A stretch of DNA of 64,000 bases. Source: Aquitalea magnusonii. GTDB lineage: Bacteria > Pseudomonadota > Gammaproteobacteria > Burkholderiales > Chromobacteriaceae. The stretch covers positions 4,030,001 through 4,094,000 of the forward strand of contig NZ_AP018823.1 in NCBI RefSeq assembly GCF_002217795.2, in the 5' to 3' direction. The position numbers and the translations under genes were made by a program. The notes below the pieces were generated by a model that was given only the letters and a program-made list of their open reading frames with translations, was not told where the DNA came from and did no database searches. Shown piece after piece: positions 1-64,000 of the stretch. Positions within the stretch are counted from its first letter, which is position 1. Every line of letters starts with the position of its first letter.

Positions 1-152
1 AAGGGTCGCCAGGCACAACAACGCGATACCTGAACCGGGCTGCGAAACTGGCGCAGCCAGTAGCTCACCCGGCAGCAGCAACGGCGGGCATGGCGCAACA
101 GGGACTGCACCCTGCGTGGCAGAGGCGAGGGTTTGGGGGCCGATGCAAACAT
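1..152 (-). CDS. possible 5' end of an unknown gene (partial, runs off the left edge)
   Basis: An ATG at 152 on the minus strand has a good ribosome site (AGGAG, about 6 nt upstream) and opens a frame that stays open to the window edge, about 50 codons. The peptide is rich in Arg and Cys (a CCC run near residue 26) and I recognise no domain. One other minus-strand frame is also open here but lacks a start codon. The only solid support is the start signal, so this could be spurious. Confidence 0.3.
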   Translation of the reverse strand, partial: MFASAPKPSPLPRRVQSLLRHARRCCCRVSYWLRQFRSPVQVSRCCAWRP

Positions 153-245
153 GGCGGACTCCTGCTGATCAATGCCTGATAAGCAGAATGTAGTGCTCTG
201 TCAGTCAAAATCGCATAGAAATGGCCGGGCAAAACATCAAAAACA

Positions 246-277
246 GATAAAGAAAAACGGCACCACCAGGGTGCCGT
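246..277 (-). terminator. intrinsic terminator after purD
   Basis: A perfect 8-bp stem (ACGGCACC / GGTGCCGT, positions 257-264 and 270-277) with a 5-nt loop lies just past the purD stop codon. An A-rich plus strand on the left gives a T-rich tail in the minus-strand transcript. Confidence 0.75.
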
Positions 278-301
278 TGCATGCTGTTGCGCCGCCACCG
301 C

Positions 302-1579
302 TTATTTGGCGCGGTTGATCGCCTTGCTGCCGATATCGCGGCGCAGTTGGCTGCCAGCAAAATGGATGGCATCCGCCACCGCATAAGCTTTTTGCTGCGC
401 CATCTTCACGCTGTCGCCCAGGCCTACCGCGCACAGCACGCGGCCGCCATTGCTGACTACCTGCTTGCTGTCGTTGAACGCCGTGCCGGCATGGAACACC
501 ATGCTGTCCTCGGTTTCCGCCGGCAGGCCGGTAATGACGTCGCCCTTGCGCGGGGCATCCGGGTAGCCGGCGGCAGCCAGCACCACGCCCAGCGCCACGC
601 GGCGGTCCCATTCGGCTTCCACCTGATCCAGCTTGCCGTTGACACCGGCTTCCAGCAGTACGGTGAAGTCCGACTTCAGACGCGCCATGATGGGCTGGGT
701 TTCCGGGTCGCCAAAGCGGCAGTTGAATTCGATGGTAAACGGGTTGCCGTCATGGTCGATCATCAAACCGGCATACAGGAAGCCGGTGTAGCTGTGGCCG
801 TCCTTTTTCATGCCTTGCACGGTGGGCAGGATGATTTCGCGCATCACGCGGTTATGCACCTGCGGGGTGACCACCGGTGCCGGGCTGTACGCGCCCATGC
901 CGCCGGTATTGGGGCCCAGGTCGTTGTCCAGCAGGCGTTTGTGGTCCTGGCTGGTGGCCATCGGCAATACGTGGTCGCCATCCACCATCACGATGAAGCT
1001 GGCCTCTTCGCCTTGCAGGAAGTCTTCGATCACCACGCGCGCACCGGCGCTGCCCATCTTGTTGCCCACCAGCATGTCGTCGATGGCGGCATGGGCTTCG
1101 TCCAGCGTCAGTGCCACCACCACGCCCTTGCCCGCAGCCAGGCCATCGGCCTTGATCACGATGGGCGCGCCCTTGCCAGCCACATAGGCATGGGCTTCAG
1201 CCGCATCGGTAAAGGTCTGGTAGCCCGCCGTCGGAATGCCATGGCGCTGCATGAAGGCCTTGGCGAAATCCTTGGAGCTTTCCAGCTGGGCACAGTACTG
1301 GGTGGGGCCGAAGATTTTCAGCCCGGCAGCACGGAAGGCATCTACCACACCGGCAGCCAGCGGGGCTTCCGGGCCGACCACGGTCAGCTGGATGTCTTCA
1401 CGACGGGCAAAGTCGACCAGCGCCTCGTTGCCGCTCAGCTCGACATTGGTGAGATTGGGGTCCAGCGCGGTACCGGCATTGCCCGGTGCCACAAATACCT
1501 TGGAGACGCGATTGGACTTGGCAATACGCCACGCCAGTGCGTGTTCGCGGCCACCGGAACCGATTACCAACACTTTCAT
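302..1579 (-). CDS. purD: phosphoribosylamine-glycine ligase (GAR synthetase)
   Basis: Cytosolic ATP-grasp enzyme of purine synthesis. It joins phosphoribosylamine and glycine to form GAR. At 425 residues it has the usual family length. Visible marks are the N-terminal dinucleotide-fold-like start with GSGGREHA, the ATP-grasp segment around IKADGLAAGKGV (near residue 150), the GPNTGGMGAYSP loop, and the metal/ATP-binding stretch ending in EFNCRFGDPETQ. Start at ATG 1579 begins MKVLVIGSGG, as in other PurD proteins. It is last in a minus-strand run purH, unknown gene, purD, and is followed by a terminator. Confidence 0.97.
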   Translation of the reverse strand: MKVLVIGSGGREHALAWRIAKSNRVSKVFVAPGNAGTALDPNLTNVELSGNEALVDFARREDIQLTVVGPEAPLAAGVVDAFRAAGLKIFGPTQYCAQLESSKDFAKAFMQRHGIPTAGYQTFTDAAEAHAYVAGKGAPIVIKADGLAAGKGVVVALTLDEAHAAIDDMLVGNKMGSAGARVVIEDFLQGEEASFIVMVDGDHVLPMATSQDHKRLLDNDLGPNTGGMGAYSPAPVVTPQVHNRVMREIILPTVQGMKKDGHSYTGFLYAGLMIDHDGNPFTIEFNCRFGDPETQPIMARLKSDFTVLLEAGVNGKLDQVEAEWDRRVALGVVLAAAGYPDAPRKGDVITGLPAETEDSMVFHAGTAFNDSKQVVSNGGRVLCAVGLGDSVKMAQQKAYAVADAIHFAGSQLRRDIGSKAINRAK

Positions 1580-1602
1580 CTTGCGAGATCCTTCATCGTT
1601 AG

Positions 1603-1644
1603 CGGCAGCATGTGGCTGCCGTCATGGAGCGACAGACCCTGTCG
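1603..1644 (-). other. two short hairpins between the unknown gene and purD
   Basis: The 73-bp gap upstream of purD holds two perfect small stem-loops: CGGCAGC/GCTGCCG (1603-1621, 7 bp) and CGACAG/CTGTCG (1630-1644, 6 bp). Neither has a T-run. They could stabilise or process the mRNA, or terminate weakly. Confidence 0.35.
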
Positions 1645-1652
1645 GGCTGCGC

Positions 1653-2501
1653 TCAGAATTGTACATTCAGATTGGCAGGGAACGGATAAATCCCGCTGCC
1701 TGCATCGGGAAGCAACTGCGCGTGCTGGCTGATTTTCTTGCCGTCGATCAGCCCTTGCCATTGCACATCCAGCGGATAAAAGCGCGCATCAGGGCCTGCA
1801 ACTGGAAGCCACTGCCAGCGGGCTTGCACATCGGTCACCGCCGGGCAGCCATCACCGCCGGCATCACCGCACACGCCCTTGTTGTCAGCCTGCTCGGTCA
1901 GATGCCCCATGCTGCGGATATCGCTGCCGGTGGCATGGAAAAATTCCACCGTGCTGGCGGTATAGCCTTGCTGCACATAGCCGCTTTGCAACACCCAGCC
2001 CCATTGTTGCGGCCCCAGTTGCACCACACGGGCTGCCGCCGCCATGCCATTGGTACCCATTTCCAACTGTTTTTCGCTTTGCAGCACATACTGGCCGTTC
2101 TGCAATACAAACAGCAGCAGGCGGCTGATGCCGGAGGCGGCAAAACTGTCCATGCCCTCACCGGCCGAGTCTGCGGTATCTGCCACAAAGGTGGTCAGCA
2201 ACAACTGACGGCCCTGGCCGTCCCGGGCCAGTTGCAAGGGGCCGAAGGCACCGACAAATGGCCCTGGGCTGTTGCTGGCCTTGGCGTCCAGTTTCCATTG
2301 TCCGGGCTTGGCCCCGGCTTGCATGTTCTGCGCGCTGCGGTATACCGCCACGGCCTGCTCGGCCAGCCGCTTAAGATCTGGAGCCGCGGCCTGCGGTGCC
2401 GGAGTGGCCGGTGCGGGTGCCGGGGCCTCCAGCCAGTACACACCAGCGGCAAGGCCGACGATCAGCACAATCAGCAGCATCATCCTGTTGGTCTTGTTCA
2501 C
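1653..2501 (-). CDS. unknown membrane-anchored protein between purH and purD
   Basis: A 282-residue protein that I cannot assign to a family. The start is GTG at 2501, preceded by GGAG at 5 nt. Residues about 7-24 form one hydrophobic helix, followed by an Ala/Pro-rich linker (residues 28-45), so the rest is probably an exported domain tethered to the inner membrane. The body has no Cys except two near residues 210-220 (GVCGDAGGDGCPA) that could form a disulfide. It sits in the purine gene run with about 75-bp gaps on both sides. Nothing in it suggests a purine function, so co-transcription may be incidental. Confidence 0.8.
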   Translation of the reverse strand: MNKTNRMMLLIVLIVGLAAGVYWLEAPAPAPATPAPQAAAPDLKRLAEQAVAVYRSAQNMQAGAKPGQWKLDAKASNSPGPFVGAFGPLQLARDGQGRQLLLTTFVADTADSAGEGMDSFAASGISRLLLFVLQNGQYVLQSEKQLEMGTNGMAAAARVVQLGPQQWGWVLQSGYVQQGYTASTVEFFHATGSDIRSMGHLTEQADNKGVCGDAGGDGCPAVTDVQARWQWLPVAGPDARFYPLDVQWQGLIDGKKISQHAQLLPDAGSGIYPFPANLNVQF

Positions 2502-2538
2502 GGTTTCTCCGGCGGGCAGCCAAGCAAGGTGCTGCGCA

Positions 2539-2566
2539 CCTCCCCGATGCAGCCTGCACGGGGAGG
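2539..2566 (-). terminator. hairpin after purH
   Basis: Perfect 8-bp stem CCTCCCCG/CGGGGAGG with a 12-nt loop, 11 bp past the purH stop. There is no T-run, so it may be a weak or Rho-assisted terminator, or a 3'-end stabiliser. Confidence 0.45.
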
Positions 2567-2576
2567 CAGTCCGCGC

Positions 2577-4154
2577 TTAGTGACGGAAGTGACGCACGCC
2601 GGTCAGCACCATGGCAATGCCATGCTCGTCGGCCGCGGCAAACACTTCTTCGTCACGCATGGAGCCACCCGGCTGGATGATGGCCTTGATGCCCTGCTCG
2701 GCAATCACGTCGATACCGTCGCGGAAGGGGAAGAAGGCATCGCTGGAGGCCACGGCACCTTGCAGGCTCAAGCCGGCATCCTGTGCCTTGCGGGCGGCAA
2801 TGCGGGTGGAGTCCACGCGGCTCATCTGGCCGGCACCAATGCCCACGGTCTGGCCGTTGTTGCAGAACACGATGGCATTGGATTTGACGAACTTGGCCAC
2901 GCGCCAGGCAAACAGCAGATCGGACATTTCCTGCGGGGTGGGTTGACGCTTGGTCACCACGCGCAGTTCGTCCAGCGCCACATTGCGGATGTCCGGGGTT
3001 TGTACCAGCACGCCGCCGCCCACGCGCTTCAGTTCGAAGCGGTTGGCACCGGTTTCCAGCGGAATTTCCAGCACGCGCACGTTTTTCTTGGCGGCGATGA
3101 TGGCCTTGGCTTCTTCGGTGAAGGACGGGGCAATCAGCACTTCCAGGAACTGGCCGGTCACGGCTTCCACGGTTTCGGCATCTACCGGGCGGTTGAAGGC
3201 GATGATGCCGCCAAAGGCGCTGGTGGTGTCGGTGGCAAAGGCCAGCTTGTAGGCGCTCAGGGTGTCAGCGGCCACGGCCACGCCGCAGGGGTTGGCATGC
3301 TTGACGATGACGCAGGCGGTCTGGTCGAAAGTCTTGACCGCTTCCCAGGCAGCGTCGGCATCCGCGATGTTGTTGTAGGACAGTTCCTTGCCCTGCAGTT
3401 GGCGGTAGGCGGAGATGGTACCGGCTGCCGGGTCCAGGTCGCGGTAGAAGGCGGCGGACTGATGCGGGTTTTCGCCGTAGCGCATGTCCTGCACCTTGAT
3501 GAACTGGGCGTTCAGGCGGTTCGGGAAAGCCACGCGTTCGGGCTTGCCGCTTACCACGCCATCGGCCAGGCTGGTCAGGTAGTTGGAGATGGCACCGTCG
3601 TAAGCGGCGGTGTGGGTGAAGGCCTTCTTGGCCAGTTCAAAGCGGGTGGTCTTGGCCAGCTTGCCGTCATTGGCCTTCAGTTCGGCAGTCAGCGCAGCGT
3701 AGTCGGCAGCGTCGGTGACGATGGCAACGTGGGCCCAGTTCTTGGCGGCGGAGCGCACCATGGTGGGGCCGCCGATGTCGATGTTTTCGATGGCGTCTTC
3801 CAGCACACAGTCCGGATTGGCGATGGTGGCTTCAAACGGGTAGAGGTTCACGCATACCAGGTCGATGTTGCCGATATCGTATTCGGCCATCTTGGCCACG
3901 TGTTCCGGCAGGTCGCGACGGCCCAGAATGCCACCGTGTACCTTGGGATGCAGGGTCTTCACGCGGCCATCCAGCATTTCCGGGAAACCGGTGTAGTCGG
4001 ACACTTCGGTCACCGGCACACCATTGTCAGCCAGCAATTTGGCGGTACCGCCGGTCGACAGGATATGCACGCCCAGTGCGGCCAGTTCCTGTGCAAATTC
4101 CAGAACACCGGTCTTGTCGGAGACGCTGATCAGCGCGCGTTCGATTTTGGTCAT
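2577..4154 (-). CDS. purH: bifunctional AICAR formyltransferase / IMP cyclohydrolase
   Basis: Catalyses the last two steps to IMP: formylation of AICAR using 10-formyl-THF, then ring closure. It has 525 residues, normal for PurH. The N-terminal MGS-like cyclohydrolase domain (about 1-195) shows [14 protein letters not shown] and [12 protein letters not shown]. The C-terminal formyltransferase domain carries RYGENPHQ, the catalytic KHANPCG motif (Lys-His), AFGGI and QPGGS near the end. ATG 4154 opens the standard [16 protein letters not shown] start. Upstream lies the fis terminator, so purH probably has its own promoter in 4155-4256. Confidence 0.98.
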
Positions 4155-4202
4155 GTTTCTCTACCACCTTGGCTAATGAATGAAAAAGCTGTTTTTACTG
4201 TG

Positions 4203-4222
4203 GCCTGATGTCAGCATCAGGC
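4203..4222 (-). promoter_or_regulatory. hairpin in the purH leader
   Basis: Perfect 8-bp stem GCCTGATG/CATCAGGC with a 4-nt loop, about 50 nt before the purH start. A short AAAAA...TTTTT pair lies between it and the gene. Its role is unknown. It does not resemble a purine riboswitch. Confidence 0.35.
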
Positions 4223-4256
4223 CGTATCCGGTTTGCCCTGCCTTGCCGGCAGGCAC

Positions 4257-4294
4257 AAAAAAACCGGCCATCCTGTGTGGGGTATGGCCGGTTT
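4257..4294 (-). terminator. intrinsic terminator after fis
   Basis: An 11-bp perfect stem (AAACCGGCCAT / ATGGCCGGTTT, 4261-4271 and 4284-4294) followed on the minus strand by seven T residues. It begins 4 nt after the fis stop and separates dusB-fis from purH. Confidence 0.9.
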
Positions 4295-4298
4295 ATCT

Positions 4299-4535
4299 TC
4301 ATATCAAATCATACGACTTCATTTTTTTACGCAGGGTGTTGCGATTGAGCCCGAGCAGCTCTGCCGCCCGGGTCTGGTTGCCCTGCGTGTGGGTGAGCAC
4401 CACCTCGATCAGGGGTTTTTCCACACAGGCCAGCACCATATCGTAGATGGAGGCGGGAATTTCGCCATCCAGATCACGGAAATATTGTTCCATCGCCAGC
4501 CGCACCGACTGCGAAATATGTTCGTTGTTTTGCAT
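4299..4535 (-). CDS. fis: Fis-family nucleoid-associated DNA-binding protein
   Basis: Small DNA-bending factor of 78 residues, the usual length for betaproteobacterial Fis. The C-terminal helix-turn-helix is clear: GNQTRAAELLGLNRNTLRKK (about residues 53-72). ATG 4535 (MQNNEHISQ) was chosen because it gives family length. A longer in-frame start at 4607 would add 24 residues unlike Fis. The ribosome site is poor, which suggests translation linked to dusB just upstream. The dusB-fis pairing is the classical arrangement in gamma- and betaproteobacteria. Confidence 0.93.
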   Translation of the reverse strand: MQNNEHISQSVRLAMEQYFRDLDGEIPASIYDMVLACVEKPLIEVVLTHTQGNQTRAAELLGLNRNTLRKKMKSYDLI

Positions 4536-4622
4536 GTTTATTGTTCTGTCTTCAACATATGGTGTGAACACTGCTAACCCTGCTTTGCTTGCCATGCAGG
4601 CCTGCATATCGCGCCCCGCCCG

Positions 4623-5645
4623 CTAGACCGGAGCGGCGTCCTCCGCCAGGAGGGCCTCATATTCCAGTCGTTCCGACTGTGCGGCCAACTGATCGAAATA
4701 GCCGGCTACCGCCTGCCGCTGGCGGCCAGTCTCCTCCAGCTGATACATGGCCTGGCGAAACGTATTGGAGCCCCTCAGCCCTCTGGTGTACCAGGCAATG
4801 TGCTTGCGCGCGATGCGGCAGCCGGAGTACTCGCCATAAAATCCATACAGATCGTCCAGATGCTCCAGCAATAGCTGGCGGATTTCCATCACCCGGGGAG
4901 GCGGCAGCAATTGGCCGGTCTCCAGGTAATGCTGCATTTCGCGGAAAATCCATGGCCGCCCCTGCGCCGCCCGGCCTATCATCACCGCGTCGGCACCGGT
5001 GTACTGCAATACCTGCTGCGCTTTTTGCGGCGTGTCGATGTCACCGTTGGCAATCAGCGGAATGCCGATGCTGGCCTTGACCGCGCGGATGGTGTCGTAC
5101 TCGGCATCACCGCGATACATGTCCTCACGGGTGCGGCCATGCAGCGCCAGCGCGGCAATGCCGCAATCCTCGGCCAGCCGTGCAATGCGCAAGGCATTGC
5201 GATGCTCGGGACTCCAGCCGGTGCGGGTTTTCAGCGTCACCGGCACATCCACCGCCTTGACCACCGCCTCCAGAATGCGCCCCACCAGTGCTTCGTCACG
5301 CAACAGGGCGGAACCGGCCGCCACATTGCATACCTTCTTGGCCGGACAACCCATATTGATGTCGATGATCTGCGCGCCCTGCTCCACATTGATGCGGGCG
5401 GCTTCCGCCATCTGCTGCGGGTCCGAACCGGCAATCTGCACCGAAATCGGCTCCACCTCGCCGGCGTGGTCGGCCCGACGCAGCGTCTTGGCCGTGGCCC
5501 ACAATGACTTGTTGGAGGTGATCATTTCCGACACCGCCATGGCTGCGCCCATTTTCTTGCACAGCATGCGAAACGGCCTGTCCGTCACACCCGCCATGGG
5601 GGCAACGATCAGCCGGTTTTTCAGGGTGTAGGGACCAATGCGCAT
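4623..5645 (-). CDS. dusB: tRNA-dihydrouridine synthase B
   Basis: FMN enzyme that reduces uridines in the tRNA D-loop. It has 340 residues. The TIM-barrel N-terminal part shows PMAGVTDRPFR, the catalytic-Cys motif NMGCPAKK, KTRTGW, ALHGRTRE, ANGDI and GADAVMIGRAAQGRPW. A helical tRNA-binding C-terminal domain contains RIARKHIAWY. ATG 5645 (MRIGPYTLKNRL) matches the usual DusB start. The longest frame uses a TTG at 5663 that adds only six residues. It is first in the dusB-fis operon, with a recognisable promoter upstream. Confidence 0.96.
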   Translation of the reverse strand: MRIGPYTLKNRLIVAPMAGVTDRPFRMLCKKMGAAMAVSEMITSNKSLWATAKTLRRADHAGEVEPISVQIAGSDPQQMAEAARINVEQGAQIIDINMGCPAKKVCNVAAGSALLRDEALVGRILEAVVKAVDVPVTLKTRTGWSPEHRNALRIARLAEDCGIAALALHGRTREDMYRGDAEYDTIRAVKASIGIPLIANGDIDTPQKAQQVLQYTGADAVMIGRAAQGRPWIFREMQHYLETGQLLPPPRVMEIRQLLLEHLDDLYGFYGEYSGCRIARKHIAWYTRGLRGSNTFRQAMYQLEETGRQRQAVAGYFDQLAAQSERLEYEALLAEDAAPV

Positions 5646-5681
5646 CAGGTGTTCTGCGGTCAAACAAGCAAAAGGGCGGCC

Positions 5682-5710
5682 ATTGTAATGCTTTTTTTTT
5701 AAGCAGTAAA
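5682..5710 (-). promoter_or_regulatory. sigma70-type promoter for dusB-fis
   Basis: On the minus strand, TTTACT (5705-5710) and TACAAT (5682-5687) are separated by 17 nt. The TACAAT box lies about 37 nt before the dusB ATG. Confidence 0.6.
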
Positions 5711-5787
5711 AACCTTTTTGCTTATTTTTTGAGCAAGATCGATAGCCAGAAGAAATGGTACTGACGGGTACTGCGCGAAGGGGTGGG

Positions 5788-6154
5788 GATTGGAAGTCAG
5801 CCGATAAGCCGGGTTCTGTCGTTGGACAGTCATTCCTCTAGTACTGCCGTTACCGACAGTCTCAAGCAACCTACCCGGGGACAACGCGAGCCACGTTAAC
5901 GCCCCCCTATTTGGTCTTGCTCCTGATGGGGTTTAGCCTGCCGTCCGTGTTGCCACGTCCGCGGTGCGCTCTTACCGCACCTTTTCACCCTTACCTGTGC
6001 TGACAAGTCAGCCATCGGCGGTTCAGCTCTCTGTTCCACTTTCCGTCGCCTCACGGCGCCCGGCCGTTAGCCGGCATCATGCTCTGCGGAGCCCGGACTT
6101 TCCTCCCCGCCACTGCTTGCGCAGCAGCGCGGCGACTGTCTGTCTGACTTCCAA
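5788..6154 (-). ncRNA. rnpB: RNase P catalytic RNA (bacterial type A)
   Basis: The RNA component that cleaves 5' leaders from precursor tRNAs. Transcribed on the minus strand, about 365 nt. Hallmarks in order are the terminal P1 helix (an 11-bp perfect match between 6144-6154 and 5790-5800), the conserved GAGGAAAGTCCGGGCT core near the 5' side, ACAGAGAGC, ACCGCCGATGG, GGTAAGGGTGAAA, GGTGCGGTAAGAGCGCACCG, GACCAAATAGG, and the 3' core ACAGAACCCGGCTTATC. Open frames across this region, including one continuing toward 5699, are not genes. A TAAAAT box at 6161-6166 sits where a -10 element would be. Confidence 0.97.
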
Positions 6155-6195
6155 GCGGCGATTTTACCTGAAGCAGATCAATATTGCGGCACTTT

Positions 6196-6227
6196 TTGAC
6201 AGGAGCCCGATAGGATTCGTTTATACT
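6196..6227 (+). promoter_or_regulatory. candidate promoter for the GGDEF-EAL gene
   Basis: A perfect TTGACA (6196-6201) and TATACT (6222-6227). The 20-nt spacing is longer than ideal, so the -10 assignment is uncertain. It lies 31 bp before the start codon and diverges from rnpB. Confidence 0.4.
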
Positions 6228-6258
6228 GGCCAACCGTTTTTGTGAAACCCGTTTATCA

Positions 6259-9200
6259 ATGGCGAGAAACCAGGCCAGGTTGTCGCGCTGGCAGCTGCTT
6301 GGCACCCTGCTCATCATCTTCCTGCTGGCCATCACTCTGGCAGCCTATTTTCTGCTGACCAGCTGGCAAGACTTCCACGCGCGCCAGGCGCAAGTGGAAA
6401 GCGACGCCTATCGCCATGCCCGGGAATATCTCCAATCCTCCAGCGAACACACCGTACAAACCTTGCTGGCCTTGCGCGCGCACGCCACCGACACCCTCCA
6501 GCAGCAACTCAAGCAGCAGGTGGATCAGGCTCACCAGGTAGCCCGCGGCATCTGGCAACAAGAACACGGCCGTCTGCCCCCGGCACGGGTCAAAGCCCTG
6601 ATTATCGAAGCGCTGCGTCCACTGCGCTTTTTTGATGGCCGTGGCTATTTCTTTGTCGACACCCTGGATGGCCGCTGTGTGCTGCTGCCAACCGCCCCCC
6701 ACCTGGAGGGCAGTTCGCTGCTGGAAAACCGGGATGATCAGGGCCGCTACATCATGAAATCACTGATCAAGGCGGTCAGCACCCCCACCCAAGAAGGCTA
6801 TGCCAGCTATCGCTGGTATCTTCCAGGCAGCCGCCTGATGGCGGACAAGGTGGCATATGCACGCCAGTTTGCCCCGTACGGCTGGCTGATTGGCAGTGGT
6901 GAATACCTTGCCAACGTGGACGCCACGCTACAGCAGCGGGCACTCGCCTTGCTGGCCAGCATGCAACTGGACAAGGATAACGATGACCTGATGGTGATCG
7001 ACAATCAGGGTGTGCTGCAGCTATACCCTGCCAATCCGTCCGAGCAAGGCCGCCACTACCTGGCCTTGGCGCCGGAACTGCGCAAACGGGTTCTGGAAGC
7101 CATGCAACTGGGACGCCAGGGCGGTTTCATGGAATACAGCATTCCGGCAGGCAAGAACCGCTCGCCGGTCAGCCACCTGGCCTATGCCCGGCGACTGCCG
7201 GGCTGGGACTGGACATTAGTGACGGCCATGCATATCCAGTCCATCCGCGACAGCAGCGTACAGGCCAGTAGCGCACTGGAAGGGCAACTTTTGGTCCGCA
7301 TCCGCGCCACGATACTGATGACACTGCTGGCCATGGCCAGCGCCGGGCTGCTGTCCTGGTTTTTCGTGCGCTGGATGAATGCCCTGCTTGCGCGTTACCA
7401 GCTTGACCTGCGCCACAGTCACGCCGAATTGGAAGCCAGCACCCGCGAACTGAAGCTCAGCCATTTCATGATCGACCATGCAACCGATCTGGTTGCCCTG
7501 CAAACCGCGGATGGTGTGCTGGTTTACGCCAACCGGGCAGCACAGGACTGCATGGGAGAGGACGAGGCACTGCGCAGCCAGCTATCGCAGCAGCTATTTG
7601 CCCATGCCGGCAAAGCCCTGCCCCGCACCTTCGAAACCCGGCTCGAATGCAGGCAGGGCCACCTGCACCTGGAAGTCACCCTGACCGGACTGGACTACCA
7701 GGGCGAGCGTTATCTGTGTGCCACCGCCCGTGACATCAGCCAGCGCCACCATGCAGCGCGACAGCAACGCCTGGCCGCCAAGGTATTCGAATCCAGCAAT
7801 GAAGCCATTCTGATCAGCAATGCCGACAACCGCATCCTGGCGGTAAACCGCGCCTTTACCCAGATTACCGGCTTTAGCGAACAGGAAGTGCTGGGCCGAT
7901 CGCCAGCCATGCTGGCTTCAGGCCAGCACGATGCCGACTTCTACCAGCGCATGTGGCACAGCCTGAAGGAACGCGGGCAGTGGTCCGGTGAAATCTGGAA
8001 CCGGCGCAAGAATGGCGAAGCCTTCCCCGAATGGCTGAACATCAGTGTGCTGACTGACGAACACGGACAAATCACCCATCATGTCGCCTTCTTCACCGAC
8101 ATCTCCGAGCGCAAGGAGCATGAAGCACGCATCCAGCACCTGGCCGAATACGACGCGCTGACCGACCTGCCCAACCGCATTCTGGTCAACGACCGCCTGC
8201 AGCAGGCCATCCGCCTGGCGGAACGTCAATCCGGTCTGCTGGCGGTGCTGTTTGTCGATCTGGATCACTTCAAGAACATCAACGACACGCTGGGACACAA
8301 CAAGGGCGATGAGTTGCTCAAGCAAGTGGCCGGTCGCCTGTGCGGCGCAGTACGGGAGCTGGACACCGTGGGCCGTACCGGTGGCGACGAATTTGTGCTG
8401 ATCCTGCCGGCCATCTCGCAACCCGATGAGGCCGCACAAGTGGCCGAGCGCATCCTGCGCGCGATGCAAACCCCATTCGATGTGGATGGAACTACGCTGG
8501 TGGTGGGCTGCAGCATCGGCATCAGCCTGCTGCCGGACGACGGCACGGAAATCCAGACCTTGCTGATGAATGCCGACCTGGCCATGTACCATGCCAAGGC
8601 GCACGGCAGAAACACCTTCCGTTTCTACACCCGGGAGATGAACACGCAGGTGGCAGACCGCCTGCAACTGGAAAACCGGCTGCGCCATGCGCTGGAACAG
8701 GACGAGCTGTTCCTGCTGTTCCAGCCGCAATATGACATCAACAGCAACGCCCTGATCGGCTGCGAAGTCCTGCTGCGCTGGCAGGACCCGCAAGAGGGGC
8801 TGATCATGCCGTCCCGCTTTATTCCGATAGCCGAAGACAGTGGCCTGATCGTCCCGCTGGGACGCTGGGTGATGCGCGAGGCCTGCATGCAGATGGCCCG
8901 CTGGCGCCAGCAAGGGCTGTTACTGCCCAAAATTGCCGTGAATGTATCGGCACTGCAGCTGACGCGGATGGACTTCATCGATGATGTCCGCGCCGCACTG
9001 GAGGAAAGCGGCCTGCCCGGCAACTGCCTGGAAATCGAAGTCACCGAAAGCACGCTGATGGAAGATGCCGACCTGGCCGCCCGCCAACTGTCCATCCTCA
9101 AGGCCATGGGCGTGCGGCTGTCGGTTGACGACTTCGGCACCGGCTACTCCAGCCTGGCCTATCTCAAACGCTTTGCACCGGACACCATCAAGATCGACCG

Positions 9201-9429
9201 TTCCTTTGTCTGCGAACTGCCCGGCGACAGCGAGGATGCCGCCATTGTGTCTGCCATCATTCATCTGGCCCGGGCGCTCGGCATGAGCACCCTGGCCGAA
9301 GGCGTGGAAACCGAAGCGCAGCATCACTATCTGCGCGAACTTGGCTGCGGTGGAATTCAAGGCTATCTGCTGGGCAAGCCGCAAAGTGCGGACAGCCTGG
9401 CTGCCCAGCTAGATGCAGCCATCCTGTGA
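6259..9429 (+). CDS. membrane c-di-GMP protein: tandem Cache, two PAS, GGDEF and EAL domains
   Basis: A 1056-residue inner-membrane signalling protein. Order: TM helix (about 12-34); two periplasmic Cache_2-like units (the first with GRGYFFVDTLDG near 128, the second with DDLMVIDNQG near 240); TM helix (about 345-368); PAS (about 395-495); PAS (about 510-625, ending DISERKEHE); GGDEF (motif at 708-712, preceded by an intact RxxD inhibitory site, RELD); EAL (CEVLLRW at 835, NVSALQL, EVTES, DDFGTG at 957, KIDRSFV, EGVET at 1014). Both active sites look complete, so it could make and degrade c-di-GMP, probably in response to a small extracellular ligand. Its 3' end overlaps the facing MFS gene by 21 bp. 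Confidence 0.95.
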   Translation: MARNQARLSRWQLLGTLLIIFLLAITLAAYFLLTSWQDFHARQAQVESDAYRHAREYLQSSSEHTVQTLLALRAHATDTLQQQLKQQVDQAHQVARGIWQQEHGRLPPARVKALIIEALRPLRFFDGRGYFFVDTLDGRCVLLPTAPHLEGSSLLENRDDQGRYIMKSLIKAVSTPTQEGYASYRWYLPGSRLMADKVAYARQFAPYGWLIGSGEYLANVDATLQQRALALLASMQLDKDNDDLMVIDNQGVLQLYPANPSEQGRHYLALAPELRKRVLEAMQLGRQGGFMEYSIPAGKNRSPVSHLAYARRLPGWDWTLVTAMHIQSIRDSSVQASSALEGQLLVRIRATILMTLLAMASAGLLSWFFVRWMNALLARYQLDLRHSHAELEASTRELKLSHFMIDHATDLVALQTADGVLVYANRAAQDCMGEDEALRSQLSQQLFAHAGKALPRTFETRLECRQGHLHLEVTLTGLDYQGERYLCATARDISQRHHAARQQRLAAKVFESSNEAILISNADNRILAVNRAFTQITGFSEQEVLGRSPAMLASGQHDADFYQRMWHSLKERGQWSGEIWNRRKNGEAFPEWLNISVLTDEHGQITHHVAFFTDISERKEHEARIQHLAEYDALTDLPNRILVNDRLQQAIRLAERQSGLLAVLFVDLDHFKNINDTLGHNKGDELLKQVAGRLCGAVRELDTVGRTGGDEFVLILPAISQPDEAAQVAERILRAMQTPFDVDGTTLVVGCSIGISLLPDDGTEIQTLLMNADLAMYHAKAHGRNTFRFYTREMNTQVADRLQLENRLRHALEQDELFLLFQPQYDINSNALIGCEVLLRWQDPQEGLIMPSRFIPIAEDSGLIVPLGRWVMREACMQMARWRQQGLLLPKIAVNVSALQLTRMDFIDDVRAALEESGLPGNCLEIEVTESTLMEDADLAARQLSILKAMGVRLSVDDFGTGYSSLAYLKRFAPDTIKIDRSFVCELPGDSEDAAIVSAIIHLARALGMSTLAEGVETEAQHHYLRELGCGGIQGYLLGKPQSADSLAAQLDAAIL

Positions 9430-10821
9430 CACGGCAAGCGGCTGATCCGGTCGTTCAGCCTGCACAGGACGCGGTATCAGCAGTGAGCACATGCCAGCCA
9501 GCAGCACGATGCCCAGGCCCAGCAGCATGCCATCAGCCGGGCTGTCACGCAGCGACTGCATGGCCGGCAGCAAGGCAAAACTCAGCCCGGCCCCCAGGTT
9601 GAAGGCACCGGCATTCAGCCCTGGCAACAACCCTGGACTGCCTTCCGGTGACAGCACCACCCCCAGACCATTGAGCATGATGTTGGCCGTGCCGGCATAG
9701 GCCACACCCGCCAGCACGGCGGCAGCCACCATCCATGCCAGGCTGGACAATCCCGCGGTCAGCATCAGCAGGATTGCCAGCAGGCTGCCCGCCAATCCCA
9801 GCCGCAGCACCCGGCCATACCCCCAGCGCGGGGCCAGTTGGCCGGTATACGGCCCCACCAACCAGCCAACCAGGGCATACGGGGTGAGCAAGTACCAGGC
9901 CGCCTGCTCGGCAGACAGACCGAAACCACTGCCAGGCTGCTGGGCATGTGCCATCACCAGGCCATTGATGATGGCAAACACCCCCGTCATGGTCAGCACC
10001 GTGGTCAGCAGCAAGGGCCAGATACAGCGTTGGCGCAACAGGGACAGTGCCAGCAGCGGATGGCTGCTGCGCTGTTCGGTATACAGGAACAAGCCCAGCG
10101 CCAGCAAACCGGCTACCGTGGTGAAAGTGACCGCAAGCCAGTTGGCAGCGCGACCCGCGCCGGCCAACTGCAGCGCCCACAGCAGACAGCCCAGTGACAA
10201 CACCAGCCAGCCCACACCGGGCCAGTCCATGCGGGCATGGGGAGACGGTCTGGACTCCGGCGCCAGCCTGACCACCAGGACACAAGCCAGAGCGGCAAAC
10301 AGCGCAATGCACCAGAACACGGCACGAAAGCCGAAGGCGGTGGCCAGCCAGCCGCCGGCAATGGCATCAATGCCGGCAATGCCGCCATTCACTGCCGTCA
10401 CCACCCCCATCAGCAGTCCATAGCGTCGCGGGTCGCGTACTGCGTGGTGCAACATCAGCAGGCACACCGGCACCACAGGCCCGGACACGCCCTGTATCAG
10501 CCGCGCCAACTGCAGTACGGCCACCGACGGTGCCATGGCAGCCAGCACGCTGCCGGCCAGCATCACCAGCAACATGCCCAGCAACACCCGCCGACGCCCC
10601 AGCATGTCACCCAGCCGGGGCAGAAACAGTGAAAACAGCGCCGCCGCGGTAAAAAATGCCGTTTGTGACATGCCCACGGCGGCATCGCTGGCCTGCAGCT
10701 CCTTGGCCATGGTCACCAGCACCGGGCTGAGCATGCTGGCGTTGAGCTGAAATGCCACACAGGCGGCCAGCAAGGCTGTCATCAGGCTGGCAACCGGTAC
10801 ATGCGGCATAGCGCTATTCAT
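9409..10821 (-). CDS. MFS transporter, DHA2-like (14 TM)
   Basis: A 470-residue integral membrane protein, probably a proton-coupled exporter. About 14 hydrophobic segments are visible, and the MFS motif A appears as RLGDMLGRRRVLLG (about 69-82). Its start overlaps the end of the nucleoside hydrolase gene by 4 bp (ATG inside the stop region), so the two are translationally coupled. The context of amidohydrolase and nucleosidase suggests transport of a base, nucleoside or a related amide compound, but the substrate cannot be read from the sequence. An exporter of drug type remains possible. Confidence 0.88.
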   Translation of the reverse strand: MNSAMPHVPVASLMTALLAACVAFQLNASMLSPVLVTMAKELQASDAAVGMSQTAFFTAAALFSLFLPRLGDMLGRRRVLLGMLLVMLAGSVLAAMAPSVAVLQLARLIQGVSGPVVPVCLLMLHHAVRDPRRYGLLMGVVTAVNGGIAGIDAIAGGWLATAFGFRAVFWCIALFAALACVLVVRLAPESRPSPHARMDWPGVGWLVLSLGCLLWALQLAGAGRAANWLAVTFTTVAGLLALGLFLYTEQRSSHPLLALSLLRQRCIWPLLLTTVLTMTGVFAIINGLVMAHAQQPGSGFGLSAEQAAWYLLTPYALVGWLVGPYTGQLAPRWGYGRVLRLGLAGSLLAILLMLTAGLSSLAWMVAAAVLAGVAYAGTANIMLNGLGVVLSPEGSPGLLPGLNAGAFNLGAGLSFALLPAMQSLRDSPADGMLLGLGIVLLAGMCSLLIPRPVQAERPDQPLAVSQDGCI

Positions 10822-11762
10822 CGCCCACCCTCCCCGATATTGCGCAAGGCAGTTTGCACCATCTGCCAGAACGCGGCGTGGTCCAGCGTTACCGCCACCT
10901 GGGTATGGCAGTCAGCCGGAGGCGGGGCGCGGAAATCGGCCACCGTCATGCCTAGCGTCAGCGCACCATGCAGCTCCACATCCAGTGGCACCTTGCGCAC
11001 CGTCATCACCTGCGGGTCGATTACATAGGCCACCGCGCAGGGGTCGTGTACCGGCGGGCTGGCAAAGCCCTGTTCCCGGCGGTAGGTTTCGCCAAAGAAT
11101 TGCAGCAGTTCCTGCACGAAGCGGGCCGGACGGGTTGCCAGGGCGGCAATCCCGGCCTGCACCTCGGGCGTGGCCAGCGCCTGGAGGGTGAGATCCAGTC
11201 CCACCATGGTGAGCGGCCATGGCGCATGGAACACGATGTGCGCGGCTTCCGGGTCAATCTTGATATTGAACTCGGCCACCGCACTCCAGTTGCCGGTGTG
11301 ATAGCCGCCGCCCATCAGCACCACCTCGCGCACCCGGCTGACAATGCGCGGTTCCTTGCGCACCGCCAGCGCAATATTGGTGAGGGCTGCGGTGGGCACC
11401 AGGGTAATTTCTCCCGGCGGATGCGCCATGATCAGTTCAATGATCAGGTCCACCGCATGCCGCGGATCGACCTGCCGCGTGGGGGGCGGCAGTTGCGGGC
11501 CGTCCATGCCGCTGTCGCCATGGATGGAGGGCGCAATTTCGCTCGAACGCACCAGCGGACGGTCGCAGCCAGCGGCAATGGGCACCTGGATACCGGCGAT
11601 GTCCGCCACGGCAAGTGCGTTGCGGGTTACCTTTTCCAACGTCTGGTTGCCCGCTACCGTGGTGATCGCCAACAGATCGATGGCGGGGCTGCCATGCGCC
11701 AGCAGCATGGCGATGGCATCATCGTGTCCCGGATCGCAGTCTAGAATGATCTTTCTGGCCAT
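10818..11762 (-). CDS. inosine/uridine-preferring nucleoside hydrolase family protein
   Basis: Hydrolyses the N-glycosidic bond of ribonucleosides to give base and ribose. 314 residues, the family norm. The calcium-site motif DCDPGHDDA (residues 8-16) opens the protein, and the catalytic region shows H239-D240 in HDPCAVA. The loop IHGDSGMDG (about 81) is typical. AAGGA lies 7-8 nt before the ATG. It is the middle gene of M20 amidohydrolase / nucleosidase / MFS. RihA, RihB and IunH types cannot be separated from sequence reading alone. Confidence 0.93.
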   Translation of the reverse strand: MARKIILDCDPGHDDAIAMLLAHGSPAIDLLAITTVAGNQTLEKVTRNALAVADIAGIQVPIAAGCDRPLVRSSEIAPSIHGDSGMDGPQLPPPTRQVDPRHAVDLIIELIMAHPPGEITLVPTAALTNIALAVRKEPRIVSRVREVVLMGGGYHTGNWSAVAEFNIKIDPEAAHIVFHAPWPLTMVGLDLTLQALATPEVQAGIAALATRPARFVQELLQFFGETYRREQGFASPPVHDPCAVAYVIDPQVMTVRKVPLDVELHGALTLGMTVADFRAPPPADCHTQVAVTLDHAAFWQMVQTALRNIGEGGR

Positions 11763-11828
11763 ATGAGATCCTTGCTTACAGGAAGAGAGGGGGGCCGGGA
11801 GCCTGTGCGCCCGGCGCAGCGCAGGTAA

Positions 11829-13031
11829 TCAGCCCGCCACGGCGGCAGGCGGATGTTCCGGGGCCAGCCAATACTCCACCAGCCGGACCCAGTAGCTGGC
11901 CGCCAGTGGCAGGGCATTGTCGTTGAAGTCGTAGCCAGGGTTATGCACCATGCAGCCACCCTCTTCATCTCCGTTGCCGACGATGAAATAGCAGCCTGGC
12001 ACCTGCTCCAGCCAGTAGGCAAAATCCTCGCTGCCGGTAAGCGGTGGAATGTCTTCCTGCACATTGGCCGCTCCCAGGTACTCACGCGCCAGCAGGCTGG
12101 CCTGGCGGGTGATGACATCATCGTTGAACAGCACCGGATAGCCATGCTCGAAGGTGATCTCTGCCGTGGCACCGTAGGCGGCAGCATGTTGTTCGGCCAG
12201 TTGGCGGATACGCAGATGCAGCAGTTCGCGGATATCCGGTTTCAGTGCGCGCACCGTCAGCCGCAACTCGGCGCTGGCGGGAATCACATTGGCGGCATCA
12301 CCTGCCAGCAAGGCCCCGACCGTGACAACAGCCACATCCAGCGGCGACACATTGCGCGACACAATGGTTTGCAGGGCCATCACCAGGGCAGACGCAGTCA
12401 CCACCGGATCTACCGCACTCTGCGGCATGGCACCATGACCTCCGGTGCCATGCAGACGAATGGTGATGGTGTCGGTGGAGGCCATGAAGGGACCGGCACG
12501 GAAACCAAAGCTGCCCAGCGGCATGCCCGGCATATTGTGCAGGGCAAAGATGGCGTCGCAAGGAAAGCGCTGGAACAGCCCTTCGTCCAGCATGCGCTTG
12601 GCACCTGAGCCGCCATGCCCCTCCTCGGCCGGTTGGAAAAACAGGTGCAGCGTGCCGGCAAAGCTGCGGCGGCGAGCCAGTTCGCAAGCGGCGGCCAGCA
12701 GGATGGCGGTATGGCCGTCATGACCGCAGGCATGCATCTTGCCGGCCACCTGGCTGGCCCAGGCCCGGCCGCTCTCCTCCTGGATGGGCAGGGCGTCCAT
12801 ATCGGCGCGCAGGCCGATGCTCGGCCCCTTGCCACAGTGCAGGCTGGCAACCACACCGGTGCCACCGATGCCGTGCTGCACCTCATACCCCCAGGCCTGC
12901 AGCTTTTCCCGGACCAGCCGGCTGGTATTGAACTCTTCGAAACCCAATTCGGGATGGGCATGCAACTGGCGTCGCAAGGTGATCATTTCATCGGCAATAC
13001 TTTGGATGCCTGGCAGGATGGGGCTGAACAT
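11829..13031 (-). CDS. M20 family amidohydrolase (N-acyl amino acid / hippurate hydrolase type)
   Basis: A metal-dependent amidohydrolase of 400 residues. Family marks in order: RRQLHAHPELGFEE (near 20), ADMDALPIQEE, the metal-ligand segment MHACGHDGHTA (about 105), FFQPAEEGHGG, and the dimerisation domain beginning FALHNMPGMPLG. A His-containing metal segment (TGSEDFAYW) lies near the C-terminus. ATG 13031 (MFSPILPGIQS) gives family length. The open frame runs 66 codons further upstream without homology. It heads an operon with a nucleoside hydrolase and an MFS transporter 66 bp downstream. The substrate is unknown. Confidence 0.9.
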   Translation of the reverse strand: MFSPILPGIQSIADEMITLRRQLHAHPELGFEEFNTSRLVREKLQAWGYEVQHGIGGTGVVASLHCGKGPSIGLRADMDALPIQEESGRAWASQVAGKMHACGHDGHTAILLAAACELARRRSFAGTLHLFFQPAEEGHGGSGAKRMLDEGLFQRFPCDAIFALHNMPGMPLGSFGFRAGPFMASTDTITIRLHGTGGHGAMPQSAVDPVVTASALVMALQTIVSRNVSPLDVAVVTVGALLAGDAANVIPASAELRLTVRALKPDIRELLHLRIRQLAEQHAAAYGATAEITFEHGYPVLFNDDVITRQASLLAREYLGAANVQEDIPPLTGSEDFAYWLEQVPGCYFIVGNGDEEGGCMVHNPGYDFNDNALPLAASYWVRLVEYWLAPEHPPAAVAG

Positions 13032-13121
13032 GATGTGAAGTCTCCGCAAAGGCTGGGGCAGGAGTGCAGAGACTGAAAGAAAAGTAGGGTTGTGCGATAC
13101 AGGGACAAAGGGCAGCTTGAC

Positions 13122-13149
13122 CCAGAGGCCGGCCAAGGCCAGCCTCTGG
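13122..13149 (-). terminator. hairpin after tamB
   Basis: CCAGAGGC/GCCTCTGG (8 bp), with an inner GGCC/GGCC pairing in the loop, 10 bp past the tamB stop. There is no T-run, so termination here is only possible. Confidence 0.4.
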
Positions 13150-13159
13150 CAGCGCGGTG

Positions 13160-16100
13160 TCAGTCGAAGCGCAGGGTGTAGCGAGATTCCACCGAGGTAT
13201 TGGTTCCAGCCCGTAATACCATGGACCAACCCTTGCTGAGCTGATAGGCCAGTTTGACGGCCTGGTCGGCACTGGTCACACCGTATTCATAACCAAGGTA
13301 CAGTTCACGGGTCAGTTGCCGCCCCACCGTCACCACCTGCTCGGCGGGGCTAACCGTACCATTTGCCAGGGTCCGTTCCTTGCGACTGGCCAAACCCAGC
13401 TCATCGAACAGGCCGACCTGATCGTTGATGGAGCCGGCCAGCATCATGCCGGCGGAGGCCGCCAGCGCGGAATCATCCCGGTCGCCACTGGCGGCATGCC
13501 CCAGCACCAGCCAGGCCAGCTTGTCCTTTTCCGACATGGACTCATCCGCCACCAGACGGATGCGCGGTGCGGAAACACTGCCGGATACCTCCACGCCGGC
13601 TCCGACCGGCGACAGGTGGCGCTTGGCCACGACATTGAGCACCGGATTATCCAGCGGGCCGACAAAACTGATGATGCCCTGTTCGATGTCCAGTTCCTGG
13701 CCATAGGCTTTGTAGCGTCCCTTCACCACCCGCACCTGGCCGCGCGCCCCCGGCGGCTGTCCCGGACTGGCGCTTACCTTGACCACGCCGGTCAACTCCA
13801 CATCCAGGCCCTGACCGACAAAACGGAAGCGGTCGCCCAGATCAAGATCCAGTGCCACGGTCAGCGGCAGACTGGCAAAGGCTGAGGGTTCCGCCACGCT
13901 ACGTCCCTTCACCACCACATCGTCACTCAGCGTGGGAGCACCGCCCTTGGGCAGGTCAATCCGCCCCTGGTCAGCGCGGATTCGTCCGGTGAGCGCAATC
14001 TTGTGCTCAACCATGCTCAGTTCGGCATTGCCGGACACCACCAGTTTGCGACTGGGCTTGTCGAACACGCTGAACTTGTTGAGTGCCACCCGCACCACCG
14101 CATCCGGCCCGGCCTCGCGCAGATCCAGGCTGCCAGTGGCCACCACATCGCCCTGACCGCTGGCAAAGCGCAGGCGGTCAAGTACCAGGCTGCGACCATT
14201 CAGATGTGCCTGCAATACGCCATCGCCCAGACGGATACCGGTCCGGTGATCGGCCAGCAGCAGCTTGCTGCCCTGGATGCTGCCCTGCCCTTGCAACTGG
14301 CCTAGCGGGCCGGTCAGCGCCAGATTGGCTGACAATTGGCCGCCCAGCTCCAGTGCGGGCGATGACAGTTGTGCCAGAGATGCCAGCGAGGGCAGCAGCA
14401 CCGTGGCAGTGGCCGATAGCGGGGTCCGGGCATCGATATTGCCGCCGTTCCATGGCAAGCTGCCTTTCCCCGCGAGTTGGGCATACTGGCTGTCGATGGC
14501 GGTGTCGAACCGCAGGCTGCCACCATCAAAGCGCAGATTAAGCTGGGCGGACTTCAAGCCCAAGGGCGCGGGTCGTCCGGCTTCGGCGGGCAGGCGGATA
14601 TCGCCGGCCACCCGCTTCAGCCAAAGTTGGCCCTGTGGCTGCTTGCCATTCAGATTCAAGGCCCAGCCACCATCCAGCACCAGGTTTTGCTCCACCGGGA
14701 GTTGCAGCACACCCGCCAGCTCGGCCAGATGCAAACCTTCAGCATGCCCACGGGTAGACAGCACACCATTGCTGCTGTCCAGGTCGGTCAGGGATACACT
14801 GCCGCCCAGCATGTTCACACGGGCCGCCCCCAGCCTGACCCTTGCCGGTCCGGCTTCCAGCGCCAACGGCGACTGCAGGCTGAGGCCCGGCCTGCCGGAA
14901 AGCTCCAGCCGCTCCAGCACGCCCTGCCATTGGCTGCTATTGGCCGGCAATCCACCGCTGGCTGCCAGTTGTAGCTGATAAGCCTGACCGGCCAGACGCA
15001 GCCGGCCATCCAACTGCAGATGATGGCGGGTACGGGTGCCATTGCCCTGTGCGCGCAACTGCTCGGCACTGAAACTGCCGGCCTGCAGTCTGTCGGCCAC
15101 CAGTTGCAGGCGGAAGGGGCTGCCTGCTGCGGCCTGGATATCGCCGTCCAGACTCAGCGTCTGCACGGAAAGGTTGCCGGGCAGGTGTAGCCGGTCAGCC
15201 CGCAGGCTGGTGGTCAGCAACGGTGCGTTGGGCGTGCCGGCCAGCAAGGCCTGTCCCTTGATGTTGCCGGAAAAACCAGGCCCCAACAGCGCGAGATTGG
15301 GCGCATCGATCAGCAGTTTGAGCTTGTCGCCAGCCACGCCATAAGCGCCACTGGCTTGCAGACGGTTGCTGGCCAGGCTGAGATCAGCCAGCAATTGCCG
15401 CAGGCGCTGGCCCTGCCAGTCTGCTGTCAGTTGGCCGCCAAGCGGCGCACCGGACAGTCGGCTGGGCGCAAACTGCAAGGCAATCTTGCCGGCCAGCGGC
15501 TGGGCCAACTGGCCACTGGCCTTGATGGCGGCGTTCAGCTCGCCGGAGGGCAAACCAGGCTTGAGCCGGGCGGGGTCGGCTTTCAGCAGCTTGCCTTCCA
15601 ACTGGTAAAGCTGCTTTCCTTCCAAGCCCAACTTGCCCGTCACACTCATCTTGCCGGCACCGGCAGTCAGATCGAGTTGGCGCAGCAGCAGCGTTTTACC
15701 GGCCCCATCCTGCTCGAAGGCCAAGGCGGTTTCCAGTTGCAAGGACTTGCCATACAGGCTGGCGCGGATATCCGGCCCGGCCAGCGGTCCGGCAACACGG
15801 GCCGTTCCCTTGATGGTGTCATCCGGCGCGGTCGCATACAGGGTTTTCAGGCTGATGTTGTGCAACAGCGCAACGATATCCAGCGAGCCAGGCTCCACCT
15901 TACCGGTCAGATTGAGCTGGCCTGCGCCCAATTGGGCCATCAGCTTGTCCAGATGCAGCATCTTGTCATCGGCCCGGAACTCACCCACCAGCAGCGACAA
16001 GGGCAATTGGCTGGCCGATACCGGCCCCGGCTGGCTGTTGAGCAAGGACAAGCCGCCCTTGATGCGGGCGCCGCCTTCCGGCTCGGCATGCACGGCAAAA

Positions 16101-16981
16101 CCCAGCCGTGCTTTGGGCCAGCTCGGCAACAGCGCTTGCGGGTTGATACCGCCCACCCGGATGTCCAGCCGCCCGAAACGGTTATAAGGGTTAAAGGCAA
16201 ATGGCCGTAACAAGCCGTGCGCCTCGGCCAACATGCCCTTGCCACTGCCTGTCGCATCCACTTGCAAGGCCAGCAGATTGCCTGCCAGCTTCAGCCCGGC
16301 CTGTACTGGAATCTGCTCTAGCTCGCCCTGGGCGCGGAGCTGGCCCTGGGTGGCAAATGGTGTGCTATCGGCGATGGACAGACGGGCGCTGGTGCTGCCC
16401 CATGGTGTTTGCAGCTGTGCCAACTGCAATTGATGCTGCTGGTTCTGGTAGGCATAGCTGGCCTGCAAGCCGTAAAGCCTGACGTCCGCCGGCAGCAGGG
16501 TGAGGCTGGCCAGTTTTACTTGTTCGACGCGGACATCCAGCGGCAAGGACAAAGAAACGGGAGCCCCGGCAGCAGGCGTGGCGGGAGCCGGACGGCTGTT
16601 TACCCGTACATGGCCGATATCAAGCAGTTGTACCTGCAAACGCCGCTGCCACATATCACTGGCTTGCCATTGCAGTTGCAGGCGGTCGATATCCACATCC
16701 TGATAGCGTGCGCGCCAGCGGATATCGTGCAGGGTAAAACCGGACCACAGGCTGCCTTCGCTACGGGCAATGCTCAATTGCTGATTGCTCAGTGCCGGCA
16801 GTTGCTGGCAAAGCCAGGCCAGACCCTGTGTGCTGCCACCCAGCCAGCCCAGCACAGCACCTAGCACAAGCAGCACCAGCAGGCAGAGCAGGCGGCCCCA
16901 GCGGCGCCGTGGCGGCTTTGGCAGAGGTGGCGGGCTGGCCTGCGGCCCTGCTGCCTGGTCTGGCAAGGGAGCGTCCTGCAT
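13160..16981 (-). CDS. tamB: translocation and assembly module protein TamB (AsmA-like bridge protein)
   Basis: Large periplasm-spanning protein (1273 residues) that works with TamA in outer-membrane biogenesis and, by current models of the family, lipid transport between membranes. It has a proline-rich cytosolic start, one TM helix (about 30-48), then a long repetitive beta-rich body with many short strands of alternating hydrophobic residues. The C-terminal TamB/DUF490 domain includes GAGVEVSGSVSAPRIRL, MSEKDKLAWLVLG and the terminal strand ending YTLRFD. Its ATG shares one base with the tamA stop (TGATG), which indicates coupled translation. Confidence 0.95.
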   Translation of the reverse strand: MQDAPLPDQAAGPQASPPPLPKPPRRRWGRLLCLLVLLVLGAVLGWLGGSTQGLAWLCQQLPALSNQQLSIARSEGSLWSGFTLHDIRWRARYQDVDIDRLQLQWQASDMWQRRLQVQLLDIGHVRVNSRPAPATPAAGAPVSLSLPLDVRVEQVKLASLTLLPADVRLYGLQASYAYQNQQHQLQLAQLQTPWGSTSARLSIADSTPFATQGQLRAQGELEQIPVQAGLKLAGNLLALQVDATGSGKGMLAEAHGLLRPFAFNPYNRFGRLDIRVGGINPQALLPSWPKARLGFAVHAEPEGGARIKGGLSLLNSQPGPVSASQLPLSLLVGEFRADDKMLHLDKLMAQLGAGQLNLTGKVEPGSLDIVALLHNISLKTLYATAPDDTIKGTARVAGPLAGPDIRASLYGKSLQLETALAFEQDGAGKTLLLRQLDLTAGAGKMSVTGKLGLEGKQLYQLEGKLLKADPARLKPGLPSGELNAAIKASGQLAQPLAGKIALQFAPSRLSGAPLGGQLTADWQGQRLRQLLADLSLASNRLQASGAYGVAGDKLKLLIDAPNLALLGPGFSGNIKGQALLAGTPNAPLLTTSLRADRLHLPGNLSVQTLSLDGDIQAAAGSPFRLQLVADRLQAGSFSAEQLRAQGNGTRTRHHLQLDGRLRLAGQAYQLQLAASGGLPANSSQWQGVLERLELSGRPGLSLQSPLALEAGPARVRLGAARVNMLGGSVSLTDLDSSNGVLSTRGHAEGLHLAELAGVLQLPVEQNLVLDGGWALNLNGKQPQGQLWLKRVAGDIRLPAEAGRPAPLGLKSAQLNLRFDGGSLRFDTAIDSQYAQLAGKGSLPWNGGNIDARTPLSATATVLLPSLASLAQLSSPALELGGQLSANLALTGPLGQLQGQGSIQGSKLLLADHRTGIRLGDGVLQAHLNGRSLVLDRLRFASGQGDVVATGSLDLREAGPDAVVRVALNKFSVFDKPSRKLVVSGNAELSMVEHKIALTGRIRADQGRIDLPKGGAPTLSDDVVVKGRSVAEPSAFASLPLTVALDLDLGDRFRFVGQGLDVELTGVVKVSASPGQPPGARGQVRVVKGRYKAYGQELDIEQGIISFVGPLDNPVLNVVAKRHLSPVGAGVEVSGSVSAPRIRLVADESMSEKDKLAWLVLGHAASGDRDDSALAASAGMMLAGSINDQVGLFDELGLASRKERTLANGTVSPAEQVVTVGRQLTRELYLGYEYGVTSADQAVKLAYQLSKGWSMVLRAGTNTSVESRYTLRFD

Positions 16982-18741
16982 CAGAAGGCCAGCCCCAGGC
17001 TCATGTTCCAGCGCAACTTACCGTCCTTTTCTGCCTTGGCAATATCCATGGACAGCGGTGCAATGGGACTCATCCAGCGCACACCGATACCGTTGGCGTG
17101 TTCCAGCTTGAAGCTTTGCCAGCTTTGCGCCGCGTTACCGGCATCGTGAAACAGCGCCAGCGCCCAGTCCTTGGCCACCGGAATCTGGTACTCCAGCGTG
17201 GCCGTGGCCACGACACGGCCACCGACCACCGCGCCATCCGGCCCAGGCAGACCCAGGCTCTGGTAATCATAGCCGCGCACGCTATTGGAACCACCGGCAC
17301 GGAATAGCTGGGAAGATGGCACTTCATCACTGTCCTTGGCCCAGACCTGACCGATTTCCAGCCGGGTGAGCAAGGTGCCGTACTTGGGCCATGGACTCCA
17401 GTAGGCTACGCCACGCGCATAGCCCCGCACAAAGCTGGTGGTGGACAACGCGCTCCCCAGCGTGCTGGACAGCGAGGTGTCCAGCAAGGTGCCGGAGCGG
17501 GGACGCAAGGTGTCGTCCACATCGCGCCGCGTCCAGCCAAACACACCAAGCAGGGCCGCGGTATTGTTGCTGGGCGTATTGCCGATGGTTTCCTTTTCCT
17601 GGATGAACTCCACGCCGAAACGGGCATTGATCTTTTCATGGCTGCGGATGCGCCAGGCACCGGCATCAATGGTGGTGGTTTTCACCCCCTGGATATCGGT
17701 TTGCTTGAAAGATGAGGTGATGGAATGGGAATAGTTGTCGGCCTGGCGTGGAAAACCCAGGCCGAAACTCAGGTTACGGTCGCTGTTTTTCCAGTCCAGC
17801 AAGGCAGAACCGGTCCAGCCTTTGCCAAACAGATTGTAGTAGTCATAGCCGATGCGGGTACCGGGCCCGTCTTCCGAGTCGTAGGTCAGGCCCAATTCCA
17901 GCTTCTGCTTGGGAAACTCGGTCAGGCTCACCTCTACCGGCACCTGGTTATTGTCTATGCGCGCCATGTCGGCACTCACCACCACCCCGGAATACTGGGC
18001 GGCCTGCTCCAGCGCAGACTGATAATCCAGTAGCTTCTTTTGCTGATAGGGGTCGCCCTGCTGAAAATCCGCCAGCCCGGTTGCCACGCTCAAGGGATAA
18101 CGCTGGTTGCCGGTGATATGGGTGGGACCAAAACGGATCAAGGGGCCACTATCCACCTGCACCAGCAACTGGCTGCGCTGGGTTTGCGGATCGATGTCGG
18201 CCTGGCTCTTGACGATTTTTGCCAGCGGAAAGCGATCGACGGTAAGCAGGCGCAGGATGGCGCGTTTGCTGCTGCTCCAGTCGTCCTGCCGATATGGTGC
18301 GCCAATGGGCAGCGACCAGGCTTCCAGCACGGCGGCCAGCCGTTTCTGGTAATCGGCTTGCTGACGGATGTCACCGCCAAGCTGCAGGGTAACGTCGTCG
18401 ATGATGACCGGCTCGCCCGGATCAACCTTGATCACATAGTGATGTTCTGTCGGTTCCTCCACCCGGATGGTGGCACTGAAGTAGCCCTCGGTCTCCAGCA
18501 AGGCCTGGGCTGCATGCGGCGTTTCCTTGATGATGGCCTGTAGCTGAAACTCATCCAGATCAGCATCGTTACTGGCGGAAACCAGTTCCAGGTGATCGTT
18601 CAGCAGGCTGGCCAGCGTCGATGGAGCATCCACACTGACGGTGTAATCCACCTTGGCCCAGGCTGGTGCGGCACACAGCGTGAGGGCAAGGGCGGATGAC
18701 AAGGCAAGGGGAGAGGTTCGTGGCAGCATGTCGGCATTCAT
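16981..18741 (-). CDS. tamA: outer-membrane assembly factor TamA (Omp85 family)
   Basis: A 586-residue Omp85 protein. A signal peptide (about 1-29, ending APAWA) is followed by POTRA domains (about 35-280, including GYFSATIRVEE and ITGNQRYPLS) and a C-terminal 16-strand barrel ending in Phe, as expected for a BAM substrate. The barrel contains the family loop motif VRGYDYQSLG. ATG 18741 is used because it gives a clean signal peptide. The longer frame to 18843 would start inside the upstream terminator. tamB follows directly. No clear promoter was found in the 77 bp between the terminator and the start. Confidence 0.94.
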   Translation of the reverse strand: MNADMLPRTSPLALSSALALTLCAAPAWAKVDYTVSVDAPSTLASLLNDHLELVSASNDADLDEFQLQAIIKETPHAAQALLETEGYFSATIRVEEPTEHHYVIKVDPGEPVIIDDVTLQLGGDIRQQADYQKRLAAVLEAWSLPIGAPYRQDDWSSSKRAILRLLTVDRFPLAKIVKSQADIDPQTQRSQLLVQVDSGPLIRFGPTHITGNQRYPLSVATGLADFQQGDPYQQKKLLDYQSALEQAAQYSGVVVSADMARIDNNQVPVEVSLTEFPKQKLELGLTYDSEDGPGTRIGYDYYNLFGKGWTGSALLDWKNSDRNLSFGLGFPRQADNYSHSITSSFKQTDIQGVKTTTIDAGAWRIRSHEKINARFGVEFIQEKETIGNTPSNNTAALLGVFGWTRRDVDDTLRPRSGTLLDTSLSSTLGSALSTTSFVRGYARGVAYWSPWPKYGTLLTRLEIGQVWAKDSDEVPSSQLFRAGGSNSVRGYDYQSLGLPGPDGAVVGGRVVATATLEYQIPVAKDWALALFHDAGNAAQSWQSFKLEHANGIGVRWMSPIAPLSMDIAKAEKDGKLRWNMSLGLAF

Positions 18742-18818
18742 CTGGAATCCGACTGATGGTAGCGAAACTGGTTCAGTCTGGCGAGGACTGTCGGCAGACT
18801 GCTCTGCACGGCTGCCAT

Positions 18819-18842
18819 AAAAAATGGCGGAATGATCCGCCA
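18819..18842 (-). terminator. strong intrinsic terminator between the PDH operon and tamA
   Basis: A 7-bp stem TGGCGGA/TCCGCCA with a 4-nt loop (18825-18842), followed on the minus strand by six T residues. It closes the aceE-aceF-lpd transcript about 87 bp after the lpd stop. Confidence 0.88.
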
Positions 18843-18867
18843 CAAGACTGAGAGAGATAAGACGCGA

Positions 18868-18919
18868 CCCGCCAGAGGCGGGCCGGGACTGCAGGCAGCC
18901 TGCCCGGCCTTACGGCCGG
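18868..18919 (-). other. two GC hairpins after lpd
   Basis: CCGGCC/GGCCGG (18904-18919) and CCCGCC/GGCGGG (18868-18882) lie between the lpd stop and the T-run terminator. They have no T-tails. They may protect the 3' end of the PDH mRNA. Confidence 0.5.
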
Positions 18920-18928
18920 ACTGGCAGC

Positions 18929-20728
18929 TTACTTCTTGCGCTGCGGCGGCAGGTCCGTGCAGCTACCCTCGAATACTTCGGCGGCCATGCCGATGGATTC
19001 GCCCATGGTGGGGTGCGGGTGAATGGTCTTGGCGATGTCTTCGGCATCGCAGCCCATTTCGATGGCCAGGCAGATTTCACCAATCATGTCGCCGGCGTGC
19101 GGGCCGACAATGCCGCCACCAATCACCTGATGGGTAGCCGGATCGAAAATCAGCTTGGTGAAGCCTTCATCACGACCATTGGCAATGGCGCGACCGGACG
19201 CAGCCCACGGGAAGACGGATTTCTCCACCTTGATGCCCTGTTTCTTGGCTTCGTCTTCGGTCATGCCCACCCAGGCCACTTCCGGATCGGTATAGGCCAC
19301 ACCCGGAATCACGCGGGCATCGAAGAAGGCCTTGTGGTCAGCGCAGTTTTCTGCGGCAACGTGGCCTTCATGCACGCCCTTGTGCGCCAGCATCGGCTGA
19401 CCGACGATGTCACCAATGGCGTAGATGTGCGGCACATTGGTGCGCTGCTGCTTGTCCACCGGGATGAAACCGCGGTCAGTCACGGCCACACCGGCGTTTT
19501 CCGCACCAATCAGCTTGCCATTGGGCGCACGGCCGGTGGCATACAGCACCAGGTCGTAGCGTTGCGGTTCTTTCGGTGCCTGCTCGCCCTCGAAGGTGAC
19601 GTACACGCCGTCTTCCTTCGGCTCGACGGCAACGGTCTTGGTGTTCAGCATGATGTTGTCGAAGCGGTGGGCATTCCACTTCTGCCATACCTTGACCAGG
19701 TCACGGTCGGCACCCTGCATCAGGCCGTCCAGCATTTCCACCACGTCCAGGCGGGCGCCCAGCGTGGAGTAAACAGTACCCATTTCCAGACCGATGATGC
19801 CGCCACCGATGATCAGCATCTTTTCCGGCACGGCTTTCAGTTCCAGCGCGCCGGTGGAGTCCACCACACGCGGATCATCCGGAATGAACGGCAGCTTCAC
19901 CACGCGCGAACCGGCGGCGATGATGGCGTTCTTGAACTTGACGATGGTTTTCTCGCCGCTCTCTGCACGGCCGTTGCCGGTAGTGACCGACACTTCGATG
20001 TGATGCGGGTCGATGAAGCGGCCATTGCCACGTACGATTTGCACCTTGCGCGCCTTGGCCATGCCGGCCAGGCCACCGGTCAGCTTGCCGATGACCTTTT
20101 CCTTGTAGCCGCGCAACAGGTCGATATCCACTTCCGGCTTGCCGAACTTGATGCCGTTGGCAGCCAGATGGCTTACTTCGTCAATCACGGCTGCATTGTG
20201 CAGCAGGGCCTTGGACGGGATGCAGCCCACGTTCAGGCACACGCCACCCAGGGTGGAGTAACGCTCGACGATGACCACTTTCTGGCCCAGGTCGGCGGCG
20301 CGGAAGGCAGCGGAATAACCGCCAGGGCCACCGCCCAGTACCATCACGTCGCATTCGACATCGGCACCGCCCGCGTGGCTGGCGGCCACCGGGGCAGCCT
20401 GCGGAGCAAAACCGGCATCGGTGTGAGCAGAGGCCACACCGGTGGTTTCCAGCGGCTTGGCTTCTGCCGGGGCCGCGCTGGCGGCGGCAGCAGCTTCAAC
20501 GATGACGATCACGTCACCTTCGCTCACCTTGCTGCCCACGGCCACTTTGACTTCCTTCACCACACCGGCAGATTCCGCCGGCACTTCCATGGTGGCCTTG
20601 TCGGTTTCCAGGGTGATGAGGCTGTCATCCTTGCTCACCACATCGCCCGGCTTCACAAAGACTTCGATCACGTCCACATTGCTGTGGCCGCCGATATCCG
20701 GGACTTTCAGTTCAATCAGATTGCTCAT
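18929..20728 (-). CDS. lpdA: dihydrolipoyl dehydrogenase (E3) with an N-terminal lipoyl domain
   Basis: FAD flavoenzyme that reoxidises dihydrolipoamide in the pyruvate dehydrogenase complex, passing electrons to NAD+. 599 residues, about 120 longer than plain Lpd because of an N-terminal lipoyl domain (residues 1-80, lipoyl-Lys in [10 protein letters not shown]) and an Ala-rich linker. Then come the FAD-binding GGGPGGYSAAF, the redox disulfide CLNVGC, the NAD-binding GGGIIGLEMG, and the dimer-interface HPHPTMGES. This extra lipoyl domain is known from Neisseria and other betaproteobacteria. No ribosome-binding sequence precedes the ATG. The heptamer repeat element ends 5 nt upstream instead. 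Confidence 0.97.
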   Translation of the reverse strand: MSNLIELKVPDIGGHSNVDVIEVFVKPGDVVSKDDSLITLETDKATMEVPAESAGVVKEVKVAVGSKVSEGDVIVIVEAAAAASAAPAEAKPLETTGVASAHTDAGFAPQAAPVAASHAGGADVECDVMVLGGGPGGYSAAFRAADLGQKVVIVERYSTLGGVCLNVGCIPSKALLHNAAVIDEVSHLAANGIKFGKPEVDIDLLRGYKEKVIGKLTGGLAGMAKARKVQIVRGNGRFIDPHHIEVSVTTGNGRAESGEKTIVKFKNAIIAAGSRVVKLPFIPDDPRVVDSTGALELKAVPEKMLIIGGGIIGLEMGTVYSTLGARLDVVEMLDGLMQGADRDLVKVWQKWNAHRFDNIMLNTKTVAVEPKEDGVYVTFEGEQAPKEPQRYDLVLYATGRAPNGKLIGAENAGVAVTDRGFIPVDKQQRTNVPHIYAIGDIVGQPMLAHKGVHEGHVAAENCADHKAFFDARVIPGVAYTDPEVAWVGMTEDEAKKQGIKVEKSVFPWAASGRAIANGRDEGFTKLIFDPATHQVIGGGIVGPHAGDMIGEICLAIEMGCDAEDIAKTIHPHPTMGESIGMAAEVFEGSCTDLPPQRKK

Positions 20729-20733
20729 GGCTT

Positions 20734-20860
20734 TTGGGAGTGGGGAATGGCGAGTAGGGAGTTACTCCACCCGCCATCCACCACCCACTTCCTTTATCAG
20801 TTCGTTTTCCCGATGGGGAGCACCTGCCTGCAGCAAGCACGACTCCCCACTCCCTACTCA
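20734..20860 (-). repeat. heptamer-built inverted element at the aceF-lpd junction (copy A)
   Basis: An element of about 127 bp filling the 137-bp gap between aceF and lpd. One end is a run of GGGAGTG-like heptamers (20736-20763: GGGAGTG, GGGAATG, GCGAGTA, GGGAGTT). The other end carries the complementary form CTCCCCACTCCC (20842-20856 region). Between them is a C-rich arm able to fold back (ATGGCG with CGCCAT; GGAGT with ACTCC) and a TTCGTT centre shared with copy B. It stops exactly 5 nt before the lpd ATG. Confidence 0.85.
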
Positions 20861-20865
20861 CGATT

Positions 20866-22536
20866 TCAGAGGATCAGGCGACGCACGTCGGACAGCAGCT
20901 TGCCCAGATGCACGGTGAAGCGCGCGGCAGCCGCACCGTCGATCACGCGGTGATCGAAGGACAGCGACAGCGGGCACATCAGGCGCGGTGCGAATTCCTT
21001 GCCGTTCCATACCGGCTTGATCTGGCTCTTGCACACACCCAGGATGGCCACTTCCGGCGCATTCACGATCGGGGTGAAGCTGCTGCCACCGATACCACCC
21101 AGGCTGGAGATGGTGAAGGTGGCGCCTTGCATGTCGGTCGGCTTGAGCTTGCCTTCGCGGGCTTGCAGCGACAGCTCGGTCAGTTCCTTGGCGATCTGCT
21201 TGATGCCCTTCTGGTCGACGTTCTTGATGACCGGTACCACCAGGCCATTCGGCGTGTCGGCGGCAAAGCCGATGTGGTAATACTGCTTGAGCACCAGATT
21301 GTCGCCATCCAGCGAGCTGTTGAAGGTGGGGAATGCCTTCAGGGCTTCGGCAGCGGCCTTGATGATGAAGGCCAGCGGCGAAATCTTCAGGCCGGATTTT
21401 TCCCATTCCTTGCCGATGGTCTTGCGGAAGTCTTCCAGCTCGGTGATGTCGCACTCGTCGTTGAACGTGACGTGCGGGATCATCACCCAGTTGCGGCTGA
21501 GGTTGGCACCGGAAATCTTCTGGATGCGCGACAGCGGCTTGGTTTCGATCGGGCCGAACTTGGCGAAATCCACCTTCGGCCACGGCAGCAGGTCCAGACC
21601 CACACCGGAACCAGCAGCGGCGGCCGGGGCGGCAGCCACCGGGTTCTGCAGCACGCTCTTGACGAAGGCCTTCACGTCGGCGTCGATGATGCGACCCTTG
21701 CGGCCCGTACCCTTGACGCGGCCCAGGTCCACACCCAGTTCGCGGGCCAGACGGCGTACCGACGGACCGGCATGGGCCTTGGAGAAGCTGGCTTCGTTGA
21801 TGGCGGGCAGGCTGGCGCTGGCGGCAACCGGTGCAGCAGCGGCAGGCGCAGCGGCGACAGGAGCCGGCGCAGCGGCAGCCGGGGCCGGGGCCGGTGCTGC
21901 GGCAGGAGCGACCACCGGAGCAGCGGCAGCAGCAACAGCGCCTTCCACCACCACGATCAGGTCGCCCTGGCTTACCTTGCTGCCAACGGCAACCTTGACT
22001 TCAACTACCTTGCCAGCGGCAGTGGCCGGTACTTCCATGGTGGCCTTGTCGGTTTCCAGCGTGATCAGCGAATCGTCCACGCTGATCACGTCGCCCACCT
22101 TGACCGATACTTCGATCACGTCCACACCGTTGTGGCCGCCGATATCCGGCACCACGATGTCGATGCGACCGCTGGCAGCCGGTGCGGCAGCCGGTGCGGC
22201 AGGCGCTGCAACCGGTGCAGCTGCCGGAGCGGCGGCAACCGGGGCCGGTGCAACAGCAGCTGCCACGGCGGCCGGAGCCGGCGCGGCAGCGCTGGCGCCG
22301 ACTTCCAGGATGGCGATGACGTCGCCCTCGGAAATCTTGCCGCCAACAGCGACTTTCACTTCCTTGATGACACCGGCAGCTTCAGCCGGCACTTCCATGG
22401 TGGCCTTGTCGGTTTCCAGGGTGATCAGCGAGTCGTCCACCGCCACGGTCTGACCGGCGGTGATGAATACTTCGATGATGTCTACATTGCTGTGCCCACC
22501 GATGTCGGGCACTTTCAGTTCGATCAGATTGCTCAT
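20866..22536 (-). CDS. aceF: dihydrolipoyl acetyltransferase (E2 of pyruvate dehydrogenase)
   Basis: Core of the PDH complex, transferring acetyl from lipoyl-Lys to CoA. 556 residues from ATG 22536. There are two lipoyl domains (about 1-77 and 115-190, each with [10 protein letters not shown]), joined and followed by Ala/Pro-rich flexible linkers. Next come a peripheral-subunit-binding domain ([15 protein letters not shown], about 255) and the catalytic domain with the active-site [13 protein letters not shown] near the C-terminus. The same frame stays open upstream through the repeat element to a GTG at 22656, including an ATG at 22638 after GGGAG, so a 34-residue N-terminal extension cannot be excluded. 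Confidence 0.96.
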
Positions 22537-22541
22537 ATGTG

Positions 22542-22668
22542 TTGGGAGTGGGGAGTGGCGAGTGGGGAGTCCCCACGCCGCGCACTGTCCACTCACTACT
22601 CCATGAATTCGTTGGCCTGACTGAGCGGGGCCGGGCATCCACTCCCTACTCCCCACTCCCGTACTCCC
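22542..22668 (-). repeat. heptamer-built inverted element at the aceE-aceF junction (copy B)
   Basis: The same architecture and, with the same boundary rules, the same 127-bp length as the copy between aceF and lpd. Four heptamers, GGGAGTG, GGGAGTG, GCGAGTG, GGGAGTC (22544-22571), sit at the aceF side, beginning 5 nt before its ATG. The complementary series CCACTCC, CTACTCC, CCACTCC (22639-22660) sits at the aceE side. A third CCACTCACTACTCC block lies at 22589-22602. The middle shares the TTCGTT and CCTGA/CCCGA stretch with copy A. Confidence 0.85.
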
Positions 22669-22674
22669 GCTGGC

Positions 22675-25338
22675 TTACGCTTTCCAGCTAGGCAGCTTGT
22701 CGGTCTTGATGCCGTACTTGGCAATCGCTTCAGCCACCTTGGCAGCTTCGATCTTGCCTTCGCGGGCCAGGGCGGACAGGGCAGCCACGGCGACGTAGTG
22801 ACGGTCCACTTCGAAGAACTCGCGCAGCTTGGCGCGGCTGTCGGAGCGGCCGAAACCGTCGGTGCCCAGTACCACGTAGCGACCCGGTACGTATTCGCGA
22901 ATCTGGTCGGCGTAGTTGCGGATGTAGTCGGTAGCGGCGATCACCGGACCGCTGCGGCCTTCCAGTTGCTGCTCGACAAAGGACTTGCGGGCAGCTTCGG
23001 TCGGGTGCAGCAGGTTGAAGCGGGAAGCTTCCATGCCGTCACGACGCAGCTCGTTGAAGGAAGTCACGCTCCAGATGTCGGACGCGATGCCGAAGTCGTT
23101 GCGCAGCAGGTCTGCCGCGGCAATCACTTCACGCAGGATGGTGCCGGAGCCCATCAGCTGTACCTTCACCTTGGCGTCGCCGCCGTCCTTCAGCAGGTAC
23201 ATGCCCTTGATGATGCCCTGCTCGGCGCCTTGCGGCATGGCCGGGTGGGTGTAGTTCTCGTTCATCAGGGTGATGTAATAGAACACGTCTTCCTGCTCGG
23301 CATACATGCGGCGCAGGCCATCTTGCAGGATGACTGCCAGCTCGTAAGCGAAGGTCGGGTCGTAGGACACGCAGTTCGGGATCAGGCCAGCCTGGATGTG
23401 GCTGTGACCGTCTTCGTGCTGCAGGCCTTCACCGTTCAGGGTGGTACGACCGGCAGTGCCACCCAGCATGAAGCCACGGGCGCGCATGTCGCCAGCCGCC
23501 CAGGCCAGGTCACCGATACGCTGGAAACCGAACATCGAGTAGTAGATGTAGAACGGAATCATCGGGATGCCGTGGTTGGCGTAGCTGGTCGCTGCGGCAA
23601 TCCACGAAGACATCGCGCCCGGCTCGTTGATGCCTTCTTGCAGCATCTGGCCGTCTTTGGATTCCTTGTAGAACATCAGCTGGTCGGCATCCTGCGGTAC
23701 GTAGTTCTGACCCTGGGTGGACCAGATGCCGTACTGGCGGAACATGCCTTCCATACCGAAGGTGCGGGATTCATCCGGCACGATCGGCACGATCTGCTTG
23801 CTGATGTTCTTGTCTTTCAGCAGGGTGCCCAGCATGCGCACGAAGGCCATGGTGGTGGAGAACTCGCGCTCACCCGAATCACCCAGCAGGCTGTCGAACA
23901 CGTGCAGGCCCGGGATGGCCAGCGGGGCCTTCACCGGTTTGCGGGCCGGCAGGTAACCACCCAGCGCGGCGCGGCGTTCACGCATGTACTTCATTTCCGG
24001 GCTGTCATCAGCCGGCTTGTAGTACGGCACCTTCGGCAGGTCTTCGTCGGACACCGGAATACCGAAGCGGTCGCGGAATTTGCGCAGGCTTTCGATATCC
24101 ATCTTCTTGGCCTGGTGGGCAATGTTCTGCGCTTCGCCGGACGAACCCATGCCATAACCCTTGATGGTCTTGGCCAGGATCACGGTCGGACGGCCATTGG
24201 CATTGTGGGTGGCTTCGTAGTACGCGGCGTAGACCTTGTGCGGATCGTGGCCGCCACGGTTCAGCGCCCAGATCTCGTCGTCGGACATATTGGCCACCAT
24301 TTCGCGCAGCTCCGGGTACTTGCCGAAGAAGTGTTCGCGAACGTAGGCGCCGTCTTTGGATTTGAAGGTCTGGTAGTCGCCGTCCACGCATTCGTCCATG
24401 CGTTTCTTCAACAGGCCCTTGGTGTCCATGGCCAGCAGCGGATCCCAGCGGCTGCCCCAGATCACTTTCAGCACGTTCCAGCCGGAACCGCGGAAGTCGC
24501 CTTCCAGTTCCTGGATGATCTTGCCGTTGCCGCGTACCGGGCCGTCCAGGCGCTGCAGGTTGCAGTTGATGACGAAGATCAGGTTGTCCAGACCTTCGCG
24601 CGCGGCCAGGGCGATGGCACCCAGGGATTCCGGTTCGTCCATCTCGCCGTCACCGCAGAAGCACCATACCTTGCGACCCGGCGTGCGGGCCAGGCCACGG
24701 CTTTCCAGGTACTTGAGGAAGCGGGCCTGATAGATGGCCATCAGCGGGCCAAGACCCATGGATACGGTGGGGAACTGCCAGAAGTCGTCCATCAGCCACG
24801 GGTGCGGATAGGAGGACAGGCCGTTGCCGTCCACTTCCTGACGGAAGCTGTCCAGCTGTTCTTCGGTCAGGCGGCCTTCCAGGAAGGCGCGGGAATACAC
24901 GCCCGGCGCAATGTGGCCCTGGAAGTACACCAGATCGCCATCCTGCTCGTCGTTCGGCGCGCGCCAGAAATGGTTGAAACCTACGTCATACAAGGTGGCG
25001 GAGGACTGGAAGGACGCAATGTGACCACCCAGCTCCAGGTTTTTCTTGCCGGCACGCAGAACCAGTGCAGCGGCATTCCAGCGGTTGATGGAGCGGATGC
25101 GGTGCTCCATCTCGTGATTACCGGGGGATTTCTGTTCTTTGCCCACCGGGATGGTGTTCTGGTACGCGGTAGTCGCGTCGAAAGGCAGGTAAGCGCCACG
25201 GCGGCGGGTGCGCTCAACCATGGTTTCCAGCAGGAAGTGTGCGCGCTCGGAACCTTCGGTATCCAGAACCGACTCCAGCGCTTCAGTCCACTCCTGGGTT
25301 TCCAGGGGATCGATATCGTCAGGGAAGGTTGCAGCCAT
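22675..25338 (-). CDS. aceE: pyruvate dehydrogenase E1 component (homodimeric type)
   Basis: ThDP enzyme that decarboxylates pyruvate and acetylates the lipoyl groups of AceF. 887 residues, as in E. coli AceE. It shows the N-terminal NRWNAAALV and SFQSSATLYDVGFNHF regions, the ThDP/Mg motif GDGEMDEPES continuing to NCNLQRLDGPV (about 230-265), IKGYGMG, and GTAGRTTLNGEGLQHEDGH. The start is ATG 25338 with GAGGA about 8 nt upstream, a proper ribosome site, unlike the next two genes. First gene of aceE-aceF-lpd. Confidence 0.98.
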   Translation of the reverse strand: MAATFPDDIDPLETQEWTEALESVLDTEGSERAHFLLETMVERTRRRGAYLPFDATTAYQNTIPVGKEQKSPGNHEMEHRIRSINRWNAAALVLRAGKKNLELGGHIASFQSSATLYDVGFNHFWRAPNDEQDGDLVYFQGHIAPGVYSRAFLEGRLTEEQLDSFRQEVDGNGLSSYPHPWLMDDFWQFPTVSMGLGPLMAIYQARFLKYLESRGLARTPGRKVWCFCGDGEMDEPESLGAIALAAREGLDNLIFVINCNLQRLDGPVRGNGKIIQELEGDFRGSGWNVLKVIWGSRWDPLLAMDTKGLLKKRMDECVDGDYQTFKSKDGAYVREHFFGKYPELREMVANMSDDEIWALNRGGHDPHKVYAAYYEATHNANGRPTVILAKTIKGYGMGSSGEAQNIAHQAKKMDIESLRKFRDRFGIPVSDEDLPKVPYYKPADDSPEMKYMRERRAALGGYLPARKPVKAPLAIPGLHVFDSLLGDSGEREFSTTMAFVRMLGTLLKDKNISKQIVPIVPDESRTFGMEGMFRQYGIWSTQGQNYVPQDADQLMFYKESKDGQMLQEGINEPGAMSSWIAAATSYANHGIPMIPFYIYYSMFGFQRIGDLAWAAGDMRARGFMLGGTAGRTTLNGEGLQHEDGHSHIQAGLIPNCVSYDPTFAYELAVILQDGLRRMYAEQEDVFYYITLMNENYTHPAMPQGAEQGIIKGMYLLKDGGDAKVKVQLMGSGTILREVIAAADLLRNDFGIASDIWSVTSFNELRRDGMEASRFNLLHPTEAARKSFVEQQLEGRSGPVIAATDYIRNYADQIREYVPGRYVVLGTDGFGRSDSRAKLREFFEVDRHYVAVAALSALAREGKIEAAKVAEAIAKYGIKTDKLPSWKA

Positions 25339-25444
25339 ATCTCATCCTCACATCGGGGTGACCGGGGCCTGGATCAGGTCCAGACCCGCTTTATTGTGTT
25401 ACCGGATCGAAAACGAAAAAACGAACCGGACTCGTTAGGGACAG

Positions 25445-25450
25445 ATTATA
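25445..25450 (-). promoter_or_regulatory. -10 element of the likely aceE promoter
   Basis: A perfect TATAAT on the minus strand, about 107 nt before the aceE ATG. The -35 region is poor (TTTTTA at 17 nt), which suggests dependence on an activator. The rest of 25339-25641 is AT-rich and I see no gene in it. Several short inverted A/T tracts could be regulator sites. Confidence 0.5.
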
Positions 25451-25641
25451 AACGATCACTTTCGCAATAAAAATGTTCATTTATGAAAATGCCCTCTGGT
25501 GTTGCGGAGTGTATAGTTTCAGGAGGCAACAGCGGAATAGGCAATTAGGGTTATCACTGAATATTTGCTCCATTTATCAGGATATTGCGCTGCATCATGT
25601 TGTTTTTTTGCGATACCGCCCCCTGCAAGGTCTACACCGGT

Positions 25642-27093
25642 TTATTTCCCCGAATCCTTCCTTTCCTCTTTCAGCAGTTTTTCAACTTCGCGCATGCGCG
25701 CCTCGATGGAGGAGCGCAGGTAGAAGTCGTCGCCCTTGGCCTGAGAGGCAAACTGATACTGTTCCAGCGCCGCTTCGTAACGTCGTTCAAAGTAGAAAGC
25801 GTTGCCCAGTGCGGCGTGGTAGCGCTGTGGCTCCCGATCCGCATACAGCCTGGCTTCACGGCGGTACAGCGCGGCATCATTCGGATAGCGGCCCTGCAAC
25901 TGCCGCAGCAGGGCCAGTGCCGCCGTCCGGTTGCCGCTGTCTATAAGGACATCCAGCTCGGCGATTTGCAAGGGCTGGCTGTCCTTGAAGGCCTGCTGGC
26001 CACGCCGCAGACTGGCCAGTGCCGCGCCCCAGTCACCGGCTTCGCGCGCGATGGCGGCCTGCTGGCCAAACAACATGGGATCCGCCGGCAAGCGTGCTTC
26101 CGCCTTGCCCAGCGCGGTTCTGGCTGCGGCCAGTTGATGGCTGGCTAACTGCGCGCGCGACATGCCATACCACATTGCACCTTCATTGAGATACTGACCT
26201 TTATCCAGCATGGTCTGGTAGTAGCGCACCGCCTCATCCGGTGCCAGCACCATGGTGCGCAGCTTTTCCCGTACCAAGAGGTAGGCGGTACTGTCAGCTT
26301 TCATTTTTACCGGGTATTCCAGTGCGCGGTTCTGCGCTTCGCTGATACGTTGCGAGGTGACCGGGTGAGTGCGCAGAAAGGCATAGGCATTGTTGTCGCT
26401 GTAGCGGTTGGCACTCTCCAGCCGCTGGAAGAAGGCCGGCATGGCGCGCACATCGAAACCGGCTTGCGCCAGATATTGCATGCCGACACGGTCGGCTTCG
26501 CGTTCGAAATCGCGTGAAAACGACAACTGATTGGAAATCTGCAGGCCAAGTCCGGCCGACAAGGTACCGATGGATGCCTGGCTGCCGCCGGCACGGGAAG
26601 CCAGCACGGCAGCCAGCACCGTGCCCAGCAGTAACAGCGGACTGGTAGCCGAGCTGGCCGCTTGCATGCGGGCAATGTGGCGCTGGGTGATATGGGCGGT
26701 TTCATGCCCGACTACCGAGGCCAGTTCGCCCTCGCTCTGGGTGGCCACCACCAGGCCGCTGTTCACCCCCACATAGCCGCCGGGCATGGCGAAGGCGTTG
26801 ATCTGCTTGTCGTTGACCACAAAGTAGCTCAGCTGCAGGCCGGGTACGCGTACGCTGGCCGACAGACGATGACCCAGGGTGTTGATGTAGTCATTGACTT
26901 CGGCATCATCCAGCACGTCGCCGTCATCACGCATGGCACGCATGAAATCGCGCCCGATTCGGGCCTCATCTGCTATCGAGAGCGTGCTATCGGAAATATC
27001 GCCCAGATCGGGCAGCGCAGGAAGGTCGGCATAGGCCAGCAGTGGTTGGCTCAGTGCCATGGCCAGCAGGCTGGCAAGCAAAGTCTTTTTCAT
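25642..27093 (-). CDS. bepA: periplasmic M48 metalloprotease with TPR-like tail (BepA-like)
   Basis: A 483-residue exported zinc protease, most like BepA, which degrades or chaperones stalled outer-membrane proteins such as LptD. ATG 27093 opens a signal peptide (MKKTLLASLLAMALS, cut near AYA). The zinc site is intact: GHETAHITQRH (HExxH, near residue 140) with the third ligand in FEREADRVG (about 204). The second half (about 300-480) is a series of helical pairs typical of TPR repeats. It stands alone upstream of the PDH promoter. Confidence 0.9.
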   Translation of the reverse strand: MKKTLLASLLAMALSQPLLAYADLPALPDLGDISDSTLSIADEARIGRDFMRAMRDDGDVLDDAEVNDYINTLGHRLSASVRVPGLQLSYFVVNDKQINAFAMPGGYVGVNSGLVVATQSEGELASVVGHETAHITQRHIARMQAASSATSPLLLLGTVLAAVLASRAGGSQASIGTLSAGLGLQISNQLSFSRDFEREADRVGMQYLAQAGFDVRAMPAFFQRLESANRYSDNNAYAFLRTHPVTSQRISEAQNRALEYPVKMKADSTAYLLVREKLRTMVLAPDEAVRYYQTMLDKGQYLNEGAMWYGMSRAQLASHQLAAARTALGKAEARLPADPMLFGQQAAIAREAGDWGAALASLRRGQQAFKDSQPLQIAELDVLIDSGNRTAALALLRQLQGRYPNDAALYRREARLYADREPQRYHAALGNAFYFERRYEAALEQYQFASQAKGDDFYLRSSIEARMREVEKLLKEERKDSGK

Positions 27094-27231
27094 CTTGGGT
27101 GTGAACAGGCAACGGCGATTTGGTTGCAAGCTGACCCTGTAAACCGGTCAGCATCCGGAATTGCCACAGCATAGTCCTGCCGTGGCATGCGGACCAGCAC
27201 CCGGCCACACTTTCCTGCCACGCGCCAGCAC

Positions 27232-28938
27232 TCAGATCTGATAATCCACCGGTCCGGCCAGATGTTCCCAGGCGGCCTGGGTGGAAAGATGCACCCTGCC
27301 GGCAAAGCAATCGGCCAGCCCCGCCCGCAACAGGATGTCCGCCACCGGCCCCTTGACCTCGGCCAGGTGCAATTCCACGCCTGCCTGTTGCAAAGCCTGG
27401 TCCAGCCCTTCCAGCATGCTCAACGCGGTGGTATCCACCCGGTTGACCGCACTCATCACCAGCACAACCTGGCGTACCCCGCCCTCCTGCCGCACTCTGG
27501 ACAGCAGGACCTGGCGTACCTGCCGGGCATTGCCGAAATACAGGCTCTCATCCACGCGCAGCATCAGCACGCCGGGCAGGCTTTCCACCGCATGCCGCAG
27601 ACAGTTGCGAAAATGGTGCGTCCCCGGCACGCGCCCCAGCACGGCAATATGCGGTCGACTGCTGCGCCACAGCAAGGTGGCCAGCGAAACCAGCACGCCG
27701 GCCATGATGCCGCTATCCACCCCCAACAGCAGTACCAGACAAAATGTCAGCAGCCAGGCCACGGCATCCGCACGCTCAGCCAGCCAGGCTCGGCGCAGGC
27801 TGGCCAGATTCAGCATGGACAGGAGGGAGGCGATGATGGTGGCCGCCAGTATCGGCAGCGGCAGCAAGGCAAGAGGAGCGGTGGCCAGGAAAATCAGCAA
27901 CAACATGGCCGCCGCCGTTACCAAGGAGGCCAACGGGGAATTGGCCCCGGCATCGGCATTCACCACCGAGCGGCTCAGCCCGCCAGTCACCGGGAAACCA
28001 CCGGCCAGCCCGGCGGCGATATTGCACAAGCCCAGCGCCAGCAGCTCCCGGTCCGGGTCCACACTCTCCTGGCGGCGGGCGGCCAGCAACTGGGCCACCG
28101 ACAAGCCCTGCACATAGTTGATGAGGGCAATGAAGAAGGCCGGCATGGCCAGGTCTGCCAGTTGCGATAGCGGAATGAGCGGCAGTACCGGCGAGGGAAA
28201 CCCGGACGGAATCGGTCCCACCACCGGCACCTGCCAAGCTGGCGGTAACAAGGTGCCGGCCAGCATGGCCAGTACCGGGATGGCACGCAGCAACACGCTG
28301 GCGACAGGTGCAGCGATGCCAAGCCGCTGCAGGGCTGCCGCCCCCCAACGCCGCGACACCAGCAGCAAGCCCAGCACCGCCAGCCCCAGCCACAAAGAAG
28401 ATGCTTGCCATGCTGCAGCCTGTTCCCACAAGGCCAACAAATAGTGCGGCAGCGCATTGCCGGGCAAATGCAGCCCGCTCAGCGGCCCCAACTGAGACAG
28501 CACGATCAACAAGGCAGTGGCCGTGGTAAAAGCCGCCAGTACCGGCTCGGATAGCAGATCGGCAATGAAGCCCAAACGCGCCATGCCCATGATCAACAGA
28601 ATCAGGCCTGACAGAATGGCCAGCCACAAGGCCAGTGCCAGATAGTCGCTGCTGCCGGCCTCGGCAAAACGCGACAGGGTGGCGGCGGTCAATAGCGAAG
28701 TCAACGCCATCGGCCCCACCGACTGGGCATAACCGCGTCCGACGCAGGCATACACCAGCAAAGGGACAATGCTGGCGTACAAACCGGCCTGGGCCGGCAG
28801 GCCGGCCAACAAGGCATAAGCCAGGCTTTGCGGGATCAACAGCAGGGTGACCACCACGCCGGCGGTCAGATCGCCAGCCAGCCATTGGCGACGATAGCCC
28901 CGCAGCCAGCCTGGCAGCAGGCCGCTCAGGGCAGCCAT
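27232..28938 (-). CDS. SulP-family anion transporter with STAS domain
   Basis: Inner-membrane transporter of 568 residues with about 12-14 TM segments and a C-terminal cytosolic STAS domain (about 430-560). The N-terminal SulP signature is seen as AGVVVTLLLIPQSLAYALLAGLPAQAGLYAS. In this setting it probably moves sulfate or sulfite, the products of persulfide oxidation. This is inferred from its place as last gene of bigR-pmpA-pmpB-sulP, an arrangement known from bigR operons. ATG 28938 overlaps the end of pmpB by 13 bp. A GTG at 28962 is an alternative. Confidence 0.9.
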   Translation of the reverse strand: MAALSGLLPGWLRGYRRQWLAGDLTAGVVVTLLLIPQSLAYALLAGLPAQAGLYASIVPLLVYACVGRGYAQSVGPMALTSLLTAATLSRFAEAGSSDYLALALWLAILSGLILLIMGMARLGFIADLLSEPVLAAFTTATALLIVLSQLGPLSGLHLPGNALPHYLLALWEQAAAWQASSLWLGLAVLGLLLVSRRWGAAALQRLGIAAPVASVLLRAIPVLAMLAGTLLPPAWQVPVVGPIPSGFPSPVLPLIPLSQLADLAMPAFFIALINYVQGLSVAQLLAARRQESVDPDRELLALGLCNIAAGLAGGFPVTGGLSRSVVNADAGANSPLASLVTAAAMLLLIFLATAPLALLPLPILAATIIASLLSMLNLASLRRAWLAERADAVAWLLTFCLVLLLGVDSGIMAGVLVSLATLLWRSSRPHIAVLGRVPGTHHFRNCLRHAVESLPGVLMLRVDESLYFGNARQVRQVLLSRVRQEGGVRQVVLVMSAVNRVDTTALSMLEGLDQALQQAGVELHLAEVKGPVADILLRAGLADCFAGRVHLSTQAAWEHLAGPVDYQI

Positions 28939-29345
28939 CGTGACAGCAGGCGTGCCAGCCACATGCCGGCCAGCATGGCGAGGAGGAACATGGCCCCGGC
29001 AGGCAGCGCCATGCCGGTCAGGATCAGGGCCGGACCGGGGCAGATACCCGCCAGCCCCCAGCCGATACCAAACAGCACACTGCCCAGCAGCAAGCGCAAG
29101 GTCAGCTTGTGCTTGTCGGGCAATTGCATCGGCTCACCCAGCAGGCTGTGGCTTTGCCGTTCGGCACGGCGGAAGGCAAAAAAGGCAATGCCGATGGCAC
29201 CGGCCATTACCAAGGCCAGGCTGGGGTCCCAGTGGCCGGCAATGTCCAGAAAACCCAGCACCTTGGCCGGATTGGCCATGCCGGACAACAGCAGGCCCAG
29301 GCCGAACAGCAGGCCGGCCAGCAGCGCAGAAAGCAGTTTGCTCAT
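28926..29345 (-). CDS. pmpB: YeeE/YedE half-protein (sulfur transport), PmpB-like
   Basis: A 139-residue membrane protein with about four TM helices, the second half of a split YeeE/YedE (DUF395) transporter. The conserved GICPGPALILTG motif (about 105) corresponds to the C-terminal half of full-length YeeE, which takes up thiosulfate. It starts 2 nt after the pmpA stop. Together with pmpA it likely forms one transporter for a small reduced-sulfur compound. Confidence 0.88.
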   Translation of the reverse strand: MSKLLSALLAGLLFGLGLLLSGMANPAKVLGFLDIAGHWDPSLALVMAGAIGIAFFAFRRAERQSHSLLGEPMQLPDKHKLTLRLLLGSVLFGIGWGLAGICPGPALILTGMALPAGAMFLLAMLAGMWLARLLSRWLP

Positions 29346-29347
29346 GG

Positions 29348-29785
29348 TCAAGCCCATCCCAGGCAGTGGCGCACGATATACACCGTGAGCGCGGCGCTCA
29401 GCATGAAACTGAGGGTGGCCAGCAAGGAGCGCGGCGACAGGCGTGACAGCCCGCACACCCCATGCCCGCTGGTACAGCCAGAGGCCAGCCGGGTGCCGAT
29501 TCCCACCAGCACGCCCGCCAGCAGCAGGCGCAGCGGCGACACGTCCAGCTGCACGCGCGGCAAATTGCCGATGCACAGCCACCAGAGCGCCGGAGCCAGT
29601 AGCAGACCCAGCACAAAAGCCAGCCGCAGCGGCCAGTCGCCAGCACGGTCCAGCAGGCCGCCCACCATGCCGCTGATACCAGCGATACGGCCATTCATCA
29701 GCACCAGCCAGCTAGCGGCAAGGCCGATCAGCATGCCGCCAGCCAAGGCCGCTGCCGGGGTAAAGCCTGCCCAGTCGATTTGCAT
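29348..29785 (-). CDS. pmpA: YeeE/YedE half-protein (sulfur transport), PmpA-like
   Basis: A 145-residue membrane protein with about four TM helices. The functional Cys motif of the family is present: SGCTSGHGVCG (about 106-116). ATG 29785 follows GAGGAAAGC. The gene lies 10 bp after the ArsR-type regulator and directly before pmpB. Full-length YeeE fuses both halves. Here they are separate, as in the operons where pmpA and pmpB were named. Confidence 0.88.
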   Translation of the reverse strand: MQIDWAGFTPAAALAGGMLIGLAASWLVLMNGRIAGISGMVGGLLDRAGDWPLRLAFVLGLLLAPALWWLCIGNLPRVQLDVSPLRLLLAGVLVGIGTRLASGCTSGHGVCGLSRLSPRSLLATLSFMLSAALTVYIVRHCLGWA

Positions 29786-29795
29786 CTGCTTTCCT

Positions 29796-30125
29796 CTATT
29801 CTTGTGACGGCTCGGCTGACGGCGAGGCGCCATCCGCACAGAACACGCCATGCAAGGCCGCCAGCATGGTCATGGCCTCGGCGCTGGCAATGGTGTAGTA
29901 AATCCATTTGCCCTCGCGCCGGGTACTGACCAGCCCTTCATTACGCAACACACCCAGTTGTTGCGACAGGGTGGGCTGGCGGATGCCAGTCAGCCCTTCC
30001 AGTTCGGAAACGGTTTTTTCACCATCCACCAGTTGGCACAGCAGCAGCAGGCGATCCTCGTTGGCCAGGCTTTTCAGCAAACCCGCCGCACGGCTGGCAT
30101 TGGCACGCAGTAACATCAAATCCAT
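29796..30125 (-). CDS. bigR: BigR/SqrR-type persulfide-sensing ArsR repressor
   Basis: A 109-residue winged-helix repressor of the ArsR family. The helix-turn-helix is TGIRQPTLSQQLGVLRNEGLV (about 46-66, read in two parts: TGIRQPTLSQQ and LGVLRNEGLV). The two Cys that define persulfide sensing in BigR/SqrR are both present, one in LLLLCQLVDGE (about 30) and one in HGVFCADG (about 96). When oxidised by sulfane sulfur they form a di- or tetrasulfide link and release DNA. It leads the operon with the transporters and diverges from the dioxygenase it presumably controls. Confidence 0.92.
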   Translation of the reverse strand: MDLMLLRANASRAAGLLKSLANEDRLLLLCQLVDGEKTVSELEGLTGIRQPTLSQQLGVLRNEGLVSTRREGKWIYYTIASAEAMTMLAALHGVFCADGASPSAEPSQE

Positions 30126-30187
30126 GTTTTCCGTCCCTAGTGGCCGCAGATCACTGTTTCCGCATGCAGCGGCACAGGATACGGCGC

Positions 30188-30219
30188 AAATAATAATATA
30201 TATTATAGTATAATGATTG
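30188..30219. promoter_or_regulatory. divergent promoter and operator region of the persulfide module
   Basis: Two overlapping perfect palindromes, 14 bp at 30193-30206 (ATAATATATATTAT) and 13 bp at 30202-30214 (ATTATAGTATAAT), lie in a very AT-rich patch. They contain TATAAT on the plus strand (30209-30214, toward the dioxygenase) and on the minus strand (30202-30207, toward bigR). One repressor bound here would shut both promoters, the pattern expected for BigR. Confidence 0.65.
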
Positions 30220-30277
30220 CAATCAGGCGATGCCTGCAGCGCAAAACCTTATGCCTGCCTTTGCCATGGAGCCCGTC

Positions 30278-31141
30278 ATGCAACAGCCCAAGCTTGCCGC
30301 CTTTTTCGACCCTGCTACCGCCACGGTGAGCCATGTGGTGTATGACCAGCCAGGTGGACAGGCGGCCATCATCGACCCGGTGCTGGATTACGATGCCAAA
30401 TCCGGCCGCACCGCCAGCCGCAGCGCCCGGCAATTGCTGGACTTTCTCCAGCAGCACGCTCTGACACTGCAATGGATTCTGGAAACCCATGCCCATGCCG
30501 ACCATCTTTCGGCCGCAGCCTGGCTGCAACAGCAGGCTGGCGGGAAGATCGGCATTGGCCGCGGCATCATCCAGGTGCAGGAAATCTTCCGGCCCATCTT
30601 CAATCTGGGGGAGGATTTTGCCACCGATGGCAGCCAGTTCGACCACCTGTTTGCCGATAATGAGATTTTTTACATCGGCACCCTGCAAGCAAAGGCCCTG
30701 TTTGTTCCCGGCCACACCCCGGCCGACATGGCCTATCAGGTTGGCGATGCCGTTTTTGTCGGCGACACCCTGTTCATGCCGGATGTAGGCAGTGCCCGTT
30801 GCGACTTCCCCGGCGGCAATGCGGCCACGCTCTACCACTCGGTACGCAAACTGCTGTCGCTCCCGGACAGCACCCGACTGTTCATGTGTCATGATTACCC
30901 GGCCAGCACCCGACCGATTGCCTGGGAAAGCAGCGTGGCGGAACAGAAGCAGCACAATATCCACCTGCATGCGGGCATCGGCGAGGCAGAGTTCGTCAGC
31001 CTGCGCCAGGCACGGGACGCCACCCTGGAAATGCCCCAGCTGATTCTGCCGGCCATCCAGATCAATATCCGTGCCGGTCGTTTGCCCCTGCCGGAAAACA
31101 ATGGGGTGGCTTACCTGAAAATACCGCTGGATATGCTGTAG
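30278..31141 (+). CDS. blh: ETHE1-type persulfide dioxygenase (MBL fold, Blh)
   Basis: Non-haem iron enzyme that oxidises glutathione persulfide to sulfite. 287 residues. Metallo-beta-lactamase ligands are in order: ETHAHADHLSAA (about 79), VPGHTPADMAY (His near 148), GDTLFMPDVGSARCDFPGG (Asp near 165) and CHDY (His near 210). The start ATG 30278 (MQQPKLAAFFDPATATVS) follows GGAG at 7 nt and matches the family start. Earlier in-frame ATGs at 30230, 30251 and 30266 lack such a site. No fused rhodanese domain is present. Confidence 0.93.
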   Translation: MQQPKLAAFFDPATATVSHVVYDQPGGQAAIIDPVLDYDAKSGRTASRSARQLLDFLQQHALTLQWILETHAHADHLSAAAWLQQQAGGKIGIGRGIIQVQEIFRPIFNLGEDFATDGSQFDHLFADNEIFYIGTLQAKALFVPGHTPADMAYQVGDAVFVGDTLFMPDVGSARCDFPGGNAATLYHSVRKLLSLPDSTRLFMCHDYPASTRPIAWESSVAEQKQHNIHLHAGIGEAEFVSLRQARDATLEMPQLILPAIQINIRAGRLPLPENNGVAYLKIPLDML

Positions 31142-31176
31142 ACTCAAACGTGTGTTTCAAGCCGGGCCTTGCTGTC

Positions 31177-32169
31177 ATGCCATTACCTGATCTCCCCGCC
31201 GCGCCGGATGCCTTGCTGGATGAACAGGGCCAGCCCAGATTCGGACGCTATCAGGGCCAGATTGGCCAACTGGACTGGCAGCGCATGCCGTTATCACGCT
31301 GGCAGCGCATATTGCGACCGCTGCGGCACAAGCGCTGGCAATACCTGGCGCTGACCCACCCCGACTACATCATCGGCCTGGCGGTGGTGGACGTGGGCTG
31401 GACCGGGGCAGCCTTTGCCTATTTGTTCGACCGCCGCGCCGGTCGCCTGCTGGCCGATGTCAGTGCAGAAAGCTTTCCGCGCCATCAGGCCCATGTCTCC
31501 GACCACGCCTTTGGCGCAGCCCGCTATGACAGCCCTAAGCTGCGCATCTGCTTTGGCCGCCAGGATGGCTATCTGGCCGTGACGGTCACTTCCGCCCAAC
31601 TGCAGCTCGCCGCCCATATTTCCGTCAGCCAGCAAACACCGGTATTGGCAGCCATTGCCCCTGGCGACTGGCTGGCCCACTCTACCCATAAATCCGGCGC
31701 ACTGGAGGTCAGCGGCTTCGCCGACTGCCAGGGCCAGCGGTTTTCACTGGATGGTGCCATTGCCAGCCTGGACTACTCCAATGGCCTGCTAGCGCGGCAA
31801 ACCGCCTGGCGCTGGGCCAGCGCCCACCGGGCAGGGCTGGGTTTCAATCTGCAACAAGGCTATATGGGCGATGGCGAAAATGCCTTATGGATGGACAGGC
31901 AGCTTTTCCCGCTGGCCGGCGTCACATTTGACTACGATCCGGCACAGCCCTTGCGCCCCTGGCAGATACACAGTGATGATGGCCTACTGGCGCTGCAATT
32001 CACACCAGAAGGCCTGCGGTCAAAAAATCAGAACCTTCTGATCGCCAGTAGCCGTTATATTCAAGTGATTGGCCGCTTCGATGGCCATATCAGCCACCCA
32101 GTCAGCCAGGCGGTGCATGTGGTGCAAAACCTGGCCGGCGTAACCGAAGACCATTTCGCACGTTGGTAA
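31177..32169 (+). CDS. DUF2804 family protein
   Basis: A 330-residue soluble protein of the DUF2804 family, function unknown. It is beta-rich, with repeated aromatic motifs (for example LTHPDYIIGLAVVDVGW near 62 and YSNGLLARQTAWRWAS near 205), suggesting a two-domain beta-sandwich like plant tocopherol-cyclase/lipocalin-type folds. That comparison is only by pattern. ATG 31177 (MPLPDLP) is preferred over a GTG at 31150 close to the preceding stop. A GNAT gene follows after 4 bp. Confidence 0.8.
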   Translation: MPLPDLPAAPDALLDEQGQPRFGRYQGQIGQLDWQRMPLSRWQRILRPLRHKRWQYLALTHPDYIIGLAVVDVGWTGAAFAYLFDRRAGRLLADVSAESFPRHQAHVSDHAFGAARYDSPKLRICFGRQDGYLAVTVTSAQLQLAAHISVSQQTPVLAAIAPGDWLAHSTHKSGALEVSGFADCQGQRFSLDGAIASLDYSNGLLARQTAWRWASAHRAGLGFNLQQGYMGDGENALWMDRQLFPLAGVTFDYDPAQPLRPWQIHSDDGLLALQFTPEGLRSKNQNLLIASSRYIQVIGRFDGHISHPVSQAVHVVQNLAGVTEDHFARW

Positions 32170-32173
32170 TGCC

Positions 32174-32620
32174 ATGACCATCATTATCCGCCCCGCCAAT
32201 TACCAGGATGTACCCGCCCTGACCGCCCTGACCGAGGAAATGGGTTATCCCTCGGACAGCCAGGCATTGAGTGAGCGGCTGACCATGCTGCTGGGCAGCC
32301 CCGACCTGCATCAGCTATGGGTAGCCGAAATCGAAGGCGAAGTAGCTGGCTGGCTGCATGCATTCTGGCGGCCTTTGCTGGAATCGCCTGCCGCGGTGGA
32401 AATTGGCGGTCTGGCCGTTGGCCTGCGCTGGCGACGACGCGGCGCGGGCCGCGCGCTGGTGCATGTGGCAGAGCGCTGGGCTCGCACCAAGGGGGCCACC
32501 ACCGTCACCCTGCGCGCGGCCATCCACCGCGACGAAGCACCGGACTTTTACCAACACCAGGGCTATCAGTTGAGCCCCGGCCAGAAAACCTTCCGCAAAC
32601 AGCTAGGCGACACCCACTGA
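32174..32620 (+). CDS. GNAT family N-acetyltransferase
   Basis: A 148-residue acetyl-CoA-dependent acyltransferase. The acetyl-CoA loop is GLRWRRRGAGRALV (about 82-95) after the beta-4 strand VEIGGLAVG, and the C-terminal YQHQGYQLS is typical. Substrate unknown. It is 4 bp downstream of the DUF2804 gene and probably co-transcribed. Confidence 0.9.
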   Translation: MTIIIRPANYQDVPALTALTEEMGYPSDSQALSERLTMLLGSPDLHQLWVAEIEGEVAGWLHAFWRPLLESPAAVEIGGLAVGLRWRRRGAGRALVHVAERWARTKGATTVTLRAAIHRDEAPDFYQHQGYQLSPGQKTFRKQLGDTH

Positions 32621-32813
32621 AGGGTTTCTCCCCCACGCACCCTCTGTGATCGCCGCATCAACAAAGTTGGCCTGCGGGCCGGAAACTGGTCTACCATAGC
32701 CGCGCTGCCGAGCCGGCTGCCATGGCGAAATACCCCTGTTCGCGACTGACAACGTGTTAGCATGGCGCCCCGATTAGAGCATTCAATCTAACCTCAGCCA
32801 GGAGATCACGCGC

Positions 32814-33395
32814 ATGGGTGTGCTGAATACCATTCTCGAGCACAATCGGAGCTTCGTCGAAAATCACGAATACGAACAATTCAAGACCGACAAGTTTCCC
32901 GACAAGGGTCTGGCCGTGCTCGCCTGCATGGATGCCCGTCTGGTCGAACTCTTGCCCAAGGCCATGGGCCTGAAAAACGGCGATGCCAAGCTGATCAAGA
33001 ACGCCGGGGCGCTGATTACCCACCCCTGGGGTTCGGTGATGCGTTCCCTCATCGTGGCGGTGTATGAATTGCGTGCCGAGGAAATCTGCGTGGTGGCCCA
33101 CCGCGACTGCGGCATGCGCGCCATCGACCCCAACAAGATTCTGGCGCATGCCACCGAACGCGGCATCAGCGAAGACACCATCGATACCCTGCGCAATGCC
33201 GGCATCGACCTGGACAACTGGCTGAAGGGTTTTGACAATGTGTCGGACAGCGTGCGCCACAGCGTGCAGACCATCCGCAACCATCCGCTGATGCCCAAGG
33301 ACATTCCGGTACACGGCATGGTGATTCACCCCTCCACCGGCCGCCTGGAGCTGATCATCGACGGCTACACCGGCAAGGCCCCCGTTCACGCATGA
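32814..33395 (+). CDS. beta-class carbonic anhydrase
   Basis: Zinc enzyme interconverting CO2 and bicarbonate. 193 residues. Zinc ligands are C38 (CMDAR, with the Asp-Arg pair), H96 and C99 (AHRDCGM). The subgroup resembles the Bacillus YtiB/Mycobacterium type rather than E. coli Can. AGGAG lies 10 nt before ATG 32814. The stop overlaps the nadD start by 4 bp. The 193-bp region upstream (32621-32813) has no gene. No clear promoter stands out there. Confidence 0.93.
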   Translation: MGVLNTILEHNRSFVENHEYEQFKTDKFPDKGLAVLACMDARLVELLPKAMGLKNGDAKLIKNAGALITHPWGSVMRSLIVAVYELRAEEICVVAHRDCGMRAIDPNKILAHATERGISEDTIDTLRNAGIDLDNWLKGFDNVSDSVRHSVQTIRNHPLMPKDIPVHGMVIHPSTGRLELIIDGYTGKAPVHA

Positions 33396-34036
33396 ACACC
33401 GGGGCGGCACTGGGCCTGTTCGGCGGGACTTTCGACCCCATCCACAGCGCCCACCTGCGCATGGCACAGGCTTTTCGCAGCGAATTGTCACTGGACGAGG
33501 TGCGGCTGATTCCCGCCGGTCAACCTTACCACCGCGAGCACGGCCCGCATGCCAGCCCGGTACAGCGGCTGGAGATGGTGCGGCTGGCCATTGCCGACCT
33601 GCCCGGACTTGCCGTGGATGAGCGTGAAATCCATCGCCACAAACCGGCCTACACCATCGATACCCTGGAAGAAATCCGCGCCGAAATCGGCCCGGAGCGT
33701 CCCTTGTGGTGGCTGATCGGTGGCGACTCGCTGGCCAAGCTGCACACCTGGCACCGCTGGGAGGACTTGTTCGCGCTGGCCAATATCGCCGTTGCCCTGC
33801 GTCCGGGCTTCAACGAAACCCGGCTGCCGCTTGCCGTGCGCACACAATGGCAACAACGCCAAGTCACTGATTTTTCAAATGGCGCGCCTTCCGGTACAAT
33901 GCGCCCCCTGGCCCTGCCACCGCTGGACGTATCGGCAACGGCAATACGCCAGCGCCTGCAAAGCGGTGCCGATACCGGCACCCTGCTCAGTGCGCCGGTG
34001 CTGGCTTATATCCGCCAGCACAAGCTATATCTCTAA
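33392..34036 (+). CDS. nadD: nicotinate-nucleotide adenylyltransferase
   Basis: Makes nicotinate adenine dinucleotide from NaMN and ATP in NAD synthesis. 214 residues. The nucleotidyltransferase signature GLFGGTFDPIHSAHLRM (about 8-24, with the HxxH pair) opens the protein, and the C-terminal LPPLDVSATAIRQRL contains the ISSTxIR-like motif. It overlaps the carbonic anhydrase gene (ATGA type). nadD-rsfS-rlmH is a conserved order. Confidence 0.96.
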   Translation: MNTGAALGLFGGTFDPIHSAHLRMAQAFRSELSLDEVRLIPAGQPYHREHGPHASPVQRLEMVRLAIADLPGLAVDEREIHRHKPAYTIDTLEEIRAEIGPERPLWWLIGGDSLAKLHTWHRWEDLFALANIAVALRPGFNETRLPLAVRTQWQQRQVTDFSNGAPSGTMRPLALPPLDVSATAIRQRLQSGADTGTLLSAPVLAYIRQHKLYL

Positions 34037-34068
34037 ACAAGGCAAGCCAGGCAGACACTGCCGCAGGC

Positions 34069-34121
34069 CTGTCCCATACAGGGGACAGCGCTTGCCCGTT
34101 TTTGCCGCAGGTTGCGGCAAA
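34069..34121 (+). other. two strong hairpins between nadD and rsfS
   Basis: CTGTCCC/GGGACAG (34069-34088, 7 bp) and TTTGCCGCA/TGCGGCAAA (34101-34121, 9 bp, 3-nt loop). The second is followed by CGCTCTTTA, so it could partially terminate between nadD and rsfS, or act as a processing site. Confidence 0.5.
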
Positions 34122-34190
34122 CGCTCTTTACCGGATACCTCTGGCCGCCCAGATGCCGCCACGTATCACTACTGACATCAAAAGGACATC

Positions 34191-34562
34191 ATGGAAGTTC
34201 AAGACATTGCCAAGCTGGCAGTCACCGCCCTGGAAGACATCAAGGGCAAAGACATTATCGAAATGGATACCTCCGCGCTGACTTCGCTGTTTCAGCGCAT
34301 GATCGTGGCCACCGGCGACTCCAACCGTCAGGTCAAAGCCCTGGCCAACAATGTGGCCGTTACCCTGAAGGAAGCCGGCGTGGAGCTGGTGGGTACCGAA
34401 GGCAACGAAAGTGGCGAATGGGTGCTGGTGGATGCCGGTGACGTGGTGATTCACGTCATGCTGCCGGCCGTACGCGACTACTACGACCTGGAACAGCTAT
34501 GGGGTGGCCAGAAGCCCAGCTTCACCCCGGCCGGTGGTCGTCCGTGGCAAGCCAATACCTGA
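34191..34562 (+). CDS. rsfS: ribosomal silencing factor RsfS
   Basis: Binds ribosomal protein L14 and blocks subunit joining under starvation. 123 residues, the family norm. Marks: IIEMDTSALTSLFQRMIVATGDSNRQVKAL split across about 22-50, then GEWVLVDAGDVVIHVM (about 82-97) and YYDLEQLW. The site AAAAGGACATC precedes the ATG. It lies between nadD and rlmH as in many bacteria. Confidence 0.96.
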   Translation: MEVQDIAKLAVTALEDIKGKDIIEMDTSALTSLFQRMIVATGDSNRQVKALANNVAVTLKEAGVELVGTEGNESGEWVLVDAGDVVIHVMLPAVRDYYDLEQLWGGQKPSFTPAGGRPWQANT

Positions 34563-34688
34563 TAGGCCGTCCAGGCTGCATCAGTTGCGGCAGAGCAGTG
34601 GCACCCGCCCGTCTGCCGCCCTTCCCCTGTTATCTCCATCGCAGGTAACATCACGCACCTGCGCCGCACGCCGCGCTGAAGCCTTGCC

Positions 34689-35159
34689 ATGAAAATCACC
34701 ATTCTCGCCGTCGGTACCAAAATGCCGCGCTGGGTTGACGAAGCCTATAACGATTACGCCAAGCGTTTTGGCCGCGACATCAGCCTGGAACTGAAAGAAA
34801 TCAAACCGGAAAAGCGTGGTGGTGGCGTCACGGCGGAAAAAGGCATTGCCGCCGAGCACGAACGGCTGATGGCGGCCATTCCGCCCCGCTGCAAGCTGGT
34901 GGTGATGGATGAACGCGGCAAGAACTGGACTTCGGTGCGACTGGCCGAAGAGCTGAAAAGCTGGATGGCGGGTGGTGATGACGTGTGCTTCATCATCGGC
35001 GGTGCCGACGGCCTGTCCGCCGAACTGAAACAGCGCGCCGACGTGCTGCTGCAATTATCGGCCATGACCCTGCCGCACGGCATGGTGCGGGTGATGCTGG
35101 GCGAGCAGATTTACCGCGCCTACTCCATCCTCAACAATCACCCCTACCACCGCGAATAA
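34689..35159 (+). CDS. rlmH: 23S rRNA pseudouridine-1915 N3-methyltransferase
   Basis: SPOUT-fold methyltransferase acting on 70S ribosomes. 156 residues. Family marks: MKITILAVGTKMPRWV at the N-terminus, LDERGK-like VVMDERGKNWTS (about 76), FIIGGADGLS (AdoMet knot, about 101-110), and the end LGEQIYRAYSILNNHPYHRE (read as LGEQIYRAYSI and NNHPYH). Plus strand, 126 bp after rsfS. That gap shows nothing notable. Confidence 0.97.
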   Translation: MKITILAVGTKMPRWVDEAYNDYAKRFGRDISLELKEIKPEKRGGGVTAEKGIAAEHERLMAAIPPRCKLVVMDERGKNWTSVRLAEELKSWMAGGDDVCFIIGGADGLSAELKQRADVLLQLSAMTLPHGMVRVMLGEQIYRAYSILNNHPYHRE

Positions 35160-35203
35160 GCCCCGTGCAGGCGGCTGACAACGTTATTTAGTGCGCGTGC
35201 AGC

Positions 35204-35223
35204 GGCCCCGGCACAGCCGGGCC
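35204..35223 (+). terminator. possible terminator hairpin after rlmH
   Basis: GGCC-C-CGGC / GCCGGGCC, an 8-bp stem with one bulged base and an ACA loop, then TTCC. The tail is weak. Confidence 0.4.
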
Positions 35224-35255
35224 TTCCAACTAAGCACTTGATTGCGCAGCTTTTC

Positions 35256-35276
35256 CATCCATTCCCCACTCCCCCG
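35256..35276 (+). repeat. partial copy of the CCACTCC heptamer repeat
   Basis: CCATTCC and CCACTCC in tandem in the gap after rlmH, matching the units found in the PDH operon elements. Only about three degenerate units are present and there is no opposing arm. Confidence 0.4.
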
Positions 35277-35378
35277 CCCTTGCCTTGCCAATTGAACAAG
35301 GAAGCCTGGCTTTCCTTTCAGCAAGCGCGAGGGGTATGTCAACCATCTGCCTATCGGCTGCGCTCGGTTCGGCGACAC

Positions 35379-35828
35379 TCAGTTGGGCGGCAACACCACG
35401 AATTCGCCATCCAGCCGCCCAGCGGCCACCTCGCCGCACTCCAGCTCCACCACCAATTGCAGCCGCGCCATGCGGCCCTTGGCCAAGGCGCCAGCCATGC
35501 GCTGCCAGACCGCATCGGCCACTGGCAGGGTGCTGGCGCTGAACGCGCCGTGCATGGCCTTCTGATAATCCATCTGGCTACGCCGCACCATCACCTGCCC
35601 ACGCACCCCCAGGGCCTGCAACTTGCGATACACCAGCAGCCAGCCCGCCAGCGTGGCCACAGCGGCCGCACTGCCGCCAAAGATGGTGGCGCAATGGTTG
35701 ATGTTCGGCTCCAGCGGTGCCCACAGCGTGACGGCATCCTCTGCCGCATGACGTACTTTCACCCCCATGGCCTGTGCCAGCGGGATGGCCTGATACAGAT
35801 AATCCTCGATGTCCTGGTAATGCTGCAC
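35379..35828 (-). CDS. hot-dog thioesterase-like protein (YiiD C-terminal domain type)
   Basis: A 149-residue protein resembling the thioesterase domain found at the C-terminus of YiiD. It shows YLYQAIPLAQAMGV (about 10-23), the strand VTLWAPLEPNINHCATIFGGSAAAVATLAGW (read as NINHCATIFGGS, about 46-57), and later alternating strands. The start GTG 35828 is chosen because AAAGGAG lies exactly 5 nt upstream. Longer frames to ATG 35861 or 35921 lack a ribosome site. The substrate is unknown. It is a single-gene unit facing rlmH. Confidence 0.8.
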   Translation of the reverse strand: MQHYQDIEDYLYQAIPLAQAMGVKVRHAAEDAVTLWAPLEPNINHCATIFGGSAAAVATLAGWLLVYRKLQALGVRGQVMVRRSQMDYQKAMHGAFSASTLPVADAVWQRMAGALAKGRMARLQLVVELECGEVAAGRLDGEFVVLPPN

Positions 35829-35973
35829 GACAACTCCTTTGCTGCAATAAGCCTTCAGCATGCCACAGCCAGCACATCGAGGCAGCCATGGCTGCGACAA
35901 GATGTCGCAGGGTGCGGTCATGGACTTCCCTTACAATCCCTGGTTGATAACCGTTCTCATCCAGGAATCAAGC

Positions 35974-36483
35974 ATGCAAAAGCTCGCCCTCCTCGCCCTG
36001 CTGCTGGCCGCCAGCGCACAGGCACACGTCACGCTGGAAACCCCGACTGCCGCCAGCGGCAGCTATTACAAGGCCGTGCTGAAAGTGGGCCATGGCTGTG
36101 ATGGCAGCCCCACCACCGGCATCAGCGTGGAATTGCCGGCAGGCGCGCAACTGGCGCGCCCCATGCCCAAGGCCGGCTGGCAGGTGCAAGTGGAAAAGTC
36201 CGCGGTCACGCCATTCGACAACCATGGCACGCTGGTGAAGCAGGATGTCAGCCGCATCAGCTGGAGCGGTGGTAATCTGCCGGCCGATTTTTACGATGAA
36301 TTCGTGTTCCAGACCCGCATTGCCGCCCAGCCGGGCAAGCTGTTCTTCAAGGTAAAGCAGCAATGCGCGCAGGGCAGCACCAACTGGGTGGAGATTCCGG
36401 CTGAAGGCCAGGATGGCCACAGCCTGAAATCCCCGGCGGCAGTGCTGCAAGTAACCGCGCCGGGCGAAGCCCATCACCACTAA
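35974..36483 (+). CDS. DUF1775 (YcnI-like) exported, probable copper-binding protein
   Basis: A 169-residue secreted protein. The signal peptide ends AQA, so the mature chain begins HVTLETP. A first-residue His is the copper ligand proposed for the YcnI family. The conserved core AASGSYYKAVLKVGHGCDGSPT and WSGG...FYDEF region is present, with two Cys (GHGCDG and KQQCAQ) likely disulfide-linked, and the chain ends HHH. Usual partners (PCu(A)C, CopD/YcnJ) are not nearby. GGA lies 7 nt before the ATG. Confidence 0.88.
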   Translation: MQKLALLALLLAASAQAHVTLETPTAASGSYYKAVLKVGHGCDGSPTTGISVELPAGAQLARPMPKAGWQVQVEKSAVTPFDNHGTLVKQDVSRISWSGGNLPADFYDEFVFQTRIAAQPGKLFFKVKQQCAQGSTNWVEIPAEGQDGHSLKSPAAVLQVTAPGEAHHH

Positions 36484-36616
36484 GCAACACTGGCAATAAA
36501 CCTGCTGCAGCGTCGCACGCCAGCTACTGTCTGCGTCGGCGCGCCTTGCCCCAGCGACGCTACGCTATCCTGTCAGCCGCGCCAAAGCACATTCCGGACA
36601 CGGCGTGACAGATGAC

Positions 36617-36655
36617 AAAATCCCCTTGCATCCATAACGGACCCAAGGGGATTTT
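36617..36655. terminator. bidirectional terminator between the DUF1775 gene and ahpF
   Basis: A 12-bp perfect stem AAAATCCCCTTG/CAAGGGGATTTT (36617-36628 and 36644-36655) gives a T-run on either strand. It separates two convergent genes. Nothing else is visible in 36484-36674. Confidence 0.88.
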
Positions 36656-36674
36656 TGCTTGATTGCAGCAGGGC

Positions 36675-38225
36675 TTAGCTGCGGATCAGGTAGTCAAAGG
36701 CCGACAGGCTGGCCTTGGCACCTTCGCCCATGGCGATGATGATCTGCTTGTACGGTGCTGTGGTGGCATCACCGGCAGCAAACACCCCCTCGGCCGAAGT
36801 CTGGCCCTTGGCATCCACTTCGATCTCACCGCGCGGCGACAAGGCAACGCTGCCTTTCAGCCAGTCGGTATTGGGCAGCAGGCCGATCTGCACAAAAATG
36901 CCTTCTAGCGCCACATGGTGGGTCTCCCCGGTAATGCGCTCCTGATAGCTCAGGCCGTTCACCTTCTGACCGTCGCCGGTCACTTCGGTGGTCTGGGCAT
37001 TGGTGATGACGCGCACATTGGGCAGGCTGTGCAGTTTCTTCTGCAACACCGCATCGGCGCGCAGGCTGTCACCGAACTCCAGCAGGGTGACATGGGTGAC
37101 GATGCCGGCCAGGTCGATGGCGGCTTCCACGCCAGAGTTACCACCGCCAATCACCGCCACACGCTTGCCCTTGAACAGCGGGCCATCGCAGTGCGGGCAG
37201 TAAGCCACGCCCTTGGCGCGGTATTCGGCTTCGCCCGGCACATTCATTTCGCGCCAGCGCGCACCGGTGGCCACAATCACCGCCTTACTCTTGAGCACGG
37301 CACCGCTTTCCAGCGTCACCTCGGCCAGTTGGCCGTTTTGCGCCGGCTTGAGCGCAGCAGCGCGTTGCAGGTTCATCACGTCCACATCGTAGGATTTGAC
37401 GTGTTGTTCCAGCGCCATCGCCAGCTTGGGCCCTTCGGTTTCCTGCACCGAGATGAAGTTTTCAATCGCCAGCGTATCCAGCACCTGGCCGCCGAAACGC
37501 TCGGCCACCACACCGGTACGGATGCCCTTGCGCGCCGCATAGATGGCGGCAGCCGCGCCGGCCGGGCCACCGCCGACGATCAGCACGTCGAATGCTTCCT
37601 TGGCGGCAATCTTTTCGGCTTCACGCGCCACGGCACCGCTATCCAGCTTGGCGATGATTTCTTCCAGGCCCATGCGGCCACTGCCAAACTGTTCACCATT
37701 CAGATAGATGGCCGGTACGCCCATGATCTGACGCTCGGTAACTTCCTGCTGGAACACACCGCCATCAATCATCACGCTACGCACATTGGGGTTGAGCACT
37801 GCCATCAGGTTGACGGCTTGTACCACGTCCGGGCAGTTGTGGCAGCTTAGCGAGACAAACACTTCAAACTGGTAGCTGCCTTGCAGGCCGCGAATCTGGG
37901 CAATGGTGTCCTCGTCCACCTTGGGCGGATGGCCACCGGTTTGCAGCAGAGCCAGCACCAGCGAGGTGAATTCGTGGCCCATCGGGATACCGGCAAACTC
38001 GATACGGCCAGCTTCACCGGGGCGGGCGATGGCAAAGGACGGGCGACGCGCGGCCTGGCCATTGCTGTTCAGCGTTACCTTGGGCGACAGGCTGGCAATG
38101 TCTTGCAGCAGGCTGAACATTTCCTGCGCCTTGGCGCTGTCATCCAGGCTGGCAATCAGTTCGATCGGCTGCTGCAGTTTTTCCAGGTAGGCGGTCAGTT
38201 GGGTCTTGATGGTGGTGTCGAGCAT
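36675..38225 (-). CDS. ahpF: alkyl hydroperoxide reductase flavoprotein subunit
   Basis: NADH:disulfide reductase that regenerates AhpC. 516 residues. The N-terminal double-thioredoxin domain holds the redox centre SCHNCPD (about 127). The thioredoxin-reductase-like part has [17 protein letters not shown] (FAD, about 217), [12 protein letters not shown] (second redox pair, about 342) and [15 protein letters not shown] (NAD site). ATG 38225 ([10 protein letters not shown]) with GAGGA at 8 nt fits AhpF. The frame continues 70 codons upstream without homology. It follows ahpC across a 140-bp gap with a GC hairpin. Confidence 0.96.
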
Positions 38226-38304
38226 GGGAATATCCTCAGGCAATTGCACTGGCAAGCTCATGCGCTGCCAACAGCTTGCCGCTGCAATCGGGTGGTAGGG
38301 AGAC

Positions 38305-38323
38305 GGGCCGCTGGCTGCGGCCC
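38305..38323 (-). other. hairpin between ahpC and ahpF
   Basis: GGGCCGC/GCGGCCC, 7 bp with a 5-nt loop, preceded on the transcript by a second GC-rich inverted stretch (38325-38345). It may protect the abundant ahpC message or partly terminate, giving less ahpF than ahpC. Confidence 0.5.
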
Positions 38324-38365
38324 GGAGGCCGTACCGCAGTACGCGGCACGGCAGGCTGCATTGGC

Positions 38366-38935
38366 TTAGATTTTGCCAACCAGATCCAGCGACGGAGCCA
38401 GGGTGGCTTCGCCTTCTTTCCACTTGGCCGGGCATACTTCACCCGGGTGGCTGGCTACGTACTGGGCGGCCTTTACCTTGCGCAGCAGTTCGCTGGCGTC
38501 ACGGCCAATGCCACCGGCGTTGATTTCGATGATCTGGATCTTGCCTTGCGGGTCGATCACGAAAGTACCGCGTTCGGCCAGGCCGGCTTCTTCAATCATC
38601 ACGCCGAAGTTGCGGCTGATGATGCCGGTCGGGTCGCCAATCATCGGGTAGTTGATCTTGCCGATGGTTTCCGAGCTGTCGTGCCAGGCTTTGTGGGTGA
38701 AGTGGGTGTCGGTGGATACCGAGTAGATTTCCACGCCCAGCTTGGAGAATTCGGCGTAGTTGTCAGCCAGGTCGCCCAGTTCGGTCGGGCAGACAAAGGT
38801 GAAGTCAGCCGGGTAGAAGAACACTACCGACCATTTGCCTTTCAGGTCGGCGTCGCTGACATCGATGAATTTGCCATTGTGAAAAGCGGTAGCCTTGAAC
38901 GGTTTGACTTCGGTATTGATCAGCGATACGGACAT
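38366..38935 (-). CDS. ahpC: alkyl hydroperoxide reductase peroxiredoxin subunit
   Basis: Typical 2-Cys peroxiredoxin (Prx1/AhpC class) that reduces peroxides, recharged by AhpF. 189 residues. The peroxidatic Cys is C49 in FTFVCPTE. The resolving Cys is in EVCPAKW near 167. Arg in [12 protein letters not shown] is also conserved. GAAGGAG precedes ATG 38935. The upstream region has an OxyR-type box placed next to the -35 region. Confidence 0.97.
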
Positions 38936-38997
38936 GTGTAGCTCCTTCAGGTGAAAGTGGATTTGCTGCTTGCTGCATTAGCGATTTGATGGAGGCT

Positions 38998-39063
38998 ATC
39001 TTATGCGGGACGAATCAATTGATCCACTTGATTGTTTAAATGTTAAAAATAGAATTTTCCTAT
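38998..39063 (-). promoter_or_regulatory. ahpC promoter with candidate OxyR box
   Basis: On the minus strand: ATAG-N7-CTAT-N7-ATTT-N7-CAAG (39063 down to 39027). This is the four-tetramer, 7-nt-spaced layout of OxyR sites, with the distal half (ATAG, CTAT) perfect and the proximal half degenerate. Immediately downstream lie TGGATC (39021-39026) and TAAGAT (38998-39003), 17 nt apart, as -35 and -10. Activation of ahpC by OxyR under peroxide stress is the usual pattern in this phylum. Confidence 0.6.
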
Positions 39064-39159
39064 CGATCTAAATCAAACCACTCCAGATAACGACAAGAAA
39101 CCGATGTTTGTGGTGGGGAATGATCAGAACTGTGGCCACCACACCACGGCCAGACAGCA

Positions 39160-39185
39160 AAAAGCCGCCCAATCAGGCGGCTTTT
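39160..39185 (-). terminator. intrinsic terminator after the yidB-like gene
   Basis: A 10-bp perfect stem AAAAGCCGCC/GGCGGCTTTT with a 6-nt loop, and a T-rich tail on the minus strand. Confidence 0.9.
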
Positions 39186-39207
39186 CCGGGGATTGCCCAC
39201 TATTTAT

Positions 39208-39600
39208 TCAGCTTTTGTTGAAAAAGCCCTGCAACAAGCCCAGCCCCTGCGACAACAGATCACCACCTTGCGGCAACTGGCCATCCGGCGTCAGCTTGTC
39301 CACGGCTTGCGGCAGGTAATCTGCCAGGCCCTGGCTGAGCTGTTGCGGGCCCAGGCCAAACTGCTGCGCCAGCGCGCCAAGCTGCTCGCTGCCTAGCAAC
39401 TGCTGGATTTGCTCGGCTGATACCGGCAGGTTGCTGCCGCTGCCCACCCAGGACGACACCAGCTCGCCCATGCCGCCGCTATTGAACTTTTCCAGCAGGC
39501 CGGCCAACCCGCCATTTTGTTCCATCAATGCCGCCACGGCACCACTCACACCACCGCTTTCACCACCCAGCAAGCTACCCAGCTGATCAAACAGGCTCAT
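39208..39600 (-). CDS. YidB-like DUF937 protein
   Basis: A 130-residue protein of the YidB/DUF937 family, function unknown. It starts MSLFDQLGSLLGG, then a Gly/Ser-rich stretch, and has the conserved segments GLAGLLEKFNSGGMGELVSSWVG (about 28-52, read as GLAGLLEKF and GELVSSWVG) and PVSAEQIQQLLGSEQL (about 58-73). AAAGGA lies 7 nt before ATG 39600. An earlier in-frame start at 39657 lacks a site. It is divergent from the lytic transglycosylase. Confidence 0.87.
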   Translation of the reverse strand: MSLFDQLGSLLGGESGGVSGAVAALMEQNGGLAGLLEKFNSGGMGELVSSWVGSGSNLPVSAEQIQQLLGSEQLGALAQQFGLGPQQLSQGLADYLPQAVDKLTPDGQLPQGGDLLSQGLGLLQGFFNKS

Positions 39601-39651
39601 GTTTCGTCCTTTCACGGAAAAACGGTTTAAAATGTCTTCAACAAACTTTAC

Positions 39652-39682
39652 TTGCAAAATAGCATAGAAAAATCAGTACAAT
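39652..39682 (+). promoter_or_regulatory. candidate promoter of the lytic transglycosylase gene
   Basis: TTGCAA (39652-39657) and TACAAT (39677-39682) with 19-nt spacing, about 40 nt before the ATG. The spacing is somewhat long. Confidence 0.4.
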
Positions 39683-39722
39683 AGCGCGTTCTTTACCCAT
39701 TCTTACTGCCATTTCCAGCCCA

Positions 39723-40508
39723 ATGCGATTATTTCATGCTGCCCTGGCCTTGCTGGCCTGCCTGTTTGCCAACAACGTACACGCCGATCTTTATGGTTTT
39801 GTGGACGAGCAGGGCCAGGTACATCTCGCCAATCGCCAGCTTGACGAACGCTACCAGCTCTACCAGAAAAGCATGCTGCCCGGCAGCGGCAGCAACGCCG
39901 CACTGGACGATGCCACCACCCCTGGCCTGGGTGCCACGCTAAGCCACGATAACCGCTTGCCGGTAGCCGCGGCAGCGCGTACCGACGGACTGAAAAGTGT
40001 GAGTGCGCCGGCTTACAACTCCAAGCTGGCTTCGCAGTACAAGCATCTGATCGACCAGACCGCGCGCGAGTTCAAACTGGATGCCGACCTGTTGCATTCC
40101 ATCGTTACCGTGGAGTCCGGTTACAATCCGCAGGCGGTCTCCCCCAAGGGTGCCATCGGCCTGATGCAGGTGATTCCGGCGACTGGTGAACGCTTTGGCG
40201 TCAGCCGGCTGGATGACCCGCGACAAAACCTGCGTGCCGGTGCCCGCTATCTGCGTTTTCTGCTCAGCCAGTTCAACAATGACCTGCCACTGGTGATTGC
40301 CGCCTACAATGCTGGCGAAGGGGCGGTACAGAAGTATCGCAATACCATCCCCCCTTACGACGAAACCCGTGATTACGTGGCCAAGGTGCTGGCCTCCTAC
40401 GAAAAGCGTACCGGGCAGGTCTATATCGGTCATCCGCGTGGCCCTCGCCGCATCAAGGCCATGATCCTGCCAGGCAGCATCAGCCCTCCCCAAGCAGCAG
40501 CGCTGTAA
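39723..40508 (+). CDS. exported SLT-type lytic transglycosylase with DUF4124-like N-terminus
   Basis: Murein-cleaving enzyme of 261 residues. A signal peptide (about 1-21, ending VHA) is followed by a short domain with DLYGFVDEQGQVHLANRQ, the DUF4124 pattern. The SLT domain (about 105-235) has the catalytic Glu131 in VTVESGYNPQAVSPKGA, then GLMQVIP, NLRAGARYLR and AAYNAGEGAV. Probably periplasmic or outer-surface. It is closed by a strong terminator. Confidence 0.93.
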   Translation: MRLFHAALALLACLFANNVHADLYGFVDEQGQVHLANRQLDERYQLYQKSMLPGSGSNAALDDATTPGLGATLSHDNRLPVAAAARTDGLKSVSAPAYNSKLASQYKHLIDQTAREFKLDADLLHSIVTVESGYNPQAVSPKGAIGLMQVIPATGERFGVSRLDDPRQNLRAGARYLRFLLSQFNNDLPLVIAAYNAGEGAVQKYRNTIPPYDETRDYVAKVLASYEKRTGQVYIGHPRGPRRIKAMILPGSISPPQAAAL

Positions 40509-40529
40509 CCATACCGCCCACCACATGAC

Positions 40530-40555
40530 AAAGGCCTTCTTCTGAAGGCCTTTTT
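40530..40555. terminator. bidirectional terminator after the lytic transglycosylase
   Basis: A 10-bp perfect stem AAAGGCCTTC/GAAGGCCTTT with a 4-nt loop and TTTTT on the plus strand. It also serves the convergent gene at 40576. Confidence 0.92.
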
Positions 40556-40575
40556 GCTGTCGCGCACATCAGGAC

Positions 40576-40875
40576 TTACAACTGCACACCCAGAATCTCA
40601 CCCAGCGGTTCGGCCAGATCGCGGTAGCAGGCCCGGTGATCAAACACGCCTAGAAAACCCGGATAGGCATCCGGAGCGTGCAGGATCTGGTTTGCCTTGC
40701 GGGATGAAAGCTTGTGGATGCGCAGGATGCGACCGTCCCAGTGAACCAGGCGTGCATCCTCTGCTGTCAGCAACACCTCCAGGGTTTGATGGATGATTTC
40801 AACCAGTACCACCTTGCTGCGGGTACGGTGCTCTCCAGCCGTAACAGCCGCACTGACGCCCTCGTTTTGCATCAT
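40576..40875 (-). CDS. hypothetical protein, 99 residues
   Basis: A small soluble protein that I do not recognise. It begins with two Met codons (ATG ATG). The middle (about 20-60) looks like mixed alpha/beta with VVLVEIIHQTLEVLLTAEDARLV, and one Cys near residue 83. There are no TM segments. It is a single-gene unit between terminators, preceded by an AT-rich 125-bp stretch (40876-41000), far below the local GC content, which may hold its promoter. Codon use looks like that of its neighbours, which supports a real gene. Confidence 0.6.
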   Translation of the reverse strand: MMQNEGVSAAVTAGEHRTRSKVVLVEIIHQTLEVLLTAEDARLVHWDGRILRIHKLSSRKANQILHAPDAYPGFLGVFDHRACYRDLAEPLGEILGVQL

Positions 40876-40998
40876 GTTTGTTCTTTGCTTTATTGTTTAA
40901 AATGTATTAACTCTTGCTTATCATATGGCAGCATTCCAACAATCTCAATAGTTTATTAAAAGAAATTTAAACAAAAACAGAGAAACTTGGATTTGTTT

Positions 40999-41030
40999 AA
41001 AAAAAAACGGCCAGCTCATGCTGACCGTTT
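40999..41030 (-). terminator. intrinsic terminator after holA
   Basis: Stem AAACGGCCAGC/GCTGACCGTTT (11 bp with one G-U type pair) and a 4-nt loop, followed on the minus strand by nine T residues. It ends the lptE-holA transcript. Confidence 0.92.
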
Positions 41031-41053
41031 CAGATACCGATATTTTTTCTACA

Positions 41054-42058
41054 TCATGCTGCCAATAGCAGGGCCAAACCTCGCAAGGAATGCCAGGGGT
41101 CGCCAACCGCCACCCCCTTGATCTGTTGATCGATACGCGCACATTCCGAGAGCGCCGTCATCAGCTTGCGTGGCCCAATCCGGCGCAAGGCCGGTTCCGC
41201 CAGCCGCTGCTTGTCACCCCACAAGCGCAGTTCGCGCGCCAGATCGCGCAGTTGCCGGCCATCTTTCAAACCCTGACGCAAGCGCAACAACATGCGGACA
41301 TCCTCGGTAAAGGACCACAACACCAGCACCGGCGATTCGCCTTCGGCCAGCAAACCTTCCAGCATGCGCTGCACCCGTGCGCTATCACCCGACAGCCAGG
41401 ATTCAGACAGATGGAACACATCAAAGCGCGCGACATTAGCCACCGCCTCGCGCAGTTGTTCCAGGCTGAGTTCCCCTGCCGGATAGAGCAAGGCCAGTTT
41501 GTCCACTTCCTGCCGTGCCGCCAGCAGATTTCCCTCCACCCGGTCGGCAAAGAAGCTCAGTGCCTCCGGCGACAACTGCTGCTGCTGCAGCTTCATGCGC
41601 CGGGCAATCCAGCCGGCCAGTTCATGACGGCCCACCGGCTTTGCCTCCACCACCACGGCGGCTTTTTCCAGTGCGGCAAACCATTTGGATTGCAACTGGG
41701 CCTTTTCCAGCCGGGGCAGGGTGATCAGGGTGATGGTGTCTTGTGGTGGTGCTGCGGCCAGTTGCTGCAGTGCCTCTGCCCCTTCCGTACCGGGTTTACC
41801 ACCCGGAATGCGGATTTCCAGCAATTTGAGGCTGGCAAACAGCGATACGCTGCTCATGGATTCACGTAGCTGCGACCAGTCAAACCCCGCCTCAACGGTA
41901 AGGACTTCCCGCTCCTGATAGCCCTGGGAAGAGCTTAGCTTACGCAGCTTGTCCGCCGCCTCCAGCGCCAGCAGGGTTTCCTCGCCATGAATCAGGTAAA
42001 GCGGTGCCAGGCCCTTGGCCAGCACCGCATCCAGCGACTCAGGGCTTAGGCTGGGCAT
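41054..42058 (-). CDS. holA: DNA polymerase III delta subunit
   Basis: Clamp-loader subunit that opens the beta ring. 334 residues. Recognised by PLYLIHGEETLLALEAADKL (about 19-38), LFASLKLLEIRIPGGKPG, then the AAA+-like region with EGNLLAARQEVDKLALL (about 175-191) and the C-terminal collar domain. It overlaps the lptE end by 20 bp. lptE-holA after leuS is the standard order in proteobacteria. Confidence 0.95.
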   Translation of the reverse strand: MPSLSPESLDAVLAKGLAPLYLIHGEETLLALEAADKLRKLSSSQGYQEREVLTVEAGFDWSQLRESMSSVSLFASLKLLEIRIPGGKPGTEGAEALQQLAAAPPQDTITLITLPRLEKAQLQSKWFAALEKAAVVVEAKPVGRHELAGWIARRMKLQQQQLSPEALSFFADRVEGNLLAARQEVDKLALLYPAGELSLEQLREAVANVARFDVFHLSESWLSGDSARVQRMLEGLLAEGESPVLVLWSFTEDVRMLLRLRQGLKDGRQLRDLARELRLWGDKQRLAEPALRRIGPRKLMTALSECARIDQQIKGVAVGDPWHSLRGLALLLAA

Positions 42059-42596
42059 TGGCAGGCTTCAGACTCTGGCTGGCTTTGCCCGGCTGCGCCG
42101 GACGCGGCAGATAGGCCAGGCGGCGGATCAGCTGCTCGGCAGCATCGCGGCGGATATCGTTCCACAGCAGGGCTTCTTCCTGCTCCTTGCCCAGCACATC
42201 GCTATCGGAATAGTTCAGGTAGCGGCGTACCGAGATTACCATGTCCGGCTCCACCGGCACCCCGCCCAGCACGGTACGTACCGAGGCGGTATAGCTCAGC
42301 AAGTACTCGTTGACCTTGCCACCGCTGTTGATGGTGGACACTTCCCTGGCCTGGTTTTCACTCAACACACTGAGCACCGCCTCGGCCTGCTTGGGCGCGC
42401 TCAACAGCACCAGCTTTTCATTACGCGCCAACGTTTCATGCAGGATGGGTCCCAGTTTGCTGCTGCCCTCTTCCACATAGACGCTGTTAAATGGCAGCGG
42501 GCGGCTGCTGCCACCCATGCCCTTCAGGTGAAAACCGCAAGCGCTGAGCAGGAACACCAGGCTGGCCAGTGCCAGTCCGTGCAGGATTCGGTTCAT
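42039..42596 (-). CDS. lptE: LPS-assembly lipoprotein LptE
   Basis: Outer-membrane lipoprotein that plugs LptD and helps insert LPS. 185 residues from ATG 42596 (GGAG at 8 nt). The lipobox LLSAC places the lipidated Cys at residue 20, followed by GFHLKG, the conserved LptE start. The chain ends with a basic Pro-rich tail. An in-frame start at 42641 would add residues before the signal peptide and is rejected. Confidence 0.94.
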   Translation of the reverse strand: MNRILHGLALASLVFLLSACGFHLKGMGGSSRPLPFNSVYVEEGSSKLGPILHETLARNEKLVLLSAPKQAEAVLSVLSENQAREVSTINSGGKVNEYLLSYTASVRTVLGGVPVEPDMVISVRRYLNYSDSDVLGKEQEEALLWNDIRRDAAEQLIRRLAYLPRPAQPGKASQSLKPANAQPKP

Positions 42597-42674
42597 GCCT
42601 GTTCTCCGTAACAGGAGCCGGTCAGGCCCAGCCCCGCCCAAGCGGGGAGGATAAGCTGACCGGCAGGATTGGTA

Positions 42675-42696
42675 GCCCGCCCCGTGCAGGGCGGGC
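42675..42696 (-). terminator. hairpin after leuS
   Basis: A perfect 8-bp GC stem GCCCGCCC/GGGCGGGC with a 6-nt loop, a few bases past the leuS stop. There is no T-run. It probably does not fully separate leuS from lptE-holA. Confidence 0.5.
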
Positions 42697-42702
42697 CGGG
42701 GT

Positions 42703-45411
<2,709 letters not shown>

Positions 45412-45422
45412 TCAATCGGCCC

Positions 45423-45428
45423 ATTATA
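45423..45428 (-). promoter_or_regulatory. -10 element of the likely leuS promoter
   Basis: A perfect TATAAT on the minus strand. A TTATCG 18 nt upstream is the best -35 candidate. The remaining part of 45429-45611 up to the pip stop shows no gene. Confidence 0.55.
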
Positions 45429-45611
45429 GCGGCCAGAGGGCCTTGCCGATAAGAGCCGCACAAAAACAAAAGCTTGGCTGCAGACGGCATCAACGCCATC
45501 CCGGCAAGCAGAAAGCCGCGGCAGCGGCAAGCTGCGGGCATGTCAGGGGCCGGTTTGGCGGGTAATGGCCGGCAATGTTTGCATCAATTTACGGCAGCGA
45601 GGACTACAGAC

Positions 45612-46559
45612 TCAGTCCACCCGGTGTTTGAAGGACTCTAACTGCTGCATCAGTACGCTCAGAATGCCGTCTTCCCACAGCGAATGGCCAGCCACCTCCA
45701 CCAGATGGAACGCCGCCTCCGGCCAGTGCTGCGCCAGCTCACAGGCGGTCACCGGCGGACAGACCAGATCGTAACGGCCCTGCACAATAACCGCTGGCAA
45801 ATGACGAATGCGCTCCACCTGCTGCAACAACTGCCCCTCGGGCAGGAAGATGTGGTTGACGAAATAATGAGCCTCAAGCCGCGCCAGCGACAGGGCAACA
45901 TACTCGCTGCTGGCGCGGGCGATGGCTTCGGGGCGCTGTCGGATCGCCACGCACGCCGCCTCGTAACGCCCCCAACTGCGGCATGCCGGCAAGTGTACTG
46001 CCGGATCCGGGTCACACAGGCGGCGGTAATATGCCTGCAGCAGGTCCTGCCGCTCGTCCTGCGGGATAGGCGCGACAAAACGCTGCCATTCCTCCGGGTA
46101 GAACTGGCCCATCCCGTGGAGGAACCAGTCGATTTCACTCTGCCGTCCCAGGAAGATGCCACGCAGGATCAGGCCCTGCACCCGTTGTGGATGCGCCTGG
46201 GCATAAGCCAGCGCCAGCGTGCTGCCCCAGGAGCCACCGAACACCAACCAGCGTTCTATGCCCAAATGCACGCGCAGGCGTTCGATATCCGCCACCAGGT
46301 GCAAGGTGGTGTTGTCGCGCAGCTCGCCACGCGGCACCGAGCGGCCACTGCCGCGCTGGTCAAACAGCACGGCCCGATAAAAACCCGGATCAAACAACTG
46401 GCGGCTGGCTGGCGCACAGCCATCGCCAGGGCCTCCATGCAGGTAGAGTACCGGCTGGCCATCGGGCCGGCCGCATTGCTCCCAGTACATCTGGTGCAGC
46501 GCATCCAGCGGCAACATACCGCTGGCGTAGGGCGTAATCGGCGGATAGAGCATCAGCAT
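45612..46559 (-). CDS. pip: proline iminopeptidase
   Basis: Alpha/beta-hydrolase (S33) that removes N-terminal proline from peptides. 315 residues. The oxyanion region is LHGGPGDG (about 40), then DQRGSGRS, the nucleophile elbow GGSWGS (Ser near 110), and the catalytic His in VAGHSLWE near 294. An Asp in GRYDLVCPP completes the triad. Cytosolic, no signal peptide. It is upstream of leuS on the same strand but separated by the leuS promoter. Confidence 0.95.
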   Translation of the reverse strand: MLMLYPPITPYASGMLPLDALHQMYWEQCGRPDGQPVLYLHGGPGDGCAPASRQLFDPGFYRAVLFDQRGSGRSVPRGELRDNTTLHLVADIERLRVHLGIERWLVFGGSWGSTLALAYAQAHPQRVQGLILRGIFLGRQSEIDWFLHGMGQFYPEEWQRFVAPIPQDERQDLLQAYYRRLCDPDPAVHLPACRSWGRYEAACVAIRQRPEAIARASSEYVALSLARLEAHYFVNHIFLPEGQLLQQVERIRHLPAVIVQGRYDLVCPPVTACELAQHWPEAAFHLVEVAGHSLWEDGILSVLMQQLESFKHRVD

Positions 46560-46605
46560 CCTTGTCAGATTGGCATGGGAGCAAACTGCGGCGGCAGGGC
46601 CGGGT

Positions 46606-47064
46606 TCAGCACAGTTGGCTGGTGATGTAATCCCACTCGGCCTGCGTCACGGGTGTGATCGATAGCCGATTGCCGCGCTTGAGCACCAGCATCTGCTCCA
46701 GCGGCGGATGCTGACGCAGCAAGGCGGAGCTCAGCAGCGGGGTCTTGCGCACGAAACGCACATCCACACACTGCCAGCGCGGGGCATCAGGCCTCGAGCG
46801 GGCATCGAAATACGGACTGGCCGGATCAAACTGGCTGGAGTCGGCATGCGCCGGCCCCACCACCTCGGCCAGCCCGGCAATGCCTGGCTCGGCACAGCCG
46901 GAATGCCAGAACAGTACGCCATCACCCGGCTGCATCTGGTCTCGCATGAAGTTGCGCGCCTGGTAATTACGCACCCCGGTCCACTCGAATGCCCGCTCGG
47001 GGGCTGCCATCAGGTCGTCAATCGATGTCTCGTCCGGTTCGGACTTCATCAGCCAATAGCGCAT
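46606..47064 (-). CDS. EVE domain protein
   Basis: A 152-residue stand-alone EVE (PUA-like) protein. Typical segments are YWLMKSEPDETSIDDL at the start, WTGVRNYQARNFMRDQMQPGD (read as WTGVRNYQARNF), FWHSGCAEPGIAGLAEVV, and PRWQCVDVRFV. EVE domains bind modified bases in nucleic acid. The role of the stand-alone form is not settled. It lies 46 bp upstream of pip on the same strand and is divergent from the small lipoprotein. Confidence 0.93.
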   Translation of the reverse strand: MRYWLMKSEPDETSIDDLMAAPERAFEWTGVRNYQARNFMRDQMQPGDGVLFWHSGCAEPGIAGLAEVVGPAHADSSQFDPASPYFDARSRPDAPRWQCVDVRFVRKTPLLSSALLRQHPPLEQMLVLKRGNRLSITPVTQAEWDYITSQLC

Positions 47065-47192
47065 GGGAAATGTCTGTTAATGAATGGAAGCTTGGCTTAA
47101 CAATTTACGCCATCTTGCGGCGACTGTGCTCGATTATGCTTGGAAGCAGATAAACACCTTGGCCGTCAGGCCCTTGTTCACCGGAGAAAATC

Positions 47193-47339
47193 ATGAAAAG
47201 CCTGTTGATTGGCGTCTTGCTGGCCAGTGCATTGAGCGCCTGCGTGGTGGTACCACCACGGGTTGCCTATCGACCAGAAGTCGTTGTCCCGGTGGTTGTC
47301 GTCCCGGCCTATGGCTATGGTCACCACTGGGGTCACTAA
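47193..47339 (+). CDS. small lipoprotein, 48 residues
   Basis: A short gene with GGAG 7 nt before ATG 47193. It encodes a lipoprotein signal (MKSLLIGVLLASALSAC), lipidated Cys at residue 17, then a 31-residue tail very rich in Val, Pro, Tyr and His (VVVPP, PVVVVPAYGYGHHWGH). Tails like this occur in tiny outer-membrane lipoproteins of betaproteobacteria with unknown function. The His/Tyr-rich end could bind metal. It stands alone, convergent with fau, and a hairpin follows. Confidence 0.75.
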   Translation: MKSLLIGVLLASALSACVVVPPRVAYRPEVVVPVVVVPAYGYGHHWGH

Positions 47340-47372
47340 ACCGCCTCCGGCAGCATGCGCACTACCCGGCAC

Positions 47373-47392
47373 AGCCTCCGTCAGGAGGCTTT
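47373..47392. terminator. hairpin between the small lipoprotein gene and fau
   Basis: AGCCTCC/GGAGGCT, 7 bp with a 4-nt loop and a short TT tail on the plus strand. It overlaps the fau stop codon and probably acts in both directions. Confidence 0.5.
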
Positions 47393-48001
47393 GGCACCCT
47401 GGTCACGGGCAAAACGATGCAGGCCGGATTCGGTCAGCAGATAATCCAGCTGTACATCCCAGGCTTCACGCGGCACCTGCGGCACCCGCTGGCAATCGTA
47501 AGCCACGCCCACCAGCAAGGGCTTGCCGTAACGGCGTGACCGCTGCCGGAAGGCCAGGCTGCTGTCGTAAAAGCCACCGCCCTGCCCCATGCGATAGCCG
47601 TCTTCATCCACCGCCAGCAATGGCACTAGCAAAACATCCAGTTTTTCTGCCCGCAAGCAGGGGCCATCAAACTCCACGATGCCGTAGCGCGCATGCCGGT
47701 ACCAGCTTCCACTGGCGGTCAGCCGCGAGAACCACATGCGCCGGCCACGGGCGGGAATCTGCGGCAGCCATACGCTGGCACCACGCTGCAGGGCGGTACT
47801 GAGCAGGATTTCCACATCCAGCTCCGAGCCTGCCGCCAGATAGCCACCAATACGCCGTCCACGTTGCAGCAAACGATTGGCATGGCGCGCCACCGCGCGC
47901 ATGGCCTGTGCGCGGTAGGCAGGCGTCAAGGCCATGCGCTGACGACGCACGGCCTTGCGCAGGGCAATCTTGTCGGTGACGGCAGTGTCGGGAGTGGGCA
48001 T
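47381..48001 (-). CDS. fau: 5-formyltetrahydrofolate cyclo-ligase
   Basis: Converts 5-formyl-THF to 5,10-methenyl-THF using ATP. 206 residues from ATG 48001 (MPTPDTAVTDK). The conserved KIALRKAVRRQR start, the loop PLLAVDEDGYRMGQGGGFYDSSL (read as RMGQGGGFYD, about 140) and VGVAYDCQ are present. It lies directly downstream of the 6S RNA gene, the classical ssrS-fau (ygfA) order. A terminator between them limits read-through. Confidence 0.94.
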   Translation of the reverse strand: MPTPDTAVTDKIALRKAVRRQRMALTPAYRAQAMRAVARHANRLLQRGRRIGGYLAAGSELDVEILLSTALQRGASVWLPQIPARGRRMWFSRLTASGSWYRHARYGIVEFDGPCLRAEKLDVLLVPLLAVDEDGYRMGQGGGFYDSSLAFRQRSRRYGKPLLVGVAYDCQRVPQVPREAWDVQLDYLLTESGLHRFARDQGAKAS

Positions 48002-48018
48002 GGCGCAAGCCTGACAAT

Positions 48019-48062
48019 GAAAAACAAATGAAAACGACCCGGAGCAAGATGCGCCGGGTCGT
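48019..48062 (-). terminator. intrinsic terminator of 6S RNA
   Basis: A 9-bp perfect stem ACGACCCGG/CCGGGTCGT (48034-48042 and 48054-48062), followed on the minus strand by TTTTCATTTGTTTTTC. It lies between 6S RNA and fau. Confidence 0.9.
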
Positions 48063-48064
48063 GG

Positions 48065-48252
48065 AAGGGAGACCCCCGCGAGTGTCGTTTGGGCATAATT
48101 CGCTTGTACCCTGTTTCCAGGGGGGGCCACCTGCCAGCCACTTCGGGCGCATCCGCAAGGGACGCGACACACCTGTGACTCACGCTGGCGGCCAGAAGCG
48201 AACGCATTGGTACAAAGGAATTGTTAGCCTTCACGAACACCGCAGGGGATAA
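48065..48252 (-). ncRNA. ssrS: 6S RNA, regulator of sigma70 RNA polymerase
   Basis: A long imperfect hairpin RNA of about 185 nt that mimics an open promoter and sequesters RNA polymerase in stationary phase. Support: position between zapA and fau; a closing helix between CCCCTGCGGTGTTCG (5' side, near 48249) and CGACACTCGCGGGGG (3' side, near 48072); a typical 3'-half stretch AACAGGGTACAAGCG; no coding potential; and its own terminator. The ends are approximate. Confidence 0.85.
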
Positions 48253-48294
48253 GCTGATCTGGGTGTCTGCCAGTTCCTGCCTGAGCGTAAGAAA

Positions 48295-48606
48295 TCAGAA
48301 CAGGGCTTGCTGGCTTTCGCGTAGCGCCGTATCGGCTGCTTCGCTCATATTGCGTATTTTACGCTGGAACGAGGCCATTTCCAAGCCCTCTCCCACTTTG
48401 GTGCGTAACAAATCGTGTGCAATGTTCAGTGCCGCCATGATGGCAATCTTGTCGGCATCCATCACCTTGCCGTGCTGCTGGATCAAATCGACCTTGCCTT
48501 GCAGCAGGCGCACCGCCTCCAGCAGGGTTTCACGCTCGTCCGTCGGGGTGCCGATGGTGAAATGACGGCCGAGCAGCTCAATCTCGACCTGTACGATATC
48601 GCTCAT
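48295..48606 (-). CDS. zapA: cell division protein ZapA
   Basis: Binds and bundles FtsZ filaments at the division ring. 103 residues. It starts VQVEIELLGRHFTIGTP (the ZapA N-terminal globular motif), then a long coiled-coil helix (about 25-100) with KIAIMAALNIAHDLL. Its ATG overlaps the stop of the upstream coiled-coil gene (ATGA), so the two are coupled. 6S RNA follows on the same strand. Confidence 0.94.
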   Translation of the reverse strand: MSDIVQVEIELLGRHFTIGTPTDERETLLEAVRLLQGKVDLIQQHGKVMDADKIAIMAALNIAHDLLRTKVGEGLEMASFQRKIRNMSEAADTALRESQQALF

Positions 48607-48830
48607 TCTGCCTCTCCTTCAGCCTGCTCCGGCACATCTGCCTTGGGCAAACGCTCCACCAGCGCGGCCACGCGGCTGCGTGTCTCATTCACGCGGAAAT
48701 TCAGCTCGGCGTTTTCTTTCAGCGCTTCTGCCAGCGCCTGGGCAAAACGACCGTTCTGGGTTTCCAGTTCCTTGATGCGGGCAATGAGGGCCTGCACGCG
48801 GGATTCGAGGTATTCCAGTTCCTTGTCCAT
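48603..48830 (-). CDS. ZapB-like small coiled-coil protein (TIGR02449 type)
   Basis: A 75-residue, almost fully coiled-coil protein (heptad pattern from MDKELEYLESRVQALIARI to the C-terminus, ending in an acidic tail). Proteins of this kind sit directly upstream of zapA in many proteobacteria and are taken as ZapB-like division partners. ATG 48830 gives the compact helix. The longer frame to 48902 adds an unrelated lead. Confidence 0.82.
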   Translation of the reverse strand: MDKELEYLESRVQALIARIKELETQNGRFAQALAEALKENAELNFRVNETRSRVAALVERLPKADVPEQAEGEAE

Positions 48831-48923
48831 GGCGGCGAGGATAACGGCCAGCCCGGTCAGCGTCAAACCCGACCGGGTCTTGCTGTATCCGACATGGCAC
48901 ACCCGCCATGCCGACAGCGGGCA

Positions 48924-49448
48924 TCAGCCGCCCTTGAGTACCAGCGGCAAGCCGCAGGCCACCAGCGTCACACGCTGGCATCGGGCCGCGACATCCTGGT
49001 TCAACCGGCCCAAGAGATCGCCATACTGGCGCGCCACGCGGCTCATCGGCATCACACCCCAGCCGATTTCATTGCTGACGAGCAGCAGCCGGCCCTGTAT
49101 TGCATCAATGGCTTCCAGCAGCCATTGCCGCTCCTGGACGAAGTCCATTTCATCAAACTGGTCATCGCTGCGAAAAAAACGCATCAGCCACATGCCCAGG
49201 CAATCCACCAGCAGCAGGCCATCCTCCTGATCCTGCCCCAGAATCAGCTCGGCCAGGCCGCGTTCGGCCTCCAGCACCTGCCAGTGTGGCGGACGTTGCA
49301 GGCGATGCAAACGGACGCGCTCGGCAAACTCGGCATCCCGGACTTCCGCAGTCGCCACATAGTGGACCGGGCCGTCATGCTGCATGGCCAGTTGCTCGGC
49401 ATAGCGGCTTTTACCAGAACGGGAACCGCCAGTGATCAGATGCGTCAT
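48924..49448 (-). CDS. cobU: adenosylcobinamide kinase / adenosylcobinamide-phosphate guanylyltransferase
   Basis: Phosphorylates adenosylcobinamide and adds GMP to give AdoCbi-GDP. 174 residues. It has the P-loop ITGGSRSGKS (about 4-13), YVATAE, the HRLQRP segment with the guanylylated-His region, LLVDCLGMWL (about 80) and VSNEIGWGVMP. AGGAG lies 9 nt before ATG 49448. It diverges from cobT. The 258-bp region between them contains a TATAAT (minus strand, 49550-49555) but no cobalamin riboswitch that I can recognise. Confidence 0.95.
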   Translation of the reverse strand: MTHLITGGSRSGKSRYAEQLAMQHDGPVHYVATAEVRDAEFAERVRLHRLQRPPHWQVLEAERGLAELILGQDQEDGLLLVDCLGMWLMRFFRSDDQFDEMDFVQERQWLLEAIDAIQGRLLLVSNEIGWGVMPMSRVARQYGDLLGRLNQDVAARCQRVTLVACGLPLVLKGG

Positions 49449-49706
49449 GAAGCTGCACTCCTGTGGGCCGGAACTGCGCCGACCCGGGCCAGATAGAATA
49501 GGTGACAGCCTGGCTGCCACCGCTGCCATTGCGGCAGGACAAGGCGGCGATTATACGCCACACCGTGCGGCAAACCCGGATCTTTGCCATGCCGGCTCTT
49601 GATATGCAGCAAGCAATGCCAATGCCTTGCCGGCATTCGGCTTGCCGTGCCGCCCCCCATGTCTTAGAGTCCCGCACTAGTCCATGCCAACCAGAGAAAT
49701 TGCATC

Positions 49707-50741
49707 ATGACCCAGGCCATCGCCCTTCCTGTCCACGCTTTTCATGAAGCCGCCCTGCAACGCCAGAATTCGCTGACCAAACCGGCCGGCAGTCTGGGCG
49801 TGCTGGAAACGGTGGCCTGCCGCTTTGCCGCCTGGCAGGGCCAGAGCATTCCGGCAGCGCTGCAGCCGGCCATCACCGTGTTTGCCGGTGACCATGGCGT
49901 GACAGCCGAGGGGGTATCCGCTTATCCGTCCATCGTGACCGGTGAAATGGTAAAGAACTTTGCCGCCGGTGGCGCTGCCATCTGTGTGCTGGCGCGCGCC
50001 ATTTCTGCCCGACTGGAAGTGGTGGACGTGGGCGTGCTCAACCCGCTGCCGGAACTGCCCATCGTGCAGGCCAAGGTGGCCGCCGGTACTGCCAACCTGG
50101 CAGTGCAGGCCGCCATGACGGCAGAGCAGTGCGCTGCCGCGCTGGAAGTGGGCCGCGCGGCGGCACGGCGTGCCGTGGATCAAGGTGCTAATCTGCTGAT
50201 TGCCGGCGACATGGGCATTGGCAACACCACACCATCGGCTGCGCTGATCTGCCGCCTGACTGGGCATAGCGTGGACAGCATCGTCGGACGGGGAACCGGC
50301 ATTGACGATGCCGGCCTCGTCAACAAGCGCCGCGCCGTGCAACAGGGCCTGGACCGCCTGCATGACAAGCCATTGGATGGCACGGCGGTACTGGCCGAGC
50401 TGGGTGGGCTGGAAATCGCCGCCATGGCCGGTTTTTATCTGCAAGGTGCGGCACTGGGTGTGCCCTCGCTGGTGGATGGTTTCATTGCCAGCGCGGCGGC
50501 GCTGGCTGCCCGTGCCATCGATCCCGCCGTGGCTGATTGGCTGCTGGCCAGCCATTGTTCGGAAGAAACCGGCCACAAGCTGGCACTGGAAGCCCTGCAA
50601 CTGAGCCCGCTGGTGGCGCTGGGCATGCGCCTGGGTGAAGGCTCGGGCGCAGCCGCCTGCGTGCCCCTGCTGCAACTGGCCATCAAGCTGCATGCCGAAA
50701 TGGCTACTTTTGCCCAGGCTGGCGTTACGGAAAAGGACTGA
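49707..50741 (+). CDS. cobT: nicotinate-nucleotide-dimethylbenzimidazole phosphoribosyltransferase
   Basis: Activates the lower ligand base of cobalamin, making alpha-ribazole phosphate. 344 residues. Family marks: LTKPAGSLGVLE (about 23), VFAGDHGVTAEGVSAYP (about 59), NFAAGGAAICVLA, GDMGIGNTTPSAA (about 170), and the catalytic Glu region in RLGEGSGAAA near the C-terminus. First gene of cobT-cobC-cobS. Confidence 0.97.
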   Translation: MTQAIALPVHAFHEAALQRQNSLTKPAGSLGVLETVACRFAAWQGQSIPAALQPAITVFAGDHGVTAEGVSAYPSIVTGEMVKNFAAGGAAICVLARAISARLEVVDVGVLNPLPELPIVQAKVAAGTANLAVQAAMTAEQCAAALEVGRAAARRAVDQGANLLIAGDMGIGNTTPSAALICRLTGHSVDSIVGRGTGIDDAGLVNKRRAVQQGLDRLHDKPLDGTAVLAELGGLEIAAMAGFYLQGAALGVPSLVDGFIASAAALAARAIDPAVADWLLASHCSEETGHKLALEALQLSPLVALGMRLGEGSGAAACVPLLQLAIKLHAEMATFAQAGVTEKD

Positions 50742-50747
50742 AGCCGC

Positions 50748-51350
50748 ATGAACCCTTACACGCTCACCCTGCTGCGCCATGGCGAGATTGATCACGATGG
50801 CCGGCTGATTGGCCGTACCGACCTGCCGCTGAACGATCTGGGCTGCGAGCAGATGAGCCGCAGCTGGCAAAGACTGAACCAACTGGCCCCCGTCACCAGC
50901 ATGGCCACTTCACCCTTGCAGCGCTGCCGCGAGTTTGCCGTGCATCAGGCGCTGCATGGCTCGCTGCCGCTCAAGGTGGACGAGCGCTTTGCCGAATTCG
51001 ATTTTGGCGATTGGGACGGCATGTCGCGCGAGGTGCTGTACCGTCAGCAGCCGGACTGGGGCAGTCGGGTGGCTGCCGGCGAACTGACCCCACCGGGCGG
51101 TGAAAGCTATGTGATGTTCCGCACCCGGGTGCTGAGCGGGTTTAGCGAGTGGATCCAGACCGCACGCGGCAGCCACCGGGTTTTGGTGTGTCACGGCGGT
51201 GTGATTACCGCCTTGCTGGCCGAGCTGCTGGGCACCGAATTTGCAGTGGCCAAGCTGATGACGGTGCAACGTGGCGGCTTTGCCCAGCTATCCATCCTTG
51301 AAGGCCACCCGGCCTACCTGATGCATCTGGAAAGTCCGGGCGACGCATGA
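50748..51350 (+). CDS. cobC: alpha-ribazole phosphatase (histidine phosphatase family)
   Basis: Removes phosphate from alpha-ribazole-5'-P or adenosylcobalamin-5'-P. 200 residues. The active-site motif LLRHGEID (His near 11), the acid/base FDFGDWDG (about 84) and the second His in VCHGGVI (about 147) are present. It starts 6 bp after cobT and overlaps cobS by 4 bp, which supports the cobalamin role over a general phosphoglycerate mutase. Confidence 0.92.
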   Translation: MNPYTLTLLRHGEIDHDGRLIGRTDLPLNDLGCEQMSRSWQRLNQLAPVTSMATSPLQRCREFAVHQALHGSLPLKVDERFAEFDFGDWDGMSREVLYRQQPDWGSRVAAGELTPPGGESYVMFRTRVLSGFSEWIQTARGSHRVLVCHGGVITALLAELLGTEFAVAKLMTVQRGGFAQLSILEGHPAYLMHLESPGDA

Positions 51351-52108
51351 AACCGGCCAGCAACGCGCCATCTGCACGCTGGTGGCAGGGCCTGATCCTG
51401 GCCATCCAGTTTCTCACCCGGCTGCCTACCCCGCAGCTGCGTAGCTTCCACCCGGAGTGGCTGGCAGCCAGCGCGCGCTGGTTTGCCCCGGTTGGTTTGT
51501 TGCTGGGCAGCCTGCTGTACTTGGCCGTATGGCTGGGTAGCCGGCATGATCCCTGGCTTGGCGCATTGCTCGGGCTGCTGCTGTGGATTGCCATCACCGG
51601 CGGGCTGCACCTGGACGGCCTGGCCGACCTGAGCGATGCCATGGGGGCTGCGCATCGCTCGCGTGAGCGCTTTTTCGAGGTACTGAAAGACCCGCACCTG
51701 GGCAGTTTTGGCGTGATCGCACTGATCTGCGCCATCATCAGCAAGCTGGTATTACTGATGTTGCTGGCCAAACAGCCCGCGCAGTGGGCCAGCCTGCTGC
51801 TGATCCCGGCCTGGGCACGGCTATTTGCGCTGTTCTGGTCTGCCACCCTGCCCGCGCTGGCCCCCGGTAGCGGTGAGCGCGTTGCCGGACAAGCACAATG
51901 GCCGCTTCAGCTCATTAGCCTGCTGGCCTTGCTGGGGCTGTCTGCCTGGCTGGCTCCCCCGCTGCTGCTGGCCCCGCTGGCCGCGCTGCTGTGGCGTGGC
52001 TGGCTCAAGCGCAAGCTGGGCGGCATGACCGGCGATTGCCTGGGCGCCGGCATCGAGGTATGTGAAATCCTGCTGCTGGGACTGTCCTTGCTGCCCATCG
52101 CGGTGTGA
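51347..52108 (+). CDS. cobS: adenosylcobinamide-GDP ribazoletransferase
   Basis: Inner-membrane enzyme that joins AdoCbi-GDP with alpha-ribazole to finish cobalamin. 253 residues with about six to seven TM helices. The signature GGLHLDGLADLSDAMG (about 85-100, metal-binding Asp residues) and GGMTGDCLGAGIE (about 225) are intact. It is last in the cobT-cobC-cobS run with overlapping ends. Confidence 0.95.
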   Translation: MKPASNAPSARWWQGLILAIQFLTRLPTPQLRSFHPEWLAASARWFAPVGLLLGSLLYLAVWLGSRHDPWLGALLGLLLWIAITGGLHLDGLADLSDAMGAAHRSRERFFEVLKDPHLGSFGVIALICAIISKLVLLMLLAKQPAQWASLLLIPAWARLFALFWSATLPALAPGSGERVAGQAQWPLQLISLLALLGLSAWLAPPLLLAPLAALLWRGWLKRKLGGMTGDCLGAGIEVCEILLLGLSLLPIAV

Positions 52109-52197
52109 TCCCGCGGTAAAAGACCTGCCATCAATCTGTCATGGCACGGTGATGTGCTTGCCAGATACTGCCGGCATCCGCACAGGGAGAGTCACAC

Positions 52198-52674
52198 ATG
52201 CAGCTGGATATCTCGCACGACCCGGCACGGCTGGACCGCGCCATGATTCTGCACTTCCTTAGCACCCAGGCTCACTGGGCTGGCGGCATGGATGCGGCAC
52301 TGCTGGAAAAGGCGATACGGCATTCATTGATCATCGCCGCCTATCATCAGGACCGGCAGATCGGTTTTGCCCGGGTGATTACCGACTATGCCAGTTTTGC
52401 CTATTTGTCTGACGTCTTCGTGCTGCCCGACTGGCGCGGCCATGGCGTGGGACAGGCCATGATCAGGGCCGCCATCACCCACCCCGAGCTGCAGCAATTG
52501 CGCCGCTTCCTGCTGGTATCGCGTGATGCGCGCAGCTTTTACCGTCGACTGGGCTTCGCGCCCTTGCAGCATGGTGAACGCTATATGGAACTGCGGCGGG
52601 CAGCACAGGCCGCCGCGGGATGGCGCTGGCCGTTTGGCCGCCGCAGCCGCCCGGCCACCGCACAGGCGGCCTGA
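52198..52674 (+). CDS. GNAT family N-acetyltransferase
   Basis: A 158-residue acetyltransferase. YLSDVFVLPDWRGHGVGQAM (read as VFVLPDWRGHGVG, about 65-78) is the acetyl-CoA loop, followed by SFYRRLGFAPL. The last 25 residues are basic and Ala-rich, an unusual tail. Its stop codon TGA abuts the stop of the facing gene, so the two convergent genes share no spacer at all. Confidence 0.9.
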   Translation: MQLDISHDPARLDRAMILHFLSTQAHWAGGMDAALLEKAIRHSLIIAAYHQDRQIGFARVITDYASFAYLSDVFVLPDWRGHGVGQAMIRAAITHPELQQLRRFLLVSRDARSFYRRLGFAPLQHGERYMELRRAAQAAAGWRWPFGRRSRPATAQAA

Positions 52675-53808
52675 TCAGGGCAGCAGGTCGGGCCGCGCAC
52701 CCGGATGCTGCTTGACCACACTCCAGGGCAGCACGCTCCACGCCGGGTACTCGCAGGCACGTGCCACGCGGGCAAAGGATGGCCCCAGGTATAAGCCCTG
52801 CGGCGTGGCATACCAGCTGACAAACTGCCATACCTGCGGATCGCTGTAGCCACAGTCATCCTCATTGCCCGGCTTGATCTGCGCCGGATGCAGACGCGTC
52901 ATGGCGTTCACCAGCCACGGGGCCAGCACGCTTTCTTCGTACTGGTAGTCGGCGCGCTCACCGTTTGCTTTGCGTGCCAACTGCGGCTTGCCCTTGCCTG
53001 CCCACAGCAGGTCTTCCAGTTGCAGCGGCTTGCCGCTGGCCACCTCCAGGGTCAGCGGATTGTCGCCAAAATCCGGATGGGCACCACCACAGTAATAGCT
53101 GGTAAAAATGCTGACGCTCAGCAGTTTGTTGCTCAGCAGATGGGGCGTGACGGTCTGCTCGAAGTCTGCGCCGCTGTTGCGGCTGCCGCCTAGCTGGCAG
53201 TCAAAATAGCTGGCCACTTCCTGCCACTGGCGCTCGGCCAGCAACTGGTTGATGCGCTGCAGGCTGGCCTGTGGATAACCATCCAGCACGCGGAACAGGC
53301 GGATCTTGCTCACCGGCTCGTCCCACCACTGCAGGGTGTGGCCCTGCACCCGCTCCCGCTTGCCGGGCTTGAGCGGCAGATCCACCATGCGCAGATAGTC
53401 GTAGCCGGAACGCTGGCGCACCGGATTGAGCGCGGCATCGCTGCTGGCCGGCCACTGTGCCGCTGCATAGGGTGTCAGGCTGACCGGCACCGGCTTGCTG
53501 GCCTTGGGACCATGCCATGCCCCTACCCAGCCACCGTTTTGCGGGCGCAGGGTGATGTCATTGCGCTGTTCGTCATAGCGCAGGTTCTCGCCCAGTTGCA
53601 AGCTGCCATCGGCCTGGCGCTGGCCGCTCAAGGCAATGTCGCGATGATGCTTGCGGTAAAAATAGCGGCCTTCCACCTGGCCATCCGTTGCAATGTCCAG
53701 CTCCATCACCACCGCCGCCTGCCCCACCTTGCCTTGCAGCAACTGCGGCGCAGCCAGCACCGCCTGCGCCACCAGCAACAGCAGCAAGCCACTGGTCTTG
53801 TACATCAT
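52675..53808 (-). CDS. exported protein with DUF3298-like C-terminal domain
   Basis: A 377-residue secreted protein. The signal peptide ends near VLAAPQ. The C-terminal half shows FTSYYCGGAHPDFGDNPLTLEVASGKPLQLEDLL split as SYYCGGAHPDFG and DVASGKPLQLEDL-like, the pattern of DUF3298/RsiV-type domains, which have a lysozyme-binding or deacetylase-associated fold in other bacteria. The N-terminal half (about 20-150) is beta-rich with YFYRKHHRDIAL. GGAG lies 7 nt before the ATG ATG start. Function unknown. Confidence 0.78.
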   Translation of the reverse strand: MMYKTSGLLLLLVAQAVLAAPQLLQGKVGQAAVVMELDIATDGQVEGRYFYRKHHRDIALSGQRQADGSLQLGENLRYDEQRNDITLRPQNGGWVGAWHGPKASKPVPVSLTPYAAAQWPASSDAALNPVRQRSGYDYLRMVDLPLKPGKRERVQGHTLQWWDEPVSKIRLFRVLDGYPQASLQRINQLLAERQWQEVASYFDCQLGGSRNSGADFEQTVTPHLLSNKLLSVSIFTSYYCGGAHPDFGDNPLTLEVASGKPLQLEDLLWAGKGKPQLARKANGERADYQYEESVLAPWLVNAMTRLHPAQIKPGNEDDCGYSDPQVWQFVSWYATPQGLYLGPSFARVARACEYPAWSVLPWSVVKQHPGARPDLLP

Positions 53809-54048
53809 GTGTTCTCCCCCTTGCAGCGAAACAGTATTGCGCCACCATGGCACGACGGTTAAGTACTGCACAGAATGGCTGCAGCGTATAGCCAGCGGTC
53901 ATTCTGCTCCCTATTCTGCTGTTGGCGGACATATCATCCACCATCGGGCAGTGGCGTTGCCAAACCAGCCTGCTTGCGCTACAGATTAGAACAGGCAAGG
54001 CAGTTACCACCACCCCGACCGGGGCATGGCATACAAGGGAATCAGGAC

Positions 54049-55053
54049 ATGAGTCTGCCGGGCAATTATCTGGATGGCCACAGCCATGCCGGCAAGGCCG
54101 TGATGCTGCAGCGTGATGCGCATCATCTGGTGTTTACCGATGGCGTACATACCCACCGCTATCCTGCACACAGCGTAAAGTTTCTGGCTGGCGCATCGGG
54201 CCTGCCCGACCAGTTGCAACTGCCCGATGGCGGGGTGATCGAAGTGGCCAGCGCCTATGGTTGCCAGCACCTGACCCGGCGGCAGCCACTGCCTGCGCGG
54301 CTGCTGGAGTGGCTGCAACATGGCTGGCCCTGGCTGCGGCTGTTGCTGCTGGCGCTGGTGGCCGCCGCACTATGGGGTGGTTATCGCAACGGGCTGCCCT
54401 GGCTGGCCGCCGAGGCAGCCCGCCGCACGCCGGTGACGGTTGAGCAAGAGATGGCCAGCGCCAGCCTGAAGCTGCTGGAAAAAACCAGCGGCCTGCGCCC
54501 CTCGCAACTATCACCAGCCCGCCAGGACAGCTTGCAGAAATTGCTGTTGCAAGCCGTGCCCCACACCAGCCGCTACCACTACCAGCTACGGCTGGTGGAT
54601 GCGCGGGAGCTGGGTCCGGACATCATCCCCTTGCCCGCCGGCCTGGTGGTAATGAGCGACCAACTGGTAAAACGCGCCCGCAGCGACGACGAACTGTTTG
54701 CCATGCTGGCACATGCGGTCGGCCACATCGAAGCGCGGCACGGCCTACGCGGACTGATCCGCACCGGCGGGCCGTCGCTGGCCGTCAGCCTGTTTACCGG
54801 AGACAGCAGCACCCTGCAGGCCGTGGCCCCTATCATGCTGGCGGATATGAAATACAGTGCCGAGTTCGAGCACGAGGCCGATGTACAGGCACGCCGGACA
54901 CTGGCAGCCCGCGGCCTGTCTCCCTGTTTGTCCGCCGCCTTGCTGGCCAGACTGGACGGTCCGGACCACGCGGCGGCCAACCTGCTGTCCGCTCATCCGG
55001 GCGATCCGGCCGCCAGCGCCGACATGGCCCGGCAGTGCGCTCCGGCAAGCTGA
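54049..55053 (+). CDS. M48-like membrane protein with degenerate zinc-protease motif
   Basis: A 334-residue protein. An N-terminal cytosolic beta-rich part (1-85) is followed by a TM helix (about 98-118) and an M48-like periplasmic domain. The third-ligand segment EFEHEADVQARR (272-283) is normal, but the zinc-binding HExxH is HAVGH (222-226), so the catalytic Glu is Ala. The neighbouring text (AMLAHAVGHIEARHG) otherwise fits the family well. The protein is probably inactive as a protease, or acts as a chaperone or binding partner. AGGA lies close to ATG 54049. Confidence 0.85.
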   Translation: MSLPGNYLDGHSHAGKAVMLQRDAHHLVFTDGVHTHRYPAHSVKFLAGASGLPDQLQLPDGGVIEVASAYGCQHLTRRQPLPARLLEWLQHGWPWLRLLLLALVAAALWGGYRNGLPWLAAEAARRTPVTVEQEMASASLKLLEKTSGLRPSQLSPARQDSLQKLLLQAVPHTSRYHYQLRLVDARELGPDIIPLPAGLVVMSDQLVKRARSDDELFAMLAHAVGHIEARHGLRGLIRTGGPSLAVSLFTGDSSTLQAVAPIMLADMKYSAEFEHEADVQARRTLAARGLSPCLSAALLARLDGPDHAAANLLSAHPGDPAASADMARQCAPAS

Positions 55054-55836
55054 CTAGTGCGGCTCCTGGCGGTGCTGCCACCAGCGCCAGCGCAGACGCA
55101 TGTCATACCATACCGGGCGCAGGCCCAGACCAAACAGCAACAACGCCAGCGGCAGGGTAAAGGAATAGCCCAGATGCTTGAAGCCCAAGGCCCCCACCAC
55201 CCCGCCCAGAAAAAAGGCGGACAGAATCATGCCATACACCCACAGCCGGCTGCGGTTGGATTTGATGTCCTTGATCTTTGAGCTGTGCAGATGGTTGTAA
55301 TAACTCATCTTGGTCAACTCGATGCCGATATCGGTGGCGATACCCGTCATGTGGGTGGAGCGCAGCAAGCCGCCGGACAGCTTGGTGACAATGGTGTTGT
55401 GCATGCCCATGATGAAACACAGCAACATCACGGTAGGCGGGGTGAACAGGCCCTTGTGGCTGGCCAGCCCGGCCCCCAGCACGCCAAACAGCAATAGCAG
55501 GAAGGCCTCCTCCATCATGGATACCCCATAACCGCCACGCAGGCGCTGACGTCTGGCCCACAGGATCAGCCAGGTGGAGTGCATGGCACCACCGATGAAA
55601 CACAGCAACATCACCAGCATGGACAGGGACAGGCCAATCTCGCCCAGCGCCAGATCATCGGCCATGCCGGAGACGATGCCGGACACATGCGAGGTGTAAC
55701 GGTTTACTGCCAGGAAACCACCGGCATTCAGTGCGCCGGCGATGAAGGCCATGGAGCCGCCCAACTGGCGCAACACGCGGTCATTGAAGGAGCCGCGGTC
55801 CAGCAGGCGGGTGATATTGCTTGAGCGTCGGGACAT
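55054..55836 (-). CDS. DUF1275 (YoaK-like) membrane protein
   Basis: A 260-residue inner-membrane protein with about six TM segments. It shows family features MAFIAGALNAGGFLAVNRYTSHVSGIVSG (read as GALNAGGFLAV, about 30-45, and TSHVSGIVSG), MGMHNTIVTKLSG and STHMTGIATDIG. Function unknown; transport or stress roles have been proposed for relatives. There is no ribosome site before ATG 55836, and the terminator of the upstream operon lies only 12 bp before the start, so its own promoter is hard to place. Confidence 0.87.
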   Translation of the reverse strand: MSRRSSNITRLLDRGSFNDRVLRQLGGSMAFIAGALNAGGFLAVNRYTSHVSGIVSGMADDLALGEIGLSLSMLVMLLCFIGGAMHSTWLILWARRQRLRGGYGVSMMEEAFLLLLFGVLGAGLASHKGLFTPPTVMLLCFIMGMHNTIVTKLSGGLLRSTHMTGIATDIGIELTKMSYYNHLHSSKIKDIKSNRSRLWVYGMILSAFFLGGVVGALGFKHLGYSFTLPLALLLFGLGLRPVWYDMRLRWRWWQHRQEPH

Positions 55837-55847
55837 AGCGAACCATG

Positions 55848-55883
55848 AAAAAACGGCAAGGCGGGACACCCCGCCATTGCCGT
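55848..55883 (-). terminator. intrinsic terminator of the hldE2-birA-coaX-SPOR operon
   Basis: A 13-bp stem with one bulge (ACGGCAAGGCGGG / CCCGCC-A-TTGCCGT), 4-nt loop, and six T residues on the minus strand. It is 68 bp after the SPOR gene stop. Confidence 0.88.
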
Positions 55884-55951
55884 TCATCATCCATCCAGCA
55901 CCGGCTTGCTGACAAGCCTGATTTCCGCCGCGCTTGCGACAGCGCAAGGCC

Positions 55952-56821
55952 TCAATGGCAGGTCTGCAGCGCAATACCCGGGGTCAGGCGTTTTTGCAGC
56001 GCGTGCAGACGCTCGGCCTGCTGCGCGTCCAGCGCCTTGAAGCTGAGCACCGTTGCGGCAGATTTCTGCCCCTTTTGCTCGATGGCCACCTTGTCAAAAC
56101 CCGCTGCCTTCACCCGTGCCAGCATGGCCTTGGCCGCAGCCTCCTGACCGAACAAGCCAAGCGATACGCTGCCCTTGAACTCCGCGCTGTGCACAATGTA
56201 ATTGTCAAAACCCTTGTCTTTCAATTCAGCCGACAGGGTCTGGGTTTCCGACTGGGTGGCCAAGGGCGGGTGATACACCCAGAACTTGCCAGTGGCCTTG
56301 AGCTCGCCCTTGCTGCTTTCCACCACTTGCTCTGGCTTCAGCTTGAGGGAGGGCAAGCCGCCCTTGACACGGCTCAGCAGCTTGGCATCCAGCGTCCCCC
56401 AGTCATAGCAGGCCAAGGCCTTGCTCGGCTCGGGCTTGATGGCTTCGGTCTTGGGCTTGTCCGCCGTTTTCTCGGTGGGCTTTTCTGGCGGTTTGTTTGG
56501 TGGTGGATTCTTTACCTCAGCCTTGGCCGTGGCTGCCGATGCCTCACTCTTGGCCGGCTTTGCCGCCGCCGGCTGCGATGCAGACTTGCCCAGGTCTTCC
56601 GGCTTCAGCGCTTCGGTTTGCGGCATGGACGCCACCACCTTCAGCGGCGCACTGGCATCGGCCTGCGGGGCGGAGGCTGGCTGCCAGTCAGGCGGCAACA
56701 GCTTGACCTGCTCAGGGCTGATTTCCTGGGCGTGCACATCGCCAGGCGGGCGTTGTTTCAACGCGCCATAACCTGCTGCTGCCAGATTGAGCACCACAAT
56801 CAGTACCAGAAACCACTTCAT
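55952..56821 (-). CDS. SPOR domain protein
   Basis: A 289-residue protein with one N-terminal TM helix (about 4-22), a long low-complexity Ala/Pro/Lys linker (about 60-135, with repeated PEKPTEK-like units), and a C-terminal SPOR-type domain (about 150-285) that in relatives binds denuded peptidoglycan at the septum. Its ATG overlaps the coaX stop (ATGA). A GTG three codons upstream is an alternative. Betaproteobacteria commonly keep a SPOR gene after coaX. Confidence 0.86.
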   Translation of the reverse strand: MKWFLVLIVVLNLAAAGYGALKQRPPGDVHAQEISPEQVKLLPPDWQPASAPQADASAPLKVVASMPQTEALKPEDLGKSASQPAAAKPAKSEASAATAKAEVKNPPPNKPPEKPTEKTADKPKTEAIKPEPSKALACYDWGTLDAKLLSRVKGGLPSLKLKPEQVVESSKGELKATGKFWVYHPPLATQSETQTLSAELKDKGFDNYIVHSAEFKGSVSLGLFGQEAAAKAMLARVKAAGFDKVAIEQKGQKSAATVLSFKALDAQQAERLHALQKRLTPGIALQTCH

Positions 56822-57534
56822 GATTCGCACGCCACTCTCAAGAGTCCCATCAGCACAAGATTATCCACGATCGTCGCCGGTACGGCGAGTTGCGCAGCGA
56901 TAGAGGCGGCATCGCCACCGGTCAGCAGCAACTGCGGCATGGCACGACCAGTGTGGTGGGCCAGTTGCCGGCACATGCGTTCGATAGCGCCGCACTGGGC
57001 GGCCAGCACGCCGCTGGCCAGCGCGTCTTCCGTGCCTTGCGGGAAGGCCGTCACCTGGCCGGGCATGCGGTCCAACTGGGCGGTGCCCTGTGCCAGGCTG
57101 CGCAACATCAGTGCCTGACCGGGCAAAATCATTCCGCCCAGATAATCGCCTTCTGCGGTGAGTGCTTCCACCGTCAACGCGGTGCCGGCGCAGGCCACCA
57201 CCACATCGGCCGTACACAGGCTGCGCGCCGCCAGCACGGCCAGCCAGCGGTCGGCCCCCTGTTCGGCAGGATTGCGGTAATGATTGCGCACATCGGCAAA
57301 GCTGGCGGCAGAACGTACCCACTGCACCGCACAGGGTGTGGCCTGGGTGATGGCATCGGCCACGGCCGGATGGGCTACCGAGGCAGCATGCACGCTGCGG
57401 ATGGGCCAGTTGGCCCATTGACTGGCCAGACTGGCAATCTGCGCATGCGCTACCGCACCCTGTGCCTGCCAGCCCTGGCCATCATGCACACCCCATTTCA
57501 GGCGGCTGTTGCCTGCATCCAGCAGCAGCTTCAT
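56818..57534 (-). CDS. coaX: type III pantothenate kinase
   Basis: First step of CoA synthesis, ATP-dependent phosphorylation of pantothenate. 238 residues. The acetate-kinase-fold N-terminal phosphate loop is LLLDAGNSRLKWG (3-15). Further marks are NPAEQGADRWLAVLAA (about 88), CAGTALTVEAL (about 114) and GGMILPG (about 132). It overlaps birA by 4 bp and the SPOR gene by 4 bp, a tight operon. Confidence 0.94.
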   Translation of the reverse strand: MKLLLDAGNSRLKWGVHDGQGWQAQGAVAHAQIASLASQWANWPIRSVHAASVAHPAVADAITQATPCAVQWVRSAASFADVRNHYRNPAEQGADRWLAVLAARSLCTADVVVACAGTALTVEALTAEGDYLGGMILPGQALMLRSLAQGTAQLDRMPGQVTAFPQGTEDALASGVLAAQCGAIERMCRQLAHHTGRAMPQLLLTGGDAASIAAQLAVPATIVDNLVLMGLLRVACES

Positions 57535-58499
57535 GCGCGGCTCCGCAGGCTGACTTCCCCGGCATGGAAGATGCGCAGGCTGCCATCTGCGGTTTCCACT
57601 TGCAGCGCACCGTTTTCCGCCACGCCACGGGCAATGCCGTCCACCGGCTCGCCATGGGAAAAACTCAGCCGCACCGGTGCGTTTTCATGGCTGGAACAAC
57701 GCATCCAGTCGTCGCGGAAAGCAGCAAAACCTTCACGATTGAAGGTGTCCAGCACTACGGCCAGCTCACTGAGCAACGCCGCCAGCAACTGGTTGCGACC
57801 CAGCCGGATGCCGGCTTCGGCCAGTGAGGCTACCGGCTGGTCCACCTCACCGGGTTTATCCAGATTCATGCCGATGCCGATCACCACCGCCGCCGGACCC
57901 AAGGCATCGCCGGATAGCTCGATCAGGATGCCGGCCAGCTTGCGGCCATTGAGCAGCACGTCATTGGGCCATTTGAGTTGCACCGGCACCGCCAGCCGGT
58001 GCAGGGCACGCGCCAGTGCCAGGCCCACCGCCAGCGACAGGCCGGCCAGTTCGGCCAGTCCGCGCTCAAAGCGCCACAGCAGGGAGAAGGTCAGCCCGGC
58101 ACCCAGCCGGGTTTGCCAACGCCGCCCCAGCCGTCCGCGGCCTGCGGTCTGCATTTCCGCCGCCAGCACCAGGCCGTGCAGGCCACCGCTGGCAGCCCGT
58201 GCCATCAACTGGCTGTTGGTGGAGTCGGTGCGTTCGGTTACCGCCAGGGTGAAGGTTTCCGCCGCCGGCGAGTCTAATGCCTCGCGCACAAGCCCCACAT
58301 CCAGCCATTCAAAGGGTTCGGCCAGCTTGTAGCCCTGGCCGCGCACACTGAATACGGTAAGGCCGAACTCCTGCTCGATGGCATGCACCGCCTGCCAGAT
58401 CAGGGTGCGGGAACAGCCCAGCTCGCGCGCGATATCGGCACCGGAGTGGAAGCGGCCATCGCTGAGCTGGCGCAGTACGGCAAAAGCATGTTCGCTCAC
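57531..58499 (-). CDS. birA: biotin-[acetyl-CoA-carboxylase] ligase / biotin operon repressor
   Basis: Attaches biotin to BCCP. 322 residues. The N-terminal winged helix (about 1-65, [19 protein letters not shown]) means it may also repress biotin genes. The ligase domain has TDSTNSQL (about 90), [11 protein letters not shown] (biotinyl-AMP loop, about 118), [17 protein letters not shown] (about 178-194) and a C-terminal SH3-like domain. It overlaps both neighbours by 4 bp. Confidence 0.95.
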
Positions 58500-58996
58500 G
58501 CCTGGTCCTCGACAGCCCGGATCTTGTTGATGGTTTGCGTGGTGGAGGTGGCAAACAGGAAGGGAATGGAATGCACCTGGCCGCCACGGGCCAGGGTTTC
58601 GGCGCTGCCGACAATCTTGTCCACCGTCCAGTCTCCCCCTTTGACCAGCACATCCGGCTTGACCAGCTCAATCAGCGCGGCCGGGGTATCACTGTCAAAC
58701 CAGGTGACCAGGCTGACGCTTTCCAGCGCGGCCAGTACGGCGGCACGGTTGTGCTCGTTATTGATCGGACGGTCCTCGCCCTTGCCCTGGCGCTTGACCG
58801 AGGCATCGGTATTCAGGCCCAGCACCAGGCTGGCTCCCAGCGCACGCGCTTGTGCCAGGTAGGTGACATGGCCACGATGCAGGATGTCGAAACAGCCATT
58901 GGTAAACACGATGGGGCGCGGCAAGGCGGCCAACTTGGCCGCCAGTTGTTCCGGCGGGCAGATCTTGTCTTCGAATGCAGGTGTGGGGTAGAACAT
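58496..58996 (-). CDS. rfaE2: D-glycero-beta-D-manno-heptose 1-phosphate adenylyltransferase
   Basis: Makes ADP-heptose precursor for LPS core. 166 residues, equal to the C-terminal domain of bifunctional HldE, so this organism uses a split enzyme. The nucleotidyltransferase signature [17 protein letters not shown] (about 31-47, HxGH) and [18 protein letters not shown] (about 62-79) are clear. ATG 58996 ([11 protein letters not shown]). A longer frame to 59044 overlaps a TATAAT (59028-59033, minus strand) that may be its promoter. First gene of the operon with birA, coaX and SPOR. Confidence 0.94.
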
Positions 58997-59117
58997 GGCG
59001 GTGCCTGTAGAAGCATGACTGGCCAGCATTATACGGTAGTCCACCGTTCTGGCTGCAGCCGTCCGCGCATGTCAGCAGAAATAGCCTCACACCGCCTCAC
59101 CGGCGGGGGAGGATGGT

Positions 59118-59528
59118 TTATTTCCAGCAGTCCGCCGTGGCATAACTGCCACTGGAACCCTTGTTGCCGAGGGAATCCAGCGTCAGCGTACCGCACTGCG
59201 CGTCTGGCGACTGGCCGTTGGCCGGTACGGCATTCACCTGGAAACCGGCCGGAGCCGTGCCGCTGGCCACGGTGATGTTGTACAGGATGGCGGTGCCGGT
59301 GGCCCCCAGCGGGCTCACCTGGGTGGCGCCGATATTGTACTGATTGTTCATGGTGTAGTAGCGCTCCTGCTCTTGCGCCACCTGCATCATCACGGTTTCG
59401 GCCTCGCTGCGATGCCCGCGCATGATGTAATTGCGATAAGACGGCAGGGCAATCGCCGCCAGAATGCCGACAATGGCCACGGTGATCATCATCTCGATCA
59501 AGGTAAAACCGCTGTTGTTTTCAGTCAT
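59118..59528 (-). CDS. pilE: type IV minor pilin, PilE-like
   Basis: A 136-residue prepilin. The short leader MTENNSG is cut before [22 protein letters not shown], the N-methylated Phe and Glu5 of type IV pilins. The globular part ends with two Cys (DAQCGTL and TADCWK) forming the D-region disulfide. Length and its place after pilY1 suggest a minor pilin of the FimU-PilVWX-Y1-E set rather than the major subunit. ATG 59528 gives the standard leader. Confidence 0.93.
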
Positions 59529-59536
59529 CTTCTTGC

Positions 59537-62500
59537 TCACCAGGATTGAATGATTTCGCGCCACGACAGGCGACCATAGCTACTGCTGTACTGCGCAGCC
59601 GCGGTACAACTGATGGTGCCTGCCGAACCCACCGTGCAGATGTAACGTTGACCGTTGGCACTGGCTATCAGTGGTGTCCCGGAGGAGATACCATTGCTGA
59701 GCATGGCATTGGCCACTTGGTCAGAACTGTTCATCACCCCATTGCCCGATGTGTCGTAGATGGCGGATGTGGATGAGCCGCCGGTAGCGTAGTTCAGGCC
59801 GAACAAGGCAGTTTGGCCGCCGCTGCCGCACACGCTGGTGGAGGATGGAACAATGGCGGTGAAGTAGGCCAGGGTGTTCTGGTACAGCGTGGGCGTGGTG
59901 ACTACCCGGGCATTGGTAAAGCCGCTGGCCGTCATCGGCAGGTACCAGCCATTGCAGCCGCTGGGCAGATAACTGGCCGAGCCGGAGCAGGCAGATATGC
60001 TGGAAGTGGTATTGTTGCTCAGGCTGTAATAGGTGAGTGTGCTGCCATTGCTGGTGCTGGTGGTCACCTGCGAACCGATGCTCTGCGCCAGCAGGTTGGC
60101 CGTAACGGTGGTTTTGCCGGACAAGCTGCCGTCGTCCCGGATGCCATACAGGGTCTGAGTATTGTTCTGGCTCAGGTCATTGCCGGACAGATACTGACCG
60201 GTGCCGAACAGCACCAGATAACCCCGCAGCGGATCACGGGTAATCGTGACCCCCGAGGTAATCGGCTGCAGCGTGCTGGCCGTGCATTGGGTGCCGCTGG
60301 TCTGGCCGGTGGATGTACCGGCGCAGGCAGTGAACAGCGGCGTCGTTGGTGCCGTCCAGCTACCCGGCGTGGTGGATGACAGGTCGAACTTCCACAGATT
60401 GCCGTTCAGATCGCCGGCGTACACATAGTTGACCGCACCGTTGCTGATGACAATGCCGGGAGCAGACAGCCCGTTGGGCGAGGTGTTGAGCAAGGTAGGC
60501 GTTGGCAGGTCGATACGGAAGTAATTGCCGCCCTGCGTCCAGGCGGTACCAGGCTGCTTGTCCAGATACAGCACAAACAGCGAGGCGGTGGTGCCGCTGC
60601 TCTGATTGTAGCCATTGCCGAAAATCACCACCGGCCGGCCATTGCTCAGCTTGGTAATCACCGGATTGCCAATGGTATAGCCCAGCTTGGCATCATCCTT
60701 GGCCGAAAACTCCCACAGCACATTGCTGCTGCCCAGGCTGTCGACATGGGTGACATCCAGCGCATACACGCTGCTGCCACCGGCCCCGGTAGTCCCCACC
60801 ACCACCGAACGTGCTTCCGGCTTGGCCAATGCGGCACCGGTGCTGCCATACAGGAAGCACACGTCCTTGTAGAGCGGCGAGCCGTCGTTAAAGAACTGGT
60901 GAGCATAGGTGGTAGAGCTCAGATTGGGCAGACTGGGATAGATGCTGGCCGGCAAATAGGCGGCCAGCTCATTGCCCACCGTGCTGCTGCCGTAAGTGGC
61001 ATTGAAAATGTGCAGGAAGCCATCGTTGGCTGCCACGGCCACCGCAGCCGGGCGGGCAAAAATGGCCGCCCTGTCGGTTGCCGGGTTGGAGAGGTTGGCG
61101 TCAAAGCTGCAGCCACTCGGATCTGCCGTCGGCACGGGAATGTACACCGGCGTCGAGTGCACCACATCGCCCATGCGATAGTTGCGGGTGCGGAACTGCG
61201 GCGAGGCGGAACTGCCTTCCTGCGTTTTGTCACCGCGCAGGTAATTGACCCGGTAAGTCCCGTAACCACCGGTATTCAAGCCAGTGTACTGGAAGCTGGT
61301 GGTGCCGGTAGGCACGTCAGTCTTGCTGCTCAGGGCCGAATACCAAGTGGTATTGAATGCCGCCCCGGTCATGGTGGTGTAGTCGTAAGTCAGTACATTG
61401 CGAGCCGTCACACTGTTGTTCAGCTGGGTTTCAAGTTTCAGCTTGGCCTGCCAGGCCGGGGTGAAGGTCAAAGATACCGCACCGCTGGTACTGGTGGTCA
61501 GGGCATAGGTATTGGCAATCAGGTCGCCGCTCCAGTCGGTGGAGTTGAATGCCGGCTGGAACACATAGCTGCTGCTGTTGAATACCCTGCTGCCGGTAAA
61601 CGACCCGGTCAGCCCGGCCTGGGAGGCATTGGCCGTACCGGATACCGTGCTCAGCGCATTGGTGAGCGCGGTCACCATCGCCGCCGGGTTATTGGCTGGC
61701 GCATAGTTGGTGGGGGTACCGGTATAACCGGCGGCCGGGCTGGGGAAGACTGAAATCGAGGTGGTACCGGTGGTACCGGTGCTGGTGGAGGCCGCCGAAG
61801 CCCACTCGCTGGCTTTGTCTGGCCAGCTGTTGGCATTGGAATCGGTAAAGCCACCATACTTGGCCGCCATGAAGAAGGCATTGCACACATTGCTGCTCCA
61901 GCTAGAGCAGTTACCGACCCCCTTGTAGTTGCCGCCTTCCACCACGTCAATCATGAAGGAGCTGACACTGGCTGTTTTGGTATCGCCGGACTTGGTACGG
62001 ATATTGTTGGTATTGGCCCACCAGGCCATGCCGGCGATATACGGTGGCGAGTTGCCCGAACCGGTACTGACCGTCTGATATTGCGGGCTGCTCATGCCTT
62101 CATCCGTACCCAGGTTCTTCGTCCAGGTGGCCACATTGAATGCCGTATCATCGGTAGGTACGGACGCTCCGGACCAGCTTGAGCCGGGGACATCAATATC
62201 ATTGTGAGTATTGGTGTCACCGATATAGATGATGAAATTCTTCTGGCAGGAATTGAGTACCGGATCATCCCAGTCGGTAATGGCCGGAAAACCACCCTGC
62301 CAGGCCGTATTGCTGCTCAGCGTATTGGTGAAAGTGGAATAATTGCCGTAATTACGGTAATAGCGCAGCGCAGCATAGTACAGGTGCGCCGCGGGGTCAT
62401 ACTGCTTGTAACCGATATTGCTGGTGATGGTGTCGCCAAATTTGTTGAGGTAATTGACCACCCCGCTATTGGACACCGCCAGTGTGCTGCCATAGGTTGT

Positions 62501-63661
62501 CGAGGTATCGGCGGAGGAAATGGTATGTGAAACAGCATCGGTGGCATCCGGGTTCACCACGAAAGTGCCATCACTGTTCCACTCAGCCCCCAGGATATAA
62601 CTGCTGCCGGAGCTGCCTGTCACCGTCTGGGAAATGCCAGGGTATTTCAGCCGTGCGCGCAAGGCACCGCCATCCTGGGTGTACTGGGTATTCACCAGAT
62701 AACTGGCAGCGCCAAAGCGCATCTTGCTGCCATTGGTCTGGATCAGCCCTTCCGGCTTGTAATTGCTGCCGTATTGCTTGCAGGTATAGGGAGTGGTGCT
62801 GCCGGTTTCCACCATGCCGCTGACGCACACCTTGGTAATGGCATTATCGATTTCATAAGGCGAGCTAGGTTGCGAACTACTGCTACTGCGGTATATCGAC
62901 ACACTCCATGGGTGTGAGCCGCTGCCATAGTTGGGGCCATTGCTAAACCACAGATTGGTATAGGTACTGCTATATGGCGTGATCTTGGCCAAGTAATTGA
63001 CACTGCTAACCGTCAATCCGGAGACAGCCTTGCCGGTGAGGTTATAACTCTGGTTCTGACCTGGCACCACGGCTGCGCGGCGCAAATAAGTTGCAGATGT
63101 TGTATCCCCGGCAGAGTAATCACTCACCAATGTTGATGCGGAGGTATTACCTGAAGAAGTAGACCATCCACCGTTTCCCAATGCCCGGTTACCCCCGGTC
63201 AGGGTGGCACGGAAGACATCAATGGCCGTCATGGTGGCCCAGTTGAGTAAATTGCCGCTCCACGCCGTGCCATCACAGGTATAGATCTGGTAGGTCTTGG
63301 CACTGTTGCCAGAGCCAGAGGTTACCGAGGTAAGGGTAGCGCTGCTATAGGGAGTGAAATAGCCGCTGCTGCCCGATCCGGTATACTTGTAACACTTGGC
63401 ATAGTCGAAATAGCCCAGGAACGGCGTATTCCCCACACCGGATACGTCCAGGTCCGCCACGCTGCTGATGGAGGTCTTGGTATTGAATGCCGAACCCGCG
63501 GTCGGAAACTCAACCGACAACGCAAACATCACGTTCGGTCCATAAGACGAACCGATACCGGCCAGCGGCAAGGAACTGATGGAGACGGTGGACGCAGCCA
63601 GCGCCAGCGGAATCCAGCACAGCAAGAGCAGCAGGCCAAGCATGGATGATCTGTTTTTCAT
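59537..63661 (-). CDS. pilY1: type IV pilus tip adhesin/assembly factor PilY1 (PilC-like)
   Basis: A 1374-residue exported protein that caps the pilus with the minor pilins and affects retraction, adhesion and surface sensing. The signal peptide (about 5-27) ends LALA. The N-terminal half (about 30-750) is variable and Ser/Thr/Gly-rich. The C-terminal beta-propeller (about 800-1300) has repeated blades such as [33 protein letters not shown] and [16 protein letters not shown] loop [12 protein letters not shown] (1303-1314) has the spacing of a calcium EF-hand loop. GGAGG precedes ATG 63661. Confidence 0.94.
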
Positions 63662-63673
63662 TACCCCCTCCAC

Positions 63674-64000
63674 TTACTGCGCCGGACGGTAGATGGATTC
63701 CATCACCGTCACGATATTGCTGTTAAAACCAAAGCCCCAGCCGGTAATCCGGTAGATATAACTTTCCGTGCTCAGGTCACTGCCGGCCGCCTGGTCCGGA
63801 ATAGCCTCGATGGCATAACGCGGCGCGCGCAAGCTGTAACTGCCCAGGCTGCCGCCGTTCCATGCCGTGGAGGGCACGGTGGCCACCGTGGTAGGAGAAG
63901 TGGCAATTGCCGCCGATGCCAGCAGCACGCTCATCGGCCCACTAGCGTAGTTGGAACACAGGCCGGTGGATGCGGTATTGGGGCAGCTATTGAATCCAAG
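63674..64000 (-). CDS. pilX: type IV minor pilin PilX, C-terminal part (partial)
   Basis: The frame is open from the right edge of the window to the stop at 63674 (109 codons seen). The end RITGWGFGF...VTVMESIYR resembles the conserved C-terminus of PilX proteins (YRIT...G...VxxxxSxYR). A PRYAIEAIP segment before it is also typical. A Cys pair lies near the visible start (NSCPN and GLCSN). It ends 12 bp before the pilY1 ATG, the usual pilX-pilY1-pilE order. Confidence 0.88.
   Translation of the reverse strand, partial: LGFNSCPNTASTGLCSNYASGPMSVLLASAAIATSPTTVATVPSTAWNGGSLGSYSLRAPRYAIEAIPDQAAGSDLSTESYIYRITGWGFGFNSNIVTVMESIYRPAQ

Follow-up and report, generated by a model that had tools for sequence, protein, structure and literature searches.

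What fills both gene junctions of the pyruvate dehydrogenase (PDH) operon of Aquitalea magnusonii, and to which kind of element it belongs, is the question raised by this locus. The window, i.e. the whole stretch of 64,000 nucleotides that was analysed, is part of a genome assembled as a single contig of 4.85 Mb (G000). Three genes on its minus strand, in the order aceE-aceF-lpd, form the operon: aceE (pyruvate dehydrogenase E1; 22675..25338), aceF (E2; 20866..22536) and lpd (E3; 18929..20728), all delimited from the list of open reading frames (ORFs). The gap from the aceE stop to the aceF start is 138 nt (22537-22674), and that from the aceF stop to the lpd start is 137 nt (20729-20865). No promoter-like or terminator-like sites were found in 20600-22800.

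Both gaps are occupied by elements with inverted heptamer arrays, which lie in the sense of the minus-strand genes. Element 1, at the aceE-aceF junction (22544..22668), consists of a G-rich 5' array (22639..22668), a 64-nt middle and a C-rich 3' array (22544..22574). Element 2, at the aceF-lpd junction (20736..20859), consists of a G-rich 5' array (20842..20859), a centre delimited by alignment (20773..20815), which contains AACGAA, AAAGGA and the start of a candidate leader ORF, and a C-rich 3' array (20736..20762). Read in sense, the G-rich heptamers of both elements begin 6 nt past the stop codon and the C-rich heptamers end 7 nt before the next ATG. The G-rich heptamers are tandem and intergenic, on the coding strand after the stop and on the non-coding strand before the start. 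The preliminary description had proposed GGGAGTG-type heptamers at one end of each gap with their complement at the other, a shared TTCGTT centre and outer 29 bases alike at about 26 positions. The heptamers and their complement were present in both gaps, as was the centre (AACGAA in sense), and the outer bases agreed at 27 of 29 positions (stretches from + strand 20734 and 22542).

The RNA of both spacers is predicted to fold more stably than shuffled sequences; that the elements must fold in the mRNA, as the preliminary description had it, is likewise a prediction. The predicted minimum free energies were -69.4 kcal/mol for the aceE-aceF spacer (z -3.9) and -60.9 kcal/mol for the aceF-lpd spacer (z -3.7), and none of 200 shuffles was as low in either case.

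The heptamers recur in the genome. The strict 15-mer pattern GGGAGTRGGGARTRG gave 22 matches at 10 sites of G000, two of which are the PDH junctions, and the reversed control gave 0. When two mismatches were allowed, 69 matches were counted genome-wide versus 26 for the control, adding sites such as 3402353 and 4386453. Within the window alone, an 11-mer with two mismatches was counted 24 times at an expectation of 23.3, i.e. with no excess over chance; the evidence therefore lies in the arrangement and the genome-wide recurrence, not in counts of single heptamers. A lone GGGAGTGGGGAATGG, found by pattern search at 35259..35273 on the minus strand, showed no inverted partner and is separate from the PDH elements. 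Elsewhere in G000, the inverted elements that we read comprise one with a gene (3588271-3588693) and three without (near 726164, 3176976 and 4386453); several other arrays are one-sided. For all three gene-less elements, both neighbours were called on the strand on which the G-rich array comes first, one of them by a thin margin. As a separate observation, several nearly perfect GGGAGTG units, one-sided and with no inverted partner nearby, lie near 2935067, 3350330, 3652752 and 4237953 of the contig (G000:C1; L003, L007, L011 and L019). The strict pattern was present in 16 of 150 genomes, G000 included; G030 had 204 matches and G033 had 37.

About ten other sites of the genome, together with orthologous spacers in relatives (below), bear out a family of inverted, heptamer-built elements inside the operon. 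Local low-complexity sequence, for which the heptamers should occur nowhere else and the spacers of relatives should be unrelated, does not describe these data. Short tandemly repeated repetitive sequences of cyanobacteria such as Calothrix are also tandem heptamers, and the likeness to them had been rightly drawn.

The gene-bearing element of this genome has the same architecture. G000 contains a single PF05635 gene (Pfam E 1e-34), which encodes a four-helix-bundle S23 (23S-rRNA-intervening-sequence) protein; by sequence, its closest solved structure is 2gsc (PDB; XCC0516, E 9e-36). The gene lies between two genes that we take, from their sequences, to be gltB and gltD, with GGGAGTAGTGAATAGGGAGTAGGGAGTGGA on its 5' side and TTACTCTCCACTCCCGACTCCCCACTCCC on its 3' side. 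G001 and G004 share the gltB-gltD cassette, and G017 and G030 have one at this place with different arrays. No PF05635 gene was found in 7 of the 10 genus genomes. In three genus genomes (L226, L224 and L223), the PF05635 gene was 98.6-99.4% identical and the adjoining 600 nt of gltB 94.8-95.7% identical.

PF05635 genes were present in 11 of 65 genomes, four of the 65 having been picked for their heptamers, and in 62 of 397 genomes across the phylum, where 69 of the 95 match rows were examined and 26 weak or partial ones omitted. From a search with 16 rows, two below the cut-off (G030:C1 and G026) were likewise omitted. Within the family (f1), PF05635 was found in 6 of 12 heptamer-positive genomes versus 2 of 49 heptamer-negative genomes, one of these two being below the cut-off (Fisher p 4e-4, uncorrected for relatedness).

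The flanks of the 78 PF05635 loci, of which contig ends left 77, 76 or 75 for a given comparison, carry the same signature. Related genomes have insertion sites in common, so that their loci are not independent, and two loci of G102 have identical flanks. The best period was 7 in 61/77 upstream and 57/76 downstream flanks, versus 3/76 and 5/75 in control windows about 700 bp away. The median flank-to-flank complementarity was 18, compared to 9 both between flanks of different loci and in the control windows; it exceeded the highest control value (15) in 50 of 75 loci and did not in 25. An inverted pair spanning the PF05635 gene had period 7 in 38/78 loci and period 8 in 5, and periods of 5, 6 and 9 were found in 0. 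The array sequences vary from locus to locus, and loci that lack a clear flank signal exist (e.g. L285, L287, L289 and L291). Four cassettes at one shared site (L249, L261, L268 and L271) have period-8 arrays of the GGGGAGTA or GGGCAGTA type; the flanks of the fifth locus at this site (L273) are truncated.

The cassettes also lie in sense. Of the 63 loci for which an amino-acid-composition score gave two strand calls, 54 had both neighbours in the same direction as the PF05635 gene, versus 82 of 195 genes with two co-directional neighbours in a control of 400 kb of G219 (nominal p 1e-12, for non-independent loci and one control genome); within the window, 15 of 28 genes had two co-directional neighbours. 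A strand call by the longest ORF had given 41 same/same, 19 opposite/same, 7 opposite/opposite and 5 same/opposite, and was discarded in favour of the composition score because, in GC-rich genomes, it wrongly assigned neighbours such as gltB to the opposite strand.

The PDH elements share with these cassettes the inverted tandem heptamer arrays at both ends, and GGGAGTG/GGGAGTA occurs in both PDH elements and in the cassette of G000 itself. By eye, GGGAGTAGGGAGTGGA of the 5' array of element 1 is also the end of the 5' array of that cassette. A parallel case was seen by eye in G017, where both the aceE-aceF and the gltB-gltD junctions have GGGA-type arrays with GGTTCCC. Both PDH junctions lack a PF05635 gene, the sole match of the genome being elsewhere, and for this reason we term the elements gene-less relatives rather than cassettes. 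These comparisons lead us to a main reading, to which we assign a probability of about 0.6: the PDH elements belong, as members without a gene, to a family of intervening elements that in its gene-bearing form consists of a PF05635 gene between inverted heptamer arrays, and they would form a stem in the mRNA and couple the translation of the genes that follow. A common origin of the two forms, and any mobility, we infer.

Element 2 may retain a trace of the gene. At a like place before the 3' array, its centre (AAACGAACTGATAAAGGAAGTGGG-TGGT) can be aligned with AAACAAATTGAAAGATTAAGTGGGTTGGT, the last part of the S23 gene plus the sequence that follows it. In comparisons with three genus cassettes, 0 or 1 of 300 shuffles scored as high, as did 6, 0 and 1 of 2006 background windows taken from the 64-kb sequence. 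For element 1, no resemblance to the S23 gene end was seen, with 58/2006 background windows as high, and none between element 2 of G004 and the G000 cassette (180/2006); nor did the resemblance extend to g9 cassettes when the centre of element 2 was compared with them. The resemblance, noticed after the fact, is suggestive of descent of element 2 from such a gene end.

The best-surviving alternative holds that these are ordinary selfish or neutral heptamer repeats, made by slippage, whose inverted copies accumulate in tolerant operon gaps, so that the link to PF05635 reflects a shared tolerance of sites. The one-sided arrays of near-perfect units at other G000 sites would be expected from it, as would the change of element type at one junction between close relatives, and published work on the Xanthomonas and Nostoc repeats reports that no role was found for them (PMC4692102). 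Yet periodicity and pairing of the flanks set the PF05635 loci apart from control windows and are rare in 400 kb of G219, where the inverted-pair scan gave 0 and the motif search one gene-less element. The arrays moreover change in step at one site: at nuoC-nuoD, where the arrays of seven loci differ, the mean fit of a 5' array was 21.7 with its own partner versus 12.7 with those of other loci, and most 5' arrays favoured their own 3' array. Four other shared sites, at which most arrays are alike, gave slight or no differences (own/cross 16.0/13.5, 31.0/28.4, 24.4/24.9 and 19.3/17.3). Finally, the centre of element 2 is better kept than its arrays. Taken together, neutral repeats are an unlikely explanation. 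The near emptiness of the G219 sample indicates that gene-less copies can be rare; the one element in those 400 kb (L309:12512) is inverted and carries GGCAGTA, the heptamer of G219's own PF05635 cassette.

For element 2, orthologues with heptamers were found in five of the ten genus genomes (G000, G002, G004, G007 and G008), and a DNA search with the element retrieved, beyond these five, chiefly heptamer stretches. Its centre is identical to those of G002, G007 and G008 in 43/43 columns and to that of G004 in 42/44, whereas the arrays are identical to those of G004 in only 37/51 and 31/44 columns. Beside third positions in the first 147 nt of lpd (86-98%), the centre is unexceptional. Support from covariation is weak for element 2, with a covariation term of 0.28 kcal/mol: two pairs changed on both sides, a number reached by 69/500 shuffles, and 3 of 13 array pairs are broken in G004.

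Each element also contains a candidate leader ORF of 19 codons on the minus strand that starts with GTG at -56 and whose TGA overlaps the next start codon (ATGA). The candidate in element 1 (22533..22592), read from the sequence only, would end on the aceF ATG, and that in element 2 (20725..20784) on the lpd ATG. A putative Shine-Dalgarno sequence, AAAGGA (20790..20795, minus strand), lies 5 nt 5' of the GTG in element 2. A like ORF, with the same start and the same overlap with lpd, was found in G002, G007 and G004. For G008, a loss of 7 nt shifts the frame, so that the ORF either stops 17 nt into lpd or, when read from a different start, is fused in frame with lpd; in element 1 of G004, the ORF ends 2 nt before aceF. 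Immediately 5' of aceF and lpd, G000 has the C-rich array and no evident Shine-Dalgarno sequence, while many other family members have GGATGGAAAACC or similar at the equivalent place. Given this, and leader ORFs that end on start codons, coupled translation is the simplest account, and aceF and lpd are probably translated by coupling to the leader ORFs.

Another explanation would be a conserved, structured cis-regulatory leader that is selected in the PDH operon only and is unrelated to mobile or S23 elements. In its favour, many spacers of the family fold better than shuffled sequences, with z below -2 in 38/50 folded aceE-aceF spacers and 42/51 folded aceF-lpd spacers. Against a dedicated leader, no Rfam family reached the gathering score in 20400-23000 of the window (best E 0.16), the same heptamers stand at unrelated operons and the spacer sequence is replaced wholesale between species, so that we regard this explanation as improbable.

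The replacement is apparent from the junctions of relatives, which were counted for 54 (aceE-aceF) and 59 (aceF-lpd) of the 61 family genomes placed; G012, G018 and G021 were left out of the aceE-aceF count. At aceE-aceF, the heptamer type was found in only 2 of 10 genus genomes (G000 and G004). Element 2 is thus shared with relatives, although the type of element at a junction changes between close ones. In the aceF comparison, heptamer and non-heptamer species were intermixed, and no clustering of spacer type with the divergence of the flanking genes was seen in a genus tree that is poorly resolved. By eye, the aceE-aceF gaps of G017 and G030 (g9) contain GGGA-type arrays and their complement, which is the same kind of element with another heptamer. 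Many other spacers of the family consist of two G+C-rich hairpins and a short linker; they often begin with GTAGGG and have CCTACG or CTTACG close to their end. Of the eight g8 and g9 genomes counted, seven have an aceF-lpd gap of just 8-14 nt, and the aceE-aceF gap is 1 nt in G025 and G034. PDH junctions are thus often filled by exchangeable hairpin elements of two main kinds, one being the heptamer element.

The hairpin pattern of the GTAG spacer type was dispersed in 14 of 27 genomes tested, with at most 55 matches per genome and 0 in the control. In G038, G050, G060 and G019, among other family genomes, the REP-like hairpin is of the form GGGCGGAANNCC...GGNNTTCCGCC and frequently occurs as two opposed copies, again with at most 55 matches and none in the reversed control. 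The type-B centre word matched 1 to 8 times in each of 27 genomes and so formed no large dispersed family, and the whole type-B spacer of G001 retrieved only its orthologues, in 3 of 15 genomes. The comparison with REP elements made in the preliminary description fits the alternative GTAG..GGCGGA hairpin spacers and fits the heptamer type less well. That the heptamer elements themselves are REP/REPIN-like and moved by a Y1 (REP-associated) transposase, as the GTAG-type double hairpins at the same junctions and the GTAG and GGAG within the heptamer might suggest, is the least probable of the explanations considered, since no Y1 domain (PF01797) was matched in 10/10 genus genomes (one of them 61% complete) and the strict heptamer pair was absent beside 11 of the 12 PF01797 matches examined in other genomes, a single pair standing at the twelfth; this route was therefore set aside for the heptamer type.

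The PDH elements represent a real finding of a kind of repeat that has been described. In Xanthomonas and Nostoc, GGGAATC and GGGGA(C/T)T heptamers form convergent inverted pairs, of which two Xanthomonas genomes have 70 and 75 and Nostoc few, and favour the coding strand just past stops and the non-coding strand just before starts, according to the available part of PMC4692102. Those heptamers are, like the PDH arrays, G-rich and tandem, and form intergenic inverted pairs; they differ in having been studied as G-quadruplex repeats with no link to an S23 gene, the terms XCC0516 and 'hypothetical protein' being absent from the text available. The same source mentions the Calothrix repeats, which share the tandem heptamers; in its available part, inverted pairing and an S23 link are undescribed for them. 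GTAG-tagged REP/REPIN elements (PMC3733652, in part) are also small, intergenic, inverted and hairpin-forming, and the other PDH spacer type looks like them, whereas the heptamer arrays of the PDH elements are tandem and variable by locus, and the 10 genus genomes had no Y1 transposase domain.

A close parallel is the 23S rRNA intervening sequence of Coxiella burnetii, which, as far as the available part of PMC4990558 describes it, has a 28-bp terminal inverted repeat, is excised by RNase III and has heptameric repeats before S23p; by the same source, the S23 proteins of rRNA intervening sequences have no known function. The cassettes described here resemble it in the S23 four-helix-bundle gene, the terminal inverted repeat that would form a stem, the heptamers before the S23 start and the transcribed unit. 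In contrast, the rRNA intervening sequences lie within rRNA helices, where RNase III cutting has been tested (PMC4990558, in part), whereas the PDH elements have no S23 gene, lie between aceE, aceF and lpd, and have predicted stems. The association of S23 cassettes with heptamer arrays is testable and was not found in print: the open-licence literature, searched by the repeats and the protein rather than by the PDH operon, yielded no S23 genes outside rRNA joined with heptamer arrays and no such elements in PDH operons.

On the reading of the PDH elements as gene-less relatives of S23 cassettes, they would be the equivalent, in mRNA, of rRNA intervening sequences. The elements lie in sense between co-directional genes, with the G-rich array after the upstream stop and the C-rich array before the next start. 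The arrays would pair as a stem in the polycistronic RNA, as in the S23-bearing 23S rRNA intervening sequences, which are cut by RNase III. Each PDH element would moreover replace the translation start region of the next gene, and the short ORF would start inside it and end on the aceF or lpd start codon. By analogy, the stem could be a substrate of RNase III and could allow the three cistrons to differ in stability. More tentatively, S23 cassettes and gene-less satellites may constitute one class of mRNA intervening sequence, which would insert in sense into transcribed operon gaps, be cleaved by RNase III at its stem and spread through RNA with the help of the S23 protein (PF05635 resembles Avd of diversity-generating retroelements; PMC10053308, in part), and this class would be the source of bacterial heptamer repeats; we consider this possible but doubtful. 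Bacterial heptamer repeats, although known for decades, have no accepted source, and the association links them to S23 proteins. The signature (period 7, inverted, variable by locus, in sense within operons) is countable in Pseudomonadota, and in the PDH operon, as a concrete case, one can measure how such an element affects the output of the genes for three subunits.

A PDH junction of another composition was seen in G014. Its aceF-lpd gap (L198) is 504 nt long and contains an ORF, apparently a whole gene within the junction, which by eye resembles an acetyltransferase (GNAT).
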